DNA of 54,839 nt from Actinomycetota bacterium (lineage in GTDB: Bacteria; Actinomycetota; Thermoleophilia; RBG-16-64-13). The notes under the pieces were generated by a model that saw only the letters and a list, made by a program, of their open reading frames with translations, had not been told where the DNA came from and searched no databases. The number at the start of each line of letters is the position of its first letter. Positions within the stretch are counted from its first letter, which is position 1. Made by a program: the position numbers and the translations under genes. The DNA is taken from positions 1 through 54,839 of the forward strand of contig JAAYZX010000028.1 of NCBI GenBank assembly GCA_012514635.1, given 5' to 3'. Of the stretch, positions 1-54,839 are shown in pieces.

Positions 1-608
1 AAGAACTTGCTGAGATCAACAATCTCCGGCTCCCGCGCCGCATTGTCTATCATGGTCTTGCCATCAGCGCGCACAGCCGCCATCATCAGGTTCTCTGTAG
101 CCCCTACGCTGGGGTACTCGAGCAGGATATACGTGCCCGTAAGACGCTCCGCGGTAACCTCAATGAAGCCGTGATCCGATGTGATCTCAGCGCCCAGCTG
201 CGTAAGGCCACGAAGGTGAATATCAATCTTGCGTGGGCCCAAATTGCAGCCCCCGGGCATGGATACCCGCGCATGGCCGAAATGCGCCACCAACGGTCCT
301 ATGATCTGGATGGATGCACGCATTTTTTGCACCAGCTCGTACGGAGCCGTCTGGCTAACCACGCTCGTGGTGTCAATATTCATGGTCCCAGCGTCGAACG
401 AAACCACTGCACCCAGGTGCTCCAACACCTCACTCATGGTGCGCACATCTTGAATATCCGGCACGTTGCGCAGGGTATAAGTAGCCGGCGCCAGCAAAGC
501 AGCCGCCATGAGTTTGAGCGCTGAGTTCTTAGCTCCGGACACCGGCACCCGTCCGGAGAGGCGTACGCCTCCCCGGATCAGGTACCGTGAAGCGGTGCCT
601 GGTTCCAC
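1..608 (-). CDS. murA: UDP-N-acetylglucosamine 1-carboxyvinyltransferase, N-terminal part
   Basis: Transfers the enolpyruvyl group of PEP to UDP-GlcNAc, the first committed step of peptidoglycan synthesis, in the cytoplasm. Only the first 202 residues are present; the gene runs off the left edge. Lys27-Asn28 in SGAKNSALK and the catalytic Cys121 in PGGCNLGPR match K22, N23 and C115 of the E. coli enzyme. The start is a GTG at 606-608 with GAGGG about nine bases upstream; I see no better in-frame start. It follows atpC by 27 bp, an arrangement common in Gram-positive bacteria, so it is probably read from the atp promoter. Some genomes carry two murA paralogues, so the copy number here is unknown. 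Confidence 0.95.
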   Translation of the reverse strand, partial: MEPGTASRYLIRGGVRLSGRVPVSGAKNSALKLMAAALLAPATYTLRNVPDIQDVRTMSEVLEHLGAVVSFDAGTMNIDTTSVVSQTAPYELVQKMRASIQIIGPLVAHFGHARVSMPGGCNLGPRKIDIHLRGLTQLGAEITSDHGFIEVTAERLTGTYILLEYPSVGATENLMMAAVRADGKTMIDNAAREPEIVDLSKF

Positions 609-635
609 GATAACGAGCCCTCGATCGCGCGGGCC

Positions 636-1085
636 CTAAACCTTCCGCAGGACCTTGAGTTGGTTAAGAGCGGCTTTGAGAGCCTTCTGCTCCCGAAACG
701 GGTAGAGCTTCTCCTGACCTTCTGGAAGCCTGCCTTCTTTAATCATGGCCAGGTTCGCCAACGCACGATCACGAGCTCGAATGGCTTTGTCTTCATCAAT
801 CTCCGTAGCCAGCTCCGCAGAATCAGCCAAGATGATGATGCGATCCTGCTGCACCATGGCAAACCCTTCCGCCACGGCCAACGACATCCACTGATCGCCG
901 AGCGTCTTGACCCTCAGTTCGCCGATATCCAGCATGGCCACAAGCGGCGCGTGTTGCGGCAGGATGCCGATCTCACCGTACGCGGCGGGGATAACGACCA
1001 TAGCTACGTCGCCCTCGAAGACCAAGCCGTCCGGATCAACCACTTCCACCCGCAGGAACGAGCGATCTTGGCTGTTAACGGCCAC
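636..1085 (-). CDS. atpC: F1Fo ATP synthase epsilon subunit
   Basis: Epsilon subunit of the F1 central stalk; it links gamma to the c-ring and can inhibit ATP hydrolysis. At 149 aa it has the usual two parts: a beta-sandwich (about 10-95, including the IGILPQHAPLV segment) and a C-terminal helical hairpin (about 100-149) rich in Glu, Lys and Arg. The start is GTG, three bases after the atpD stop, and its Shine-Dalgarno GAGGAG lies in the last codons of atpD. That suggests translational coupling of beta and epsilon. Identity rests on sequence and on its position as last atp gene. Confidence 0.96.
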   Translation of the reverse strand: MAVNSQDRSFLRVEVVDPDGLVFEGDVAMVVIPAAYGEIGILPQHAPLVAMLDIGELRVKTLGDQWMSLAVAEGFAMVQQDRIIILADSAELATEIDEDKAIRARDRALANLAMIKEGRLPEGQEKLYPFREQKALKAALNQLKVLRKV

Positions 1086-1088
1086 CGT

Positions 1089-2564
<1,476 letters not shown>

Positions 2565-2567
2565 TCA

Positions 2568-3455
2568 TCAGGCCAGGGCGTCGGCTCCGGCCACCACTTC
2601 CAAGATTTCCTGCGTAATGGAAGCCTGCCGAGCCCGGTTCATGGCCAGGTTCAGACTGTTGATCATGTCGATAGCCGAGTCCGACGCGTTGCGCATAGCC
2701 GTCATGCGCGCCCCGTGCTCACTGGCCGAACTTTCCAGAAGGGCCGAGAACACAGCCATCTCCACATAGGTCGGAAGCAGATCGCGCAGGATCTTGCCCG
2801 GCCCGGGCTCGAAGATGAACTCCATATGAGGGGCTACCACATCCGAAGCGTACTTGGTGACCACTTCTTCCTGGATGGGGAGGATGACCTCGTCGATGAG
2901 ATTCTGTTCCATCGCCGTCTTGAAGCGGTTGTAGACTAGATGAACCGCGTCAACATCCTGTACTGAGTAAGCACGGATGAGAACATCGGCAATAGTCTGG
3001 GCGTTCAGGTAACGGGGCCGGTCGGTAATACCCGTGTAGACTCCTACCAGGTGGTACCCCTGGAACCGGAAGGTCGAGACACCCTTCCTGCCCACGACAT
3101 GAAGATCAACTTCCACATCCTGAGCTTCATACGTTCTCTTGAGCTCCAACGTACGTCTGACAACGTTGGCATTGAACGCTCCACATAAACCGCGGTCCGC
3201 CGTGAAAGCGAGCACGGCAACCCGCTTGGTATCCATACGAGGCTCGAGCAAAGGGAGCCCAGTCCCGCTGGTTGGCGCGTAGCGCACCAGGCCGGCGATA
3301 AATTCCATCATCCAGTGAGCATAGGGCCGCGCTTGTTCGATGCGCTGCTGGGAGCGACGCAGCCGCGCCGCCGCCACCATCTCCATGGCTTTGGTGATCT
3401 TCCTGGTATTTTCCACCGAGGCGATGCTCTGCCGGAGGTCCTTTTGGCTAGCCAC
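2568..3455 (-). CDS. atpG: F1Fo ATP synthase gamma subunit
   Basis: Gamma subunit, the rotating central shaft inside the alpha3-beta3 hexamer. It is 295 aa. The N-terminal helix (SQKDLRQSIASVENTRKITKAM) and the C-terminal helix (MRNASDSAIDMINSLNLAMN) form the conserved coiled coil, and the ADRGLCG motif lies between them. The start is GTG with GGAGG nine bases upstream. It lies 13 bp after atpA. Confidence 0.97.
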   Translation of the reverse strand: MASQKDLRQSIASVENTRKITKAMEMVAAARLRRSQQRIEQARPYAHWMMEFIAGLVRYAPTSGTGLPLLEPRMDTKRVAVLAFTADRGLCGAFNANVVRRTLELKRTYEAQDVEVDLHVVGRKGVSTFRFQGYHLVGVYTGITDRPRYLNAQTIADVLIRAYSVQDVDAVHLVYNRFKTAMEQNLIDEVILPIQEEVVTKYASDVVAPHMEFIFEPGPGKILRDLLPTYVEMAVFSALLESSASEHGARMTAMRNASDSAIDMINSLNLAMNRARQASITQEILEVVAGADALA

Positions 3456-3468
3456 GGTCGCCCGCCTC

Positions 3469-4984
<1,516 letters not shown>

Positions 4985-5001
<17 letters not shown>

Positions 5002-5557
5002 CTGAACCCTCCAACCTTGCCGTTGGGCTAATCAGGCGGGCGCGCAGTTGATCCAGCCGATGCCGGATGCTGGCGTCCGCGATTCTGTCACCGATACGTA
5101 GCTTCGCTCCACCGACGATGCTCTCATCCACGGTGAGCACCAACTCCACGGTCTTCTGCAGCGAAGACTCGAGTGACGCCTTGATCTCCGCCTTCAACTC
5201 CTCCGGTACCGGGCGCGCCGTTGTGAGTACAACGGTCACAACATTGCCGGCCTCTTCCACCAGGTTGCCAAAGGCCTGATCAAGATCGTCGAGTATCTCC
5301 TCCCGTCCTTTGTCAATCAACAAGCGAAGGAGGTTGCGGACGAGAGGGTCTCCCCCTTCGGTCAGTTCAAGCACCAAGCGTTTCCGGGTCTCACCGGCAA
5401 CATCTTGGTCCCTGAGCACGCTCCGCAGCTCATCGGAACCACGGACCGCCTCTACAAAGGCGTGCAAATCCCGGCGTACCGGCTGCACTCTGCCCTCTGC
5501 CTCCGCAGCGCGGAAGAGGGCGTCAGCATAGACTCTCGCGATCTTGGCCTCGCTCAC
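4985..5557 (-). CDS. atpH: F1Fo ATP synthase delta subunit
   Basis: Delta subunit, which joins the peripheral stalk (b subunits) to the top of F1. It is 190 aa, a normal length, and opens with the family pattern [13 protein letters not shown]; the C-terminal part holds the conserved [20 protein letters not shown] segment. The start is GTG 13 bp after the atpF stop. Its last 17 bp overlap the start of atpA. Confidence 0.95.
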
Positions 5558-5570
5558 CTGCGCCTCTTCC

Positions 5571-6077
5571 TCAGTTGCTGTTGGGTCGCATCATTTCGAC
5601 TTCGGCCAAGGCTTCGCGGATGAGTTGCATGTCCTCATCGGCGGTCAGGCCGCGGCTGGTTGCCTTTTCGGCGGCCGCCAGAGCAAGGTCGGCCACCTGT
5701 AGCTTAATGTCCGCCAGCGCCTGTCTTGTCTCGCGCTCAACTTGTTCGCGTGCCCGCTCGAGCGTGCGCTCGGCCTGCTCTTTGGCCTCATTGACTATCT
5801 CAGCCTTGGTCGACTCTCCAACCTTCCTCGCTCGCTCCATGATCTCCTCGGCCTCAATGCGGGCGTCGGCGAGCTGCTGCTTGTATTCCGCCAGCAGCAC
5901 GCGTGCTTCTTCCTTCACACGCTCAGCGCCCTCAATGGCGTCGTGGATCTCCGCCTGCCGCTTCTTCTGCATGGCCATCATTGGTTTGTAGGCCACCTTC
6001 CAAAGGGCGAGGATGAGGATGATGAAGGTGACGGCAGACCAGATGAATAGCCCGGGTGATACCTCAAAGATGCTCAT
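5571..6077 (-). CDS. atpF: F1Fo ATP synthase subunit b
   Basis: Peripheral stalk subunit, normally a dimer in the membrane. It is 168 aa: one transmembrane helix (about 8-28, GLFIWSAVTFIILILALWKV) and then a long, highly charged helix to the end (about 35-160), rich in Glu, Lys, Arg and Ala. This is the standard layout. ATG start; no strong Shine-Dalgarno is visible. A strong hairpin (6106-6135) separates it from atpE. Confidence 0.96.
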   Translation of the reverse strand: MSIFEVSPGLFIWSAVTFIILILALWKVAYKPMMAMQKKRQAEIHDAIEGAERVKEEARVLLAEYKQQLADARIEAEEIMERARKVGESTKAEIVNEAKEQAERTLERAREQVERETRQALADIKLQVADLALAAAEKATSRGLTADEDMQLIREALAEVEMMRPNSN

Positions 6078-6105
6078 GCTCGACTCTCGCGCTCCTCAGT
6101 CGTAT

Positions 6106-6135
6106 GCGTCGGGGGACCGTTCGGCCCCCCGACGC
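6106..6135 (-). promoter_or_regulatory. Strong hairpin between atpE and atpF
   Basis: A perfect 10-bp stem (6106-6115 with 6126-6135, GCGTCGGGGG type) with a 10-base loop sits 15 bp after the atpE stop. No U-run follows on the minus strand, so a simple terminator is unlikely. A 3' structure behind atpE could protect that message from exonucleases and raise the yield of subunit c, which is needed at about ten copies per enzyme. The structure is seen; the role is inferred. Confidence 0.65.
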
Positions 6136-6149
6136 CCTGTATCCGAATC

Positions 6150-6410
<261 letters not shown>

Positions 6411-7202
6411 TTAGTGGCCGGCGTAGATTGCGGACTCTATATAGATCACCGAGAGGAGCGCGAAGATATAGGCCTGAAGGAAGGCCACGAAGATCTCGAA
6501 ACCAGTCATAATGATGACGAACAGCAACGGCGGCACGGCAATAAGGAAGTTCTGATACTGCAGCACCAGACCGATCATCACCAGTATGACCAGATGGCCG
6601 GCGATAGTATTGCCGAAAAGTCGGATTGCCAGCGACAGCGGTTTGAAGAGCTCGCCCATCAGGTGAACGACAAAGAAGATGAGGTGCAAAGGGATGGCAA
6701 GCGCCACGGGCACACCGGGAGGCGTCAGCCACGACCGGATGTACCCCAACTTATGCCGCTTGAATCCCTGAAACTGGGTTATCAAGAAGACCACAATTGC
6801 CATACCAAAGGTGACATTGATATTGGCGGTAGGCGTATATGGCTTCAAGATCTCGGGCTTTGGAATAAGCCCAATAACGTTCATAGTAAAAATATAAGTA
6901 AATATAGTGAGAATAATATAGTAATACTTCTTACCTTTCTCACCGAATTGCCCCGTGAGGTGGCCGGTAGAGAAGTTCAGTAGCGATTCTCCAATGGTCT
7001 GTAAACCACTTGGTTCTTTCTTGAGTCTCTTTGCGATAACCAAATAAAAGATGAATACAAGCAGAGCCGAGATCCACATGTAGAGAACCGCGTTGGTAAT
7101 GGAAAAATCAAAGGGACCCAGCTTAGGAATCTGAACAATAGTCTGAACATTCAGTTCATGAAGCGCCTCTGCTACCTTATTCGCTCCGGCTTCTGCTGAC
7201 AC
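6411..7202 (-). CDS. atpB: F1Fo ATP synthase subunit a
   Basis: Stator channel subunit of Fo, an integral membrane protein of 263 aa with five to six hydrophobic helices. The essential arginine is Arg194 in LAIRLFGNTIAGH. GTG start with AAGGAG about six bases upstream. Codons for residues about 88-108 (6878-6941) are markedly A/T-ending (TAT, ATA, ATT, ACT, TTT), unlike the G/C-ending use of neighbours. The protein there (YYYIILTIFTYIF) is itself rich in amino acids with A/T codons, which explains part of this. Confidence 0.96.
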   Translation of the reverse strand: MSAEAGANKVAEALHELNVQTIVQIPKLGPFDFSITNAVLYMWISALLVFIFYLVIAKRLKKEPSGLQTIGESLLNFSTGHLTGQFGEKGKKYYYIILTIFTYIFTMNVIGLIPKPEILKPYTPTANINVTFGMAIVVFLITQFQGFKRHKLGYIRSWLTPPGVPVALAIPLHLIFFVVHLMGELFKPLSLAIRLFGNTIAGHLVILVMIGLVLQYQNFLIAVPPLLFVIIMTGFEIFVAFLQAYIFALLSVIYIESAIYAGH

Positions 7203-7214
7203 TAGGAACTCCTT

Positions 7215-7526
7215 CTAGGGAAGCACTTGAGTCGACGTCCCCGAGGTGTGCCTACCCTTAGTGAATCTATGTAGGAAGAACACACTCAGCACCGTGAAAC
7301 CAACTGCAAACGCTATGGCCGTGATAAAAAGATTCAACGGCGTCCACGCCCACAGCGCCCAAAACACCAGACCCAACACAACCAGCCGTACAAAAAAACC
7401 CGCAATCGATAGCAGCGGGGCCATCTTACGCCAGCGCGCCAGCACCAGCGATTGGGTACGGAACCAAGCGACTTCATACAAGACCGCCAGCACCAGACCC
7501 ACTACTATCGACACCCCCGCTATCAT
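7215..7526 (-). CDS. atpI: ATP synthase subunit I-like membrane protein
   Basis: Small protein of 103 aa with three predicted membrane helices (about 1-20, 37-60, 65-86) and a polar C-terminal tail. Position as first gene of the operon, just before atpB, and size fit the AtpI/UncI group, which assists c-ring assembly or magnesium supply. Sequence conservation in this family is low, so the name rests mainly on topology and place. The ATG overlaps the stop of a tiny upstream reading frame by ATGA. Confidence 0.75.
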   Translation of the reverse strand: MIAGVSIVVGLVLAVLYEVAWFRTQSLVLARWRKMAPLLSIAGFFVRLVVLGLVFWALWAWTPLNLFITAIAFAVGFTVLSVFFLHRFTKGRHTSGTSTQVLP

Positions 7527-7582
7527 TGGGCCGGCCTCTCCCTACCTATATCCAATCGCTGCGCCACATCATCCTCTTCCAT
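7523..7582 (-). CDS. Possible 19-aa leader ORF before atpI
   Basis: An ATG at 7580-7582 opens a 19-codon frame rich in charged residues (MEEDDVAQRLDIGRERPAQ). It ends in a TGA that overlaps the atpI ATG as ATGA. An in-frame TTG at 7607-7609, with GGGAG nine bases upstream, would give 28 aa. It may couple ribosomes into atpI or be chance. I recognise no homologue. Confidence 0.3.
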   Translation of the reverse strand: MEEDDVAQRLDIGRERPAQ

Positions 7583-7705
7583 TGCGACCCAGCTACCAAC
7601 CCGGCCCAATGAGGGTCACTCCCGCTAATGGGCAAACGAAGGAACCCGGGCCATCCGGCGGCCGCATTGCAGCACGTGTAACTCGTTAAACCCAGAAGCG
7701 CCGGT

Positions 7706-7735
7706 ATTATAGAACAGGCTTGATGGAGACCGCAA
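7706..7735 (-). promoter_or_regulatory. Promoter of the atp operon
   Basis: On the minus strand a perfect -10 box TATAAT (7706-7711) lies 18 bp downstream of a TTGCGG -35 box (7730-7735). Transcription would start near 7699, about 170 bases before atpI, and read the whole atp-murA block. This is the best -10 match in the window. Confidence 0.75.
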
Positions 7736-7774
7736 GGCGGGTTTTAAACCGCATATGCAAGCCACGCGCGCACA

Positions 7775-8245
7775 TCACGTTTGGTTGGCCGGCCGGCGAG
7801 TTTCCGGCAGCTGCATCAAACGTGTCCCGGCTTCCTCAAATACCTGTACCGCCAAATCATCCGGGTAGTCACCTGCGTAGTACAGGGTGACAATGCCGGC
7901 GTTGACCAGCATCTTCGCGCACAGCACGCAGGGCTGGTGCGTGCAGTACATCTCCGCACCATTTATGGATATGCCGTGGTAGGCGGCCTGGATGATTGCG
8001 TTTTGCTCTGCGTGCAGACCGCGGCAGAGCTCGTGTCGCTCTCCTGAAGGAACACCCAACTGATCTCGCAGACACCCCACGTCTACACAGTGAGCCACAC
8101 CTCGTGGGGCGCCGTTATAGCCGGTAGCTAGAATCTGACGGTTGTTGACAAGCACAGCGCCCACCCGGCGCCGTAGACAAGTAGATCTGGTGGAGACCAC
8201 GCATGCGATCTCCATGAAGTACTCTTCCCAACCGGGGCGACTCAA
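7775..8245 (-). CDS. dCMP deaminase family protein
   Basis: Zinc-dependent cytidine/deoxycytidylate deaminase, expected to convert dCMP to dUMP for dTMP synthesis in the cytoplasm. With the start chosen it is 156 aa. The zinc site is HAE (78-80) plus PCVLC (Cys106, Cys109); the segment [21 protein letters not shown] is family-typical. I chose the TTG at 8243-8245, with GGGGG eight bases upstream, because it gives the usual N-terminus [17 protein letters not shown] at 8275 would add ten residues. It overlaps or nearly abuts glyA. The same family includes ComEB. Confidence 0.93.
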
Positions 8246-8264
8246 GCGTACACCCCCATATCCA

Positions 8265-9530
8265 TTATCGATCAAGGCTTGGGTACAAAGGAAATGCAGA
8301 GGTCAACGCCAAGGACTGTGTCCGCAATTCAGCAAGCCGCGAGGACCCGGGCTTGGTGGTAACCACCTCGGAGATTATGCGGCCCACTTCTTTCATCTCG
8401 GGCGGACCAAATCCGCGTGTAGTCATGGCAGGAGTCCCTAAACGAAGACCCGAAGTCACCTTTGGCGGTCTCTTATCTCCCGGCACAGTATTCTTGTTGG
8501 TGGTAATACCGGCCTGGTCCAGCAACTCCTGTGCTTCCAGTCCCGTGATATCCATATCGCTGAAGTCCAGCAGCAGGAGGTGATTGTCGGTCCCGCCTGA
8601 GACCAGCCGGATACCGTGGTTCATAAGCTCTTCGGCAAGAACCTTGGCGTTCTGCACAGTACGATGCTGTTTCTCTTTGAACTCCGTCGTGGAAGCCAAG
8701 TGGAAGCAAACAGCCTTGGCGGCGATGACATGCTCAAGCGGCCCTCCCTGTGTGCCCGGAAAAACGGCTCTATCCACTTCTGTCGCATACGCGGAACTAC
8801 AGAAGATGGCCCCCGCCCGAGGGCCGGCAAGAGTCTTGTGCGTGGTGGTCGTGACCAACTGCGCGTGGGGGAAGGGAGACGGATGCTCGCCGGCTGCGAT
8901 CAGGCCCGCGATATGAGCCATGTCCACCATCAACATGGCGTCTACCTCATCAGCGATGGCGCGAAATGCCAAAAAATCGATAGTGCGAGGATAGGCGCTG
9001 GCTCCGGCCACAATCAGTTTGGGCCGGCATTCCTTTGCGGCAGCACGTACCAATTCATGGTCAATGCAACCCGTCTCTTCCGACACACCGTAATGGAAGA
9101 AGCGGTAGTTGCGACCGGAGAAATTGACTTTGAGACCATGTGTGAGATGGCCGCCGTGATCGAGCCGCATAGCAAGAACGACATCGTCGGGCTCGAGGGC
9201 GGCGTAATAGGCTGCTGCATTTGCCTGCGATCCGGAGTGCGGCTGAACGTTGGCATGCTCCGCTCCAAAGAGCGCCTTGGCCCGGTCAATGGCCAACTGC
9301 TCAATCTGATCGATGATCTCGCAACCGCCATAATACCGCGCTCCGGGATAACCCTCAGCGTACTTGTTGGTGAGAACACTGCCCACTGCTTGGAGTACGG
9401 CCAACGGCACAAAGTTCTCGGACGCTATGAGTTCGATATTCTCCTGCTCACGTGCCATTTCCCTTCTGATCAGCCTGTTGATCTCAGGGTCGACCTGCGC
9501 CAACGCTAGATCCGCGTAGCTATCGGTCAT
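8265..9530 (-). CDS. glyA: Serine hydroxymethyltransferase
   Basis: PLP enzyme interconverting serine and glycine while charging tetrahydrofolate with a one-carbon unit. It is 421 aa, the normal length. The PLP lysine is Lys232 in [14 protein letters not shown]. Other family marks are LIASENF (34-40), [13 protein letters not shown] (57-69) and the [10 protein letters not shown] segment. ATG start, overlapping the rpiB stop by ATGA. With the downstream dCMP deaminase it suggests a dTMP/one-carbon supply group. Confidence 0.98.
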
Positions 9531-9967
9531 AGTGATTCGGCCTCCATAATCATCTGGACGCGTCGTGTGTGGCGTCCTCCTTGAAACTCAGCCGCCAACC
9601 ACGAACGGAGTATATCGACGGCGACACCTGGACCCACCACCCGAGCTCCCATGCACAGGATATTTGCATCGTTATGCTCGCGGGCCATGCGTGCAGAGAA
9701 GCAGTCGCTCACCGTCACGGCACGCACCGGCGCCGCCCTGTTAGCCGCAAGCGCCATACCGATTCCGGTGCCACAAAGGAGCAATCCCATATCCGCAGTT
9801 CCGGCCTCAATGGCCCGTGCCACCTTGACCGCAAACAGCGGATAGTCTACTGATTCTTCGGTCATGGTACCAAGGTCCTCTACCCGATGATCCTGGGCCT
9901 CTAATTCTTCCATCAAAATCCCCTTCAACGGAAGCCCAGCGTGATCACAAGCTACAACGTAACGCAT
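9527..9967 (-). CDS. rpiB: Ribose-5-phosphate isomerase B
   Basis: Interconverts ribose 5-phosphate and ribulose 5-phosphate in the pentose phosphate pathway. It is 146 aa. The catalytic Cys65 lies in [15 protein letters not shown], with Asp8-His9 (CDHAG) and His98 (AREHNDAN) of the active site. ATG start. Its TGA overlaps the glyA ATG. The order prfA-prmC-sua5-rpiB-glyA is conserved in many Gram-positive genomes, which supports the call over galactose isomerase LacA/B. Confidence 0.96.
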
Positions 9968-10006
9968 ACCGACCGATCCCTCCAGCCCCTCGACGCGAAC
10001 ATCGCG

Positions 10007-11563
10007 CTAGGATAGCAGAAAGCCTATACGCTCCAGAACCTCAGCGCCCGACACAACTCCCTCTCGCAGAACTATTGCCGTGCCATCCTCGTCGACCGAT
10101 CTGAGGTCAACCACGGTAGATGCCGACCCACTTGGTGAGGCGGCCGCCTGTGCCTCGAGCAGCACGGCACAGGCGGCCGCCACCTCACCCGGCACCTCCT
10201 CCGGCCCCCAGGCCGCATCCTCTCCGCCACGATTCGCGCTCGTAGCGGCCAACGGAACCCCTAACGCGGCGAGCAGGCCTAGAAGCTCCGGATGATCAGG
10301 AACACGAACGCCCACGGAGCCTTCTGATCCGAGCGAAGCGGCTTGCGGTAGGTCCGTCGCCACTACAAACGTGTAAGGTCCGGGAAGGAGCCCCTCAAGA
10401 ATCCGCACGGCGGCAGAGCTCAAGCCCGGAAGCGATGCCGTCGCGGCCTCCACCGAGGAGAACATGACCTGGAAGGGCTTGTCCTCCCTGCGCCCCTTGC
10501 CCTCCCGGAGGGTCCGCCTACCCTTCGCGCTATCCCATGCCGTCGCCAGACCGTACACGGTATCGGTGGGTGTACCCACAATAGCGCCGGCAGCCAGCGC
10601 CTGTCGTACGGTCTCCAGAACGTGCACTTGGCGGCTCTCTGTGGACCTCGTCAGTCCTGCTATCGACAGCCGGGGCGCCCCGGGCTTGGCCATGCATACT
10701 ATCCGCTCCTTGCCCGAGAGGTCGCGATAAACCCGGATGTGACAAAACCCCGTGCGGCGCGCCATATTCATCACACGCTCTGCCTGTGCAAAACCTATCT
10801 CGAGGAACAACCCCCCTCCAGGACGCAGCACGCGGGCTGCATCCGGCAGCAAACGCCGATACACGTCCAGCCCGTCCGGGCCACCACGCAGGGCCTCCTG
10901 TGGTTCAAAATCGCGAACATCGCGAGCCAAGCCTCCCCACTCCTCATCCGACACATACGGCGGATTGGACACTATCGCCATCAGCGATTCCGCGGGAACG
11001 TCGCTCAGCAGATCCCTGCAATCGAAGCTTACCAAATGGGTCACACCGGCCGCTTGGGCATTGGCAGACGCCACCTTCAGCGCAGCTGAACTCGAGTCCA
11101 GAGCAAGAACCGATACCCCGCGCTCTGTCGCCAGGCTAAGAGCAATAGCACCGGAACCCGTTCCTACATCACAGACGCGAGAAGCTTGGCCTCCGCCACA
11201 ATCCCACAGCTCTGGAGGATGCACCGCCAACCAATCCAGCACATGCTCAACCAGTTCTTCGGTCTCCGGCCTAGGGATCAAAACGGCAGGAGACACCCGC
11301 AATCTGAGATGGCGAAAGTAAGCCGTTCCCAGAATGTAGGCCACGGGCTCATGGCGCGCGCGCCGCCTGACATGCTCGCGAAATCGGTCCACCTCTTCAC
11401 TCGTCAGAGGTCGATCGTACTGAAGATAGAGATCGATGCGTTCGAGATTCAGCGCGTGAGAGAGCAGGAGTTCGGCGTCTAGCCGCCCCGATTCACTACC
11501 CCGAGCAGTCAGATAGTCGCCCGCGGTAGACAGCAGGCGCGATACGGTCCATGTAGGGAGCAC
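10007..11563 (-). CDS. prmC: PrmC glutamine methyltransferase fused to Sua5/YrdC domain
   Basis: Two enzymes in one chain (518 aa). Residues about 1-293 are PrmC, which methylates the GGQ glutamine of release factors: an N-terminal helical domain, SAM motif DVGTGSG (132-138) and NPPY (200-203). Residues about 312-518 are a Sua5/YrdC/TsaC domain, which makes threonylcarbamoyl-AMP for the t6A base of tRNA: PTDTVYGL (332-339), KGRREDKP (356-363), the ATSAN segment and STVVDL. In related operons these are two neighbouring genes, so the fusion looks like loss of the stop between them. I chose GTG 11563 because it gives the usual start LPTWTVSRLL; TTG 11599, overlapping prfA, is also possible and the ribosome site is weak for both. 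Confidence 0.93.
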   Translation of the reverse strand: MLPTWTVSRLLSTAGDYLTARGSESGRLDAELLLSHALNLERIDLYLQYDRPLTSEEVDRFREHVRRRARHEPVAYILGTAYFRHLRLRVSPAVLIPRPETEELVEHVLDWLAVHPPELWDCGGGQASRVCDVGTGSGAIALSLATERGVSVLALDSSSAALKVASANAQAAGVTHLVSFDCRDLLSDVPAESLMAIVSNPPYVSDEEWGGLARDVRDFEPQEALRGGPDGLDVYRRLLPDAARVLRPGGGLFLEIGFAQAERVMNMARRTGFCHIRVYRDLSGKERIVCMAKPGAPRLSIAGLTRSTESRQVHVLETVRQALAAGAIVGTPTDTVYGLATAWDSAKGRRTLREGKGRREDKPFQVMFSSVEAATASLPGLSSAAVRILEGLLPGPYTFVVATDLPQAASLGSEGSVGVRVPDHPELLGLLAALGVPLAATSANRGGEDAAWGPEEVPGEVAAACAVLLEAQAAASPSGSASTVVDLRSVDEDGTAIVLREGVVSGAEVLERIGFLLS

Positions 11564-11579
11564 GAGTGGTCGCCAGTAG

Positions 11580-12665
11580 CTAGACCCCGGCCCCCGCAAG
11601 TTGAGCGAGCTTCTCTGCGCGCTCAGCGGCGACGAGGGCTTCGGTGAACTCCTCCAGCTCTCCCATCAACACCGCATCAAGACGATGCGAGGTTAGGCCC
11701 ACCCGGTGGTCTGTGACACGAGCTTGGGGAAAGTTGTAGGTCCGGATCTTCTGCGCCCGATCTCCCGTTCCCACCTGACTGCGCCGTTCTGCCGCCAACT
11801 GAGCTTCCTGTTCCGCCTGGGCTATGTCCAAAAGACGTGCCCGCAAGATACGAAAAGCGCGCTCCTTGTTCTGCAGCTGCGATTTTTCATCCTGACACGA
11901 CACCACCAGTCCGGTTGGGACATGAGTGATTCGTACGGCTGAATCCGTAGTGTTCACCGACTGCCCACCGGGACCGGTGGACCGATAGACGTCCACCCGG
12001 ACGTCGTTAGGATCTATAATCACATCTACTTCCTCAGCTTCCGGCAGTACGGCAACAGTGGCGGTAGACGTATGAATGCGCCCCGTGGATTCGGTGACAG
12101 GTACACGCTGAACCCGATGCACTCCGGATTCGTACTTGAACACCCCGAAGGCGCCACGACCCTTCACCTCAAACACAATTTCTTTGACGCCACCCAAGGG
12201 CGACTCGCTGGTGGACAGAACCTGGTGCTTATAACGGAAGTGCTCAGCATACCGCGTGAGCATGCGGTAGAGTTCCGCCGCAAACAGCGCCGCCTCGTCA
12301 CCACCCGCACCGGCCCGGATTTCTACGATGATGTCCTTTTCATCGCGAGGATCCTTCTCCAACGTCGCCAACCGAATAGCGTCTTCCAGCCGCTCCATGG
12401 TCTCCTGGCTCTGCGCCCTTTCCTCATCCAGAAATTCTTTCATCTCCGCATCGAGTCCACGCTCGGCAAGCATGACTTCAACATCACGCAGTGATGTTCG
12501 GGCTTCTGCATACTCTCGAGCCAGATCGTACGCACTCTGCAAATCAGCGTGGGCTTTGGATACCTCGGCAAAGCGACCGCCCTCGGCAAAAATACCCGGT
12601 TCGGCAAGTTGCTCGCTGAGAGCATCGTAGCGTTCGATAATCTCGTCAACCAGTCTGTCGATCAT
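11580..12665 (-). CDS. prfA: Peptide chain release factor 1
   Basis: Recognises UAA and UAG and triggers peptide release. It is 361 aa. The tripeptide anticodon is PVT (189-191, RF1 type rather than SPF of RF2). The GGQ motif is at 233-235 in STGPGGQSVNTTDSAVRITH, and its glutamine is the substrate of the PrmC encoded next. ATG start, overlapping the upstream TGA by ATGA. Confidence 0.98.
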   Translation of the reverse strand: MIDRLVDEIIERYDALSEQLAEPGIFAEGGRFAEVSKAHADLQSAYDLAREYAEARTSLRDVEVMLAERGLDAEMKEFLDEERAQSQETMERLEDAIRLATLEKDPRDEKDIIVEIRAGAGGDEAALFAAELYRMLTRYAEHFRYKHQVLSTSESPLGGVKEIVFEVKGRGAFGVFKYESGVHRVQRVPVTESTGRIHTSTATVAVLPEAEEVDVIIDPNDVRVDVYRSTGPGGQSVNTTDSAVRITHVPTGLVVSCQDEKSQLQNKERAFRILRARLLDIAQAEQEAQLAAERRSQVGTGDRAQKIRTYNFPQARVTDHRVGLTSHRLDAVLMGELEEFTEALVAAERAEKLAQLAGAGV

Positions 12666-13645
12666 GTTCCCTGCCCCGCCAACGGAAGAAGACCCGCACC
12701 CAGCGCCGGGGCGTCTCCAGCCTCTACTCGTAGCACCTCTTCAAGTGCCGCAACGGCCACTTCCACCTGTTCGTCGCTCGGCTGCCTAGTGGTGAGTTTT
12801 TGCAATCCCAGGCCGGGCCCCAATAGCACACGCGCCACAAACCCCTTCCGATGCCGCCCGGCGTAACGAACAACCTCGTAGGCCAGACCCGCGATGATCG
12901 GGATACCCACCAGGCGAGACACGATCAACCACACCAAAGGCGGCTTTCCCACCAGAGACAGTACTAGGATGGCCATGACCATCACCACCAACAGAAAAGC
13001 CGTTCCGCAGCGAGGATGCAGTGTAGAAAAAGGCCGCACAGCAGTTGGCCGAAGCACTTCTCCCGCTTCGTACGCATTTATGACCTTGTGTTCCGCCCCG
13101 TGGTACTCAAACACGCGCCGCAGATCAGGTAATAACGACACCGCCAGGATATACACCAGGAAGATAGCAATACGAACCAGTCCTTCCACCAAGTTGAACA
13201 GGACAGGATTGGCCAAGGCGTCACCGAACAATCGCGCGATAAGGAGTGGAGCCACCACAAACAGCGCAACCCCGATCAACAGCGCCACGATCACGGTGAC
13301 CGCCATCTCGCGCGCTCCCAACTGTGGCGGAGGCTCTTCCTCGGTCTCCATGCCTTCCAGGCTTAAATTTGCTGAGATATTCAAGGCACGGATGCCAAGG
13401 CTGAGTGAATCCCACAGCGCTACCACGCCACGGATCAGCGGCCACTTCAGGATCGGGTAACGCACTCCGGGATCAACCAGCGTATACGAGCGCCGCACGA
13501 TATCTCCATCCGGATGCCGCACTGCCAAACCCCAAGAATATCGACCGCGCATCATGACGCCCTCGATAACAGCCTGACCGCCGTAGTAGTGCTGCTCGGT
13601 GGCGCACCCTTCTTTGTTGACCGGCACAGGATCTCCGTGCTTCAC
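12662..13645 (-). CDS. DUF1385 (YqhQ-like) membrane protein
   Basis: Conserved membrane protein, 327 aa, of unknown biochemical function. Family marks are YGGQAVIEGVMMRG (21-34), FEYHGAEHKVINAYE (about 179-193) and HPRCGTAFLL (210-219). Four to five hydrophobic helices lie at about 112-140, 148-172, 214-236, 238-258. The GTG at 13643-13645 is chosen because GGAGG lies five bases upstream; a TTG four codons earlier sits on that Shine-Dalgarno. The link to rpmE and prfA is common in Gram-positive genomes. Confidence 0.93.
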   Translation of the reverse strand: MKHGDPVPVNKEGCATEQHYYGGQAVIEGVMMRGRYSWGLAVRHPDGDIVRRSYTLVDPGVRYPILKWPLIRGVVALWDSLSLGIRALNISANLSLEGMETEEEPPPQLGAREMAVTVIVALLIGVALFVVAPLLIARLFGDALANPVLFNLVEGLVRIAIFLVYILAVSLLPDLRRVFEYHGAEHKVINAYEAGEVLRPTAVRPFSTLHPRCGTAFLLVVMVMAILVLSLVGKPPLVWLIVSRLVGIPIIAGLAYEVVRYAGRHRKGFVARVLLGPGLGLQKLTTRQPSDEQVEVAVAALEEVLRVEAGDAPALGAGLLPLAGQGT

Positions 13646-13714
13646 AGAAGCCTCCAACCAAACACGGCGCTGAAAGACGAGGAGCCTAGATTGATGGTCA
13701 GCGACAGGCGCCGC

Positions 13715-13927
13715 CTACTTGACGGCCTGCGGTCTGCGGTACTTCCGATTGAACTTCTCGACACGTCCTCCCGTGTCCACAAGCTTCTGCTTGCCCGTGT
13801 AAAACGGGTGGCATTCTGAGCAGATCTCCACACGAATCTCCGCTTTAGTGGAGTGTGTCATAAATTCATTGCCGCACGAGCAAACAACGTGCGCTTCTTG
13901 GTAATTGGGATGAATGCCTTTCTTCAC
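13715..13927 (-). CDS. rpmE: 50S ribosomal protein L31, zinc type
   Basis: Large-subunit protein of 70 aa. The CSCGN and [10 protein letters not shown] segments carry the four cysteines of the zinc-binding (C+) form. The start is a GTG with GGAGG four bases upstream; the frame is open further up but nothing there resembles L31. A zinc-free L31 paralogue may exist elsewhere, as in many bacteria. Confidence 0.97.
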
Positions 13928-13972
13928 GCTTCCTCCAAACCAAACCAATGCCCTTCCCCGGGCAGATGAGTC

Positions 13973-15436
13973 TCACAAGCACATGATGATAGCACGTGCC
14001 ATCACTTCCCCCTGATTTTTCAGTTCTCCCGCTTCCCACTCCAAGCGCAAAGCTTTCAGCATAGCCCCAAGTTCAGGTCCCGGTGAAATACCCACAAGCC
14101 TGCTCAGTTCGTCACCGCGCACAGGAAGCGGCGGAACACCGTTGCGCCTGCGTTCCGACCACCTTCGCATGAGACGGCCTGCCAAGGTCAGGTATCCCGA
14201 TTCCAAGCAGTCGGTGACCTCGTACTCTTCACCCGCTGCCCAACGCGCTACAGAGGCCATGATGAGCTCCGGCTCCCATGGAGAAGCCTTCCACAAGAAC
14301 CCGACCTCGTCACGCGTGCGTACAACTTCTTGATCGCGCAGGAGCCCCACCCACTGATATCCTGCAACCACTCGACCCACAAGCCCGGTCAACGCCGCTG
14401 AGCACCGAAGTCTCTCACAGACCGCCCCGGCCACTGCGGGCCCTTTGCCTTCCCGCTCACAGAACCGCGGCCTTTTGGACCTCCCGGGATGAGACGTAGA
14501 AGGCCCGACAGTGGAACCAGACGCAGAAGGCCCGACAATGTCGTGAAGCAGGACTGCGAGTCTCAATGCCGCAGGCCGCGGCACCGAGCCGTCGACGTTC
14601 TCTCGTATGCGCTCCGAAAGCTCGTCCACCGACTCCGAAAAACGAGCCTCCGGAAACTCCAACATGAAATCCAACTCATCAAGCGCTTTTAGCGTGCACC
14701 TGTATACATCATCGTGGTCACCAATGCCACACTTCACACCCCGGAGGGCGGCGACCTCAGGGAATAAATGAATCAGAACACCCAGCTCGTCCCACAGCGC
14801 CACAGCCGTCGAGGCGGACCCAGCCTGAAAGGTTGCCACTACTTCCGCAAGTAATCTCTCGCCGGCCGCGTCGGCCAGCAGGTGGGCATCCCGTCCGGCC
14901 ATAGCTGCAGTGCTGTGATCTATGGCAAGCCCATGAGTCCTAGCAAACCGCACCGCTCTCAGCAGCCGCACCGGATCAGAACGAAACGTGCCATCGCACA
15001 CCGCTACCAATCGCATCCGCGCGATATCATCTATACCCCCGTATGGATCGCACGGGGAACCGCCCCCCAACGGCAACGCGATGGCGTTGACTGTGAAATC
15101 GCGCAGAGCGAGATCCTCCTCAATACACCGTCCACGAAGCGGACTGAGGTCCAAGTGGCCGCCCTGCCAGACAATGCGCTCCGCACCGAATTCAGACGAC
15201 AGCGTGAAATGAGGTGCGCGGAGGGCCGACGCCAGCCTCACAGCCAAAGCACGCACTTCGTGGGCCGACTCATCGCCCAACACTACATCGAGATCCGCGC
15301 ACGGTCTCCCCATGTAGCGATCGCGCACAGTCCCTCCAACGAGCCACGCCTCATGTCCGGAGGCGCGCACCACAGCGAGCAACTCGCGTATAACCGTCTC
15401 CGATGACGGTAAGGCCCCCCTTGCGGCCGGGTCCGT
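13973..15436 (-). CDS. cca: CCA tRNA nucleotidyltransferase / poly(A) polymerase family
   Basis: Nucleotidyltransferase expected to add or repair the 3' CCA of tRNAs; the tRNA-Met of this window lacks an encoded CCA. Head domain: LVGGTVRDRYMG, the catalytic DLD of ADLDVVLG, RDFTVNAIALPL, DPYGGIDD and DPVRLLRAVRFARTHG. A degenerate HD-type region follows (LLHDIVG) and carries an in-frame duplication. The start is odd: AGGAGG (15443-15448) is followed six bases later by ACG (15434-15436), with no ATG, GTG or TTG until 15382, where the protein would lose the family-like SSETVIRELL. I therefore propose an ACG start (487 aa); TTG 15382 gives 469 aa. A poly(A) polymerase cannot be excluded. Confidence 0.9.
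   Translation of the reverse strand, partial: TDPAARGALPSSETVIRELLAVVRASGHEAWLVGGTVRDRYMGRPCADLDVVLGDESAHEVRALAVRLASALRAPHFTLSSEFGAERIVWQGGHLDLSPLRGRCIEEDLALRDFTVNAIALPLGGGSPCDPYGGIDDIARMRLVAVCDGTFRSDPVRLLRAVRFARTHGLAIDHSTAAMAGRDAHLLADAAGERLLAEVVATFQAGSASTAVALWDELGVLIHLFPEVAALRGVKCGIGDHDDVYRCTLKALDELDFMLEFPEARFSESVDELSERIRENVDGSVPRPAALRLAVLLHDIVGPSASGSTVGPSTSHPGRSKRPRFCEREGKGPAVAGAVCERLRCSAALTGLVGRVVAGYQWVGLLRDQEVVRTRDEVGFLWKASPWEPELIMASVARWAAGEEYEVTDCLESGYLTLAGRLMRRWSERRRNGVPPLPVRGDELSRLVGISPGPELGAMLKALRLEWEAGELKNQGEVMARAIIMCL
14492..14540 (-). repeat. 27-bp-period tandem duplication inside cca
   Basis: Two 22-bp copies, 14492-14513 and 14519-14540, differ at two positions and are spaced by 27 bp, nine codons. 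They encode VGPSAS and VGPSTS directly after the LLHDI motif. The duplication keeps frame. Confidence 0.7.
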
Positions 15437-15446
15437 CGCTGACCTC

Positions 15447-15740
15447 CTAGCGTTTCAAGTCACTCTGTTGTTGTTTCTTGGCACGGCGCCTCTCCAGAAA
15501 TTGCTCCCAAAAGTAAATGAAAGCCGTATAGAAGAGGAAGAAAATGATGGTCCAGAAGATATCTTGCCAAAGTGCCCGCCCCTCGGACTTGAGAACCAGG
15601 CGAACCAGAAGCAGGTAGATGCCGGACAGTAGCAATCCCTGGAGCAATGCTCGGCGAAGTCGCCGGAGGCGCGGATCCATCGGTTTCTTTGGTTGGAGTG
15701 CAGCTTGTCGCGCCGCCCTCCGGGACTCCTTCTTGGCCAT
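15447..15740 (-). CDS. Small two-helix membrane protein, unknown function
   Basis: 97 aa. A very basic N-terminus (about 1-32, many Lys and Arg) is followed by two membrane helices (about 32-50 and 60-80, DIFWTIIFFLFYTAFIYFW) and a basic, Gln-rich tail. I recognise no family. ATG start, three bases after the CBS gene, so it is surely cotranscribed with it. The AGGAGG of cca overlaps its stop codon. Confidence 0.75.
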   Translation of the reverse strand: MAKKESRRAARQAALQPKKPMDPRLRRLRRALLQGLLLSGIYLLLVRLVLKSEGRALWQDIFWTIIFFLFYTAFIYFWEQFLERRRAKKQQQSDLKR

Positions 15741-15743
15741 GGC

Positions 15744-16244
15744 CTATGCTTCTGCTCCCTTCTCGTTCTTCTCGTCGAGAGCCTGTAGAGCCGCGATCCC
15801 GCGGATTACGTCTCCCCTAGCAACAATTCCCAGCAGACGGTTCTCTTCATCAACGACGGGCAGGCGATTCACGTCCCTATCAATCATGATAGTGGCTATC
15901 TCACGGAGTGTGGCATCGGTGGAGATGGTCACCGGCTCGTCAGACATGATGTCGCGCACCTTGACGGCCAAGGCCTTCCGAAACCTCTCCTCGAACTTGC
16001 GTATGCTTTCGAGATAGATCACACTGTCGAATATCTGTATGTAGTGCGGGAAATGCAGCTCTGCATCCTGCAGGATGAGATCTTCCTCGCTCACTACACC
16101 CAAGAGCCTCCCCTCGTCGTCCACCACCGGGAGCCCGCTTACGTCATTCTCGCCCAAGACGTCGGCCAGCTCGCGTATGGTAGCCTCTGGCCTTATCGTC
16201 AGCACGGGAAAACTCATGATATCGCCAGCTTTCACCCTGTCCAA
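15744..16244 (-). CDS. Protein with two CBS domains
   Basis: 166 aa made almost wholly of a CBS pair: first repeat about 4-60 (IMSFPVLTIRPEATIRELADVLGENDVSGLPVVDDEGRL begins it), second about 95-155 with DIMSDEPVTISTDATL and RLPVVDEENRLLGIV. Such stand-alone pairs bind adenosyl nucleotides and act as energy or ligand sensors; the partner is unknown. TTG start fixed by GGAGG five bases upstream. It overlaps the nnr end by 13 bp, which suggests coupling. Confidence 0.88.
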   Translation of the reverse strand: MDRVKAGDIMSFPVLTIRPEATIRELADVLGENDVSGLPVVDDEGRLLGVVSEEDLILQDAELHFPHYIQIFDSVIYLESIRKFEERFRKALAVKVRDIMSDEPVTISTDATLREIATIMIDRDVNRLPVVDEENRLLGIVARGDVIRGIAALQALDEKNEKGAEA

Positions 16245-17830
16245 CTAGGCCTCCTGTCATTAACCCGACCCGCCATGGCGGCCGGGATCTCCTCCAACAC
16301 ATCGCCGGCCGTCACCCCGGCCTTGCGCGATGCGGCCGCAATGCCGCCCGCCCTGGCATGAAGCCAGGCCGCCGCGCGCGCTGCTTCTGCCGGCTCCAAA
16401 CCCTTTGCCAACAGAGCACAGATGACACCGGTAAGCACGTCCCCCGTGCCGGCCGAGGCCAGTTGAGGAGGACCCTCCACCACCACCCACGCCGCGCCGT
16501 CAGGCCCAGCGATCACTGTATTTGAACCTTTCAGGAGAACCACCTGATGCGTGGCCGCTGCCGCCGCGCGCGCAGCGGCCAACGGCTCCCGCGCGACAAC
16601 CTGAACCGGTTGCTCCATCAAGGTCGCAAGCTCTCCGGCATGCGGTGTCAGGACAAGCCCCGGCCGGTGCGCCAGCAGATCGGCCCGCCCGGCAAAGGCA
16701 AGAAGACCGTCCGCATCCACAACCGCGGGTACGTTGGACTCCAGCAACACACGCCTCACCACTTCCATGGTGGCCTGCTCTCTACCCAACCCAGGACCCA
16801 CCGCCAACGCCGAGGCCCTGGGGTCCTGTACAGTCTCGATCACCGACTCGGCGTCACTTAGGTGCATGCCATCCGCATAGCCGGTGGCAGTAATCTCCCA
16901 TAGATCGGCCCGCAGGGAGGACACCACTGCCTCAGGAGCCAAGAGCCGTACATAGCCCGCGCCGGCGCGCGCCGCGGCGCGCGCCGCTAAGAGCGCAGCG
17001 CCCGGATATTCAGCAGAGCCGGCCACCACAAACGCGTACCCCGCCCGGTACTTGTGGTCATCCGGCCGGCGGCCGGGCACCCGGACATCGCTCTCCACGA
17101 CCACACGCACGTCCTGCCCCAGCTCCAAGTAACGAGGCAGTCCTATATCCCACACCAGAACACGCCCGGCCGCCTCACTACCGGGCGGCACCACCAGGCC
17201 CGTCTTCGCGGCATGGAACGTAATAGTGGTAGTTGCCACTACAGTATCCGCAGCGATTGCACCCGTCGTCGCGTTCACGCCCGAAGGAATGTCAACGGCC
17301 ACCACGGGCACACCTCCGGCGCCCAGAATGTTGATGGCCCGAACAAACGGCAGCAACGATTTTCTTATCTCACCAACCGCGCCCGTACCCAGCAGGCAGT
17401 CCACCACCACCTCGGTCTCCCTCAAAAGGAAGTCCGGCACGGGTTCGGCGGAGGCAGCCGGTCTTATGTTCACACCGCAACGTTGCGCCGCCTGGAAATT
17501 GAGACGGGCGTCGACACTGAGTTGCTCCACAGTATCCGCAGCCACCAAACACACAACGGGATGGCCCGCAACGTGGAGTTGCCGAGCCGCCGCCAGGCCG
17601 TCTCCCCCATTGTTCCCACGTCCGCACACCACAAGCGTATGCCGCCCCGGATATGAACGCAGAATAAATTCGGATACTCCCAGAGCCGCCCTCTCCATCA
17701 GGACGGGACCCGGCACACCTACGTCTTCTATGACGACGCGATCCAATTCGCGCATCTGTTCCGCGGTCAAGGCATACGGACGTTCAGTCGTCGTATTAAA
17801 TCTGGTCAGTACATCTCGGCACTGTTCCAT
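16232..17830 (-). CDS. nnr: Bifunctional NAD(P)HX epimerase / dehydratase
   Basis: Repairs hydrated NADH and NADPH. 532 aa. The N-terminal YjeF_N epimerase domain (about 15-225) has GRGNNGGDG at 70-78 and VDCLLGTG. The C-terminal YjeF_C dehydratase (about 245-525) has HAGELATLM and the phosphate-binding ASAGTGDVLTG. ATG start at 17828-17830 with GGAGG nine bases upstream, the Shine-Dalgarno being part of the last acpS codons. The acpS-nnr pair is widely conserved. Confidence 0.96.
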   Translation of the reverse strand: MEQCRDVLTRFNTTTERPYALTAEQMRELDRVVIEDVGVPGPVLMERAALGVSEFILRSYPGRHTLVVCGRGNNGGDGLAAARQLHVAGHPVVCLVAADTVEQLSVDARLNFQAAQRCGVNIRPAASAEPVPDFLLRETEVVVDCLLGTGAVGEIRKSLLPFVRAINILGAGGVPVVAVDIPSGVNATTGAIAADTVVATTTITFHAAKTGLVVPPGSEAAGRVLVWDIGLPRYLELGQDVRVVVESDVRVPGRRPDDHKYRAGYAFVVAGSAEYPGAALLAARAAARAGAGYVRLLAPEAVVSSLRADLWEITATGYADGMHLSDAESVIETVQDPRASALAVGPGLGREQATMEVVRRVLLESNVPAVVDADGLLAFAGRADLLAHRPGLVLTPHAGELATLMEQPVQVVAREPLAAARAAAAATHQVVLLKGSNTVIAGPDGAAWVVVEGPPQLASAGTGDVLTGVICALLAKGLEPAEAARAAAWLHARAGGIAAASRKAGVTAGDVLEEIPAAMAGRVNDRRPSWTG

Positions 17831-17831
17831 G

Positions 17832-18254
17832 TCACACAGCCTCCCACGACTCCTTGCTATCAAGGATCAGCGCCACAGCGCCAGCCATTGCAATGGTAGC
17901 AGTGTGCGAGAGGGAGAGCGCAACCGGACCCAGCCTCAGAGTATCGGCCCTCTGTGCCGCCCGACCCAACAGACGCACGCTCGGCGCCCCTCCCCGGCTC
18001 TCCACACAGATGTCCTTCCACGAAGTCACACCCGTGCCCAGCAGCTTCCCCACAGCTTCTTTTGCCGCAAACCTTGCCGCCAAGTGAACCACCGGATCTC
18101 GGCGACCGTCAGCGTAGGCCAGCTCTTCAGAACTGAACAGGCGTTCCCGCAATCGCGGATGACGCTGCAATGCCCCTCGGAAGCGTGTGAGATCCACGAT
18201 ATCCAATCCGGTCAACACAAGCCGGCTATCCGGCTGGGAAACGTTGATGTTCAC
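17832..18254 (-). CDS. acpS: Holo-[acyl-carrier-protein] synthase
   Basis: Transfers 4'-phosphopantetheine from CoA to acyl carrier protein. 140 aa with the start chosen. The magnesium ligands are Asp18 in GLDIVDLTRF and Glu66 in RFAAKEAVGKLLGTG. GTG 18254 has GAGG about eight bases upstream; GTG 18290 would add 12 residues. It is first in its transcription group, behind the terminator of rpsI, but I see no convincing promoter in the 194-bp gap. Confidence 0.94.
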   Translation of the reverse strand: MNINVSQPDSRLVLTGLDIVDLTRFRGALQRHPRLRERLFSSEELAYADGRRDPVVHLAARFAAKEAVGKLLGTGVTSWKDICVESRGGAPSVRLLGRAAQRADTLRLGPVALSLSHTATIAMAGAVALILDSKESWEAV

Positions 18255-18391
18255 GCAACGAACCTCAAGACCCGCAGCCCTCCCGCCCACATAGTCACTG
18301 CTGGGTTGTGCGGGTGGTCCATTTTCCCACCCCTGGAACGCACCATTCCAGAAAAGCCCCCATGTCTGTGGACGAGGACAGTTTCCTCAAC

Positions 18392-18422
18392 ACGAAAGGC
18401 GGGTGTCCGAAGACCACCCGCC
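18392..18422 (-). terminator. Probable terminator after rpsI
   Basis: A perfect 8-bp GC-rich stem (18398-18405 with 18415-18422, GGCGGGTG/CACCCGCC) and a 9-base loop lie 26 bp beyond the rpsI stop, followed on the minus strand by TTTCGTGTT. The U-run is short. It would close the long ribosomal operon. The rest of the gap to acpS holds only weak short hairpins. Confidence 0.6.
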
Positions 18423-18448
18423 CATCGATACCGGTGTACGTCCTGAAG

Positions 18449-18841
18449 TTACCGCTTCGAAAACTGCGGGCGCTTACGAGCCTTCTTGAGGCCGGCCTTC
18501 TTGCGCTCCACCATGCGGGCGTCACGGGATAGATAGCCCGCTCTTTTCAGGTCTGTCCGCAGCGAGGCGTCGGCTTCTACGAGAGCCCTGGCGATCCCGT
18601 GACGGAGCGCCCCAGCCTGACCCGATTTGCCGCCGCCCACGATCTTTGCCACCACGTCGTATCGAGCCTCAGTGCCTGTCTCTACGAGCGGCGTACGAAC
18701 CATCTGAAACAGGGTTTCTCTCTGGAAGTAATCGCGCATACTCTGACCGTTAACGATAATGGTGCCCTCGCCGGGAGTCAACCGCACCCGAGCTACCGCG
18801 GTCTTGCGTTTGCCGGTGGCGCCGTACATCAGTCCTGCCAT
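18449..18841 (-). CDS. rpsI: 30S ribosomal protein S9
   Basis: Small-subunit protein whose basic tail reaches the P-site tRNA. 130 aa, with [12 protein letters not shown] near the start and the conserved end [15 protein letters not shown] start, overlapping rplM by 13 bp, so translation of L13 and S9 is probably coupled. Confidence 0.98.
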
Positions 18842-19263
18842 TGCATTTCCTCCGGGAGCTGAGCCGCATGTGGATGGTTGGGTCCCGCATAGATCTTGAG
18901 CTTGCGAAGCTGCTGCGCCGCCAGCCGATTCTTGGGCAACATCCCCTTAACCGCGTGTCGCAGCACTTCAGTGGGCCGACGTTCCAGCATCTGGCCCAGA
19001 GTTCTTACTCTGAGGCCGCCCGGATAACCCGAGTGACGATAGTATAGCTTGCCGGCGAGCTTCCGCCCGGTTAGGCCTACTTTGTCCGCGTTCACCACAA
19101 TCACAAAATCGCCGGTGTCTACGTGGGAAGTGTATTGGACCTTGTCCTTCCCTCTCAGCACCATCGCAATGCGAGTAGCGAGCCGGCCGAGGGTCTTCCC
19201 CTCCGCATCCACAACCCACCACCGACGTTCTATTTCACCGGGCTTAGCCGTATAGGTTTTCAC
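18829..19263 (-). CDS. rplM: 50S ribosomal protein L13
   Basis: Early-assembly large-subunit protein, 144 aa. Marks: [29 protein letters not shown] and [11 protein letters not shown] start with GGAGG about five bases upstream. That ribosome site lies inside the truA tail, which overlaps rplM by 20 bp. Confidence 0.98.
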
Positions 19264-20101
19264 CGTACCTCCTTGAGACGCAACTGGGCATGATAATCGA
19301 GCGCCGCCGGGGTGTCAAGCCGGGAAGGAGCTCTGTATCCCTATACTTCACTCTCCATAGGAAAAGGCCGTGAGCGGGGGCCGTGGGACCGGCCCGGCTC
19401 CGCGGCGCTCCTTTGAGCAGGGCTTGAAACGATTCCTGGGAAGACCCACCTCGAGCTATACCGATCATGGTTCCTACCAGCGAACGAACCATGTGCCGCA
19501 AGAAAGCGTTCGCTTCGATCTTAAACTCTAGGAGCGGCTCCGCCCATTTCCACGCACAACGTATTACCGTACGGTGAAAAAACACATGTTCCGTCTCTGT
19601 GGGCGTGAAGGCACGAAAATCATGCTTACCTTCCGCCTGGGAAGCCAAAGCCCCAAGCAGACCAACATCGGGCTTCCACGGGATACGCCACACATAGCGA
19701 CGAATGAACGGGTCGACAAAACGCTCCGTGTAGATGAAGTAGCGATAGGTGCGAGACAGCGCGTCCCGGCGAGCATCGAACGTCTCAGGGGTCTCCACAC
19801 AATTCAGCAGCCCCATCTCAGGCGGGGTGAGCGCATCCAGGGAACGGGCAAGCGTCATGCAATCCACGCGTCGCGACAACTGCATGCTGACTACCTGGTG
19901 GTGCGCGTGAACACCCGCGTCAGTGCGACCGGCCACGCGAAGGACAGGCACCTCACCCAAAATTCTGCGCAGTGCTTCCTCCAATGCGCCCTGCACCGTC
20001 GGCAGTCCCGGCTGACGAGCCCATCCGTAGAAGACAGACCCGTCATACTGGAGATCGATGCGGTAATAGAAGCCGCTGTGACTTTTCTCTCCTCCGCCCA
20101 C
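19244..20101 (-). CDS. truA: tRNA pseudouridine synthase A
   Basis: Makes pseudouridine at tRNA positions 38-40. 285 aa. Catalytic Asp61 lies in [17 protein letters not shown]; the substrate-binding segment [21 protein letters not shown] is present. GTG start with GAGG five bases upstream. After the usual family end (LFLWRVKY) the chain continues for nearly 30 basic residues that run over the rplM start. Confidence 0.96.
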
Positions 20102-20125
20102 TATAACCTCATCCTTCGTGCGCGC

Positions 20126-20944
20126 TCACCACCCAACCCAACCGCGGCCCAACACGAGAGCACAACCAAACCACACCAGAGCCGTCAGCAACCAAACGGC
20201 ATCCACGGGCGCCAACCGCATTTCTCGATAGTGAGTCCTTCCCTCGGTGCCTCGGTAGCAGCGGCTCAGCATGGCATCAGCCAGCTCCTCCGCCCTACGA
20301 AAGCCCAGTACAAACAGCGGAACCACAAGGGGTAGAAGCGCCCTACCCGATCGCAAGGGAGACCGAATGGTTAGGGCGATTCCCCTTGCACGCTGCGCCT
20401 TGACCAACTGATCGGACTCGGTCATGAGAACCGGAATAAAACGAAGGGCCAGCGACATAACGAGAGCCACATCGCCGGAGGGTACCCCCACACGACGCAA
20501 AGGGCGAAAATACCAGGCAATCGCATCCGTGACCGCCACCGGCGGTGTGGTTACCACCAACAGAGCGCCGGACAGGAGTAAGAGTAACAATCTTGTCACC
20601 ACCACGCCACCTTGGGCCAATCCCGCTGTGGTGAACCTAAACGGCCCCAGAGCCAGCAGCACTTCTCCAGGAAGTGACATGGCTTGAAAGAACAAGGTTA
20701 TGACTAGGATCACCACGAAAGGCCGCAAAAAGCGCCACAGATACATAACCGGTACCCTCGATATGGCAACTCCCGCCACCAGCCCCAGCGCCATAGTCGC
20801 CATTCCCCACCAGCCGATCACTACAAAAAGAAGGCACGCGTACACAACACTTATGCCGAGTTTGACACGAGGGTCTATGCGATGGAGAACGCTGCTTCCA
20901 GGTAAATACTGACCTACAGCAAGGGAGCCGGATCGCAGTCTCAC
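20126..20944 (-). CDS. ecfT: ECF transporter transmembrane subunit EcfT
   Basis: Membrane scaffold of an energy-coupling-factor vitamin or metal importer. 272 aa with about five to six helices. The signature KAQRARGIAL couples to the ATPases; LHRIDPRVKLG at the N-terminus is typical. GTG 20944 is chosen because it overlaps the ecfA2 TGA as GTGA; the open frame upstream reads through ecfA2 and looks non-protein. No substrate (S) subunit lies nearby, so this is probably a shared group II module. Confidence 0.94.
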   Translation of the reverse strand: MRLRSGSLAVGQYLPGSSVLHRIDPRVKLGISVVYACLLFVVIGWWGMATMALGLVAGVAISRVPVMYLWRFLRPFVVILVITLFFQAMSLPGEVLLALGPFRFTTAGLAQGGVVVTRLLLLLLSGALLVVTTPPVAVTDAIAWYFRPLRRVGVPSGDVALVMSLALRFIPVLMTESDQLVKAQRARGIALTIRSPLRSGRALLPLVVPLFVLGFRRAEELADAMLSRCYRGTEGRTHYREMRLAPVDAVWLLTALVWFGCALVLGRGWVGW

Positions 20945-21771
20945 GTCTGCACCCTGCCCTGCAGCCACATCCGCAGACTCCGCGCATCCACCGGACATGG
21001 AAGATCGGCTCCTAAAGCAAGGGCTACGCGCGTGGATAGCGTCGGCTCCAGCCCGGCAAGTTCCAAAGTTGCTGCATCGCCCAGGACACTCTCGGGCGAG
21101 CCCTCTGCGAGCAGCCTGCCCGCAGATAGCAGAACCACTCTGTCGGCATCCGCCGCCTCTTCCAGGACGTGCGTGCTGAAGACAAGAGAACGGCCGGCGA
21201 TCTCCTCTCTCCACTCCCGAAGCGACAACATGATGTCACCACGCACTCCCGCATCCAAACCGGAACCAACTTCGTCCAACACCAGGAGGCGGGGTTCTAC
21301 TGCCAACACACCCGCAAGTGCAACCCGGCGCTGCTCGCCGAGAGACAGGCGATGAGGGTTCCTGGAACCGAACTCCCTTGGGTCCATGCCGACCAACCTA
21401 AGCGCCTCATCCACTCTTCTTTCCACCAGAGAAGAGGTGAGGCCCAGACAGGTCGGCCCCACACCTACATCCTCGCGTACGGTGGGACAGTACAGTTGGG
21501 CCTCTGCCCGCTGGAACACCATGGCGGCGGCGGCGCCGTACGGCGCCGCCGCCGCCATGGTCACCGTCCCTTCACCCACATCGATCAGGCCCGCCAATAT
21601 CTGCAGAAGCGTACTCTTACCCGAAGCGGTAGCCCCTACAACCGCCATGGTCACGCCGCTGGGCACAGACAGATTAATACTGGAAAGAGCGGGACGCATT
21701 AATGCGGTGCCGGCATTATATGTGTATGACACATCCCGCAGAACAACGAGATCAGGCACGGTCATCGACAC
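20941..21771 (-). CDS. ecfA2: ECF transporter ATPase, second copy
   Basis: ABC ATPase of the ECF importer, 276 aa. Walker A GATASGKS 46-53, Q-loop Gln87, signature LSLGEQ 142-147, Walker B LLVLDE 162-167 with catalytic Glu167, H-loop His201. D-loop region reads VGSGLD rather than PTSGLD. The stretch before the Q-loop is AAAAPYGAAAA (73-83), about eight residues shorter than in EcfA1, and is encoded by a perfect 44-bp palindrome. GTG 21771 has AGGA 11 bases upstream; ATG 21765 is an alternative. It overlaps ecfA1 by 20 bp. Confidence 0.93.
   Translation of the reverse strand: MSMTVPDLVVLRDVSYTYNAGTALMRPALSSINLSVPSGVTMAVVGATASGKSTLLQILAGLIDVGEGTVTMAAAAPYGAAAAMVFQRAEAQLYCPTVREDVGVGPTCLGLTSSLVERRVDEALRLVGMDPREFGSRNPHRLSLGEQRRVALAGVLAVEPRLLVLDEVGSGLDAGVRGDIMLSLREWREEIAGRSLVFSTHVLEEAADADRVVLLSAGRLLAEGSPESVLGDAATLELAGLEPTLSTRVALALGADLPCPVDARSLRMWLQGRVQT
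21518..21561. repeat. Perfect 44-bp palindrome inside ecfA2
   Basis: The 22 bases 21518-21539 are the exact reverse complement of 21540-21561, with no spacer (arms begin ACCATGGCGGCGGCGG). It encodes TM-AAAAPYGAAAA-MV. In RNA it would fold into a stem of about 20 bp inside the coding region; in DNA it could extrude a cruciform. Both ends carry an NcoI-like CCATGG. Confidence 0.97.
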
Positions 21772-22687
21772 CGATCATTCCATCCTGGTCCTTCCGGCCT
21801 CGACCTATTCCTACGCGCCGCAGAGCTTTCTGCAAAACCCCTACAAGATCTTGCTCAGTGAGAACCCCGCTCAGATCTGCGCTCAACTGCGGCCAACCCA
21901 ACCCTATCTCTCTGGCCAACAAGACGGCCGGCGGCACATCCAAGTTGAGCGCCTCCGCCCAACCGCCAAGGAAGAACCCTGCCGGCTCGCCCGAATAGAC
22001 CACTCGACCCTCGTCGAGCGCCACCAGACTATCTGCCCACAGGGCCTCTTCCATGTGCTGCGTAATCCACAAAACTGCCGACCCCTGCTTCACGAGAGGA
22101 CGAAGCAGATCGCGCAATTCCAACCGCATACGGCGATCCAGCATGGATGTGGGCTCATCAAGAACCAGCACCTGGGGTTCCAGTACCAGGACTCCCGCCA
22201 ACACCAACTTCTGCTTCTCTCCGCCCGACAACAGCTGCACCGGTATCGTCTCCTGCCCCTGTAGCCCCACATCGGCCAGGATCGATCGCACCCGCTCCTG
22301 CATGTCCTCACGGGAAACTCCTAGATTCTCAAGGCCAAAGGCGACGTCCTCGGCAACCGTCGCTCCTACGATCTGGCCGTCGGGATCTTGGAAGAGTAGT
22401 CCTACCTTGGCGCGAGCCAGCCACAGATTCGCATCGACTGTCGTGTCCAGACCATCTACAAAGACTTTCCCATCCTCAGGTTGCAACAGCCCGTTGGCCA
22501 AGCGGGCAAGCGTGCTCTTGCCGGACCCATTTCGTCCTACAACGGCAACGATTTCCCCCGGCCGCACATCTAAATCAAAACTGCGTACCGCATAAGGCGC
22601 CTCAGGAGCATAACGAAATTGCACCCCTTGAAAGCGAAGCGCCGGGGTCCTGCGGACCCCGGCGCCGGCCTCACTCTGCGTCGACAC
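21752..22687 (-). CDS. ecfA1: ECF transporter ATPase, first copy
   Basis: ABC ATPase, 311 aa, partner of EcfA2 on EcfT. Walker A GRNGSGKS 51-58, Q-loop Gln100 in FQDPDGQ, signature LSGGEKQK 153-160, Walker B VLVLDEP with Glu178, H-loop in ITQHMEEA. A C-terminal extension follows the ATPase core (about 245-311). GTG 22687 with AGG five bases upstream. It lies 31 bp after rplQ; the rplQ-ecfA-ecfA-ecfT-truA order is common in Firmicutes and deep Actinobacteria. Confidence 0.95.
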   Translation of the reverse strand: MSTQSEAGAGVRRTPALRFQGVQFRYAPEAPYAVRSFDLDVRPGEIVAVVGRNGSGKSTLARLANGLLQPEDGKVFVDGLDTTVDANLWLARAKVGLLFQDPDGQIVGATVAEDVAFGLENLGVSREDMQERVRSILADVGLQGQETIPVQLLSGGEKQKLVLAGVLVLEPQVLVLDEPTSMLDRRMRLELRDLLRPLVKQGSAVLWITQHMEEALWADSLVALDEGRVVYSGEPAGFFLGGWAEALNLDVPPAVLLAREIGLGWPQLSADLSGVLTEQDLVGVLQKALRRVGIGRGRKDQDGMIGVDDRA

Positions 22688-22718
22688 ACGAGCCTACTTC
22701 CGCCCTTGCCGCCGCTCC

Positions 22719-23069
22719 TCAAACCAACTCGAGGAGCACCATGGGCGCTGCATCACCGGGGCGCGGTCCCAGCTTCAGGATGCGCGTGTACCCACCCGAC
22801 CGCTCCGCATACTTGGGAGCAATGGTATTGAACAACTCGTACGAGATATTTTTATTGTGAAGCATCCTGATCGCTTCCCGCCGCGCCGCCAAGGAGCCGT
22901 CTTTCCCCAAAGTGATGGCCTTATCCACCAGGGGCTTAACCTCTTTGGCCCGAGCCTCAGTGGTCTTCACCCGCCCATGCTCCAAAACGGAGCACGTCAG
23001 GTTGGCCAGCAATTGCCGGCGGTGGTCGGGCTGAACGCCCAGCCGCCTCCCTTTACGTAGATGCCTCAC
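22719..23069 (-). CDS. rplQ: 50S ribosomal protein L17
   Basis: Large-subunit protein near the exit tunnel, 116 aa, opening with MRHLRKGRRLGVQPDHRRQL and holding the segment GRVKTTEARAKEVKPLVDKAI. GTG start, three bases after the rpoA stop, with GGAGAG upstream. Confidence 0.98.
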   Translation of the reverse strand: MRHLRKGRRLGVQPDHRRQLLANLTCSVLEHGRVKTTEARAKEVKPLVDKAITLGKDGSLAARREAIRMLHNKNISYELFNTIAPKYAERSGGYTRILKLGPRPGDAAPMVLLELV

Positions 23070-23072
23070 CGT

Positions 23073-24041
23073 CTACTCTCCTCTAAGCTTCAGGCCAAGG
23101 CGGGCGAGTCGATCGCGCACCTCGTCGATACTCTTCTTGCCGAAATTGGGTATGTTTAGTAGTTCAGTTTCCGTACGAGAGATCAGTTCTCCTACGGTTT
23201 CCAAGCCCTCGCGCTTCAGACAATTATACGAGCGAACACTCAATTCCAGCTCTTCGATCAGCGTGTCGTCATACTGTGTCAACGATTGCCCATCGTCCGT
23301 CGCGTCGGGCTGTTCTTCTTCACCGCCGTGGTCCTCGTAGACCTCTGCATCGTCCGACTCCGCATCAATAACGAAGATCCTCAACATGTCCGTGAGCAGC
23401 TTCGCCGACTGCGCCACACACTCCTGGGGTGTTGCGGCACCGTTGGTCTCAACCTCTAGAATCAGCTTGTCATAATCCGTGCGCTGGCCGACTCGCGACG
23501 CTTCCACCCGATACGCCACGCGCGTGACCGGAGAAAGGATAGAGTCCACCGGTATCCAACCGATAACCGTCTCCGCCGGTTTGTTCTCGTCCGCCGACAC
23601 ATAGCCTACGCCACGTCTGATCTTCAGCATCATCTCAAGGTGAGCGCCGTCTTCCAGCGTAGCAACGGTGGCGTCAGGGTTGACGATAATGAGATTGCTG
23701 GGTACATCAATATCCGCCGCTTTAGCCTCGCCGGGCCCATCTTTGACAAGCTGAACGTCGATCTCCTCATCCTCACCATGGAGAACAAACACGAGCTTCT
23801 TGAGGTTGAGGATGATATCTGCGACATCTTCCTTGACACCGGCCACCGACGAGAACTCATGCGCCACACCGTCCACCTGGACGGACGATACAGCAGCACC
23901 CTCAAGCGACGAGAGCAGCACCCGCCTCAGAGAATTCCCAAACGTGTAACCGAAGCCCCGTTCGAGCGGCTCAACGGTGAATACGGCCAGCCCCTCACCA
24001 AACACTTCTGTACTAAACTTGGGAGAATGGAAGTCTAACAA
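23073..24041 (-). CDS. rpoA: RNA polymerase alpha subunit
   Basis: Assembly platform of RNA polymerase. 322 aa: N-terminal dimerisation domain (about 1-225, with GFGYTFGNSLRRVLLSSLEG), a long acidic linker (about 226-262) and the CTD (263-322), where the UP-element contacts Arg270, Asn273 and Cys274 (R265, N268, C269 of E. coli) are kept. Start: two TTG codons follow an in-frame TAG; the second, 24039-24041, has AGGAGG five bases upstream. No ATG or GTG start is possible. Confidence 0.98.
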   Translation of the reverse strand: MLDFHSPKFSTEVFGEGLAVFTVEPLERGFGYTFGNSLRRVLLSSLEGAAVSSVQVDGVAHEFSSVAGVKEDVADIILNLKKLVFVLHGEDEEIDVQLVKDGPGEAKAADIDVPSNLIIVNPDATVATLEDGAHLEMMLKIRRGVGYVSADENKPAETVIGWIPVDSILSPVTRVAYRVEASRVGQRTDYDKLILEVETNGAATPQECVAQSAKLLTDMLRIFVIDAESDDAEVYEDHGGEEEQPDATDDGQSLTQYDDTLIEELELSVRSYNCLKREGLETVGELISRTETELLNIPNFGKKSIDEVRDRLARLGLKLRGE

Positions 24042-24105
24042 CAAAGCCTCCTAAGCCTGCCGGGGACTCTCCCGTCCCTGGCGCCCGCTCCTGCCGCCAG
24101 GGTCT

Positions 24106-24732
24106 CTACTTCGAGTAGAGCTCCACGATCAACTGCTCTTGCACCGGTATGTCAACATCCTCGCGTGCGGGAACACGCAACACTTTACCCGTTAGATTGT
24201 CATGATCCGCCTGCAGCCATGCGGGAACAGCGGCGGTGAGGTCGGTAGCATCCTCAATGGTAGTCTTGGCCCCGGGCGACGTGGGTACCGCTGCGATGAT
24301 GTCATCCGGCCGCACCCGGTAGCTCGGGATATCCACTCGGCGATCGTTCACGTGAAAATGACCGTGACGAATCAACTGACGCGCCTGACGACGCGACGCT
24401 CCGAAACCGAGTCGGTAGACCACGTTGTCGAGCCGAAGCTCCAGTAAGCGCAGAAGGTTCTCACCGGTGACTCCCGGTTGCCGTGTTGCCGTTTCGTAAG
24501 CGCCGTGGAACTGCTTCTCCAGCAGCCCGTAATAGCGCCGCGCCTTCTGCTTCTCACGCAACTGCATGAGGTATTCCGATTGCTTGCGCCGGCGGCCTCT
24601 ACCGTGCTCACCTGGCGGGTAAGAACGTCTGCCCACCGCACATTTGTCGGTAAGGCACCGTTCGCCCTTCAGGAAAAGCTTCTCGCCTTCCCGGCGGCAC
24701 TGTTTGCACTGCGCCGATGTATCTCTTGCCAT
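24106..24732 (-). CDS. rpsD: 30S ribosomal protein S4, zinc type
   Basis: Assembly-initiating small-subunit protein, 208 aa. Cys9, Cys12, Cys26 and Cys31 make the zinc site of the C+ form. The S4 RNA-binding domain spans about 97-160 ([20 protein letters not shown] starts it). ATG start. It lies between rpsK and rpoA, the usual place of the translational repressor of the alpha operon. Confidence 0.98.
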
Positions 24733-24763
24733 AACTAGGTTCTCCGAATCCCTTCAGTCTGTC

Positions 24764-25165
24764 CTAGACCCGGCGCCGCTTCTTGGGGCGACATCCGTTA
24801 TGCGGGATGGGGGTTATATCTTTCACACTCGTCACGTCGAGCCCCGCCGCCTGCAGCGAACGGATGGCAGTCTCACGACCACCGCCCGGTCCGCGCACGA
24901 AAACATCCACCTTCTGCAACCCATGTTCCATGCCTGCGCGCGCCGCCTTCTCAGCGGTTACCTGTGCCGCGAACGGCGTGGACTTACGCGAGCCCTTGAA
25001 GCCTGCCGAGCCCGCACTGGCCCACGAGATGACGTTTCCTTCCTTGTCCGTCAACGTAACCAGCGTGTTGTTGAACGATGTCTTGATATACGCATTCCCC
25101 ACGGCGATATTCTTGCGCACCTTTCGCCGTCTGGTCCGCGCCCCTTCTCGTTTGGGCTTAGGCAT
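24764..25165 (-). CDS. rpsK: 30S ribosomal protein S11
   Basis: Platform protein of the small subunit, 133 aa. Marks are [30 protein letters not shown] and the basic end [18 protein letters not shown] start, 45 bp after rpsM. Confidence 0.98.
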
Positions 25166-25210
25166 CTTTGCTTATCCCGTCCTTCTCGTATCGAACTCAG
25201 GCCACGAAGC

Positions 25211-25588
25211 CTAAGCCCGCGCCTTCTTCTTCACGCCAACCGTAGGCTTGTGACCTTTTCGAACCCGTGCGTTCGTCTTGGTGCGTTGCCCGTGAACCGG
25301 CATCCCCCGCCGATGACGAATACCCCTATAGCAGCCGATCTCCATGAGACGCTTGATGTTCTGACTGCGCTCACGGCGAAGATCGCCTTCCACCAGGACA
25401 TGGTCATCGATGTATCCGCGGAGACGGATCTCTTCGTCCTCGGTTAGATCCTTCACGTACGTGTCCGGATTGATCCCCAGCGCGCCGAGGATCCTATTGG
25501 ACATGGGCCGGCCGATGCCGTAAATATAGGTGAGGCCTATCTCCACGCGCTTCTCACGCGGGAGCGTAACCCCGGAAATTCGTGCCAT
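25211..25588 (-). CDS. rpsM: 30S ribosomal protein S13
   Basis: Head protein of the small subunit touching the P-site tRNA and the B1 bridges. 125 aa, opening [19 protein letters not shown] and ending in the basic tail [23 protein letters not shown] start, 13 bp after rpmJ. Confidence 0.98.
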
Positions 25589-25601
25589 CGCCTGTCCGCC
25601 C

Positions 25602-25715
25602 CTATCCCTGCCGCTGCTTGTGTCGCGGGTTCTGGCAGATGATCAGGACGGTGCCTCGACGTCGAATAATCTTGCATTTTTCGCACATCGGTTTCACCGA
25701 CGCTCTTACCTTCAT
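25602..25715 (-). CDS. rpmJ: 50S ribosomal protein L36, zinc type
   Basis: Smallest large-subunit protein, 37 aa, starting [20 protein letters not shown]. Zinc ligands are Cys11, Cys14, Cys27 and His32. ATG 25713-25715 with AGGTAGGG upstream, TAG at 25602-25604. The place between infA and rpsM is canonical. Confidence 0.97.
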
Positions 25716-25869
25716 GCCCTACCTCTTGATTTCCCCGGACCGGTCAGAGTCCGTGATTGTCACTCAGGCCCGCGCGAGACTCCAAAGCAGCCGCACTCTC
25801 ACAGTCTGAAGCCGCCGCTTGACAGCGACCCCAAAGAATGGAGTGAATCCCGCGAGCCGACTATATACA

Positions 25870-25889
25870 GCCTCCGGGCTATCGGAGGC
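25870..25889 (-). promoter_or_regulatory. Short hairpin after infA
   Basis: A 7-bp stem (25870-25876 with 25883-25889, GCCTCCG/CGGAGGC) and 6-base loop lie 12 bp beyond the infA stop. No U-run follows. The 186-bp gap to rpmJ shows no convincing promoter. Confidence 0.35.
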
Positions 25890-25901
25890 AGACCATTGCC
25901 G

Positions 25902-26123
25902 CTACTTAAAACGATAGGTGATGCGTCCTCTACCCAGATCGTAGGGAGAAAGCTCGACTTTGACCTTATCGCCCGGGAGGATGCGGATATAGTTCATACG
26001 CATCTTCCCCGAGATGTGCGCAAGCACCTCATGGTCATTGTCCAATCTCACCCTGAACATCGTATTGGGTAAGGCCTCAACCACCTCTCCCTCGAGCTCT
26101 ATCGCATCTTCCTTGGGAGACAC
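25902..26123 (-). CDS. infA: Translation initiation factor IF-1
   Basis: Binds the ribosomal A site during initiation; S1-like OB fold. Core pattern [21 protein letters not shown] and end [10 protein letters not shown]. With GTG 26123 it is 73 aa, matching the family. AGGAGGTGGTG lies 14 bases upstream of that codon; the two GTGs at 26138 and 26135 lie on or against the Shine-Dalgarno and would add five or four residues. The exact start is uncertain. Confidence 0.95.
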
Positions 26124-26172
26124 TGTTGTTTGCACCACCTCCTATCCCGTCGTCAAGAATCGACCAAATATC

Positions 26173-26919
26173 TTAGCACACAGTCAGCACTCTCGGCCCA
26201 TCGGCAGTAATGGCCACAGTGTGCTCAAAGTGCGCAGAAAGACTCCCATCGACTGTATAGACAGCCCAGTTGTCCGGTCCTACCTCTACGTCCGGACCGC
26301 CCATGTTTATCATGGGTTCGATAGCCAGCACCATACCTTCCAGTAGCCGTGGGCCATGCCCAGGCGGTCCAAAGTTCGGCACTTGCGGGTCCTCGTGCAT
26401 CTCCCGCCCAACGCCATGCCCCACAAGCGTACGTACTACAGAGTATCCGTGTGCTTCAGCGTACGATTGTACTGCATGAGAGATATCGCCCACACGATTG
26501 TCCACCCTACACTGCTCAATGGCCAGCTCAAGCGAGCGCTGTGTTACGTCCATCAGCGCCTGCGCTTCGTCCGTAACCGCACCGATTCCCACACTTACTG
26601 CTGCGTCGGCAACATAGTCCTTCAAGGTCACACCCACATCGATACCGAGGATGTCGCCATTTTTGAGCTTAGTTACTCCAGGTATACCGTGGACCACCAT
26701 ATCGTTGGGCGAAGCGCAGATTGACGCGGGGAAGCCTCGGTAACCCTTGAACGTGGGCACGCCGCCTCGACTGCGAATGAAACTCTCCGCCAAACGATCC
26801 AGTTCCTTGGTGGTGACGCCGGGTTGCGCCGCTTCGGCAAGCATGTCAAGACATGCCCGCAGCACTTTACCAGCTTCAGCAATCAATTCGATCTCTGCAG
26901 GAGACTTCCGGATGATCAC
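26173..26919 (-). CDS. map: Methionine aminopeptidase, type I
   Basis: Removes the initiator methionine from new proteins. 248 aa. The metal and catalytic residues are all present: His77, Asp94, Asp105, His168 (GHGVGREMHEDP), Glu201 and Glu232. It is the short form without the N-terminal zinc extension. GTG start with AGGAG eight bases upstream. It sits in the usual adk-map-infA order. Confidence 0.97.
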   Translation of the reverse strand: MIIRKSPAEIELIAEAGKVLRACLDMLAEAAQPGVTTKELDRLAESFIRSRGGVPTFKGYRGFPASICASPNDMVVHGIPGVTKLKNGDILGIDVGVTLKDYVADAAVSVGIGAVTDEAQALMDVTQRSLELAIEQCRVDNRVGDISHAVQSYAEAHGYSVVRTLVGHGVGREMHEDPQVPNFGPPGHGPRLLEGMVLAIEPMINMGGPDVEVGPDNWAVYTVDGSLSAHFEHTVAITADGPRVLTVC

Positions 26920-26968
26920 ACCCTCAACTCCTGACGAAGCTCAGTGCTACCTCCAGCGCGTGCAACTA

Positions 26969-27628
26969 TCACAGCACCGGCCCAATAGCCGCTTTGACGT
27001 CTTCGAGCACAGCCCCGGGCGCCTGATCGCCGTCGATCCTAGCGATCACACTCTGCTTGTCATAGTATTCAATGAGAGGCTCGGTCTGCTGTCGATACAC
27101 TTCGAGGCGATTGCGTACTGTAGCCTCAGTATCGTCGTCACGCTGGTACAATTCCCCGCCACACTTGTCGCAGATGCCCTCAACTTTGGGCGGATTGAAT
27201 ACGACGTGCACGGGGGCCTGGCAGTCTCGACAAATACGCCGACCGGTCAGGCGCTTCACCAGCGCTTCATCGTTTACCAGAATGGCAATCACTTTCCCAA
27301 CATTGCGCTCGATCCCGGCAAGCATTTGGTCAAGAGCTTCGGCCTGCGGAATAGTGCGAGGGAAGCCGTCCAGCAGGAATCCCTTGCTGGTATCGGGCTG
27401 CTGTAAGCGATCGCGCACAATCCCGATCACTACTTCATCCGGAACCAGCTCGCCTTTATCCATGTACTTCTTTGCTTCCAGCCCCATAGCCGTCTGGTTC
27501 TTCACTGCGTCACGCAGCATATCGCCCGTTGAGATGTGGGGAACACCATACGTCTCCACGATGCCGCTTGCCTGCGTACCTTTTCCCGCTCCGGGAGGGC
27601 CCAGGATGATGAGATCGAACTGCGCCAT
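26969..27628 (-). CDS. adk: Adenylate kinase
   Basis: Interconverts AMP and ATP with two ADP. 219 aa. P-loop GPPGAGKGT at 10-18, DGFPRT at 87-92 and a long LID with a zinc site Cys133, Cys136, Cys153, Cys156, as in Gram-positive enzymes. ATG start, 35 bp after secY. Confidence 0.98.
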   Translation of the reverse strand: MAQFDLIILGPPGAGKGTQASGIVETYGVPHISTGDMLRDAVKNQTAMGLEAKKYMDKGELVPDEVVIGIVRDRLQQPDTSKGFLLDGFPRTIPQAEALDQMLAGIERNVGKVIAILVNDEALVKRLTGRRICRDCQAPVHVVFNPPKVEGICDKCGGELYQRDDDTEATVRNRLEVYRQQTEPLIEYYDKQSVIARIDGDQAPGAVLEDVKAAIGPVL

Positions 27629-27663
27629 GTCACTCCTTCCAGTATGGTCCAGTCGGAAGTTGG

Positions 27664-28926
27664 TTACTTCAAGAAGCCTTCGTAGTGACGCATGAGAAGC
27701 TGCGCCTCCATCTGTTTCATGGTGTCCAGAGCCACCCCCACCACGATCAGAATAGAGGTGCCACCGAAGTAGAAGGGCACGCTCAAACCGTGAATCAACA
27801 CCTGGGGCAGCGCCGCAATAGCTGCCAGAAACAGGGCTCCCGGCAACGTAATTCTGGTGAGCACTCTATCTAAATATTGAGCCGTAGGTCTACCCGGCCT
27901 GATACCGGGAATGAAGCCGCCGTACTTCTTCAGATTGTCCGCTTGATCCAGTGGGTTGAACTGGACGGCGGTATAGAAGTACGTGAAGAAAATGATGAGC
28001 CCGATCTCCGCCACCAGATACCACCATGAGCTCGGTCCTATGGCCGCAGCCAGCGACTTGGCCCACGACCACGGCGTCATCTGCGCCAGTGTCACAGGCA
28101 GAATCAAGACCGAGGAGGCGAAGATGACCGGGATGACGCCGGCCATGTTGATACGCAGTGGTAGATACGTACTCTGGCCCCCATAGACCCGCCGCCCCAC
28201 CACGCGCTTGGCGTATTGGACGGGTATCCGTCTTTGCCCTTCTTGGATCAACACAATCGCCGCGATCACGGCAAGAGCGATTACGGCCATGAGCAGCCAT
28301 ACCAGAGGACTCATGGTGGTGAACATCTTGTAAAGCCCGCTGGGAAGACGTGAAACGATGCTGGCAAAAATCAGAAGAGACATACCATTACCGATCCCGC
28401 GCTGGGTGATGAGCTCGCCCAACCACATGATCAGCACGGTGCCGACGGTCAAGGTCATGACTACCAGGTAGAAGCTCAGCGGTGTGAGCGGGTTCTCGGC
28501 TGTAAACGCTCCCTGGCTTTTGAACAGGAAAACAAAGAAGACCGACTGGATCAAGGCCAGGATGGCGGTGAAATACCGTGTGTACTGGTTGATCTTCTTC
28601 TGACCCGCCTCCCCCTCCTTGGCCAGAGCTGCCAACGAGGGCACCACCACCGTCAGGAGCGAGAAGATAATCGACGCGGTGATGTACGGCATGATACCCA
28701 AAGCAAACACAGCAACTCGCTCGAGTGCGCCACCAACGAAGAGGTCCATAAAGGCGAAGACGCCCCCGCCGGTAGTCAGTTCCGAGAGGGCCGAGAGGTC
28801 TATGCCTGGGACCGGGATGTAGCACCCCAGCCTATATATGGCAATGATCAACGCGGTGAACAGCAGGCGCTTCCGTAGGTCCGGAAGCTTCCACGCATTC
28901 GCCAGCGACTGAAACATGGTGTTCAT
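27664..28926 (-). CDS. secY: Preprotein translocase subunit SecY
   Basis: Channel of the Sec translocon, 420 aa with ten membrane helices. Marks: IPVPGID, the LGIMPYITASI segment and GGFIPGIRPGRPTAQYLD. ATG 28924-28926 with GGAG five bases upstream; the open frame before it is not SecY-like. Its partner SecE is encoded near the right end of the window. Confidence 0.98.
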   Translation of the reverse strand: MNTMFQSLANAWKLPDLRKRLLFTALIIAIYRLGCYIPVPGIDLSALSELTTGGGVFAFMDLFVGGALERVAVFALGIMPYITASIIFSLLTVVVPSLAALAKEGEAGQKKINQYTRYFTAILALIQSVFFVFLFKSQGAFTAENPLTPLSFYLVVMTLTVGTVLIMWLGELITQRGIGNGMSLLIFASIVSRLPSGLYKMFTTMSPLVWLLMAVIALAVIAAIVLIQEGQRRIPVQYAKRVVGRRVYGGQSTYLPLRINMAGVIPVIFASSVLILPVTLAQMTPWSWAKSLAAAIGPSSWWYLVAEIGLIIFFTYFYTAVQFNPLDQADNLKKYGGFIPGIRPGRPTAQYLDRVLTRITLPGALFLAAIAALPQVLIHGLSVPFYFGGTSILIVVGVALDTMKQMEAQLLMRHYEGFLK

Positions 28927-28972
28927 GTGCGCTCCATTGTGACGACGGGTGCTCCTGCCCTGGCCAAGCCGG

Positions 28973-29446
28973 TTACAGGATCTCCACCGTTCCTCCGACG
29001 GCCTCGATCTTGGCCTTTGCGGCAGCACTAAATCCATGTGCACGTACAGTCAGCGCACGATTAACCTCGCCAACGGCCAAGATCTTCACCCGCTCCGCCG
29101 GAGACTTCACGATACCTTTCTCCACAAGCGTCTCGGGGGAGACTACTTCTCCAGCCGCGAAGCACTCCAGTCGGGAGAGATTCACAGGCGTCATGTACGT
29201 GCGGAACGGTCCAATCGCCATGGATGTTTTTGCACTAGGTCCCCGCAACTTGGGGAGCCTCATGTGTAGTGGCATCTGGCCACCCTCGTATCGGGCGGGC
29301 ACTCCGCCTCCGGAGCGCGACTTCGCGCCCTTATGGCCTCGTCCCGCCGTCTTACCCCAACCGGAGCCCTCGCCACGGCCGACCCGTTTCTTGGCCTTCC
29401 GAGCGCCCGGAGCCGGTTGGAGATCATGTTGAAAGATCTCTGCCAT
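28973..29446 (-). CDS. rplO: 50S ribosomal protein L15
   Basis: Late-assembly large-subunit protein, 157 aa. The Gly/Lys/Arg-rich N-terminal extension (KRVGRGEGSGWGKTAGRGHK) is typical, followed by the globular domain ending VEIL. ATG start, three bases after rpmD. As in other bacteria it precedes secY. Confidence 0.98.
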   Translation of the reverse strand: MAEIFQHDLQPAPGARKAKKRVGRGEGSGWGKTAGRGHKGAKSRSGGGVPARYEGGQMPLHMRLPKLRGPSAKTSMAIGPFRTYMTPVNLSRLECFAAGEVVSPETLVEKGIVKSPAERVKILAVGEVNRALTVRAHGFSAAAKAKIEAVGGTVEIL

Positions 29447-29449
29447 CGC

Positions 29450-29641
29450 CTACGCCTCGTCCTTGGGCTCAACCTCGGTGACTTCGAGCATATAAGAGAT
29501 CTTGTTGACCATGCCCCTGATCACCAGGTTGTCATCATGGTAGACCGTCTGGCCCATACGAGTGATGCCCAATGCCCGCAATGTGGCCTTATGGTCCTGT
29601 TTACGGTTTATTTTGCTCTTCACTTGTCGAATACGAAGCAT
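29450..29641 (-). CDS. rpmD: 50S ribosomal protein L30
   Basis: Large-subunit protein, 63 aa, with LRIRQVKSKINRKQDHKATL and LGITRMGQTV. ATG 29639-29641 follows GGGAG by about ten bases. An upstream GTG (29650) is too close to that site. It begins five bases after the rpsE stop. Confidence 0.96.
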   Translation of the reverse strand: MLRIRQVKSKINRKQDHKATLRALGITRMGQTVYHDDNLVIRGMVNKISYMLEVTEVEPKDEA

Positions 29642-29646
29642 GCAGC

Positions 29647-30186
29647 TCACACTCCCGCGGCCTGTGCCTGATCAGTCGGCCGTTCGAGCCCAAGCACTTC
29701 CCGCACCGTCTTGCCACGCAGAGCCGCGATATCTTCCGGCCGCCGTAGTGACCGTAGTGCGGTTTCGGCGGCGCGCACCATATTGATGGGATTGGTGGTG
29801 CCCAAGCACTTGGTGAGTACATCGCGCACGCCTCCTAGTTCTAGGACGGCGCGCACTCCACCCCCTGCAATGACACCAGTACCGGGAGCCGCCGGACGCA
29901 TGAGTACCCGTCCCGCCCCGAAACGACCCACCACACCGTGCGTGATGGTGTTGCCGTGCTTCGGCACAACGAAGAGGTTCTTCTTCGCATCTTCGATGGC
30001 TTTTTGAATAGCCAAGGGGACTTCCTTGGCTTTACCGTAACCTACACCCACAATACTCTCGCCGTCTCCCACCGCCACCAGCGCAGTGAACGAGAAGCGT
30101 CGGCCACCCTTCACAACTTTAGCCACGCGGTTGATCTCAATTACATTTTCCTGCAGATTCAGTGTGTCAGCCTTGATCTGTGCCAC
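29647..30186 (-). CDS. rpsE: 30S ribosomal protein S5
   Basis: Decoding-centre protein, 179 aa. The double-stranded-RNA-like domain holds [21 protein letters not shown] and [35 protein letters not shown] follows. GTG start with GAGG about seven bases upstream. Confidence 0.98.
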
Positions 30187-30204
30187 AACCTTTCCTCTCG
30201 CTCG

Positions 30205-30561
30205 TCAGAAGTCAAGGCCACCACGACGGGCGCCCTCGGCCAAAGCTTTCACGCGGCCGTGGTAGAGATAAGGTCCGCGGTCAAAGACCACCTTCTCCAC
30301 CCCAGTCGCCTTGGCCCGCTCCGCCAGCACTTCGCCCACCTTCCCCGCCTGGTCCTTTTTCGAGAGACCCGACAAGTCCAAGCTGGTGCTGGCCACCGCC
30401 GCCAGCGTACGGCCGGTGCTGTCATCGATCACTTGAGCATAGATGGACCGGTTGGAGCGGAAAACGCTGAGCCGCGGCCGCTCGAGAGTCCCCTTGAGGT
30501 GGCTGCGAACACGCAAGGTACGCCGCCTCCGGGCAAGCTGCTTCTTCTCAATAACGCTCAT
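30205..30561 (-). CDS. rplR: 50S ribosomal protein L18
   Basis: Binds 5S rRNA with L5. 118 aa, with [20 protein letters not shown] near the start and the family end [23 protein letters not shown] start; 18 bp separate it from rplF. Confidence 0.98.
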
Positions 30562-30579
30562 GGTATCTCCCTACCTCAC

Positions 30580-31113
30580 CTATGCCCGCTTGCCGACTTT
30601 CCGTCGAACCACCTCGTTCGCATAACGGATGCCTTTACCTTTGTACGGTTCGGGCGGACGGATAGCGCGAATATCGGCAGCAATCTGGCCCACCTGCTCC
30701 TTGCTGACCCCTTTGACAATGATCTGTGTAGGAGCCGGCACCTCAAACTCCACATTCTCCGGTGGATTCACAACTACCGGATGAGAGTAGCCGACCAAGA
30801 TCTCCAGATCTTTGCCCTTGAGACCGGCGCGGTAGCCCACACCCACGATCTCGAGACGTTTCTCGAAACCCTCAGAAACGCCCACAACCATATTGGCCAA
30901 CAAAGAACGGGTCAGACCGTGTATGGAGCGATGAGCAGGCGAGTCGGACGGACGGGACACCTGCAACACGCTCTCCGATAAATTGATCGCCATCTCGGGG
31001 TCGAACTCTTTGACGAGTCTACCCTTGGGGCCCTTCACGTCCACTCGGCTGCCGTTGATGGCTACTTCCACACCCGATGGGACCGGTATTGGTGCTCTTC
31101 CGATTCTTGACAT
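30580..31113 (-). CDS. rplF: 50S ribosomal protein L6
   Basis: Large-subunit protein near the factor-binding site, 177 aa, opening [17 protein letters not shown]. Two repeated domains; the second ends with the conserved [19 protein letters not shown] 31111-31113 is the family start, five bases after rpsH; its Shine-Dalgarno is weak. Confidence 0.98.
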
Positions 31114-31117
31114 GTCA

Positions 31118-31516
31118 CTACCACACGAAGCAGACGACTTCGCCGCCGACACCCTGTCGCTTAGCCTCCAGGGCGGTCATAACGCCCCGGGAGGTGGAAA
31201 GGATGGCTATGCCCAGCCCGCCAAGGACCTTGGGCAGCTTATCCTTACCGGCGTAGATGCGACGACCCGGCTTGCTGACCCGCTTGAGCTGGCTGATAAC
31301 TCTTCGCCGCTCATCGGTGTACTTGAGCTCAACGACCATTGAGTCGTAACTTTCGCCTTTGACCAGGCGGAAATCAGCGATATATCCCTCATCCTTGAGG
31401 ATACGGGCAACTTCAAGCTTCATGCGTGACGCCGGCATCTCCGTCCGCGGATGGAGCGCCTTGTTGGCATTCCGGATCCTGGTGAGCATGTCGGCGATGG
31501 GATCAGTCTGTGACAT
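31118..31516 (-). CDS. rpsH: 30S ribosomal protein S8
   Basis: Central-domain protein of the small subunit, 132 aa, with [16 protein letters not shown] at the start and [11 protein letters not shown]-type end ([20 protein letters not shown]). ATG start. In E. coli S8 represses this operon at the L5 message; I did not find a clear S8 site here. Confidence 0.98.
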
Positions 31517-31525
31517 GATACCCCC

Positions 31526-31711
31526 TTACCAACTGGCCTTGGTCACGCCGGGGATAACGCCCTGATGAGCCAGATCGCGCAGGCAGATCCGGCACAGGCC
31601 GAACTTGCGGAAGTAGCCACGCGGGCGCCCGCAACGGGTGCACCGATGGTACGCGCGAACCTGATACTTCGTAGGACGCTTCGCCTTAGCGACCAGGGAT
31701 TTCTTTGCCAT
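31526..31711 (-). CDS. rpsZ: 30S ribosomal protein S14, zinc type
   Basis: Short C+ form of S14, 61 aa. The zinc site is CTRC and CRIC (Cys24, Cys27, Cys40, Cys43). ATG start. It lies between rplE and rpsH as in Gram-positive bacteria. Confidence 0.97.
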
Positions 31712-31730
31712 TATTCTGCCTCTCCCTCAC

Positions 31731-32279
31731 TCAACTCGTGCGGAAAGGCATGCCCAGCTTGCGCAGCAGCGCGCGCCCTTCCTCATCAGTCCTGGCCGTG
31801 GTAGTAATGCAGATGTCCATCCCTCGCGCACGATCGATTTTGTCGTAGTCGATCTCAGGAAAGATACTCTGCTCCTTCAGTCCAAAACTGAAATTGCCTC
31901 GCCCATCGAATCCCGTGACGGGAATCCCTCGGAAGTCCCGGATCCGAGGCAGCGCGATGCTCGTCAGGCGGTCTAACAGCTCGTACATGCGCTCGCCGCG
32001 CAACGTTACACGAAGCCCCACCGGCATACCGGTGCGGATCTTGAAATTGGCCACGGATTTTCGCGCCCTACGCATTTGGGGCTTCTGTCCGGCGATTAAA
32101 CCCAACTGATCCGAAGCTTCCTCGAGCACCTTCGCATCCAAGGCGGCTTCGCCCACGCCCATATTGACCGTCACCTTGGTGACTTTTGGCACCTGCATGA
32201 CGCTCGTATAGCCGAACTGCTCCATGAGCTCCGGTACAATTTCCTTGTGATACTTGTTTTTCAATCTCGCCGTCGCCAT
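31731..32279 (-). CDS. rplE: 50S ribosomal protein L5
   Basis: 5S rRNA-binding protein contacting the P-site tRNA, 182 aa. Marks are [23 protein letters not shown] and [12 protein letters not shown]-type segment ([20 protein letters not shown]). ATG 32277-32279 with AAGGG six bases upstream; a TTG two codons earlier is less likely. Confidence 0.98.
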
Positions 32280-32281
32280 GG

Positions 32282-32605
32282 TCAACCCTTATCCACTTGG
32301 ACGTTGCACAGCTTGCAATAGCGGGTCTTGCGGCCACCTTCAACACGCATGCCCACCCGACCCGGCTTTCCGCAGCTTGGGCAGACGAGCTTTACAGTCG
32401 AAATAGCCATACTACCCTCCCGCTCAATGACCCCGCCTTGGGGGTTCTTCTGCGAGGGACGGACGTGGCGTTTGATGAAGTTAACCCGCTCGACGACCAC
32501 GCGGTCCTGAGCAGACAAAACGTGGAGCACTTTACCCCGCTTGCCTTTCTCTTTGCCTTGGATCACCTCAACGGTGTCGCCCTTCTTGATCTTATAGTTG
32601 GCCAT
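32282..32605 (-). CDS. rplX: 50S ribosomal protein L24 with zinc ribbon
   Basis: Assembly initiator of the large subunit, 107 aa. The KOW motif is at about 5-32 ([19 protein letters not shown]). The C-terminal part carries CPSC and CKLC, a zinc-ribbon pair found in L24 of several Gram-positive groups. ATG with GGAGG seven bases upstream; the first base overlaps the rplN stop. Confidence 0.98.
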
Positions 32606-32973
32606 CACAACACCTCCGGGGCCAACGACACGATCTTGGCGAAGTTCTTCTCCCGCAGCTCTCTGGCCACGGGACCGAAGATACGGGTTCCGCGCGGGTT
32701 CAACTGCCGATCGATCAATACGGCCGCATTCTCGTCGAATCCAATGTAGGTGCCGTCGGGCCGCCCGAAAGGCTTTTTCACCCGCACCACCACTGCTTGG
32801 ACGACATCGCCCTTCTTCACGGCAGCCCCAGGGGTCGCCTCTTTCACAGCACCCACTATGATGTCCCCTACTCCCGCATATCGGCGTCTGCTACCACCTG
32901 TCACGCGGATGCAGAGAAGCTCACGGGCGCCCGTGTTATCGGCCACCTTGAGTCTCGTTTCCTGCTGAATCAT
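32605..32973 (-). CDS. rplN: 50S ribosomal protein L14
   Basis: Large-subunit interface protein, 122 aa, starting [20 protein letters not shown] and containing [23 protein letters not shown] with GGGA six bases upstream. The stop shares one base with rplX. Confidence 0.98.
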
Positions 32974-33025
32974 GCTCAATCCCGTCCCTCAGACTTAGAG
33001 GAGCCCGACCTACCGGCCAACAGGC

Positions 33026-33289
33026 CTACTTGGCCCGCTCCAGTATCTGCACGAGGCGCCAGAACTTAGACCGGGCCAGCGGCCGGCACTCGCGCACCAC
33101 CACCGTATCGCCAACGTGGGCCTCGTTATTCTCGTCGTGCGCCTTCAGCCTGCTCGTGCGCCGCACGATCTTCTGATACAGCGGATGCGGCTTCACATTG
33201 GTGACTTCCACCACTATAGTTTTCTCCATTTTGTCGGAGACCACCACGCCTTGCCGCTCCCGCTGTTTCGTCTCACGCTCCCCTGACAT
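33026..33289 (-). CDS. rpsQ: 30S ribosomal protein S17
   Basis: Early-binding small-subunit protein with an OB fold, 87 aa. Marks: [16 protein letters not shown] and the end [22 protein letters not shown] start directly after the rpmC stop with no gap. Confidence 0.98.
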
Positions 33290-33490
33290 CTAGCGCTCTT
33301 TCGACTGCTTTCGGGCGCTCTGGACCGTGAGGATCCGGGCTATGTCGCGCCGAACCTGGTTGAGTCGCGCCGTATTGTCCAGCTGACCGGTGGCGTGCTG
33401 AAAACGCAGGTTGAAGAGCTCTTCGCGAGACTGCATGAGCTTCTGTTCCAACTCATGATCCGCGAGCTCGACCAAGTTCTTAGCTTTCAA
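33290..33490 (-). CDS. rpmC: 50S ribosomal protein L29
   Basis: Two-helix protein at the tunnel exit, 66 aa, with the [19 protein letters not shown] and [16 protein letters not shown] segments. TTG start at 33488-33490 with GGAGG six bases upstream. It overlaps the rplP end by 11 bp, so coupling is likely. Confidence 0.96.
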
Positions 33491-33905
33491 CGCCCGCCTC
33501 CTCCCTCACTACAAACCTGCACCTCACCGGGAGTTTGTGCGCCGCCAGCCTGATCGCCTCTTTAGCCAGATCCTGAGGCACACCGGCAAGTTCGAACATG
33601 ACCCGGCCTGGCTTGACTATGGCCACCCACTTATCTGGCGAGCCCTTGCCGGAACCCATACGGGTTTCCGCAGGTTTTTTAGTTACGGGTTTGTGCGGAA
33701 ACACATTTATCCATACTTTTCCGCCTCTGCGGATCTTCCGGGTAATGGCGATACGAGCCGCCTCAATCTGACGATTCGTGATCCAACCACATGACAGCGC
33801 CTGGAGGCCGTATTCACCGAACTGGACGGTGGTTTGGCCCTTTGACAGGCCTTTCATACGTCCCCGTTGCTCTTTGCGGTGCTTAACTCGTTTTGGCAGT
33901 AGCAT
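33480..33905 (-). CDS. rplP: 50S ribosomal protein L16
   Basis: Protein beside the peptidyl-transferase centre and A-site tRNA, 141 aa. Marks: [19 protein letters not shown] and the [19 protein letters not shown] segment. ATG start. A small imperfect hairpin covers the rpsC stop just upstream. Confidence 0.98.
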
Positions 33906-33941
33906 CGTAACCTCGTTTTTCTACCAATGAGGCCTTGCGGC

Positions 33942-34649
33942 TCATTCGCCCCGGGGGGTCGAGCGCCCACGCCCGTCACCCACACCGAGGGCCGGGCCTT
34001 TCTTTCCGGCCTGCTCAAAGCCTTCCGGCATAATCTCGCCCTTGTTGATCCACACCTTCACGCCGATCTTTCCGAACGTGGTGTCGGCCTCGCTGAAACC
34101 GTAGTCAATATCGGCGCGCAGCGTATGGAGGGGTACTCGCCCTTCACTGTAGCCCTCTACGCGCGCCATTTCAGCACCACCCAGCCGACCACCTGATCTG
34201 ACCTTTATACCGGCCGCACCCGAGCGCATGGCGGAAGTGATAGCACGCTTCATCGCCCGCCGAAAGCTCACCCGATTCGCCAACTGCTCAGCAATGGACT
34301 GAGCCACAAGGCCGGCGTCCAGCTCGGGGCGCTTGATCTCAGTGATGTTTACCTGCACGTTCTTACCGGTCATGGAGTGGATCTCGCGACGCAGCGCGTC
34401 GACTTCCGAACCAGACTTGCCGATAACGATGCCCGGCCGCGCCGTGTATATGTCTATCACTACCTTGTTTGTGTCCTTACGAATAATGATGTCAGACAAA
34501 CCGGCGTGCCCCATCTTTCGCTGGATGTGGTTGCGAATATCCAGATCCTCAGAAAGAAGGCTCGCGAAATTGCGCTCGTTGTACCAGTGGGCCTTCCAGG
34601 TGTGGATGATGCCGAGACGCATGCCTCGGGGATGAACTTTCTGGCCCAC
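33942..34649 (-). CDS. rpsC: 30S ribosomal protein S3
   Basis: Head protein at the mRNA entry site with helicase role, 235 aa. A KH domain lies at about 60-110 ([18 protein letters not shown]), and the C-terminal domain ends with a charged, Gly-rich tail. GTG start four bases after rplV. Confidence 0.98.
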
Positions 34650-34652
34650 GGT

Positions 34653-34991
34653 CTACGACACCTTCCTTTCCTCTACCGACACGGTAATATGGCTGGTCCG
34701 CTTACGGATCCGGCTGGCGCGACCCATGGCACGAGGTCGGAATCGTTTAAGGGTTGGGCCTTCATTGACATATGCCCCGGTCACAACCAGTTCGTCGGGT
34801 GAGAGGTTTTCATTGTTCTCAGCATTGGCGACAGCCGAAGCCAATACCTTACCTACAATTGGCGCTGCTCCGCGCGGCGTGAGCGCCAGGATGGCCTTTG
34901 CGTCCTTGATCGATTTGCCACGGATCATGTCGGCCATCAAACGAGCTTTGCGCGGCGATACACGTACATATTTGGCGGTTGCGCTGACCAC
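34653..34991 (-). CDS. rplV: 50S ribosomal protein L22
   Basis: Lines the exit tunnel, 112 aa. Marks: [18 protein letters not shown] at the start and the beta-hairpin region [23 protein letters not shown] start with GGAGG five bases upstream. The hairpin shows no insertion or deletion of the kind that gives macrolide resistance. Confidence 0.98.
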
Positions 34992-34993
34992 GT

Positions 34994-35275
34994 CTACCTC
35001 CTCCGCCTTTTTTCCTTGTCGCCGGCGTGGCCGCGGTAGGTCCGCGTCAGGGCGAATTCGCCCAGCTTATGACCAACCATAGACTCAGTAATGTAGATGG
35101 GCACGTGCTTTCGCCCGTCATGGACGGCGATAGTGTGACCCACCATTTCGGGGTAGACGGTCGAAGCTCGGGACCAGGTCTTAAGCATGTGCTTCTCGCC
35201 GGTCTCATTCATACGCTCGATGCGCTGCATGAGCCTCTCTTCGACAAACGGTGCTTTCTTGCTCGATCGTGTCAC
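34994..35275 (-). CDS. rpsS: 30S ribosomal protein S19
   Basis: Head protein, 93 aa, with [20 protein letters not shown] and [23 protein letters not shown] start. Two bases separate it from rplV. Confidence 0.98.
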
Positions 35276-35284
35276 GGCGCCCTC

Positions 35285-36118
35285 CTACCTGCCAGACCCA
35301 CGACGCCTGACGATGTACTTGTTAGATGGCTTTCCCTTGCGACGCGTTCGGTGACCCAACGTGGGGATGCCCCACGGTGTGACAGGGTTGCGGCCGGGGG
35401 GCGTTGAGCCCTCACCTCCGCCGTGCGGGTGGTCCACAGGGTTCATACAGGTACCACGGACGGACGGACGGATGCCCAGCCAGCGCGCACGCCCCGCCTT
35501 GCCGGCGGTAATGTTCTCGTGCTCTGCATTGCCAATCTCGCCTACGGTGGCCCGACAATCCATATGGATCATGCGCATTTCCCCGGAGGGTAGGCGAAGC
35601 GTTGCGTAGTTGTCCTCTTTGGCCATAATCTGTGCGGAACACCCTGCCGAGCGGACAAGCTGCCCGCCTCGACCCTTGTGGAGCTCCACGTTGTGTACGG
35701 TGGTGCCAAGGGGAATATTGCGGATAGGAAGCGCGTTGCCTACCTTGATGTCCGCCGCCGCCCCTGCCTCTACCACATCACCCACCCTGAGCTTAGCCGG
35801 GGCCAGGATGTAGCGCTTATCACCATCCGCATAGACCACCAGTGCGATACGGCAGCTGCGATTAGGATCATACTCGATGGTGGCCACCCTACCGGGAACC
35901 CCATCCTTGTCGCGCTTGAAATCGATGATACGGTAGCGACGCTTATGACCGCCACCTTGATGCCTTGTGGTGATACGGCCGTACGAGTTGCGACCACCTT
36001 TCCGGTTCACCGGGGCCAGCAACGATTTCTCGGGCTTGTCCGTAGTGATCTCGGCAAACGTGGAGACCGTCTGAAAGCGGCGCCCGGCGGACGTTGGTTT
36101 GTAGCTCTTGATTGCCAT
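35285..36118 (-). CDS. rplB: 50S ribosomal protein L2
   Basis: Needed for subunit joining and peptidyl transfer, 277 aa. The conserved active region [12 protein letters not shown] and the basic end [15 protein letters not shown] are present. ATG start. Confidence 0.98.
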
Positions 36119-36150
36119 GATCTACATCTCTTCCTCAGTCTCGCCTGTCA

Positions 36151-36435
36151 TCACGTAGCGCCGAAGAACTCGATACGGTCACCGGGCGCAAGTTCCACCA
36201 CGGCTTTCTTCCAGCGCTTGGTATAGCCCCTGTACGCGCCCCGCCTTTTGGGCTTAGGCTTGATATTCATGGTGTTCACACCGATGACCCGGACTTTGAA
36301 GATCTCTTCTACAGCCGCGGACACATGGGGCTTGGTTGCCTTGGGATGCACCTCAAAGCAGTACTTGTTCTGATTGATCATCCCGTAGCTTTTCTCGGAA
36401 ATGATGGGGCGAATGATGATCTGTCGAGCATCCAT
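36151..36435 (-). CDS. rplW: 50S ribosomal protein L23
   Basis: Tunnel-exit docking protein for trigger factor and SRP, 94 aa, starting MDARQIIIRPIISEKSYGMI. ATG 36433-36435 shares its A with the rplD stop (TAATG), so reinitiation coupling is expected. The open frame further up is not L23-like. Confidence 0.98.
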   Translation of the reverse strand: MDARQIIIRPIISEKSYGMINQNKYCFEVHPKATKPHVSAAVEEIFKVRVIGVNTMNIKPKPKRRGAYRGYTKRWKKAVVELAPGDRIEFFGAT

Positions 36436-37058
36436 TACTCCCCACCACCTTCCAGCACAGACACGGCCGCTTCCGTAAAGACGGCATTGCGTGCCCATAC
36501 ATAATCTTGAACTTCCAACACATTGACCGGAAATGCTCGGATTCCGGGGATATTCTGGAAACTACGCACCAACTCCGGCTCATCCGATGATGTAACCACC
36601 AGTAGCGGTCCGGCCAGCTGCGACTTCTGCACAAATTCAAAAGCCCGTTTCGTAGAAGGCTGGGAAAATTCAACTCCCGTAAGGACCCGTATTCCGTCGT
36701 TCTCGGCGAGATTGCCGAGGGCCATACGAAACGCCTTGGCACGGACTTTCTTGTTGACTTTCAAGTTCCAGTCACGAGGCTTGGGAGGAAACGCCGTACC
36801 GCCGCCGCGCCAATGGGGCAGACGGTTTGAGCCCGCTCGAGCGCGCCCCGTGCCCTTCTGACGCCACGGCTTGGCCCCTGATCCACTTACTTCGCTGCGA
36901 CTCTTGGCCGCCTTAGTTCCCTGTCGATAGGCAGCAAGCTCGGCACGCACTACCTCGTGCAGGAGAGGAATATTAATCTCAGACTCCACGAGGTCGTCCC
37001 TCAGCTGGTGCTCACCAACCAGAGCCCCGGATTCGTCGATTTTGGCAATGGTAGGCAT
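36435..37058 (-). CDS. rplD: 50S ribosomal protein L4
   Basis: Tunnel protein and, in E. coli, the repressor of the S10 operon. 207 aa, with the KPWRQKGTGRARAGSNRLPH loop that reaches into the tunnel. ATG 37056-37058 with GAGG about eight bases upstream, beginning one base after rplC. Confidence 0.98.
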   Translation of the reverse strand: MPTIAKIDESGALVGEHQLRDDLVESEINIPLLHEVVRAELAAYRQGTKAAKSRSEVSGSGAKPWRQKGTGRARAGSNRLPHWRGGGTAFPPKPRDWNLKVNKKVRAKAFRMALGNLAENDGIRVLTGVEFSQPSTKRAFEFVQKSQLAGPLLVVTSSDEPELVRSFQNIPGIRAFPVNVLEVQDYVWARNAVFTEAAVSVLEGGGE

Positions 37059-37059
37059 G

Positions 37060-37671
37060 CTACTGACCTCTGATGACAACCAGGGAGCCTTTGCCCCCGG
37101 GAATGGACCCTTTGACCAGGATCAGGTTCCGTTCTCCGTCTGTAGACACGACGGTAAGGCCCCGTTGCGTAACGCGGTCATTGCCCATCTGCCCCGGAAG
37201 CCGGCTTCCCCGAAACACCCGCGCCGGATCCGCCGAGGCGCCGATGGAGCCGGGTGTACGATGGAAGTGGGTGCCGTGACCGGCCGGCCCTCCTCCAAAC
37301 CCATGCCTCTTCATCACACCTTGGAAGCCCTTGCCCTTGCTGATCCCCGTGACCTTGACCACGTCGCCTTCTACGAATGCCGATACGTCAACAACGTCAC
37401 CAACCGCGAGATCGCTGGGGCCGGGCACCTCCACGAGGTGCGCCTTGGGTGACACACCGGCCTTCTTAAGATGACCGAGCAGGGGTTTGTTGAGCCGCTT
37501 TGGTTTCACATCCCCAAACGCGATCTGAGTGGCTTCGTAGCCATCTGTGCCGACCGTCTTTTTCTGAGTCACGACGCAGGGGCCGGCCTGTATCACCGTA
37601 ACCGGCACTACCGTGCCGTCCGCGGTGAAGATCTGCGTCATACCAACTTTGGTTCCAAGCAGAGTCTTCAT
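37060..37671 (-). CDS. rplC: 50S ribosomal protein L3
   Basis: Assembly-initiating protein close to the peptidyl-transferase centre, 203 aa. Marks: LGTKVGMTQIF and GFQGVMKRHGFGGGPAGHGT. ATG at 37669-37671, overlapping the rpsJ TGA by one base. Confidence 0.98.
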   Translation of the reverse strand: MKTLLGTKVGMTQIFTADGTVVPVTVIQAGPCVVTQKKTVGTDGYEATQIAFGDVKPKRLNKPLLGHLKKAGVSPKAHLVEVPGPSDLAVGDVVDVSAFVEGDVVKVTGISKGKGFQGVMKRHGFGGGPAGHGTHFHRTPGSIGASADPARVFRGSRLPGQMGNDRVTQRGLTVVSTDGERNLILVKGSIPGGKGSLVVIRGQ

Positions 37672-37979
37672 CACAGCTTGATCTCAATGTCCACGCCCGC
37701 GGGCAGATCCATTCGCATGAGCGAATCAACGGTCTTGGGAGTCGGCTGGTGAATATCTATGAGGCGCTTATGCGTCCTGATCTCGAAATGCTCCCGCGAG
37801 TCTTTGTCCTTGAACGGGCTACGAATCACGCAGTAGAGGTTCTTCTCCGTGGGCAACGGAACGGGACCGGACACCTTGGCGCCGGTACGTTCCGCCGTCT
37901 CCACGATGCTTCGTGCGCTCTTGTCGACCAACTCGTGATCGTAAGCCTTCAGTCGTATGCGTATCTTATGCTGCGCCAA
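37671..37979 (-). CDS. rpsJ: 30S ribosomal protein S10
   Basis: Head protein and NusE antitermination factor that pairs with NusG. 102 aa, the standard length, with [15 protein letters not shown] and the end [18 protein letters not shown] start at 37977-37979 fixed by GAGG five bases upstream; the frame is open before it but extra sequence is not S10-like. A perfect 13-bp hairpin lies 27 bp upstream. Confidence 0.97.
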
Positions 37980-38006
37980 CGTTTCCTCGCATCCTGACGG
38001 ATGACG

Positions 38007-38036
38007 GGGCCGAAACCGCAGTAGCGGTTTCGGCCC
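38007..38036 (-). promoter_or_regulatory. Perfect hairpin between tuf and rpsJ
   Basis: Arms 38007-38019 and 38024-38036 pair perfectly over 13 bp (GGGCCGAAACCGC type) around a 4-base loop. No U-run follows on either strand. It lies 44 bp after the tuf stop in the 101-bp tuf-rpsJ gap, where I see no promoter. Possible roles are a U-less terminator, an mRNA processing or 3' protection point for tuf, or an S10-leader regulatory structure. Confidence 0.8.
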
Positions 38037-38080
38037 TCCTATCACATCATCGCCTTACGTTACTCTCCCACGCCCGCCGT

Positions 38081-39283
38081 CTACTTGATGATCTTCGTAA
38101 CAACACCCGAGGCCACGGTACGCCCGCCTTCGCGGATGGCAAAGCGGAGACCTTCTTCCATGGCGATAGGAGTGATGAGTTTGACCTTCAGGTCGGCGCG
38201 GTCGCCCGGCATGACCATCTCCACGCCTTCCGCAAGGCGCGTGTCGCCGGTCACGTCCGTGGTGCGGAGATAGAACTGCGGACGGTAGCCATTGAAGAAC
38301 GGAGTATGACGCCCGCCTTCCTCCCGGGACAGCACGTACACCTGGCACTCGAACTCGGTGTGAGGCGTAATGCTTCCAGGTGCCGCTAGGACTTGGCCAC
38401 GAAGCACTTCCTCCCGCTTGACGCCGCGAAGCAGGACGCCGATGTTATCGCCGGCTCGACCCTCGTCGAGCAGCTTGCGGAACATCTCTACGCCGGTGGC
38501 CGTGGTCTTCTTGGTCTCACGGATACCGATGATCTCTACTTCGTCGCCCACCTTGACGATTCCGCGTTCCACACGGCCGGTCACCACGGTACCACGGCCC
38601 TGGATGGTGAACACGTCCTCAATGGGCATCAGGAACGGTTTGTCGGTAGCACGTTGCGGCTCGGGAATGTAGCTGTCCAGCGCATCCATCAATTCCCAGA
38701 TGGTGTGGCACCACTCGCAGTCTGGCTTGCCGTCGCCGCACTCCAGCGCCTTGAGCGCGGAGCCACGGATGATCGGAATATCGTCACCCGGGAATTCGTA
38801 CTCGCTGAGTAGCTCCCGCATCTCCATTTCCACCAGATCGAGGAGTTCGGGATCGTCCACCATGTCAACCTTGTTCATATAAACAACCAGATAGGGAACA
38901 CCTACCTGGCGGGCAAGCAAGATGTGTTCCCGTGTCTGCGGCATGGGGCCGTCGGCCGCCGATACCACTACAATGGCACCGTCCATCTGCGCCGCACCGG
39001 TGATCATGTTCTTGATGTAGTCGGCGTGACCGGGGCAGTCTACGTGAGCGTAGTGCCTGTTGGGCGTCTCGTACTCCACGTGGGAGGTGGCGATGGTGAT
39101 GCCCCGTTCGCGCTCTTCCGGAGCGTTATCGATGGAATCGAACGTGCGGATCGACACTTCGGGGTTCTGCGTGGAGAGGCAGAGCGTGATAGCGGCAGTG
39201 AGGGTCGTCTTGCCGTGGTCGACGTGACCAATGGTGCCCACATTCAAGTGAGGCTTGGTCCGCTCGAACTTCTTCTTGGCCAT
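38081..39283 (-). CDS. tuf: Translation elongation factor Tu
   Basis: GTPase delivering aminoacyl-tRNA to the ribosome, 400 aa. P-loop GHVDHGKT 19-26, DCPGH 82-86, NKVD 137-140. After domain-1 position 180 there is an insert [13 protein letters not shown] with Cys182, Cys189, Cys192 and His193, which could bind a metal; similar inserts occur, to my memory, in some Clostridia. ATG start, 18 bp after fusA. Confidence 0.98.
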
Positions 39284-39301
39284 TTCTCCTCCCTTTCTTC
39301 C

Positions 39302-41419
39302 TTACATCCCTCGCTGGCGGGAGATAATCTCCTCGGCGATAGTTCCTGGAACTTCTGTGTAATGACTGAACTGCATACTATAAGTTGCTCTCCCTTGGGT
39401 CAGAGAGCGAAGGTCAGTAGCATACCCGAACATTTGTGCCAAGGGAACCAACGCGGCGATGGCCTGCGCTCCTGCGCGCGGCTCCATACCTGTAATATGC
39501 CCCCGACGAGATACGAGATCTCCCATAACGTCGCCCATATACTCGTCTGGTACCACTACCTCCACACTCTCGAGGGGTTCCAGGAGCACGGGTTTGGCCT
39601 TACGCACGGCTTCGCGCACCGCCATGGAACCGGCCACACGAAACGCGAGTTCTGACGAATCAACTTCATGGTGCGATCCGTCCACCAGCTCAACTCTCAC
39701 ATCCACCAATGGGTAGCCCGCCAAAACACCGGTCTCCAGCGCTTCCGCCACGCCTGACTCAACGGCCGGAATGTACTCCCGAGGAATCACTCCACCGATG
39801 ATCTTGTTTTCGAAGGCAAACCCCTGACCGGCTTCGTTGGGAGCGACATTGATTACCACGTGACCAAACTGCCCTCGACCACCGGTCTGACGGACGAACC
39901 GACCCACAACATTGTCCACTGCCTGCTTGATAGTCTCCCGGTAAGCCACCTGTGGACGACCAACATTGGCATCGACTTTGAACTCACGCAACAGCCTGTC
40001 CACGATGATCTCGAGATGAAGCTCCCCCATACCGGAAATGATGGTCTGCCCCGTATCCTCGTCCACGCGCACGCGGAATGTGGGGTCTTCCTCGGCCAGC
40101 TTCATGAGACTCTCACCCAGCCGATCCTGATCGGCCTTGGTCTTCGGCTCAATAGCCACCCATATCACCGGCTCGGGGAACTCCATGGATTCCAACAGGA
40201 TAGGGTGGCCGGCCACTGTGAGGGTGTCTCCCGTTCCGGTGATCTTCAGGCCCACAGCCGCTCCGATGTCTCCGGCGTACATGGCCTCACGATCTTCTCG
40301 GTGGTTTGCATGCATCTCCAGGATGCGGCCAATACGTTCCTTTTTACCCTTTGACGAGTTGTAAACATACGAACCCGCCTTAAGTGTTCCCGAATACACG
40401 CGAAAGAAAGTCAGTCTACCTACGTACGGGTCGGACATGATTTTGAAGGCCAGCGCGGCGAACGGCGCATCGTCCTCCGCCGGGCGGATGACCTCGCGGC
40501 CGTTGCGTGGATCCGTCCCCGTGACCGGGGGGATATCAATGGGAGCCGGAAGATAGTCAACTACAGCGTCCAGCAACATCTGTACACCTTTGTTCTTGAA
40601 CGCGCTACCACACAGCACCGGCACGAAGCTCAGATTGAGAGTGGTCTTTCTGATGACGGCTTTTAGTTTCTCTTCAGGAATATCGTCGCCGTTGAGATAA
40701 GCGATGAGTATATCCTCGTCATGGTCGGCCAACTGCTCGACAAGCTCACGGCGATAATCTGTAGCTTTCTGTGCGTATTCTGGCGGGATGGACTCAGTGC
40801 TCCAATCCACACCTGTGTCATCCTTGTAGACATACGCACACATGCGTACCAGGTCAATTACCCCGACGAACTTATCCTCAACACCGATGGGCAATTGTAC
40901 AATCAGCGGGCGAGCATGAAGACGTTCCACCATCATGCCCACTCCCCGAAAGAAGTCCGCACCTACCCGATCCATTTTGTTGATAAATGCGATGCGCGGT
41001 ACGTGGTACTTGTCGGCCTGACGCCACACCGTCTCCGATTGAGGTTCCACGCCGCCCACCGAACAGAATAGAGCGATAGCCCCATCCAGAACCCGGAGAG
41101 AGCGCTCCACCTCCATAGTAAAGTCCACGTGCCCGGGCGTATCTATAACATTGACCAGATATTTATGCCAGATGCATGATGTAGCGGCAGCTGTAATGGT
41201 GATGCCACGCTCCTGCTCTTGTTGCATCCAGTCCATAACAGCGGCACCGTCATGCACCTCGCCCATCTTATATGTGCGGCCCGTGTAGTAGAGGATCCGT
41301 TCAGTGACGGTGGTCTTACCCGCATCGATGTGCGCCATGATGCCGATATTGCGCACAGACGACAACGGGAACCGTCGCTTCTGTCCTCCGTCTGCCTTTT
41401 TTGTTGTTACTTGAGCCAC
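39302..41419 (-). CDS. fusA: Translation elongation factor G
   Basis: GTPase driving translocation, 705 aa. P-loop AHIDAGKT 29-36, [14 protein letters not shown]; domains II-V follow and end [23 protein letters not shown] start at 41417-41419 with GAGG five bases upstream. A strong imperfect hairpin sits just before it (41438-41480). Confidence 0.98.
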
Positions 41420-41437
41420 GTAATCCTCACGCATACA

Positions 41438-41480
41438 GGAATCCGAGCGGGCTGCCCGGGGGCATACCCGCCCGGATTCC
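41438..41480 (-). promoter_or_regulatory. Hairpin between rpsG and fusA
   Basis: Arms 41438-41451 and 41467-41480 pair over 14 positions with one mismatch (GGAATCCG helix plus a GCGGG helix) around a 15-base loop. It fills half of the 96-bp gap before fusA. No U-run follows. In E. coli S7 represses its operon at a site between rpsL and rpsG; whether S7 binds here is open. Confidence 0.65.
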
Positions 41481-41515
41481 AATATTGGCTATTACACAGT
41501 ATGTTACCCGACGAC

Positions 41516-41983
41516 CTACCAGCGGTAGTGAGCGAAGGCTTTGTTGGCCTCAGCCATACGTAGCAGGTCTTCTTTTTTCTTCATAGTAGCGCCGGTGCGA
41601 CCGTATCCATCTATGAGCTCGGCCGCCAGACGCTCAGACATCCTTTTCTCACGACGCAATCTGCTATGAGTCACCAGCCAACGAATCGCCAACGTGTACG
41701 ACCGCCGTGTAGGCACTTCCACAGGCACCTGGTAGTTGGCCCCACCAACTCTCCGTGACCGCACTTCCAGCTGCGGCCTGACGTTCTCTACTGCTTCCTT
41801 CAGGACAACAACCGGATCATTCCCGGTCTGCTCACGGATGATGGCCATAGCATCATACATGATGTGTTCAGCGGTAGATTTCTTGCCGTCGACCATCATG
41901 CGATTTATGACCTGCGTCACCAGGCGGTTCTTAAAAACCGGATCCGGCTGGATATCACGTTTTGCTGCTTTAGTTCTTCTCAT
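41516..41983 (-). CDS. rpsG: 30S ribosomal protein S7
   Basis: Assembly initiator of the small-subunit head, 155 aa. Marks: [19 protein letters not shown] and ALRW-type segment [23 protein letters not shown] start, 18 bp after rpsL. Confidence 0.98.
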
Positions 41984-42001
41984 GATCCTTGCTTCCCAGG
42001 C

Positions 42002-42373
42002 CTAGCTACCGGCCTTGACGCCGTACTTGGAACGGCTCTGCTTCCGGTTGGCCACCCCGGCCGCGTCCAGTGCGGCACGAACAATCTTATAACGCACACC
42101 CGGCAGATCCTTGACCCGACCGCCTCTGATGAGCACCACAGAGTGTTCCTGTAGATTGTGGCCGATGCCCGGAATATACGCAGTGACCTCCATGCCGTTT
42201 ACCAAGCGGACGCGAGCCACTTTGCGCAGAGCCGAGTTAGGCTTCTTTGGGGTAGTTGTATAGACACGAGTGCAAACGCCGCGCTTCTGCGGCGCTCCCT
42301 TAAGCGCCGGCGTCTTGGTCTTCTTGCTCTGCGAGACCCGCGCTTTCCGTATCAGCTGATTGATGGTCGGCAC
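42002..42373 (-). CDS. rpsL: 30S ribosomal protein S12
   Basis: Decoding-centre protein, 123 aa. [17 protein letters not shown] and [16 protein letters not shown] carry the lysines whose mutation gives streptomycin resistance in other bacteria; both are wild type here. GTG start with GGGAG five bases upstream. First gene behind the promoter at 42428-42456. Confidence 0.98.
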
Positions 42374-42427
42374 AAATGCTCCCTACTCACAGTGTCATCA
42401 CGTCCACGGCAGAAGCCGCGGCGGCGA

Positions 42428-42456
42428 AGTATAGCAAAGGCGCACAAGCGCGACAA
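42428..42456 (-). promoter_or_regulatory. Promoter of the str-S10-spc-alpha gene run
   Basis: On the minus strand TTGTCG (-35, 42451-42456) and TATACT (-10, 42428-42433) are 17 bp apart. The start would be near 42421, about 48 bases before rpsL. It is the only promoter I see for the genes down to rpsI, though internal ones are possible. Confidence 0.8.
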
Positions 42457-42475
42457 GAAACGCGGCCGCACTCGT

Positions 42476-45400
42476 TCATGCTTCTACACCCTCCTCCGGC
42501 TGCCGCTCTACTCGCTCTACTTGATCACTTTCGAGCTCGGGCTCGTCTGAAGGGAGAGAATCTTCCAGTGGCTCAATGACATCGTCCTTGAGACACCAGT
42601 TGCGTTCCAGCAGGCGGGCTCTCACCTCCTCCAAACTCTTCTGGCCAAACCCGGGCACGGCCAGAAGCTCGGTAGAGGTGCGTTCAATGATTTCGCCCAC
42701 AGTCTCGATACTTGCTCGGCTGAGCACTGAGTGGATATAGGTGGGCAGTTCCAGATCATCGATAGGAATATCATCTTCTTCGCGACGGCCGGCACCCATC
42801 AGTCTGGCCCATTCCTGCTCGGGGCTCAGAGCGTGCGCGCCGAACGCGTCGAGGTCGCCTTCCATGCCGAATAGACCGCCCCGTTGCTTGGTAGAGATCA
42901 CGTCCACGTTGCGATAAGCCTTCAGCCCGGTAGCGGCGGGGATGAGCTTGCCGATGATCACGTTCTCCTTGAGACCGCGCAGGTGATCGGTCTTGCCTTC
43001 CAAAGCGGCGTCGGTCAGCACTTTGGTGGTCTCCTGGAAGGAGGCCGCCGACAAAAAGCTCTCCGTGGCCAAAGAGGCCTTGGTGATGCCCAGGATAACC
43101 TCACCGAAGGTGGCCGGCTCTCCGCCCTGCTCTTCTATCGCCTGATTCTCCCGAACCACGGTTGAGCGATCAACCATCTGTCCCGGCAGGAAGTAGGTGT
43201 CTCCGGGGCTGTCCACGATTACCTTCTTGGTCATCTGACGCACGATGAGCTCGATGTGTTTATCGTTGATGTCCACGCCCTGACTCTTGTAGACACGCTG
43301 CACCTCTTCCACGATGTACTGAGACACGCGCAGCATACCCATGAAAGGCGGCGCCAATGAATCGTCCAAATAGGTCTCGTTGTACGTGTTGCGCAAGACG
43401 TCCAATAATTCGTGCGGGTTGAGAGAGCCTTCATACAGCTGATCTCCGGCATCCACCACCTGGCCGTCGCGTACCAACAGACGTTGGCGGCGACTCACGG
43501 TGTAGGAGTGCTTGGTCTCACCGTCCGCTGATACGATATGGACCTTGACGGCTTTGTCACCGTCTTCAATGTGAACGGTTCCTCCCGTCTCTATGGCTCG
43601 AGCCTGGCCCTTGGGCTTGCGGGCTTCGAAGAGCTCCACCACCCGGGGAAGGCCCTGGGTGATATCCAGACCGGCCACGCCTCCCAGGTGGAAGGTACGC
43701 ATGGTGAGCTGAGTACCGGGCTCACCGATGGACTGCGCCGCCACGTGACCTACGGCCTCACCGATGGCCACGAGTTCGTTGGTGGCAAGCGATCTGCCGT
43801 AGCAGCGCTGGCACACACCGTATTCGCTCTCACAGACCAGGACCGAGCGCACCTCCAGCTTCATGTCTCGGAAACGAATGTCGGCAAACACCGTATCCAG
43901 CCGCTCCAGCACCTTTTTGGTGATGTGATCGTTGCGCCGGTGCAGGATCTCTCCCGTCTCGGGATCCACCACATCGGCACCGAACAGGCGGCCCAGCAGG
44001 TGTTCGTTGATCTTGTCTTCTTTGCGCAGGGGGATCCCTATGGATGCCTGAGTCCCGCAATCCTCCTCGCGGATGACCACGTCTTGGGAGACATCCACCA
44101 GACGACGGGTAAGGTAGCCCGAGTCGGCCGTGCGCAGCGCAGTGTCGGCCAGGCCTTTGCGGGCGCCGTGCGTGGAGATGAAGTATTCCAGCACCGACAG
44201 CCCTTCCATGAAGTTGGCCTTGATGGGGCGCTCGATAATCTCGCCCTTAGGATTGGCCATGAGGCCGCGCATACCCGCCAACTGCCTGATCTGCTTGATC
44301 GAGCCACGGGCACCGGAGTTGGCCATCATGTAGATGGGGTTGAGGCGTCGCAGGTTACGCTCCATGGCCTCGGCAACTTCGTCGGTAGCCTCGGTCCAAA
44401 GCTCAGTTACCCGATCATGGCGTTCGGATTCAGTAAGCGCACCTTTCTGGTACCGCTTCTGCAGCAGCCCCACCTTCTCTTCGTATTTGTCGAGAATCTC
44501 CTCTTTTTCAGGCGGCACCACGATATCGTTTTTGCTGATGGTGACTCCAGCCAGAGTGGCATAACGAAAGCCCAGGCTCTTCAGCACATCGAGGATGCTG
44601 GCCACGGCTGTAGCGCCGTAATATTCCACCAGATCCCCCACAAAGGCCGACATCTCCTTCTTGGTGATGGGGTGATTCTGGAAACGGTAGTCGTCTTTGT
44701 GCGGCGGGATGCCGTCGACAGCAGACTTTTCCCACTCCTCGCCGAAATAAGCGCTCAATCCACGCACCACGGCAGAGTTGAGCAGTGCCCGCCCCACTGT
44801 GGTCACCAGGCGACGACCGTCCCAGCGAAACAGAATGGGATCCTGCAGACGCACGGCCTTGGCTAGAAGCGCCGCCTCCAGCTCGGCGGCATCGTTGAAG
44901 GGGCGCGGCCGCGGGTGAAGCGTGGTCAGAGCCTCAGGGTCGGCCGGATCGACGGCTCTCAGATCCGGTCCCTCGAAGTGGGTGAGATAGTAAACTCCCA
45001 AGATCATGTCCTGGCTGGGCACGGCGATGGGCTTGCCGTGGGCAGGCGACAGAATGTTGTTGGAGGACAGCATGAGGATACGCGCCTCCGCCTGCGCCTC
45101 CACCGACAAGGGCAGATGCACGGCCATCTGATCGCCGTCGAAATCGGCGTTGAACGCCGTACACACCAAGGGGTGCAGCTGAATGGCTTTGCCCTCGATG
45201 AGCTTGGGCTCAAAAGCTTGGATGCCCAGGCGGTGCAGGGTGGGAGCGCGGTTGAGCAGCACCGGGTGTTCGTTGATAACCTCCTCCAAGATGTCCCACA
45301 CCTCAGAGGCTTCGCCCTCCACGATCTTCTTGGCCGCCTTGATGTTCTGTGCCTGTTTGCGCTCCACCAGCCGGCTCATAACAAAGGGTTTGAAGAGCTC

Positions 45401-47017
45401 GAGCGCCATGGTCTTAGGAAGACCACACTGATGTAGCTGCAGCTCCGGGCCCGCTACGATCACCGAGCGGCCCGAGTAGTCCACACGCTTACCCAGCAGA
45501 TTCTGCCGGAAGCGCCCCTGTTTGCCTTTGAGCATGTCTGAGAGCGACTTCAAAGGTCGGTTGCCCGGGCCCACTACTGCCCGGCCCCGGCGGCCGTTAT
45601 CAAACAGCGCATCCACCGCTTCCTGCAGCATGCGCTTCTCGTTGTTGACAATGATCTCCGGCGCCCCCAGGTCCAACAGGCGCTTGAGGCGATTGTTGCG
45701 ATTGATGACGCGGCGGTACAGATCGTTGAGGTCACTGGTGGCAAAACGACCACCATCCAGCTGTACCATGGGCCTAAGCTCCGGCGGGATCACGGGGATG
45801 GTCTCCAAGATCATCCACTCCGGCCGGTTTTGGCTACGCGCGAAGGCCTCCGCCACCTTGAGCCGCTTGACCGCGCGGCTCTGCTTCTGGCCTTTGCTGG
45901 TCTTGATGGTTTCCCGCAGTGAGGTGGTTTCATCATCCAGGTCCACGGCCGCCAAAAGTTCACGGATGGCCTCCGCCCCCATGCCTCCCCGGAAGTACAC
46001 GCCGTCCCCGAACGGACTACCGTAGCGCTCCTTGAGTTCGCGGAAGAACATCTCTCCCAGCTCAATTTCGTGCAGGTTGTCCTCGGAGCGGGCGCGCTGC
46101 CCGTAGAAAATGGCCGTCTTTCTGACCAACTCGTCGAATATGTACCACAGATCGCGGCGGCGGTTGACCTGCTCTTCTGTACGGCGATCCAGGTCACGTA
46201 GACGTTGATCCGCCTCCTGGCGCAGACGCGCGATCTCTGTATCTCTTTCGTGCTGGGTGCGCTCGGACACCGGAAGTTCATCCAGGCCCAGGGCCACGAT
46301 GTCATCCTCATCGGGCGTGGAGTTGCCCAGCAGCACCGAGATGCGCTTGTCGCGCTCGGCCATGGTCTTGACTTTCAGCCGGTCGCGTTTTTCCAGCAGC
46401 CGCTCCACATCCCACTCCACTTTATCGGGCAGGGTGAGCAGCTTCTCGCGGCGTTCCAGGCCCTGCTCCCCCTCGCTGCGCTGACGGATACGGCGGTCTA
46501 GATCCTCATCGTAGTCTTCGAAGATGGATCCTTGGTCGTCCACCCAGTACTCCACCCGGCAGCAGGGAGTTACGCGATCTTTCTCCTTCTTCTCTTCATC
46601 CACCCAGGTCACTATTGAGGCCGAGAAGTAAAGGACGCGCTCCAACTGCTTGGGCGAGATGTCGAGCAGATAGCCCATGCGGCTGGGCACGCCTTTGAAG
46701 TACCAGATGTGGCTGACCGGCGCCGCCAAATCGATATGCCCCATGCGCTCGCGGCGCACCCGGGCGCGGGTGACCTCCACTCCGCAGCGCTCGCACTTGA
46801 TGCCTTTGTAGCGCACGCGCTTATACTTGCCGCAGTAACACTCCCAGTCTTTGGTGGGGCCGAAGATGCGCTCGCAGAATAGGCCGTCTTTCTCCGGTTT
46901 GAGTGTGCGGTAGTTGATGGTCTCCGGTTTGGTCACCTCGCCTGAGGACCAAGCCCGGATCTGTTCGGGGGAAGCCAGACCGATGGTGATAGCATCGAAT
47001 TCATTAATATCGATCAA
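42476..47017 (-). CDS. rpoC: RNA polymerase beta' subunit with alpha-CTD-like tail
   Basis: Catalytic clamp subunit, 1513 aa, long for the family. Zinc site Cys60, Cys62, Cys75, Cys78; a coiled, charged insertion at about 140-335 at the place where Mycobacterium beta' has a shorter one; catalytic NADFDGD at 623-629; second zinc region [14 protein letters not shown]. After the usual end ([18 protein letters not shown]) comes an acidic linker and then, at about 1419-1480, a domain homologous to the alpha CTD, followed by an acidic tail. TTG start: an in-frame TAG lies three codons upstream and AGGAG six bases before the codon; no ATG or GTG start exists. Confidence 0.98.
42578..42763 (-). other. 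Alpha-CTD-like domain at the C-terminus of beta'
   Basis: Residues about 1419-1480 (IDDLELPTY to WCLKDD) align without gaps to the CTD of this organism's RpoA; by hand I count 29 of 61 identical positions. The helix-hairpin-helix glycine, lysine and serine (G1458, K1460, S1461; G296, K298, S299 of E. coli) and E1464 (E302) are kept. The DNA-contacting R265, N268 and C269 are replaced by Tyr1427, Ser1430 and Val1431. Confidence 0.92.
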
Positions 47018-47026
47018 AGAAGGCTC

Positions 47027-50812
<3,786 letters not shown>

Positions 50813-50893
50813 GCGGGGTCACTCCTCACATGCGTCGGGGGTTTTGCACGGGCTTATGCGCAACCTTGGAGTCTATCACATAAATAGCAGGTG

Positions 50894-50949
50894 CGAAGCG
50901 CCGCTAGGTCGGACACATCTTCTAGTGTACCCGACCTAGCGGCGCTTCG
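50894..50949 (-). promoter_or_regulatory. Long hairpin upstream of rpoB
   Basis: A perfect 19-bp stem, 50894-50912 with 50931-50949, closes an 18-base loop that itself contains ACAC/GTGT. The minus strand after it has no U-run. It lies about 80 bp upstream of rpoB and abuts a second palindrome. It resembles the attenuator and RNase III region of the E. coli rplL-rpoB gap in place, not in sequence. Confidence 0.9.
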
Positions 50950-50986
50950 TCGTCGACGGTTGGCCATATGGCCAACCGTCGACGAC
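50949..50986. repeat. Perfect 38-bp palindrome between rplL and rpoB
   Basis: Bases 50949-50967 are the exact reverse complement of 50968-50986, with no spacer (arms begin GTCGTCGACGGTTGGCCAT). It starts on the last base of the preceding hairpin and lies 16 bp after the rplL stop. It has no U-run. Confidence 0.95.
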
Positions 50987-51002
50987 CACGTCACATATAT
51001 TC

Positions 51003-51380
51003 TTACTTAAGCTCGACGGCGGCGCCGGCTTCCTCGAGGTCCTTCTTCAGGTCTTCAGCTTCCTGCTTGCTGACACCCTGCTTGACCGAGTTGGGAGCGC
51101 CATCCACCAAGTCTTTCGCTTCTTTCAGACCCAGGCCTGTAGCAGAACGCACGACCTTAATCACGTTGATTTTCTTCTCACCCACGGCGGTGAGAATCAC
51201 GTCAAACTCCGTCTTCTCCTCTTCAGCGGGCCCGGCGGCCGCACCTGCCGCCGGCGCAGCCGCCACCGCTAGCGGCGCGGCCGCCGACACACCAAACTCC
51301 TCTTCCAGCGCCTTGACCAGATCGGCCAGGCCCAGAACCGACATCTTCTTGATCTCTTCTATCAGTTCCTGCGGGGTCAT
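51003..51380 (-). CDS. rplL: 50S ribosomal protein L7/L12
   Basis: Stalk protein present in several copies per ribosome, recruiting the GTPase factors. 125 aa: N-terminal dimerisation part, Ala-rich hinge (about 35-55) and C-terminal domain with [20 protein letters not shown] and [18 protein letters not shown] start. Its message is followed by the large hairpins before rpoB. Confidence 0.98.
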
Positions 51381-51452
51381 TATCCATCTGCCTCCGTCTA
51401 CAGCGGGCTAAGCCCTCTTCACATCATCCTTGATGCTCTGAATCACCCGGCC

Positions 51453-51980
51453 TCAGGCAGCCTCCTGGGCCTTCTGCTCACGAACACGATCCATCGCCAC
51501 TACCAGCCCCCTAATGGGGCCATTGAGAACAGTTGCCAAACCGTACAGCGGTCCCGCAATACCGCTCACCACTTGAGCGAGAAGCTCCTCGCGAGACGGT
51601 AGTGTGGCCATCTGCTCGACCTGGCTGACACTAATGCTCTTCTGCTCCAGGAAGCCGCCTTTGATGGCTGCCTTACGCTTCTCCCGAATGAACGACTGGA
51701 TCACCTTGGCGACAACCGCAGCGTCATCTCGGCAGTAAACTACGGCGGAAGGACCCGTCAGCAACTCGCTCATACCTTCCAAGCTGGCTTGGGCGGCCGC
51801 CCGCCTGGCAAGCGTGTTCTTCACAACCTGTAGAGCCGCGCCCGCCCCATTCAGGCGGCGCCGCAGGTCTGTTATCTCCGCCACAGTCAGGCCTTGGAAA
51901 TCCATCAGATACATCACCGAGGCCTCGGACATCTCTGAGAGCATTCTTTCCACTCTCTCCGCTTTGTCGGCTCTAGCCAC
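51453..51980 (-). CDS. rplJ: 50S ribosomal protein L10
   Basis: Base of the L7/L12 stalk and likely repressor of its own leader. 175 aa, with FQGLTVAEITDLRRRL and VVKNTLARRA; the C-terminal helix binds L7/L12. GTG start with AAGGAGGG seven bases upstream, right after the attenuator. Confidence 0.98.
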   Translation of the reverse strand: MARADKAERVERMLSEMSEASVMYLMDFQGLTVAEITDLRRRLNGAGAALQVVKNTLARRAAAQASLEGMSELLTGPSAVVYCRDDAAVVAKVIQSFIREKRKAAIKGGFLEQKSISVSQVEQMATLPSREELLAQVVSGIAGPLYGLATVLNGPIRGLVVAMDRVREQKAQEAA

Positions 51981-52000
51981 GCGCTATCCCTCCTTTCTGC

Positions 52001-52032
52001 AAAAAATATCCACCCCTGAGAACAGAGGTGGA
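52001..52032 (-). terminator. Attenuator terminator in the L10 leader
   Basis: On the minus strand TCCACCTCTG (52023-52032) pairs with CAGGGGTGGA (52009-52018) over 10 bp with one G-U pair, loop TTCT, followed by TATTTTTT. It is the clearest intrinsic terminator of the window and lies 20 bp before rplJ, so it should act as an attenuator for rplJ-rplL-rpoB-rpoC. Confidence 0.85.
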
Positions 52033-52144
52033 CGCAAAGCTGCAACCCGTAATACGGGCGCTCTTTCTTTGTCATCCCGCCTCGGCCGGCTAATGCTGTA
52101 CGCCTACTTATGCCCTTAAGGGAACCGACTGTCTCAGGCAAGGA
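52033..52144 (-). promoter_or_regulatory. Ribosomal protein L10 leader RNA
   Basis: The transcript between the promoter and the attenuator contains GAGACAGUCGGUU, UUAAGGGCAUAAGUAGGC and GGCCGAGGCGG, which resemble the kink-turn and L10-binding parts of the Gram-positive L10 leader as I remember it. L10-L12 binding would favour the terminator and lower stalk and RNA polymerase synthesis. Confidence 0.75.
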
Positions 52145-52150
52145 AGCAGC

Positions 52151-52179
52151 AGTATAGCCCCGCTGCCGGGCGCCCGCAA
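52151..52179 (-). promoter_or_regulatory. Promoter of rplJ-rplL-rpoB-rpoC
   Basis: TTGCGG (-35, 52174-52179) and TATACT (-10, 52151-52156) are 17 bp apart on the minus strand, beginning five bases after the rplA stop. Transcription would start near 52144. Confidence 0.8.
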
Positions 52180-52183
52180 CCGT

Positions 52184-52900
52184 CTACGTAAGTCCTTCTT
52201 CTCCTGAGGTGCGGGCCTTTCCAGTATCGATAGGTATGCCGGGACCCATAGTGCTGGTCATGGTCAAGCTGCGCAGGTACTTACCCTTCGCGGCCGCCGG
52301 CTTGGCGCGAACGATTTCATCGATCACTTCACGATAATTCTCCGAGAGGGCCTCTTCGTCAAAGGATTTCTTACCTATGATCAGGTGGACCACACCAAAC
52401 TTATCCGTCCGGTACTCTACCTTCCCGGCCTTCATGTCCTTCACCGCTTTATCCACTTCAAATGTGACAGTCCCGGCCTTAGGATTCGGCATCAGGCCAC
52501 GAGGCCCCAAAACCCGCCCCAGCTTCCCCACAACCCCCATCATGTCAGGAGTAGCAATAGCGGCATCAAAGTCAAGAAAACCTTCCTGCACCTTCTGAGC
52601 CAGATCTTCGGCACCAACGAACTCAGCGCCGGCCTCTTCTGCTTCTGTCGCCTTTTCGCCTTTAGCGAACACGGCCAAGCGCACTGTTTTTCCAGTACCG
52701 TGCGGAAGCATAAGCGTACCGCGAACCTGCTGGTCCGCGTGCCGAGGGTTGACGCCAAGCCTGATATGGAGTTCAACCGTTTCGTCAAACTTTGCGGTCT
52801 TCATCTCTTTAAGAAGGCGCACGGCCTCTGTGGCGCTGTACACCTTCCCCGGCTCGATCGCCTTCTTGGCTTCTTTGTACTGCCTAGAATCCCTGCCCAC
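52184..52900 (-). CDS. rplA: 50S ribosomal protein L1
   Basis: Mobile stalk protein at the E site, 238 aa. Marks: [39 protein letters not shown] and the end [14 protein letters not shown] start with GGAGG seven bases upstream. L1 commonly represses rplK-rplA; I did not identify its site. Confidence 0.98.
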
Positions 52901-52988
52901 TGTGATTCCTCCTGGTGGTCATAACGGGTACCGCACCCTCCCACCTTTCGCGTTTGCCCTTCTAAAGCCTGGTGAATCTTGCGACCAA

Positions 52989-53414
52989 TCAGCCCTCCAC
53001 CGATACACCCATACTGCGCGCCGTACCGGCCAATATGTTGATGGCCGCATCTATATCGGTACAGTTCAGGTCGGGTAGCTTCTGTTCAGCGATGGTCCTG
53101 AGCTGTTCCCGAGTGATTTTCCCCACTGTTTCGCGGCGAGACATCGAGGCGCCTTTTGATAAACCGGTGATCTCCTTGATAAGAACCGCGGCAGGAGGCG
53201 TCTTCAGAATAAACGTGAACGATCGATCCTCGAACACCGTGATTTCTACCGGTACCACAGTGCCCACCTTATCCTGCGTTTGGGCATTATACGCCTTGCA
53301 GAACTCCATGATATTGACGGCGTGCTGACCCAGAGCGGGGCCCACAGGAGGGGCCGGTGTTGCCTGCCCGCCGTTGATCTGCAGCTTGACGATAGCCCGT
53401 ACCTTCTTGGCCAC
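52989..53414 (-). CDS. rplK: 50S ribosomal protein L11
   Basis: GTPase-centre protein, target region of thiostrepton with 23S rRNA. 141 aa, with [20 protein letters not shown] and the C-terminal RNA-binding domain (about 72-141). The N-terminal prolines of PAPPVGP are intact. GTG start with GGGAG six bases upstream. Confidence 0.98.
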
Positions 53415-53430
53415 TTCCGACTCCCGTTTA

Positions 53431-53955
53431 CTAGATCTTCTTGACCTGCTCGAAGCCCAACTCGGTGGGAGTGTCCCTTCCGAATATGGACACCATCACC
53501 TTCAGCTTGCTCTGTTCGATATTCACTTCCGCGACCTCACCCGTGAAGTCGGTAAGCGGTCCAGTAACAACACGCACCTGATCCCCCACCACGAATTCAG
53601 CCTTAGCCTTAGGTTTCTCGGCAGTAGAGGTATGGAGGATACGATCCACTTCCACAGGGCTGAGTGGAGTAGGTTTGTTCTCCGAGCCCACAAAACCAGT
53701 GACCCCTGGCGTATTCTTCACCAAGGACCACGATTCATCAGTGAGAACCATGTGCACAAGAATGTATCCAGGAAAGATCCTCTTCTCCACCTGGATCTTC
53801 TCGCCACCCTTGGTCTCAATCACCTGCTCAGTGGGAACAACGATGTCAAAGAAGCTCTCGACCTGGTTCAACGATTGAATACGACGCTCCAGATTGACAC
53901 GAGCTTTATTCTCATGTCCAGAGTAAGTATTGATGACATACCATCTTGGCTCCAC
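53431..53955 (-). CDS. nusG: Transcription termination/antitermination protein NusG
   Basis: Binds the RNA polymerase clamp and, by its KOW domain, S10 or Rho. 174 aa: NGN domain about 1-105 ([19 protein letters not shown]), KOW domain about 120-174 ([18 protein letters not shown]). There is no acidic N-terminal extension of the kind seen in many Actinobacteria. GTG start with a weak ribosome site. Confidence 0.97.
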
Positions 53956-53990
53956 TGCGCTACCGACTCACTTTCCCCAAACGGCCGGTG

Positions 53991-54296
53991 CTAGCCGAGC
54001 CTGACTAATCTCACAATATTGGACCATATGACGTCCAGCACCCCAATGTATGCTGATGCAATCACCACCGCTACAATCACAACGGACGTAGCCTGCCCCA
54101 CTTCAGTGCGGTTTGGCCACGTCACTTTACCCATCTCCACTTTCACTTCGCGGAGATAGCGACGCAGACGATTACCTCTAGGAGCCTGCGCCTGCCCTGA
54201 TTTCGCGACCGCTTGTTGAGACCGCGCGCGACTCACGGCAGCACCTAAACCTGTACGAGACTTAGAGCCGACCTTGGTGGCGGTATTTTTTGCCAT
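53991..54296 (-). CDS. secE: Preprotein translocase subunit SecE
   Basis: Clamps SecY. 101 aa: a basic, disordered N-terminal half (about 1-42), the amphipathic helix RYLREVKVEMGKVTWPNR and one membrane helix (about 68-92). ATG start. The rpmG, tRNA-Trp, secE, nusG order is the classical one. Confidence 0.96.
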   Translation of the reverse strand: MAKNTATKVGSKSRTGLGAAVSRARSQQAVAKSGQAQAPRGNRLRRYLREVKVEMGKVTWPNRTEVGQATSVVIVAVVIASAYIGVLDVIWSNIVRLVRLG

Positions 54297-54329
54297 ATAG
54301 GTGTCTAGTCCTTATCACTGAGAAAGGGG

Positions 54330-54405
54330 TGGCAGGGCAGGAGGGATTCGAACCCCCAACATCCGGTTTTGGAGACCGGCGCTCTACCGTTGGAGCTACT
54401 GCCCT
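54330..54405 (-). tRNA. tRNA-Trp (CCA anticodon)
   Basis: The minus strand folds as a cloverleaf with acceptor AGGGCAG/CTGCCCT, anticodon stem CCGGT/ACCGG and loop CTCCAAA, giving anticodon CCA. The T arm is GGGGGTTCGAATCCCTC. A 3' CCA is encoded (54330-54332). It lies between rpmG and secE. Confidence 0.96.
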
Positions 54406-54416
54406 GTGCTCTCCTC

Positions 54417-54566
54417 TTACTTGGTCTCTTTGTGCGGAGTGTGGGTACCGCACCACTTACAGAATTTACGCAGTTCAACCCGCTCGGGATCGTTCCGCTT
54501 GTTCTTCATGCTCGTATAATTCCTGCGCTTGCATTCCTGGCAGGCAAAGGTCACTCGCACGCGCAT
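54417..54566 (-). CDS. rpmG: 50S ribosomal protein L33, zinc type
   Basis: 49 aa, [19 protein letters not shown] onward. CQEC and CKWC (Cys9, Cys12, Cys37, Cys40) form the zinc site of the C+ form. ATG 54564-54566 with GGGGAAG upstream; an open frame before it is not L33-like. Confidence 0.97.
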
Positions 54567-54627
54567 TGCTTCCCCATTTCGGACTGAAGACCAGACCCGA
54601 TAGTAGCACAACGCATAAGCCAGCGTT

Positions 54628-54654
54628 GGGCTGTGGAGGTCTTGCCCACAGCCC
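54628..54654 (-). promoter_or_regulatory. Hairpin between tRNA-Met and rpmG
   Basis: A perfect 9-bp stem (54628-54636 with 54646-54654, GGGCTGTGG/CCACAGCCC) with a 9-base loop lies 13 bp after tRNA-Met. No U-run follows. It may mark processing of the tRNA part from the rpmG message. Confidence 0.45.
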
Positions 54655-54667
54655 GCACTGAACTCAG

Positions 54668-54741
54668 TAGCGGCGCAGGGACTCGAACCCCGGACTCGCG
54701 GATTATGATTCCGCTGCTCTGACCAACTGAGCTACGCCGCC
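54668..54741 (-). tRNA. tRNA-Met (CAT anticodon)
   Basis: Cloverleaf with acceptor GGCGGCG/CGCCGCT, anticodon stem GCGGA/TCCGC and loop ATCATAA. The anticodon stem lacks the three G-C pairs of initiator tRNA and position 1-72 is a G-U pair, so this is an elongator, or possibly the lysidine-modified Ile2. No 3' CCA is encoded, unlike its two neighbours. Confidence 0.93.
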
Positions 54742-54752
54742 CAGATGAGGCC

Positions 54753-54828
54753 TGGAGCCTCCCATCAGATTCGAACTGATGACCCCTTCCTTACCATGGA
54801 AGTGCTCTGCCAGCTGAGCTAGGGAGGC
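54753..54828 (-). tRNA. tRNA-Thr (GGT anticodon)
   Basis: Cloverleaf with acceptor GCCTCCC/GGGAGGC, anticodon stem CTTCC/GGAAG and loop ATGGTAA, anticodon GGT. The 3' CCA is encoded (54753-54755). It ends 11 bases before tRNA-Met, so the two are cotranscribed. Its promoter lies beyond the right edge. Confidence 0.96.
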
Positions 54829-54839
54829 CTGTCGTCTCA

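Follow-up and report, generated by a model that had tools for sequence, protein, structure and literature searches.

A gene for an energy-coupling factor ATPase, ecfA2, from an Actinomycetota bacterium of the class Thermoleophilia (assembly GCA_012514635.1) contains within its coding sequence a 44-bp segment that is its own reverse complement. Genes are expected to contain few palindromes that are both long and perfect. In the window, by which we mean the whole stretch of 54,839 nucleotides analysed here (contig JAAYZX010000028.1), ecfA2 is an intact minus-strand gene at 20941-21771 with a GTG start and a product of 276 aa. The product matched PF00005 (E = 7.5e-20), and its best NCBIfam match was TIGR04521 (ECF_ATPase_2, E = 5e-60) with 203 bits, below the curated cut-off of 330. 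The Walker A (GATASGKST), Q-loop (MVFQ), and signature (LSLGEQRR) motifs were all present, and the nearest solved structures were the EcfA chains 4huq and 4mki. The gene neighbours were those expected of an EcfA2, namely ecfA1 on the minus strand at 21752-22687 (TIGR04520, E = 1.7e-78, below its curated cut-off), which overlaps the start of ecfA2 by 20 bases, and a minus-strand ORF of the CbiQ family at 20126-21214, assigned to ecfT (PF02361, E = 2.1e-41, residues 107-329). Because the listed ecfT ORF overlaps ecfA2, its true start probably lies further downstream. The two ATPase genes are separate in the window and fused into a single ORF of 665-733 aa in four family members (L006, L007, L008, and L009). 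The fused ecfA of two congeners also keeps an identical perfect hairpin with 15-bp arms (L092:1014-1044 and L093:2172-2202), which codes for a GQRQRLALA-type stretch.

The sequence itself and a repeat scan of the window verified the claim of a preliminary description of this DNA that ecfA2 carries a perfect, spacerless 44-bp palindrome (21518-21561, no strand assigned) with arms of 22 bases. It lies wholly within the minus-strand ORF, at an offset of 210 in the CDS and in phase with the codons, which read ACC ATG GCG GCG GCG GCG CCG TAC GGC GCC GCC GCC GCC ATG GTG on that strand; the translation is TMAAAAPYGAAAAMV, which lies between a beta strand and the Q-loop. The arm lying 5′ in the mRNA (21540-21561, minus strand, ACCATGGCGGCGGCGGCGCCGT) codes for TMAAAAP, and the outer end of the 3′ arm (21518-21539, minus strand, ACGGCGCCGCCGCCGCCATGGT) codes for the residues with which the conserved (G/A)MVFQ strand of the Q-loop begins. 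Markov models of orders 1, 3, and 5 built from the window gave a longest spacerless arm of 6-12 bases, so that the observed arm of 22 is far above chance expectation. As RNA, the 44 nucleotides fold at -49.3 kcal/mol (z = -8.5) into a stem of 20 bp closed by a loop of 4 nt, and no known RNA family in Rfam was matched. Elsewhere in the window, a perfect 24-bp palindrome at 16963-16986 codes for AARAAARAG in a 543-aa ORF, and these residues are nearly the same in relatives.

We compared the segment with the five closest EcfA2 proteins, all of the same family and 48-51% identical. Counted from the glycine before the GxV strand to the FQ of the Q-loop, the stretch has 17 residues in EcfA2 and 25 in EcfA1 of the same operon, in accordance with the reported difference of eight; the corresponding lengths in the five relatives were 11 (L005), 13 (L006 and L007), and 18 (L008 and L009), so the length is ordinary for EcfA2 in this family. 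As judged from this alignment, the short loop is a family trait of EcfA2 and no consequence of the palindrome, and the idea that the palindrome had replaced a longer loop was wrong. None of the five nearest EcfA2 genes had a palindrome at this site. Their Q-loop codons read GGC ATG GTC TTT CAG or GCC ATG GCC TTC CAG, and the end of the 3′ arm (GCCATGGT) matches this conserved strand (GGCATGGT or GCCATGGC). For the 5′ arm there is no equivalent match, and its residues differ from those of the relatives. An AlphaFold2 model (four sequences, mean pLDDT 75) has strands at residues 66-71 and 81-84, joined by coil of low confidence at residues 72-80; this agrees with a surface loop that tolerates change in the palindrome-coded segment. 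The effect on this gene was probably small, an exposed loop having become a run of alanines.

We propose that the palindrome was a quasi-palindrome in a tolerant loop that was perfected by template switching during replication, a reading to which we assign a probability of roughly 0.6. The starting point would be an imperfect inverted repeat, its upstream half formed by GC-rich loop codons and its downstream half by the conserved GCATGGT/GCCATGG of the Q-loop strand. As this repeat was replicated, the new strand would fold back and serve as its own template, and one arm would be copied onto the other. The 3′ arm would be the donor and the 5′ arm the recipient, since relatives retain the Q-loop arm and not the 5′ arm. 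The product would be tolerated in an exposed and variable loop, and its survival may have been helped by GCG and GCC codons, which give alanine in both arms, and by a length far shorter than that of palindromes harmful to E. coli. The hairpin in the ecfA2 mRNA would then probably be a by-product that is unwound by ribosomes. In keeping with the perfect or near-perfect inverted repeat with a short spacer or none that template switching leaves, the repeat is perfect over 44 bp and has no spacer. At the site of the putative seed repeat, pairing extends to 6 of 8 bases in both G009/G014 and G012, a level not clearly above chance, and the closest EcfA2 for comparison with an ancestral or sister state is only 48% identical. 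Pairwise comparison within the congeneric pairs G009/G014 and G002/G012 revealed no clean conversion of one arm.

Perfect hairpins proved to be frequent across this genome. In a sample of 0.75 Mb from the 2.34-Mb draft (129 contigs), hairpins with perfect arms and a loop of at most 8 nt occurred at 38.7 per Mb when arms of 16 bases or more were counted, the highest value among the 14 genomes sampled, and at 16.0 per Mb when the minimum was 18. The genome G001 came next with 35.7 per Mb (arms of at least 16), a figure derived from 84 kb only, and the remaining genomes ranged from 0 to 29. Hairpin density varies across the family. No perfect hairpin with an arm of at least 16 was found in 200 kb of E. 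coli MG1655; in 0.16 Mb of E. coli coding sequence there was again none of that length, and none even with an arm of at least 10. G-rich 5′ arms were mildly in excess.

Coding sequence contributed nine hairpins with arms of 16 bases or longer in 0.53 Mb, about five of them in well-supported genes, and none after synonymous shuffling. With arms of at least 14 and a loop of at most 8, there were 13 in 529 kb versus about 0.0 after synonymous codon shuffling. These counts cover ORFs of at least 200 aa chosen by longest-ORF selection, among them some doubtful ones (shadow ORFs or N-terminal extensions); the ecfA2 site was not credited in the automatic count, because a shadow ORF competed with it. 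Firm coding hairpins were those in ecfA2 (arm 22, within the class of at least 16), an O-methyltransferase (L042, arm 25), a LytR_C protein (L048, arm 22), a TldD/PmbA protein (L068, arm 18), and a PyrK-like protein (L060, arm 16). Genes for D-Tyr-tRNA deacylase, SMC, MiaA, and an AddA-like helicase-nuclease carry shorter ones. For two of these, SMC and MiaA, alignment with a relative shows no change of length across the palindromic segment, which suggests that it was rewritten in place and not inserted.

Perfect hairpins were also present outside genes or at their edges, often in pairs (L052:19343-19417, L056:14962-15041, L059:2284-2364, L042:16753-16820, and L065:10507-10574), and such adjacent pairs at gene edges may be tandem terminators. 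Within the window, two adjacent hairpins at 50894-50986, one with 24-bp arms (8-nt gap, 92% complementary) and the other a perfect 38-bp palindrome, sit between an rplL-like gene and an ORF of 1261 aa, taken here for rpoB. As RNA they fold at -45.3 and -35.4 kcal/mol, and possibly they form an attenuator or a processing site.

When stems of at least 16 bp were sorted by 0, 1, 2, and 3 mismatches, the counts were 9, 4, 5, and 12 within CDS, where a few doubtful ORFs are among the nine and the three-mismatch class includes chance background. Outside CDS they were 16, 3, 2, and 3, and in E. coli CDS 0, 0, 0, and 2. Perfect coding repeats thus outnumber slightly imperfect ones genome-wide, a pattern of binary identity that has been read as arm conversion in Nematomorpha mitochondria (PMC6649704). 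Third codon positions were paired with third codon positions in 17 of 29 coding hairpins, and in that of ecfA2 as well. Such wobble-with-wobble pairing means that both arms can retain acceptable amino acids.

The preliminary description had expected a palindrome of this length to be unstable. Its 44 bp lie just above the lower limit for hairpin cleavage by SbcCD in vitro (palindromes of 20-36 bp; PMC4245961) and far below the 460 bp of a chromosomal palindrome harmful in E. coli (PMC4245961). In this genome, neither SbcC nor SbcD had a match over the curated cut-offs. One locus (L197, G000:C20:33000-38500) encodes a calcineurin-like phosphoesterase of 423 aa and, after it, a Rad50-like AAA protein of 912 aa. 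We regard the two as a putative divergent pair, Mre11/Rad50-like and SbcCD-like, in a genome that has no canonical SbcCD. For exonuclease VII, no xseA (large subunit) exceeded the cut-off in this genome or in the 10 family members tested; a trace match occurred only in G007, and the distant class member G025 has one. We considered loss of SbcCD as the cause of the hairpin excess and rejected it, since its absence did not predict density: pooled hairpin densities for arms of 18 or more were 3.5 per Mb in the other family genomes that lack SbcCD and 3.75 per Mb in those that have it. Loss of exonuclease VII as the sole cause was likewise rejected, the absence of xseA being common to hairpin-poor relatives. 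As neither tracks hairpin density in the family, we offer neither absence as a cause.

The hairpin might instead have been selected as mRNA structure, slowing ribosomes, stabilising the message, or inviting an RNase III-like cut, and thereby tuning EcfA2 against EcfA1 and EcfT. The folding energy and z-score given above speak for this, and the overlap of ecfA1 and ecfA2 means that their translation is probably coupled. Perfect stems could also arise by selection on RNA structure, with which their excess over imperfect ones is compatible. However, the five nearest EcfA2 genes lack the hairpin, Rfam offered no match, and hairpins in unrelated genes (methyltransferase, TldD/PmbA, SMC, and MiaA) argue for a general process. 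We consider selection on the RNA unlikely; the ribosome-pausing hairpin of the preliminary description would be physically possible at this folding energy. Ribosome bypass of the 44 nucleotides would break the reading frame.

A second alternative is that an alanine-rich protein with GC-rich codons, GCG on one side and GCC on the other, became palindromic by coincidence and through no special process. Examples of this kind do occur in relatives, including GGC/GCC look-alikes in a Rossmann-like glycine/alanine stretch (G011) and in a dihydrouridine-synthase-like gene (G002), and codon choice makes a palindrome of the GQRQRLALA stretch in the EcfA fusion of G009/G014. Shuffling that preserves the proteins and exchanges only synonymous codons nevertheless gives almost no hairpins with arms of at least 14, and coincidence is in our judgement a decidedly improbable explanation.

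An artefact of assembly or library preparation, such as a fold-back read or a collapsed repeat, would be conceivable in a draft genome of 129 contigs. Yet the frame and the conserved MVFQ resume exactly after the palindrome even though 44 is not divisible by 3, the gene runs on in both flanks, and many hairpins of the same assembly lie within conserved domains (D-Tyr-tRNA deacylase, MiaA, and SMC). The relatives do have ordinary loop sequence at this site, which had been named beforehand as part of what would point to an artefact; taken alone it is no pointer to one, and we regard this suggestion of the preliminary description as very unlikely.

Rickettsia palindromic elements form dispersed families of related copies, and the ecfA2 repeat resembles them in being palindromic, translated as protein, and placed in a tolerant loop. 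An arm search of the kind called for in the preliminary description found no second intact copy in this genome, the best other match being 30 bp of GGC/GCC sequence within a different ORF on contig C110. The 17 family genomes yielded nothing beyond generic GGC/GCC look-alike palindromes in unrelated contexts, and the arm was not found in viral contigs. The remainder of 44 divided by 3 is 2, and removal of the palindrome causes a frameshift into stop codons; a precise 44-bp insertion is thus excluded. Neither several related copies nor a frame-keeping insertion, the marks of such elements, was therefore seen, and the palindromic insertion element proposed earlier is scarcely tenable. Rickettsia palindromic elements have been mentioned elsewhere as selfish palindromic elements (PMC6649704); the ecfA2 palindrome differs from them as a single intact copy that is not a precise in-frame insert.

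Perfection of a quasi-palindrome by template switching has closer counterparts in known systems. In E. coli, such switching perfects imperfect inverted repeats in lacZ reporters and at a thyA hotspot (PMC7202029), and it does the same to quasi-palindromes in coding genes of S. cerevisiae (PMC8604942) and in RNA genes (PMC8794818). The mutations in E. coli and S. cerevisiae resemble the case of ecfA2 in that imperfect repeats in coding DNA are made perfect, or more nearly so, and their arms homogenised; for ecfA2, in contrast, the end state alone is known. A genome-wide excess of palindromes in prokaryotes has been surveyed (PMC4060949), and the 22-bp arm of ecfA2 is longer than the repeats of 6-9 bp that are in excess in coding DNA according to Ladoukakis and Eyre-Walker (2008), as cited there. 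A broader proposal would be that an unusually active process at work in this lineage gives rise to long perfect hairpins and preserves them, in conserved genes too, with the ecfA2 palindrome as one product; we advance it tentatively, with the odds somewhat against it. If true, a genome with recurrent perfect stems that outnumber slightly imperfect ones would offer a natural setting in which to ask how proteins are remodelled by template switching and which nucleases restrain the process. The chromosome would then be a bacterial counterpart of the mitochondrial genomes of Nematomorpha, whose genes likewise carry translated perfect repeats that are scattered, lie in conserved genes, and outnumber slightly imperfect ones (PMC6649704). 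The Nematomorpha repeats are mitochondrial and reach 284 bp (PMC6649704), whereas those described here belong to a bacterial chromosome and do not exceed 52 bp, arms and loop together, in the stretches sampled.
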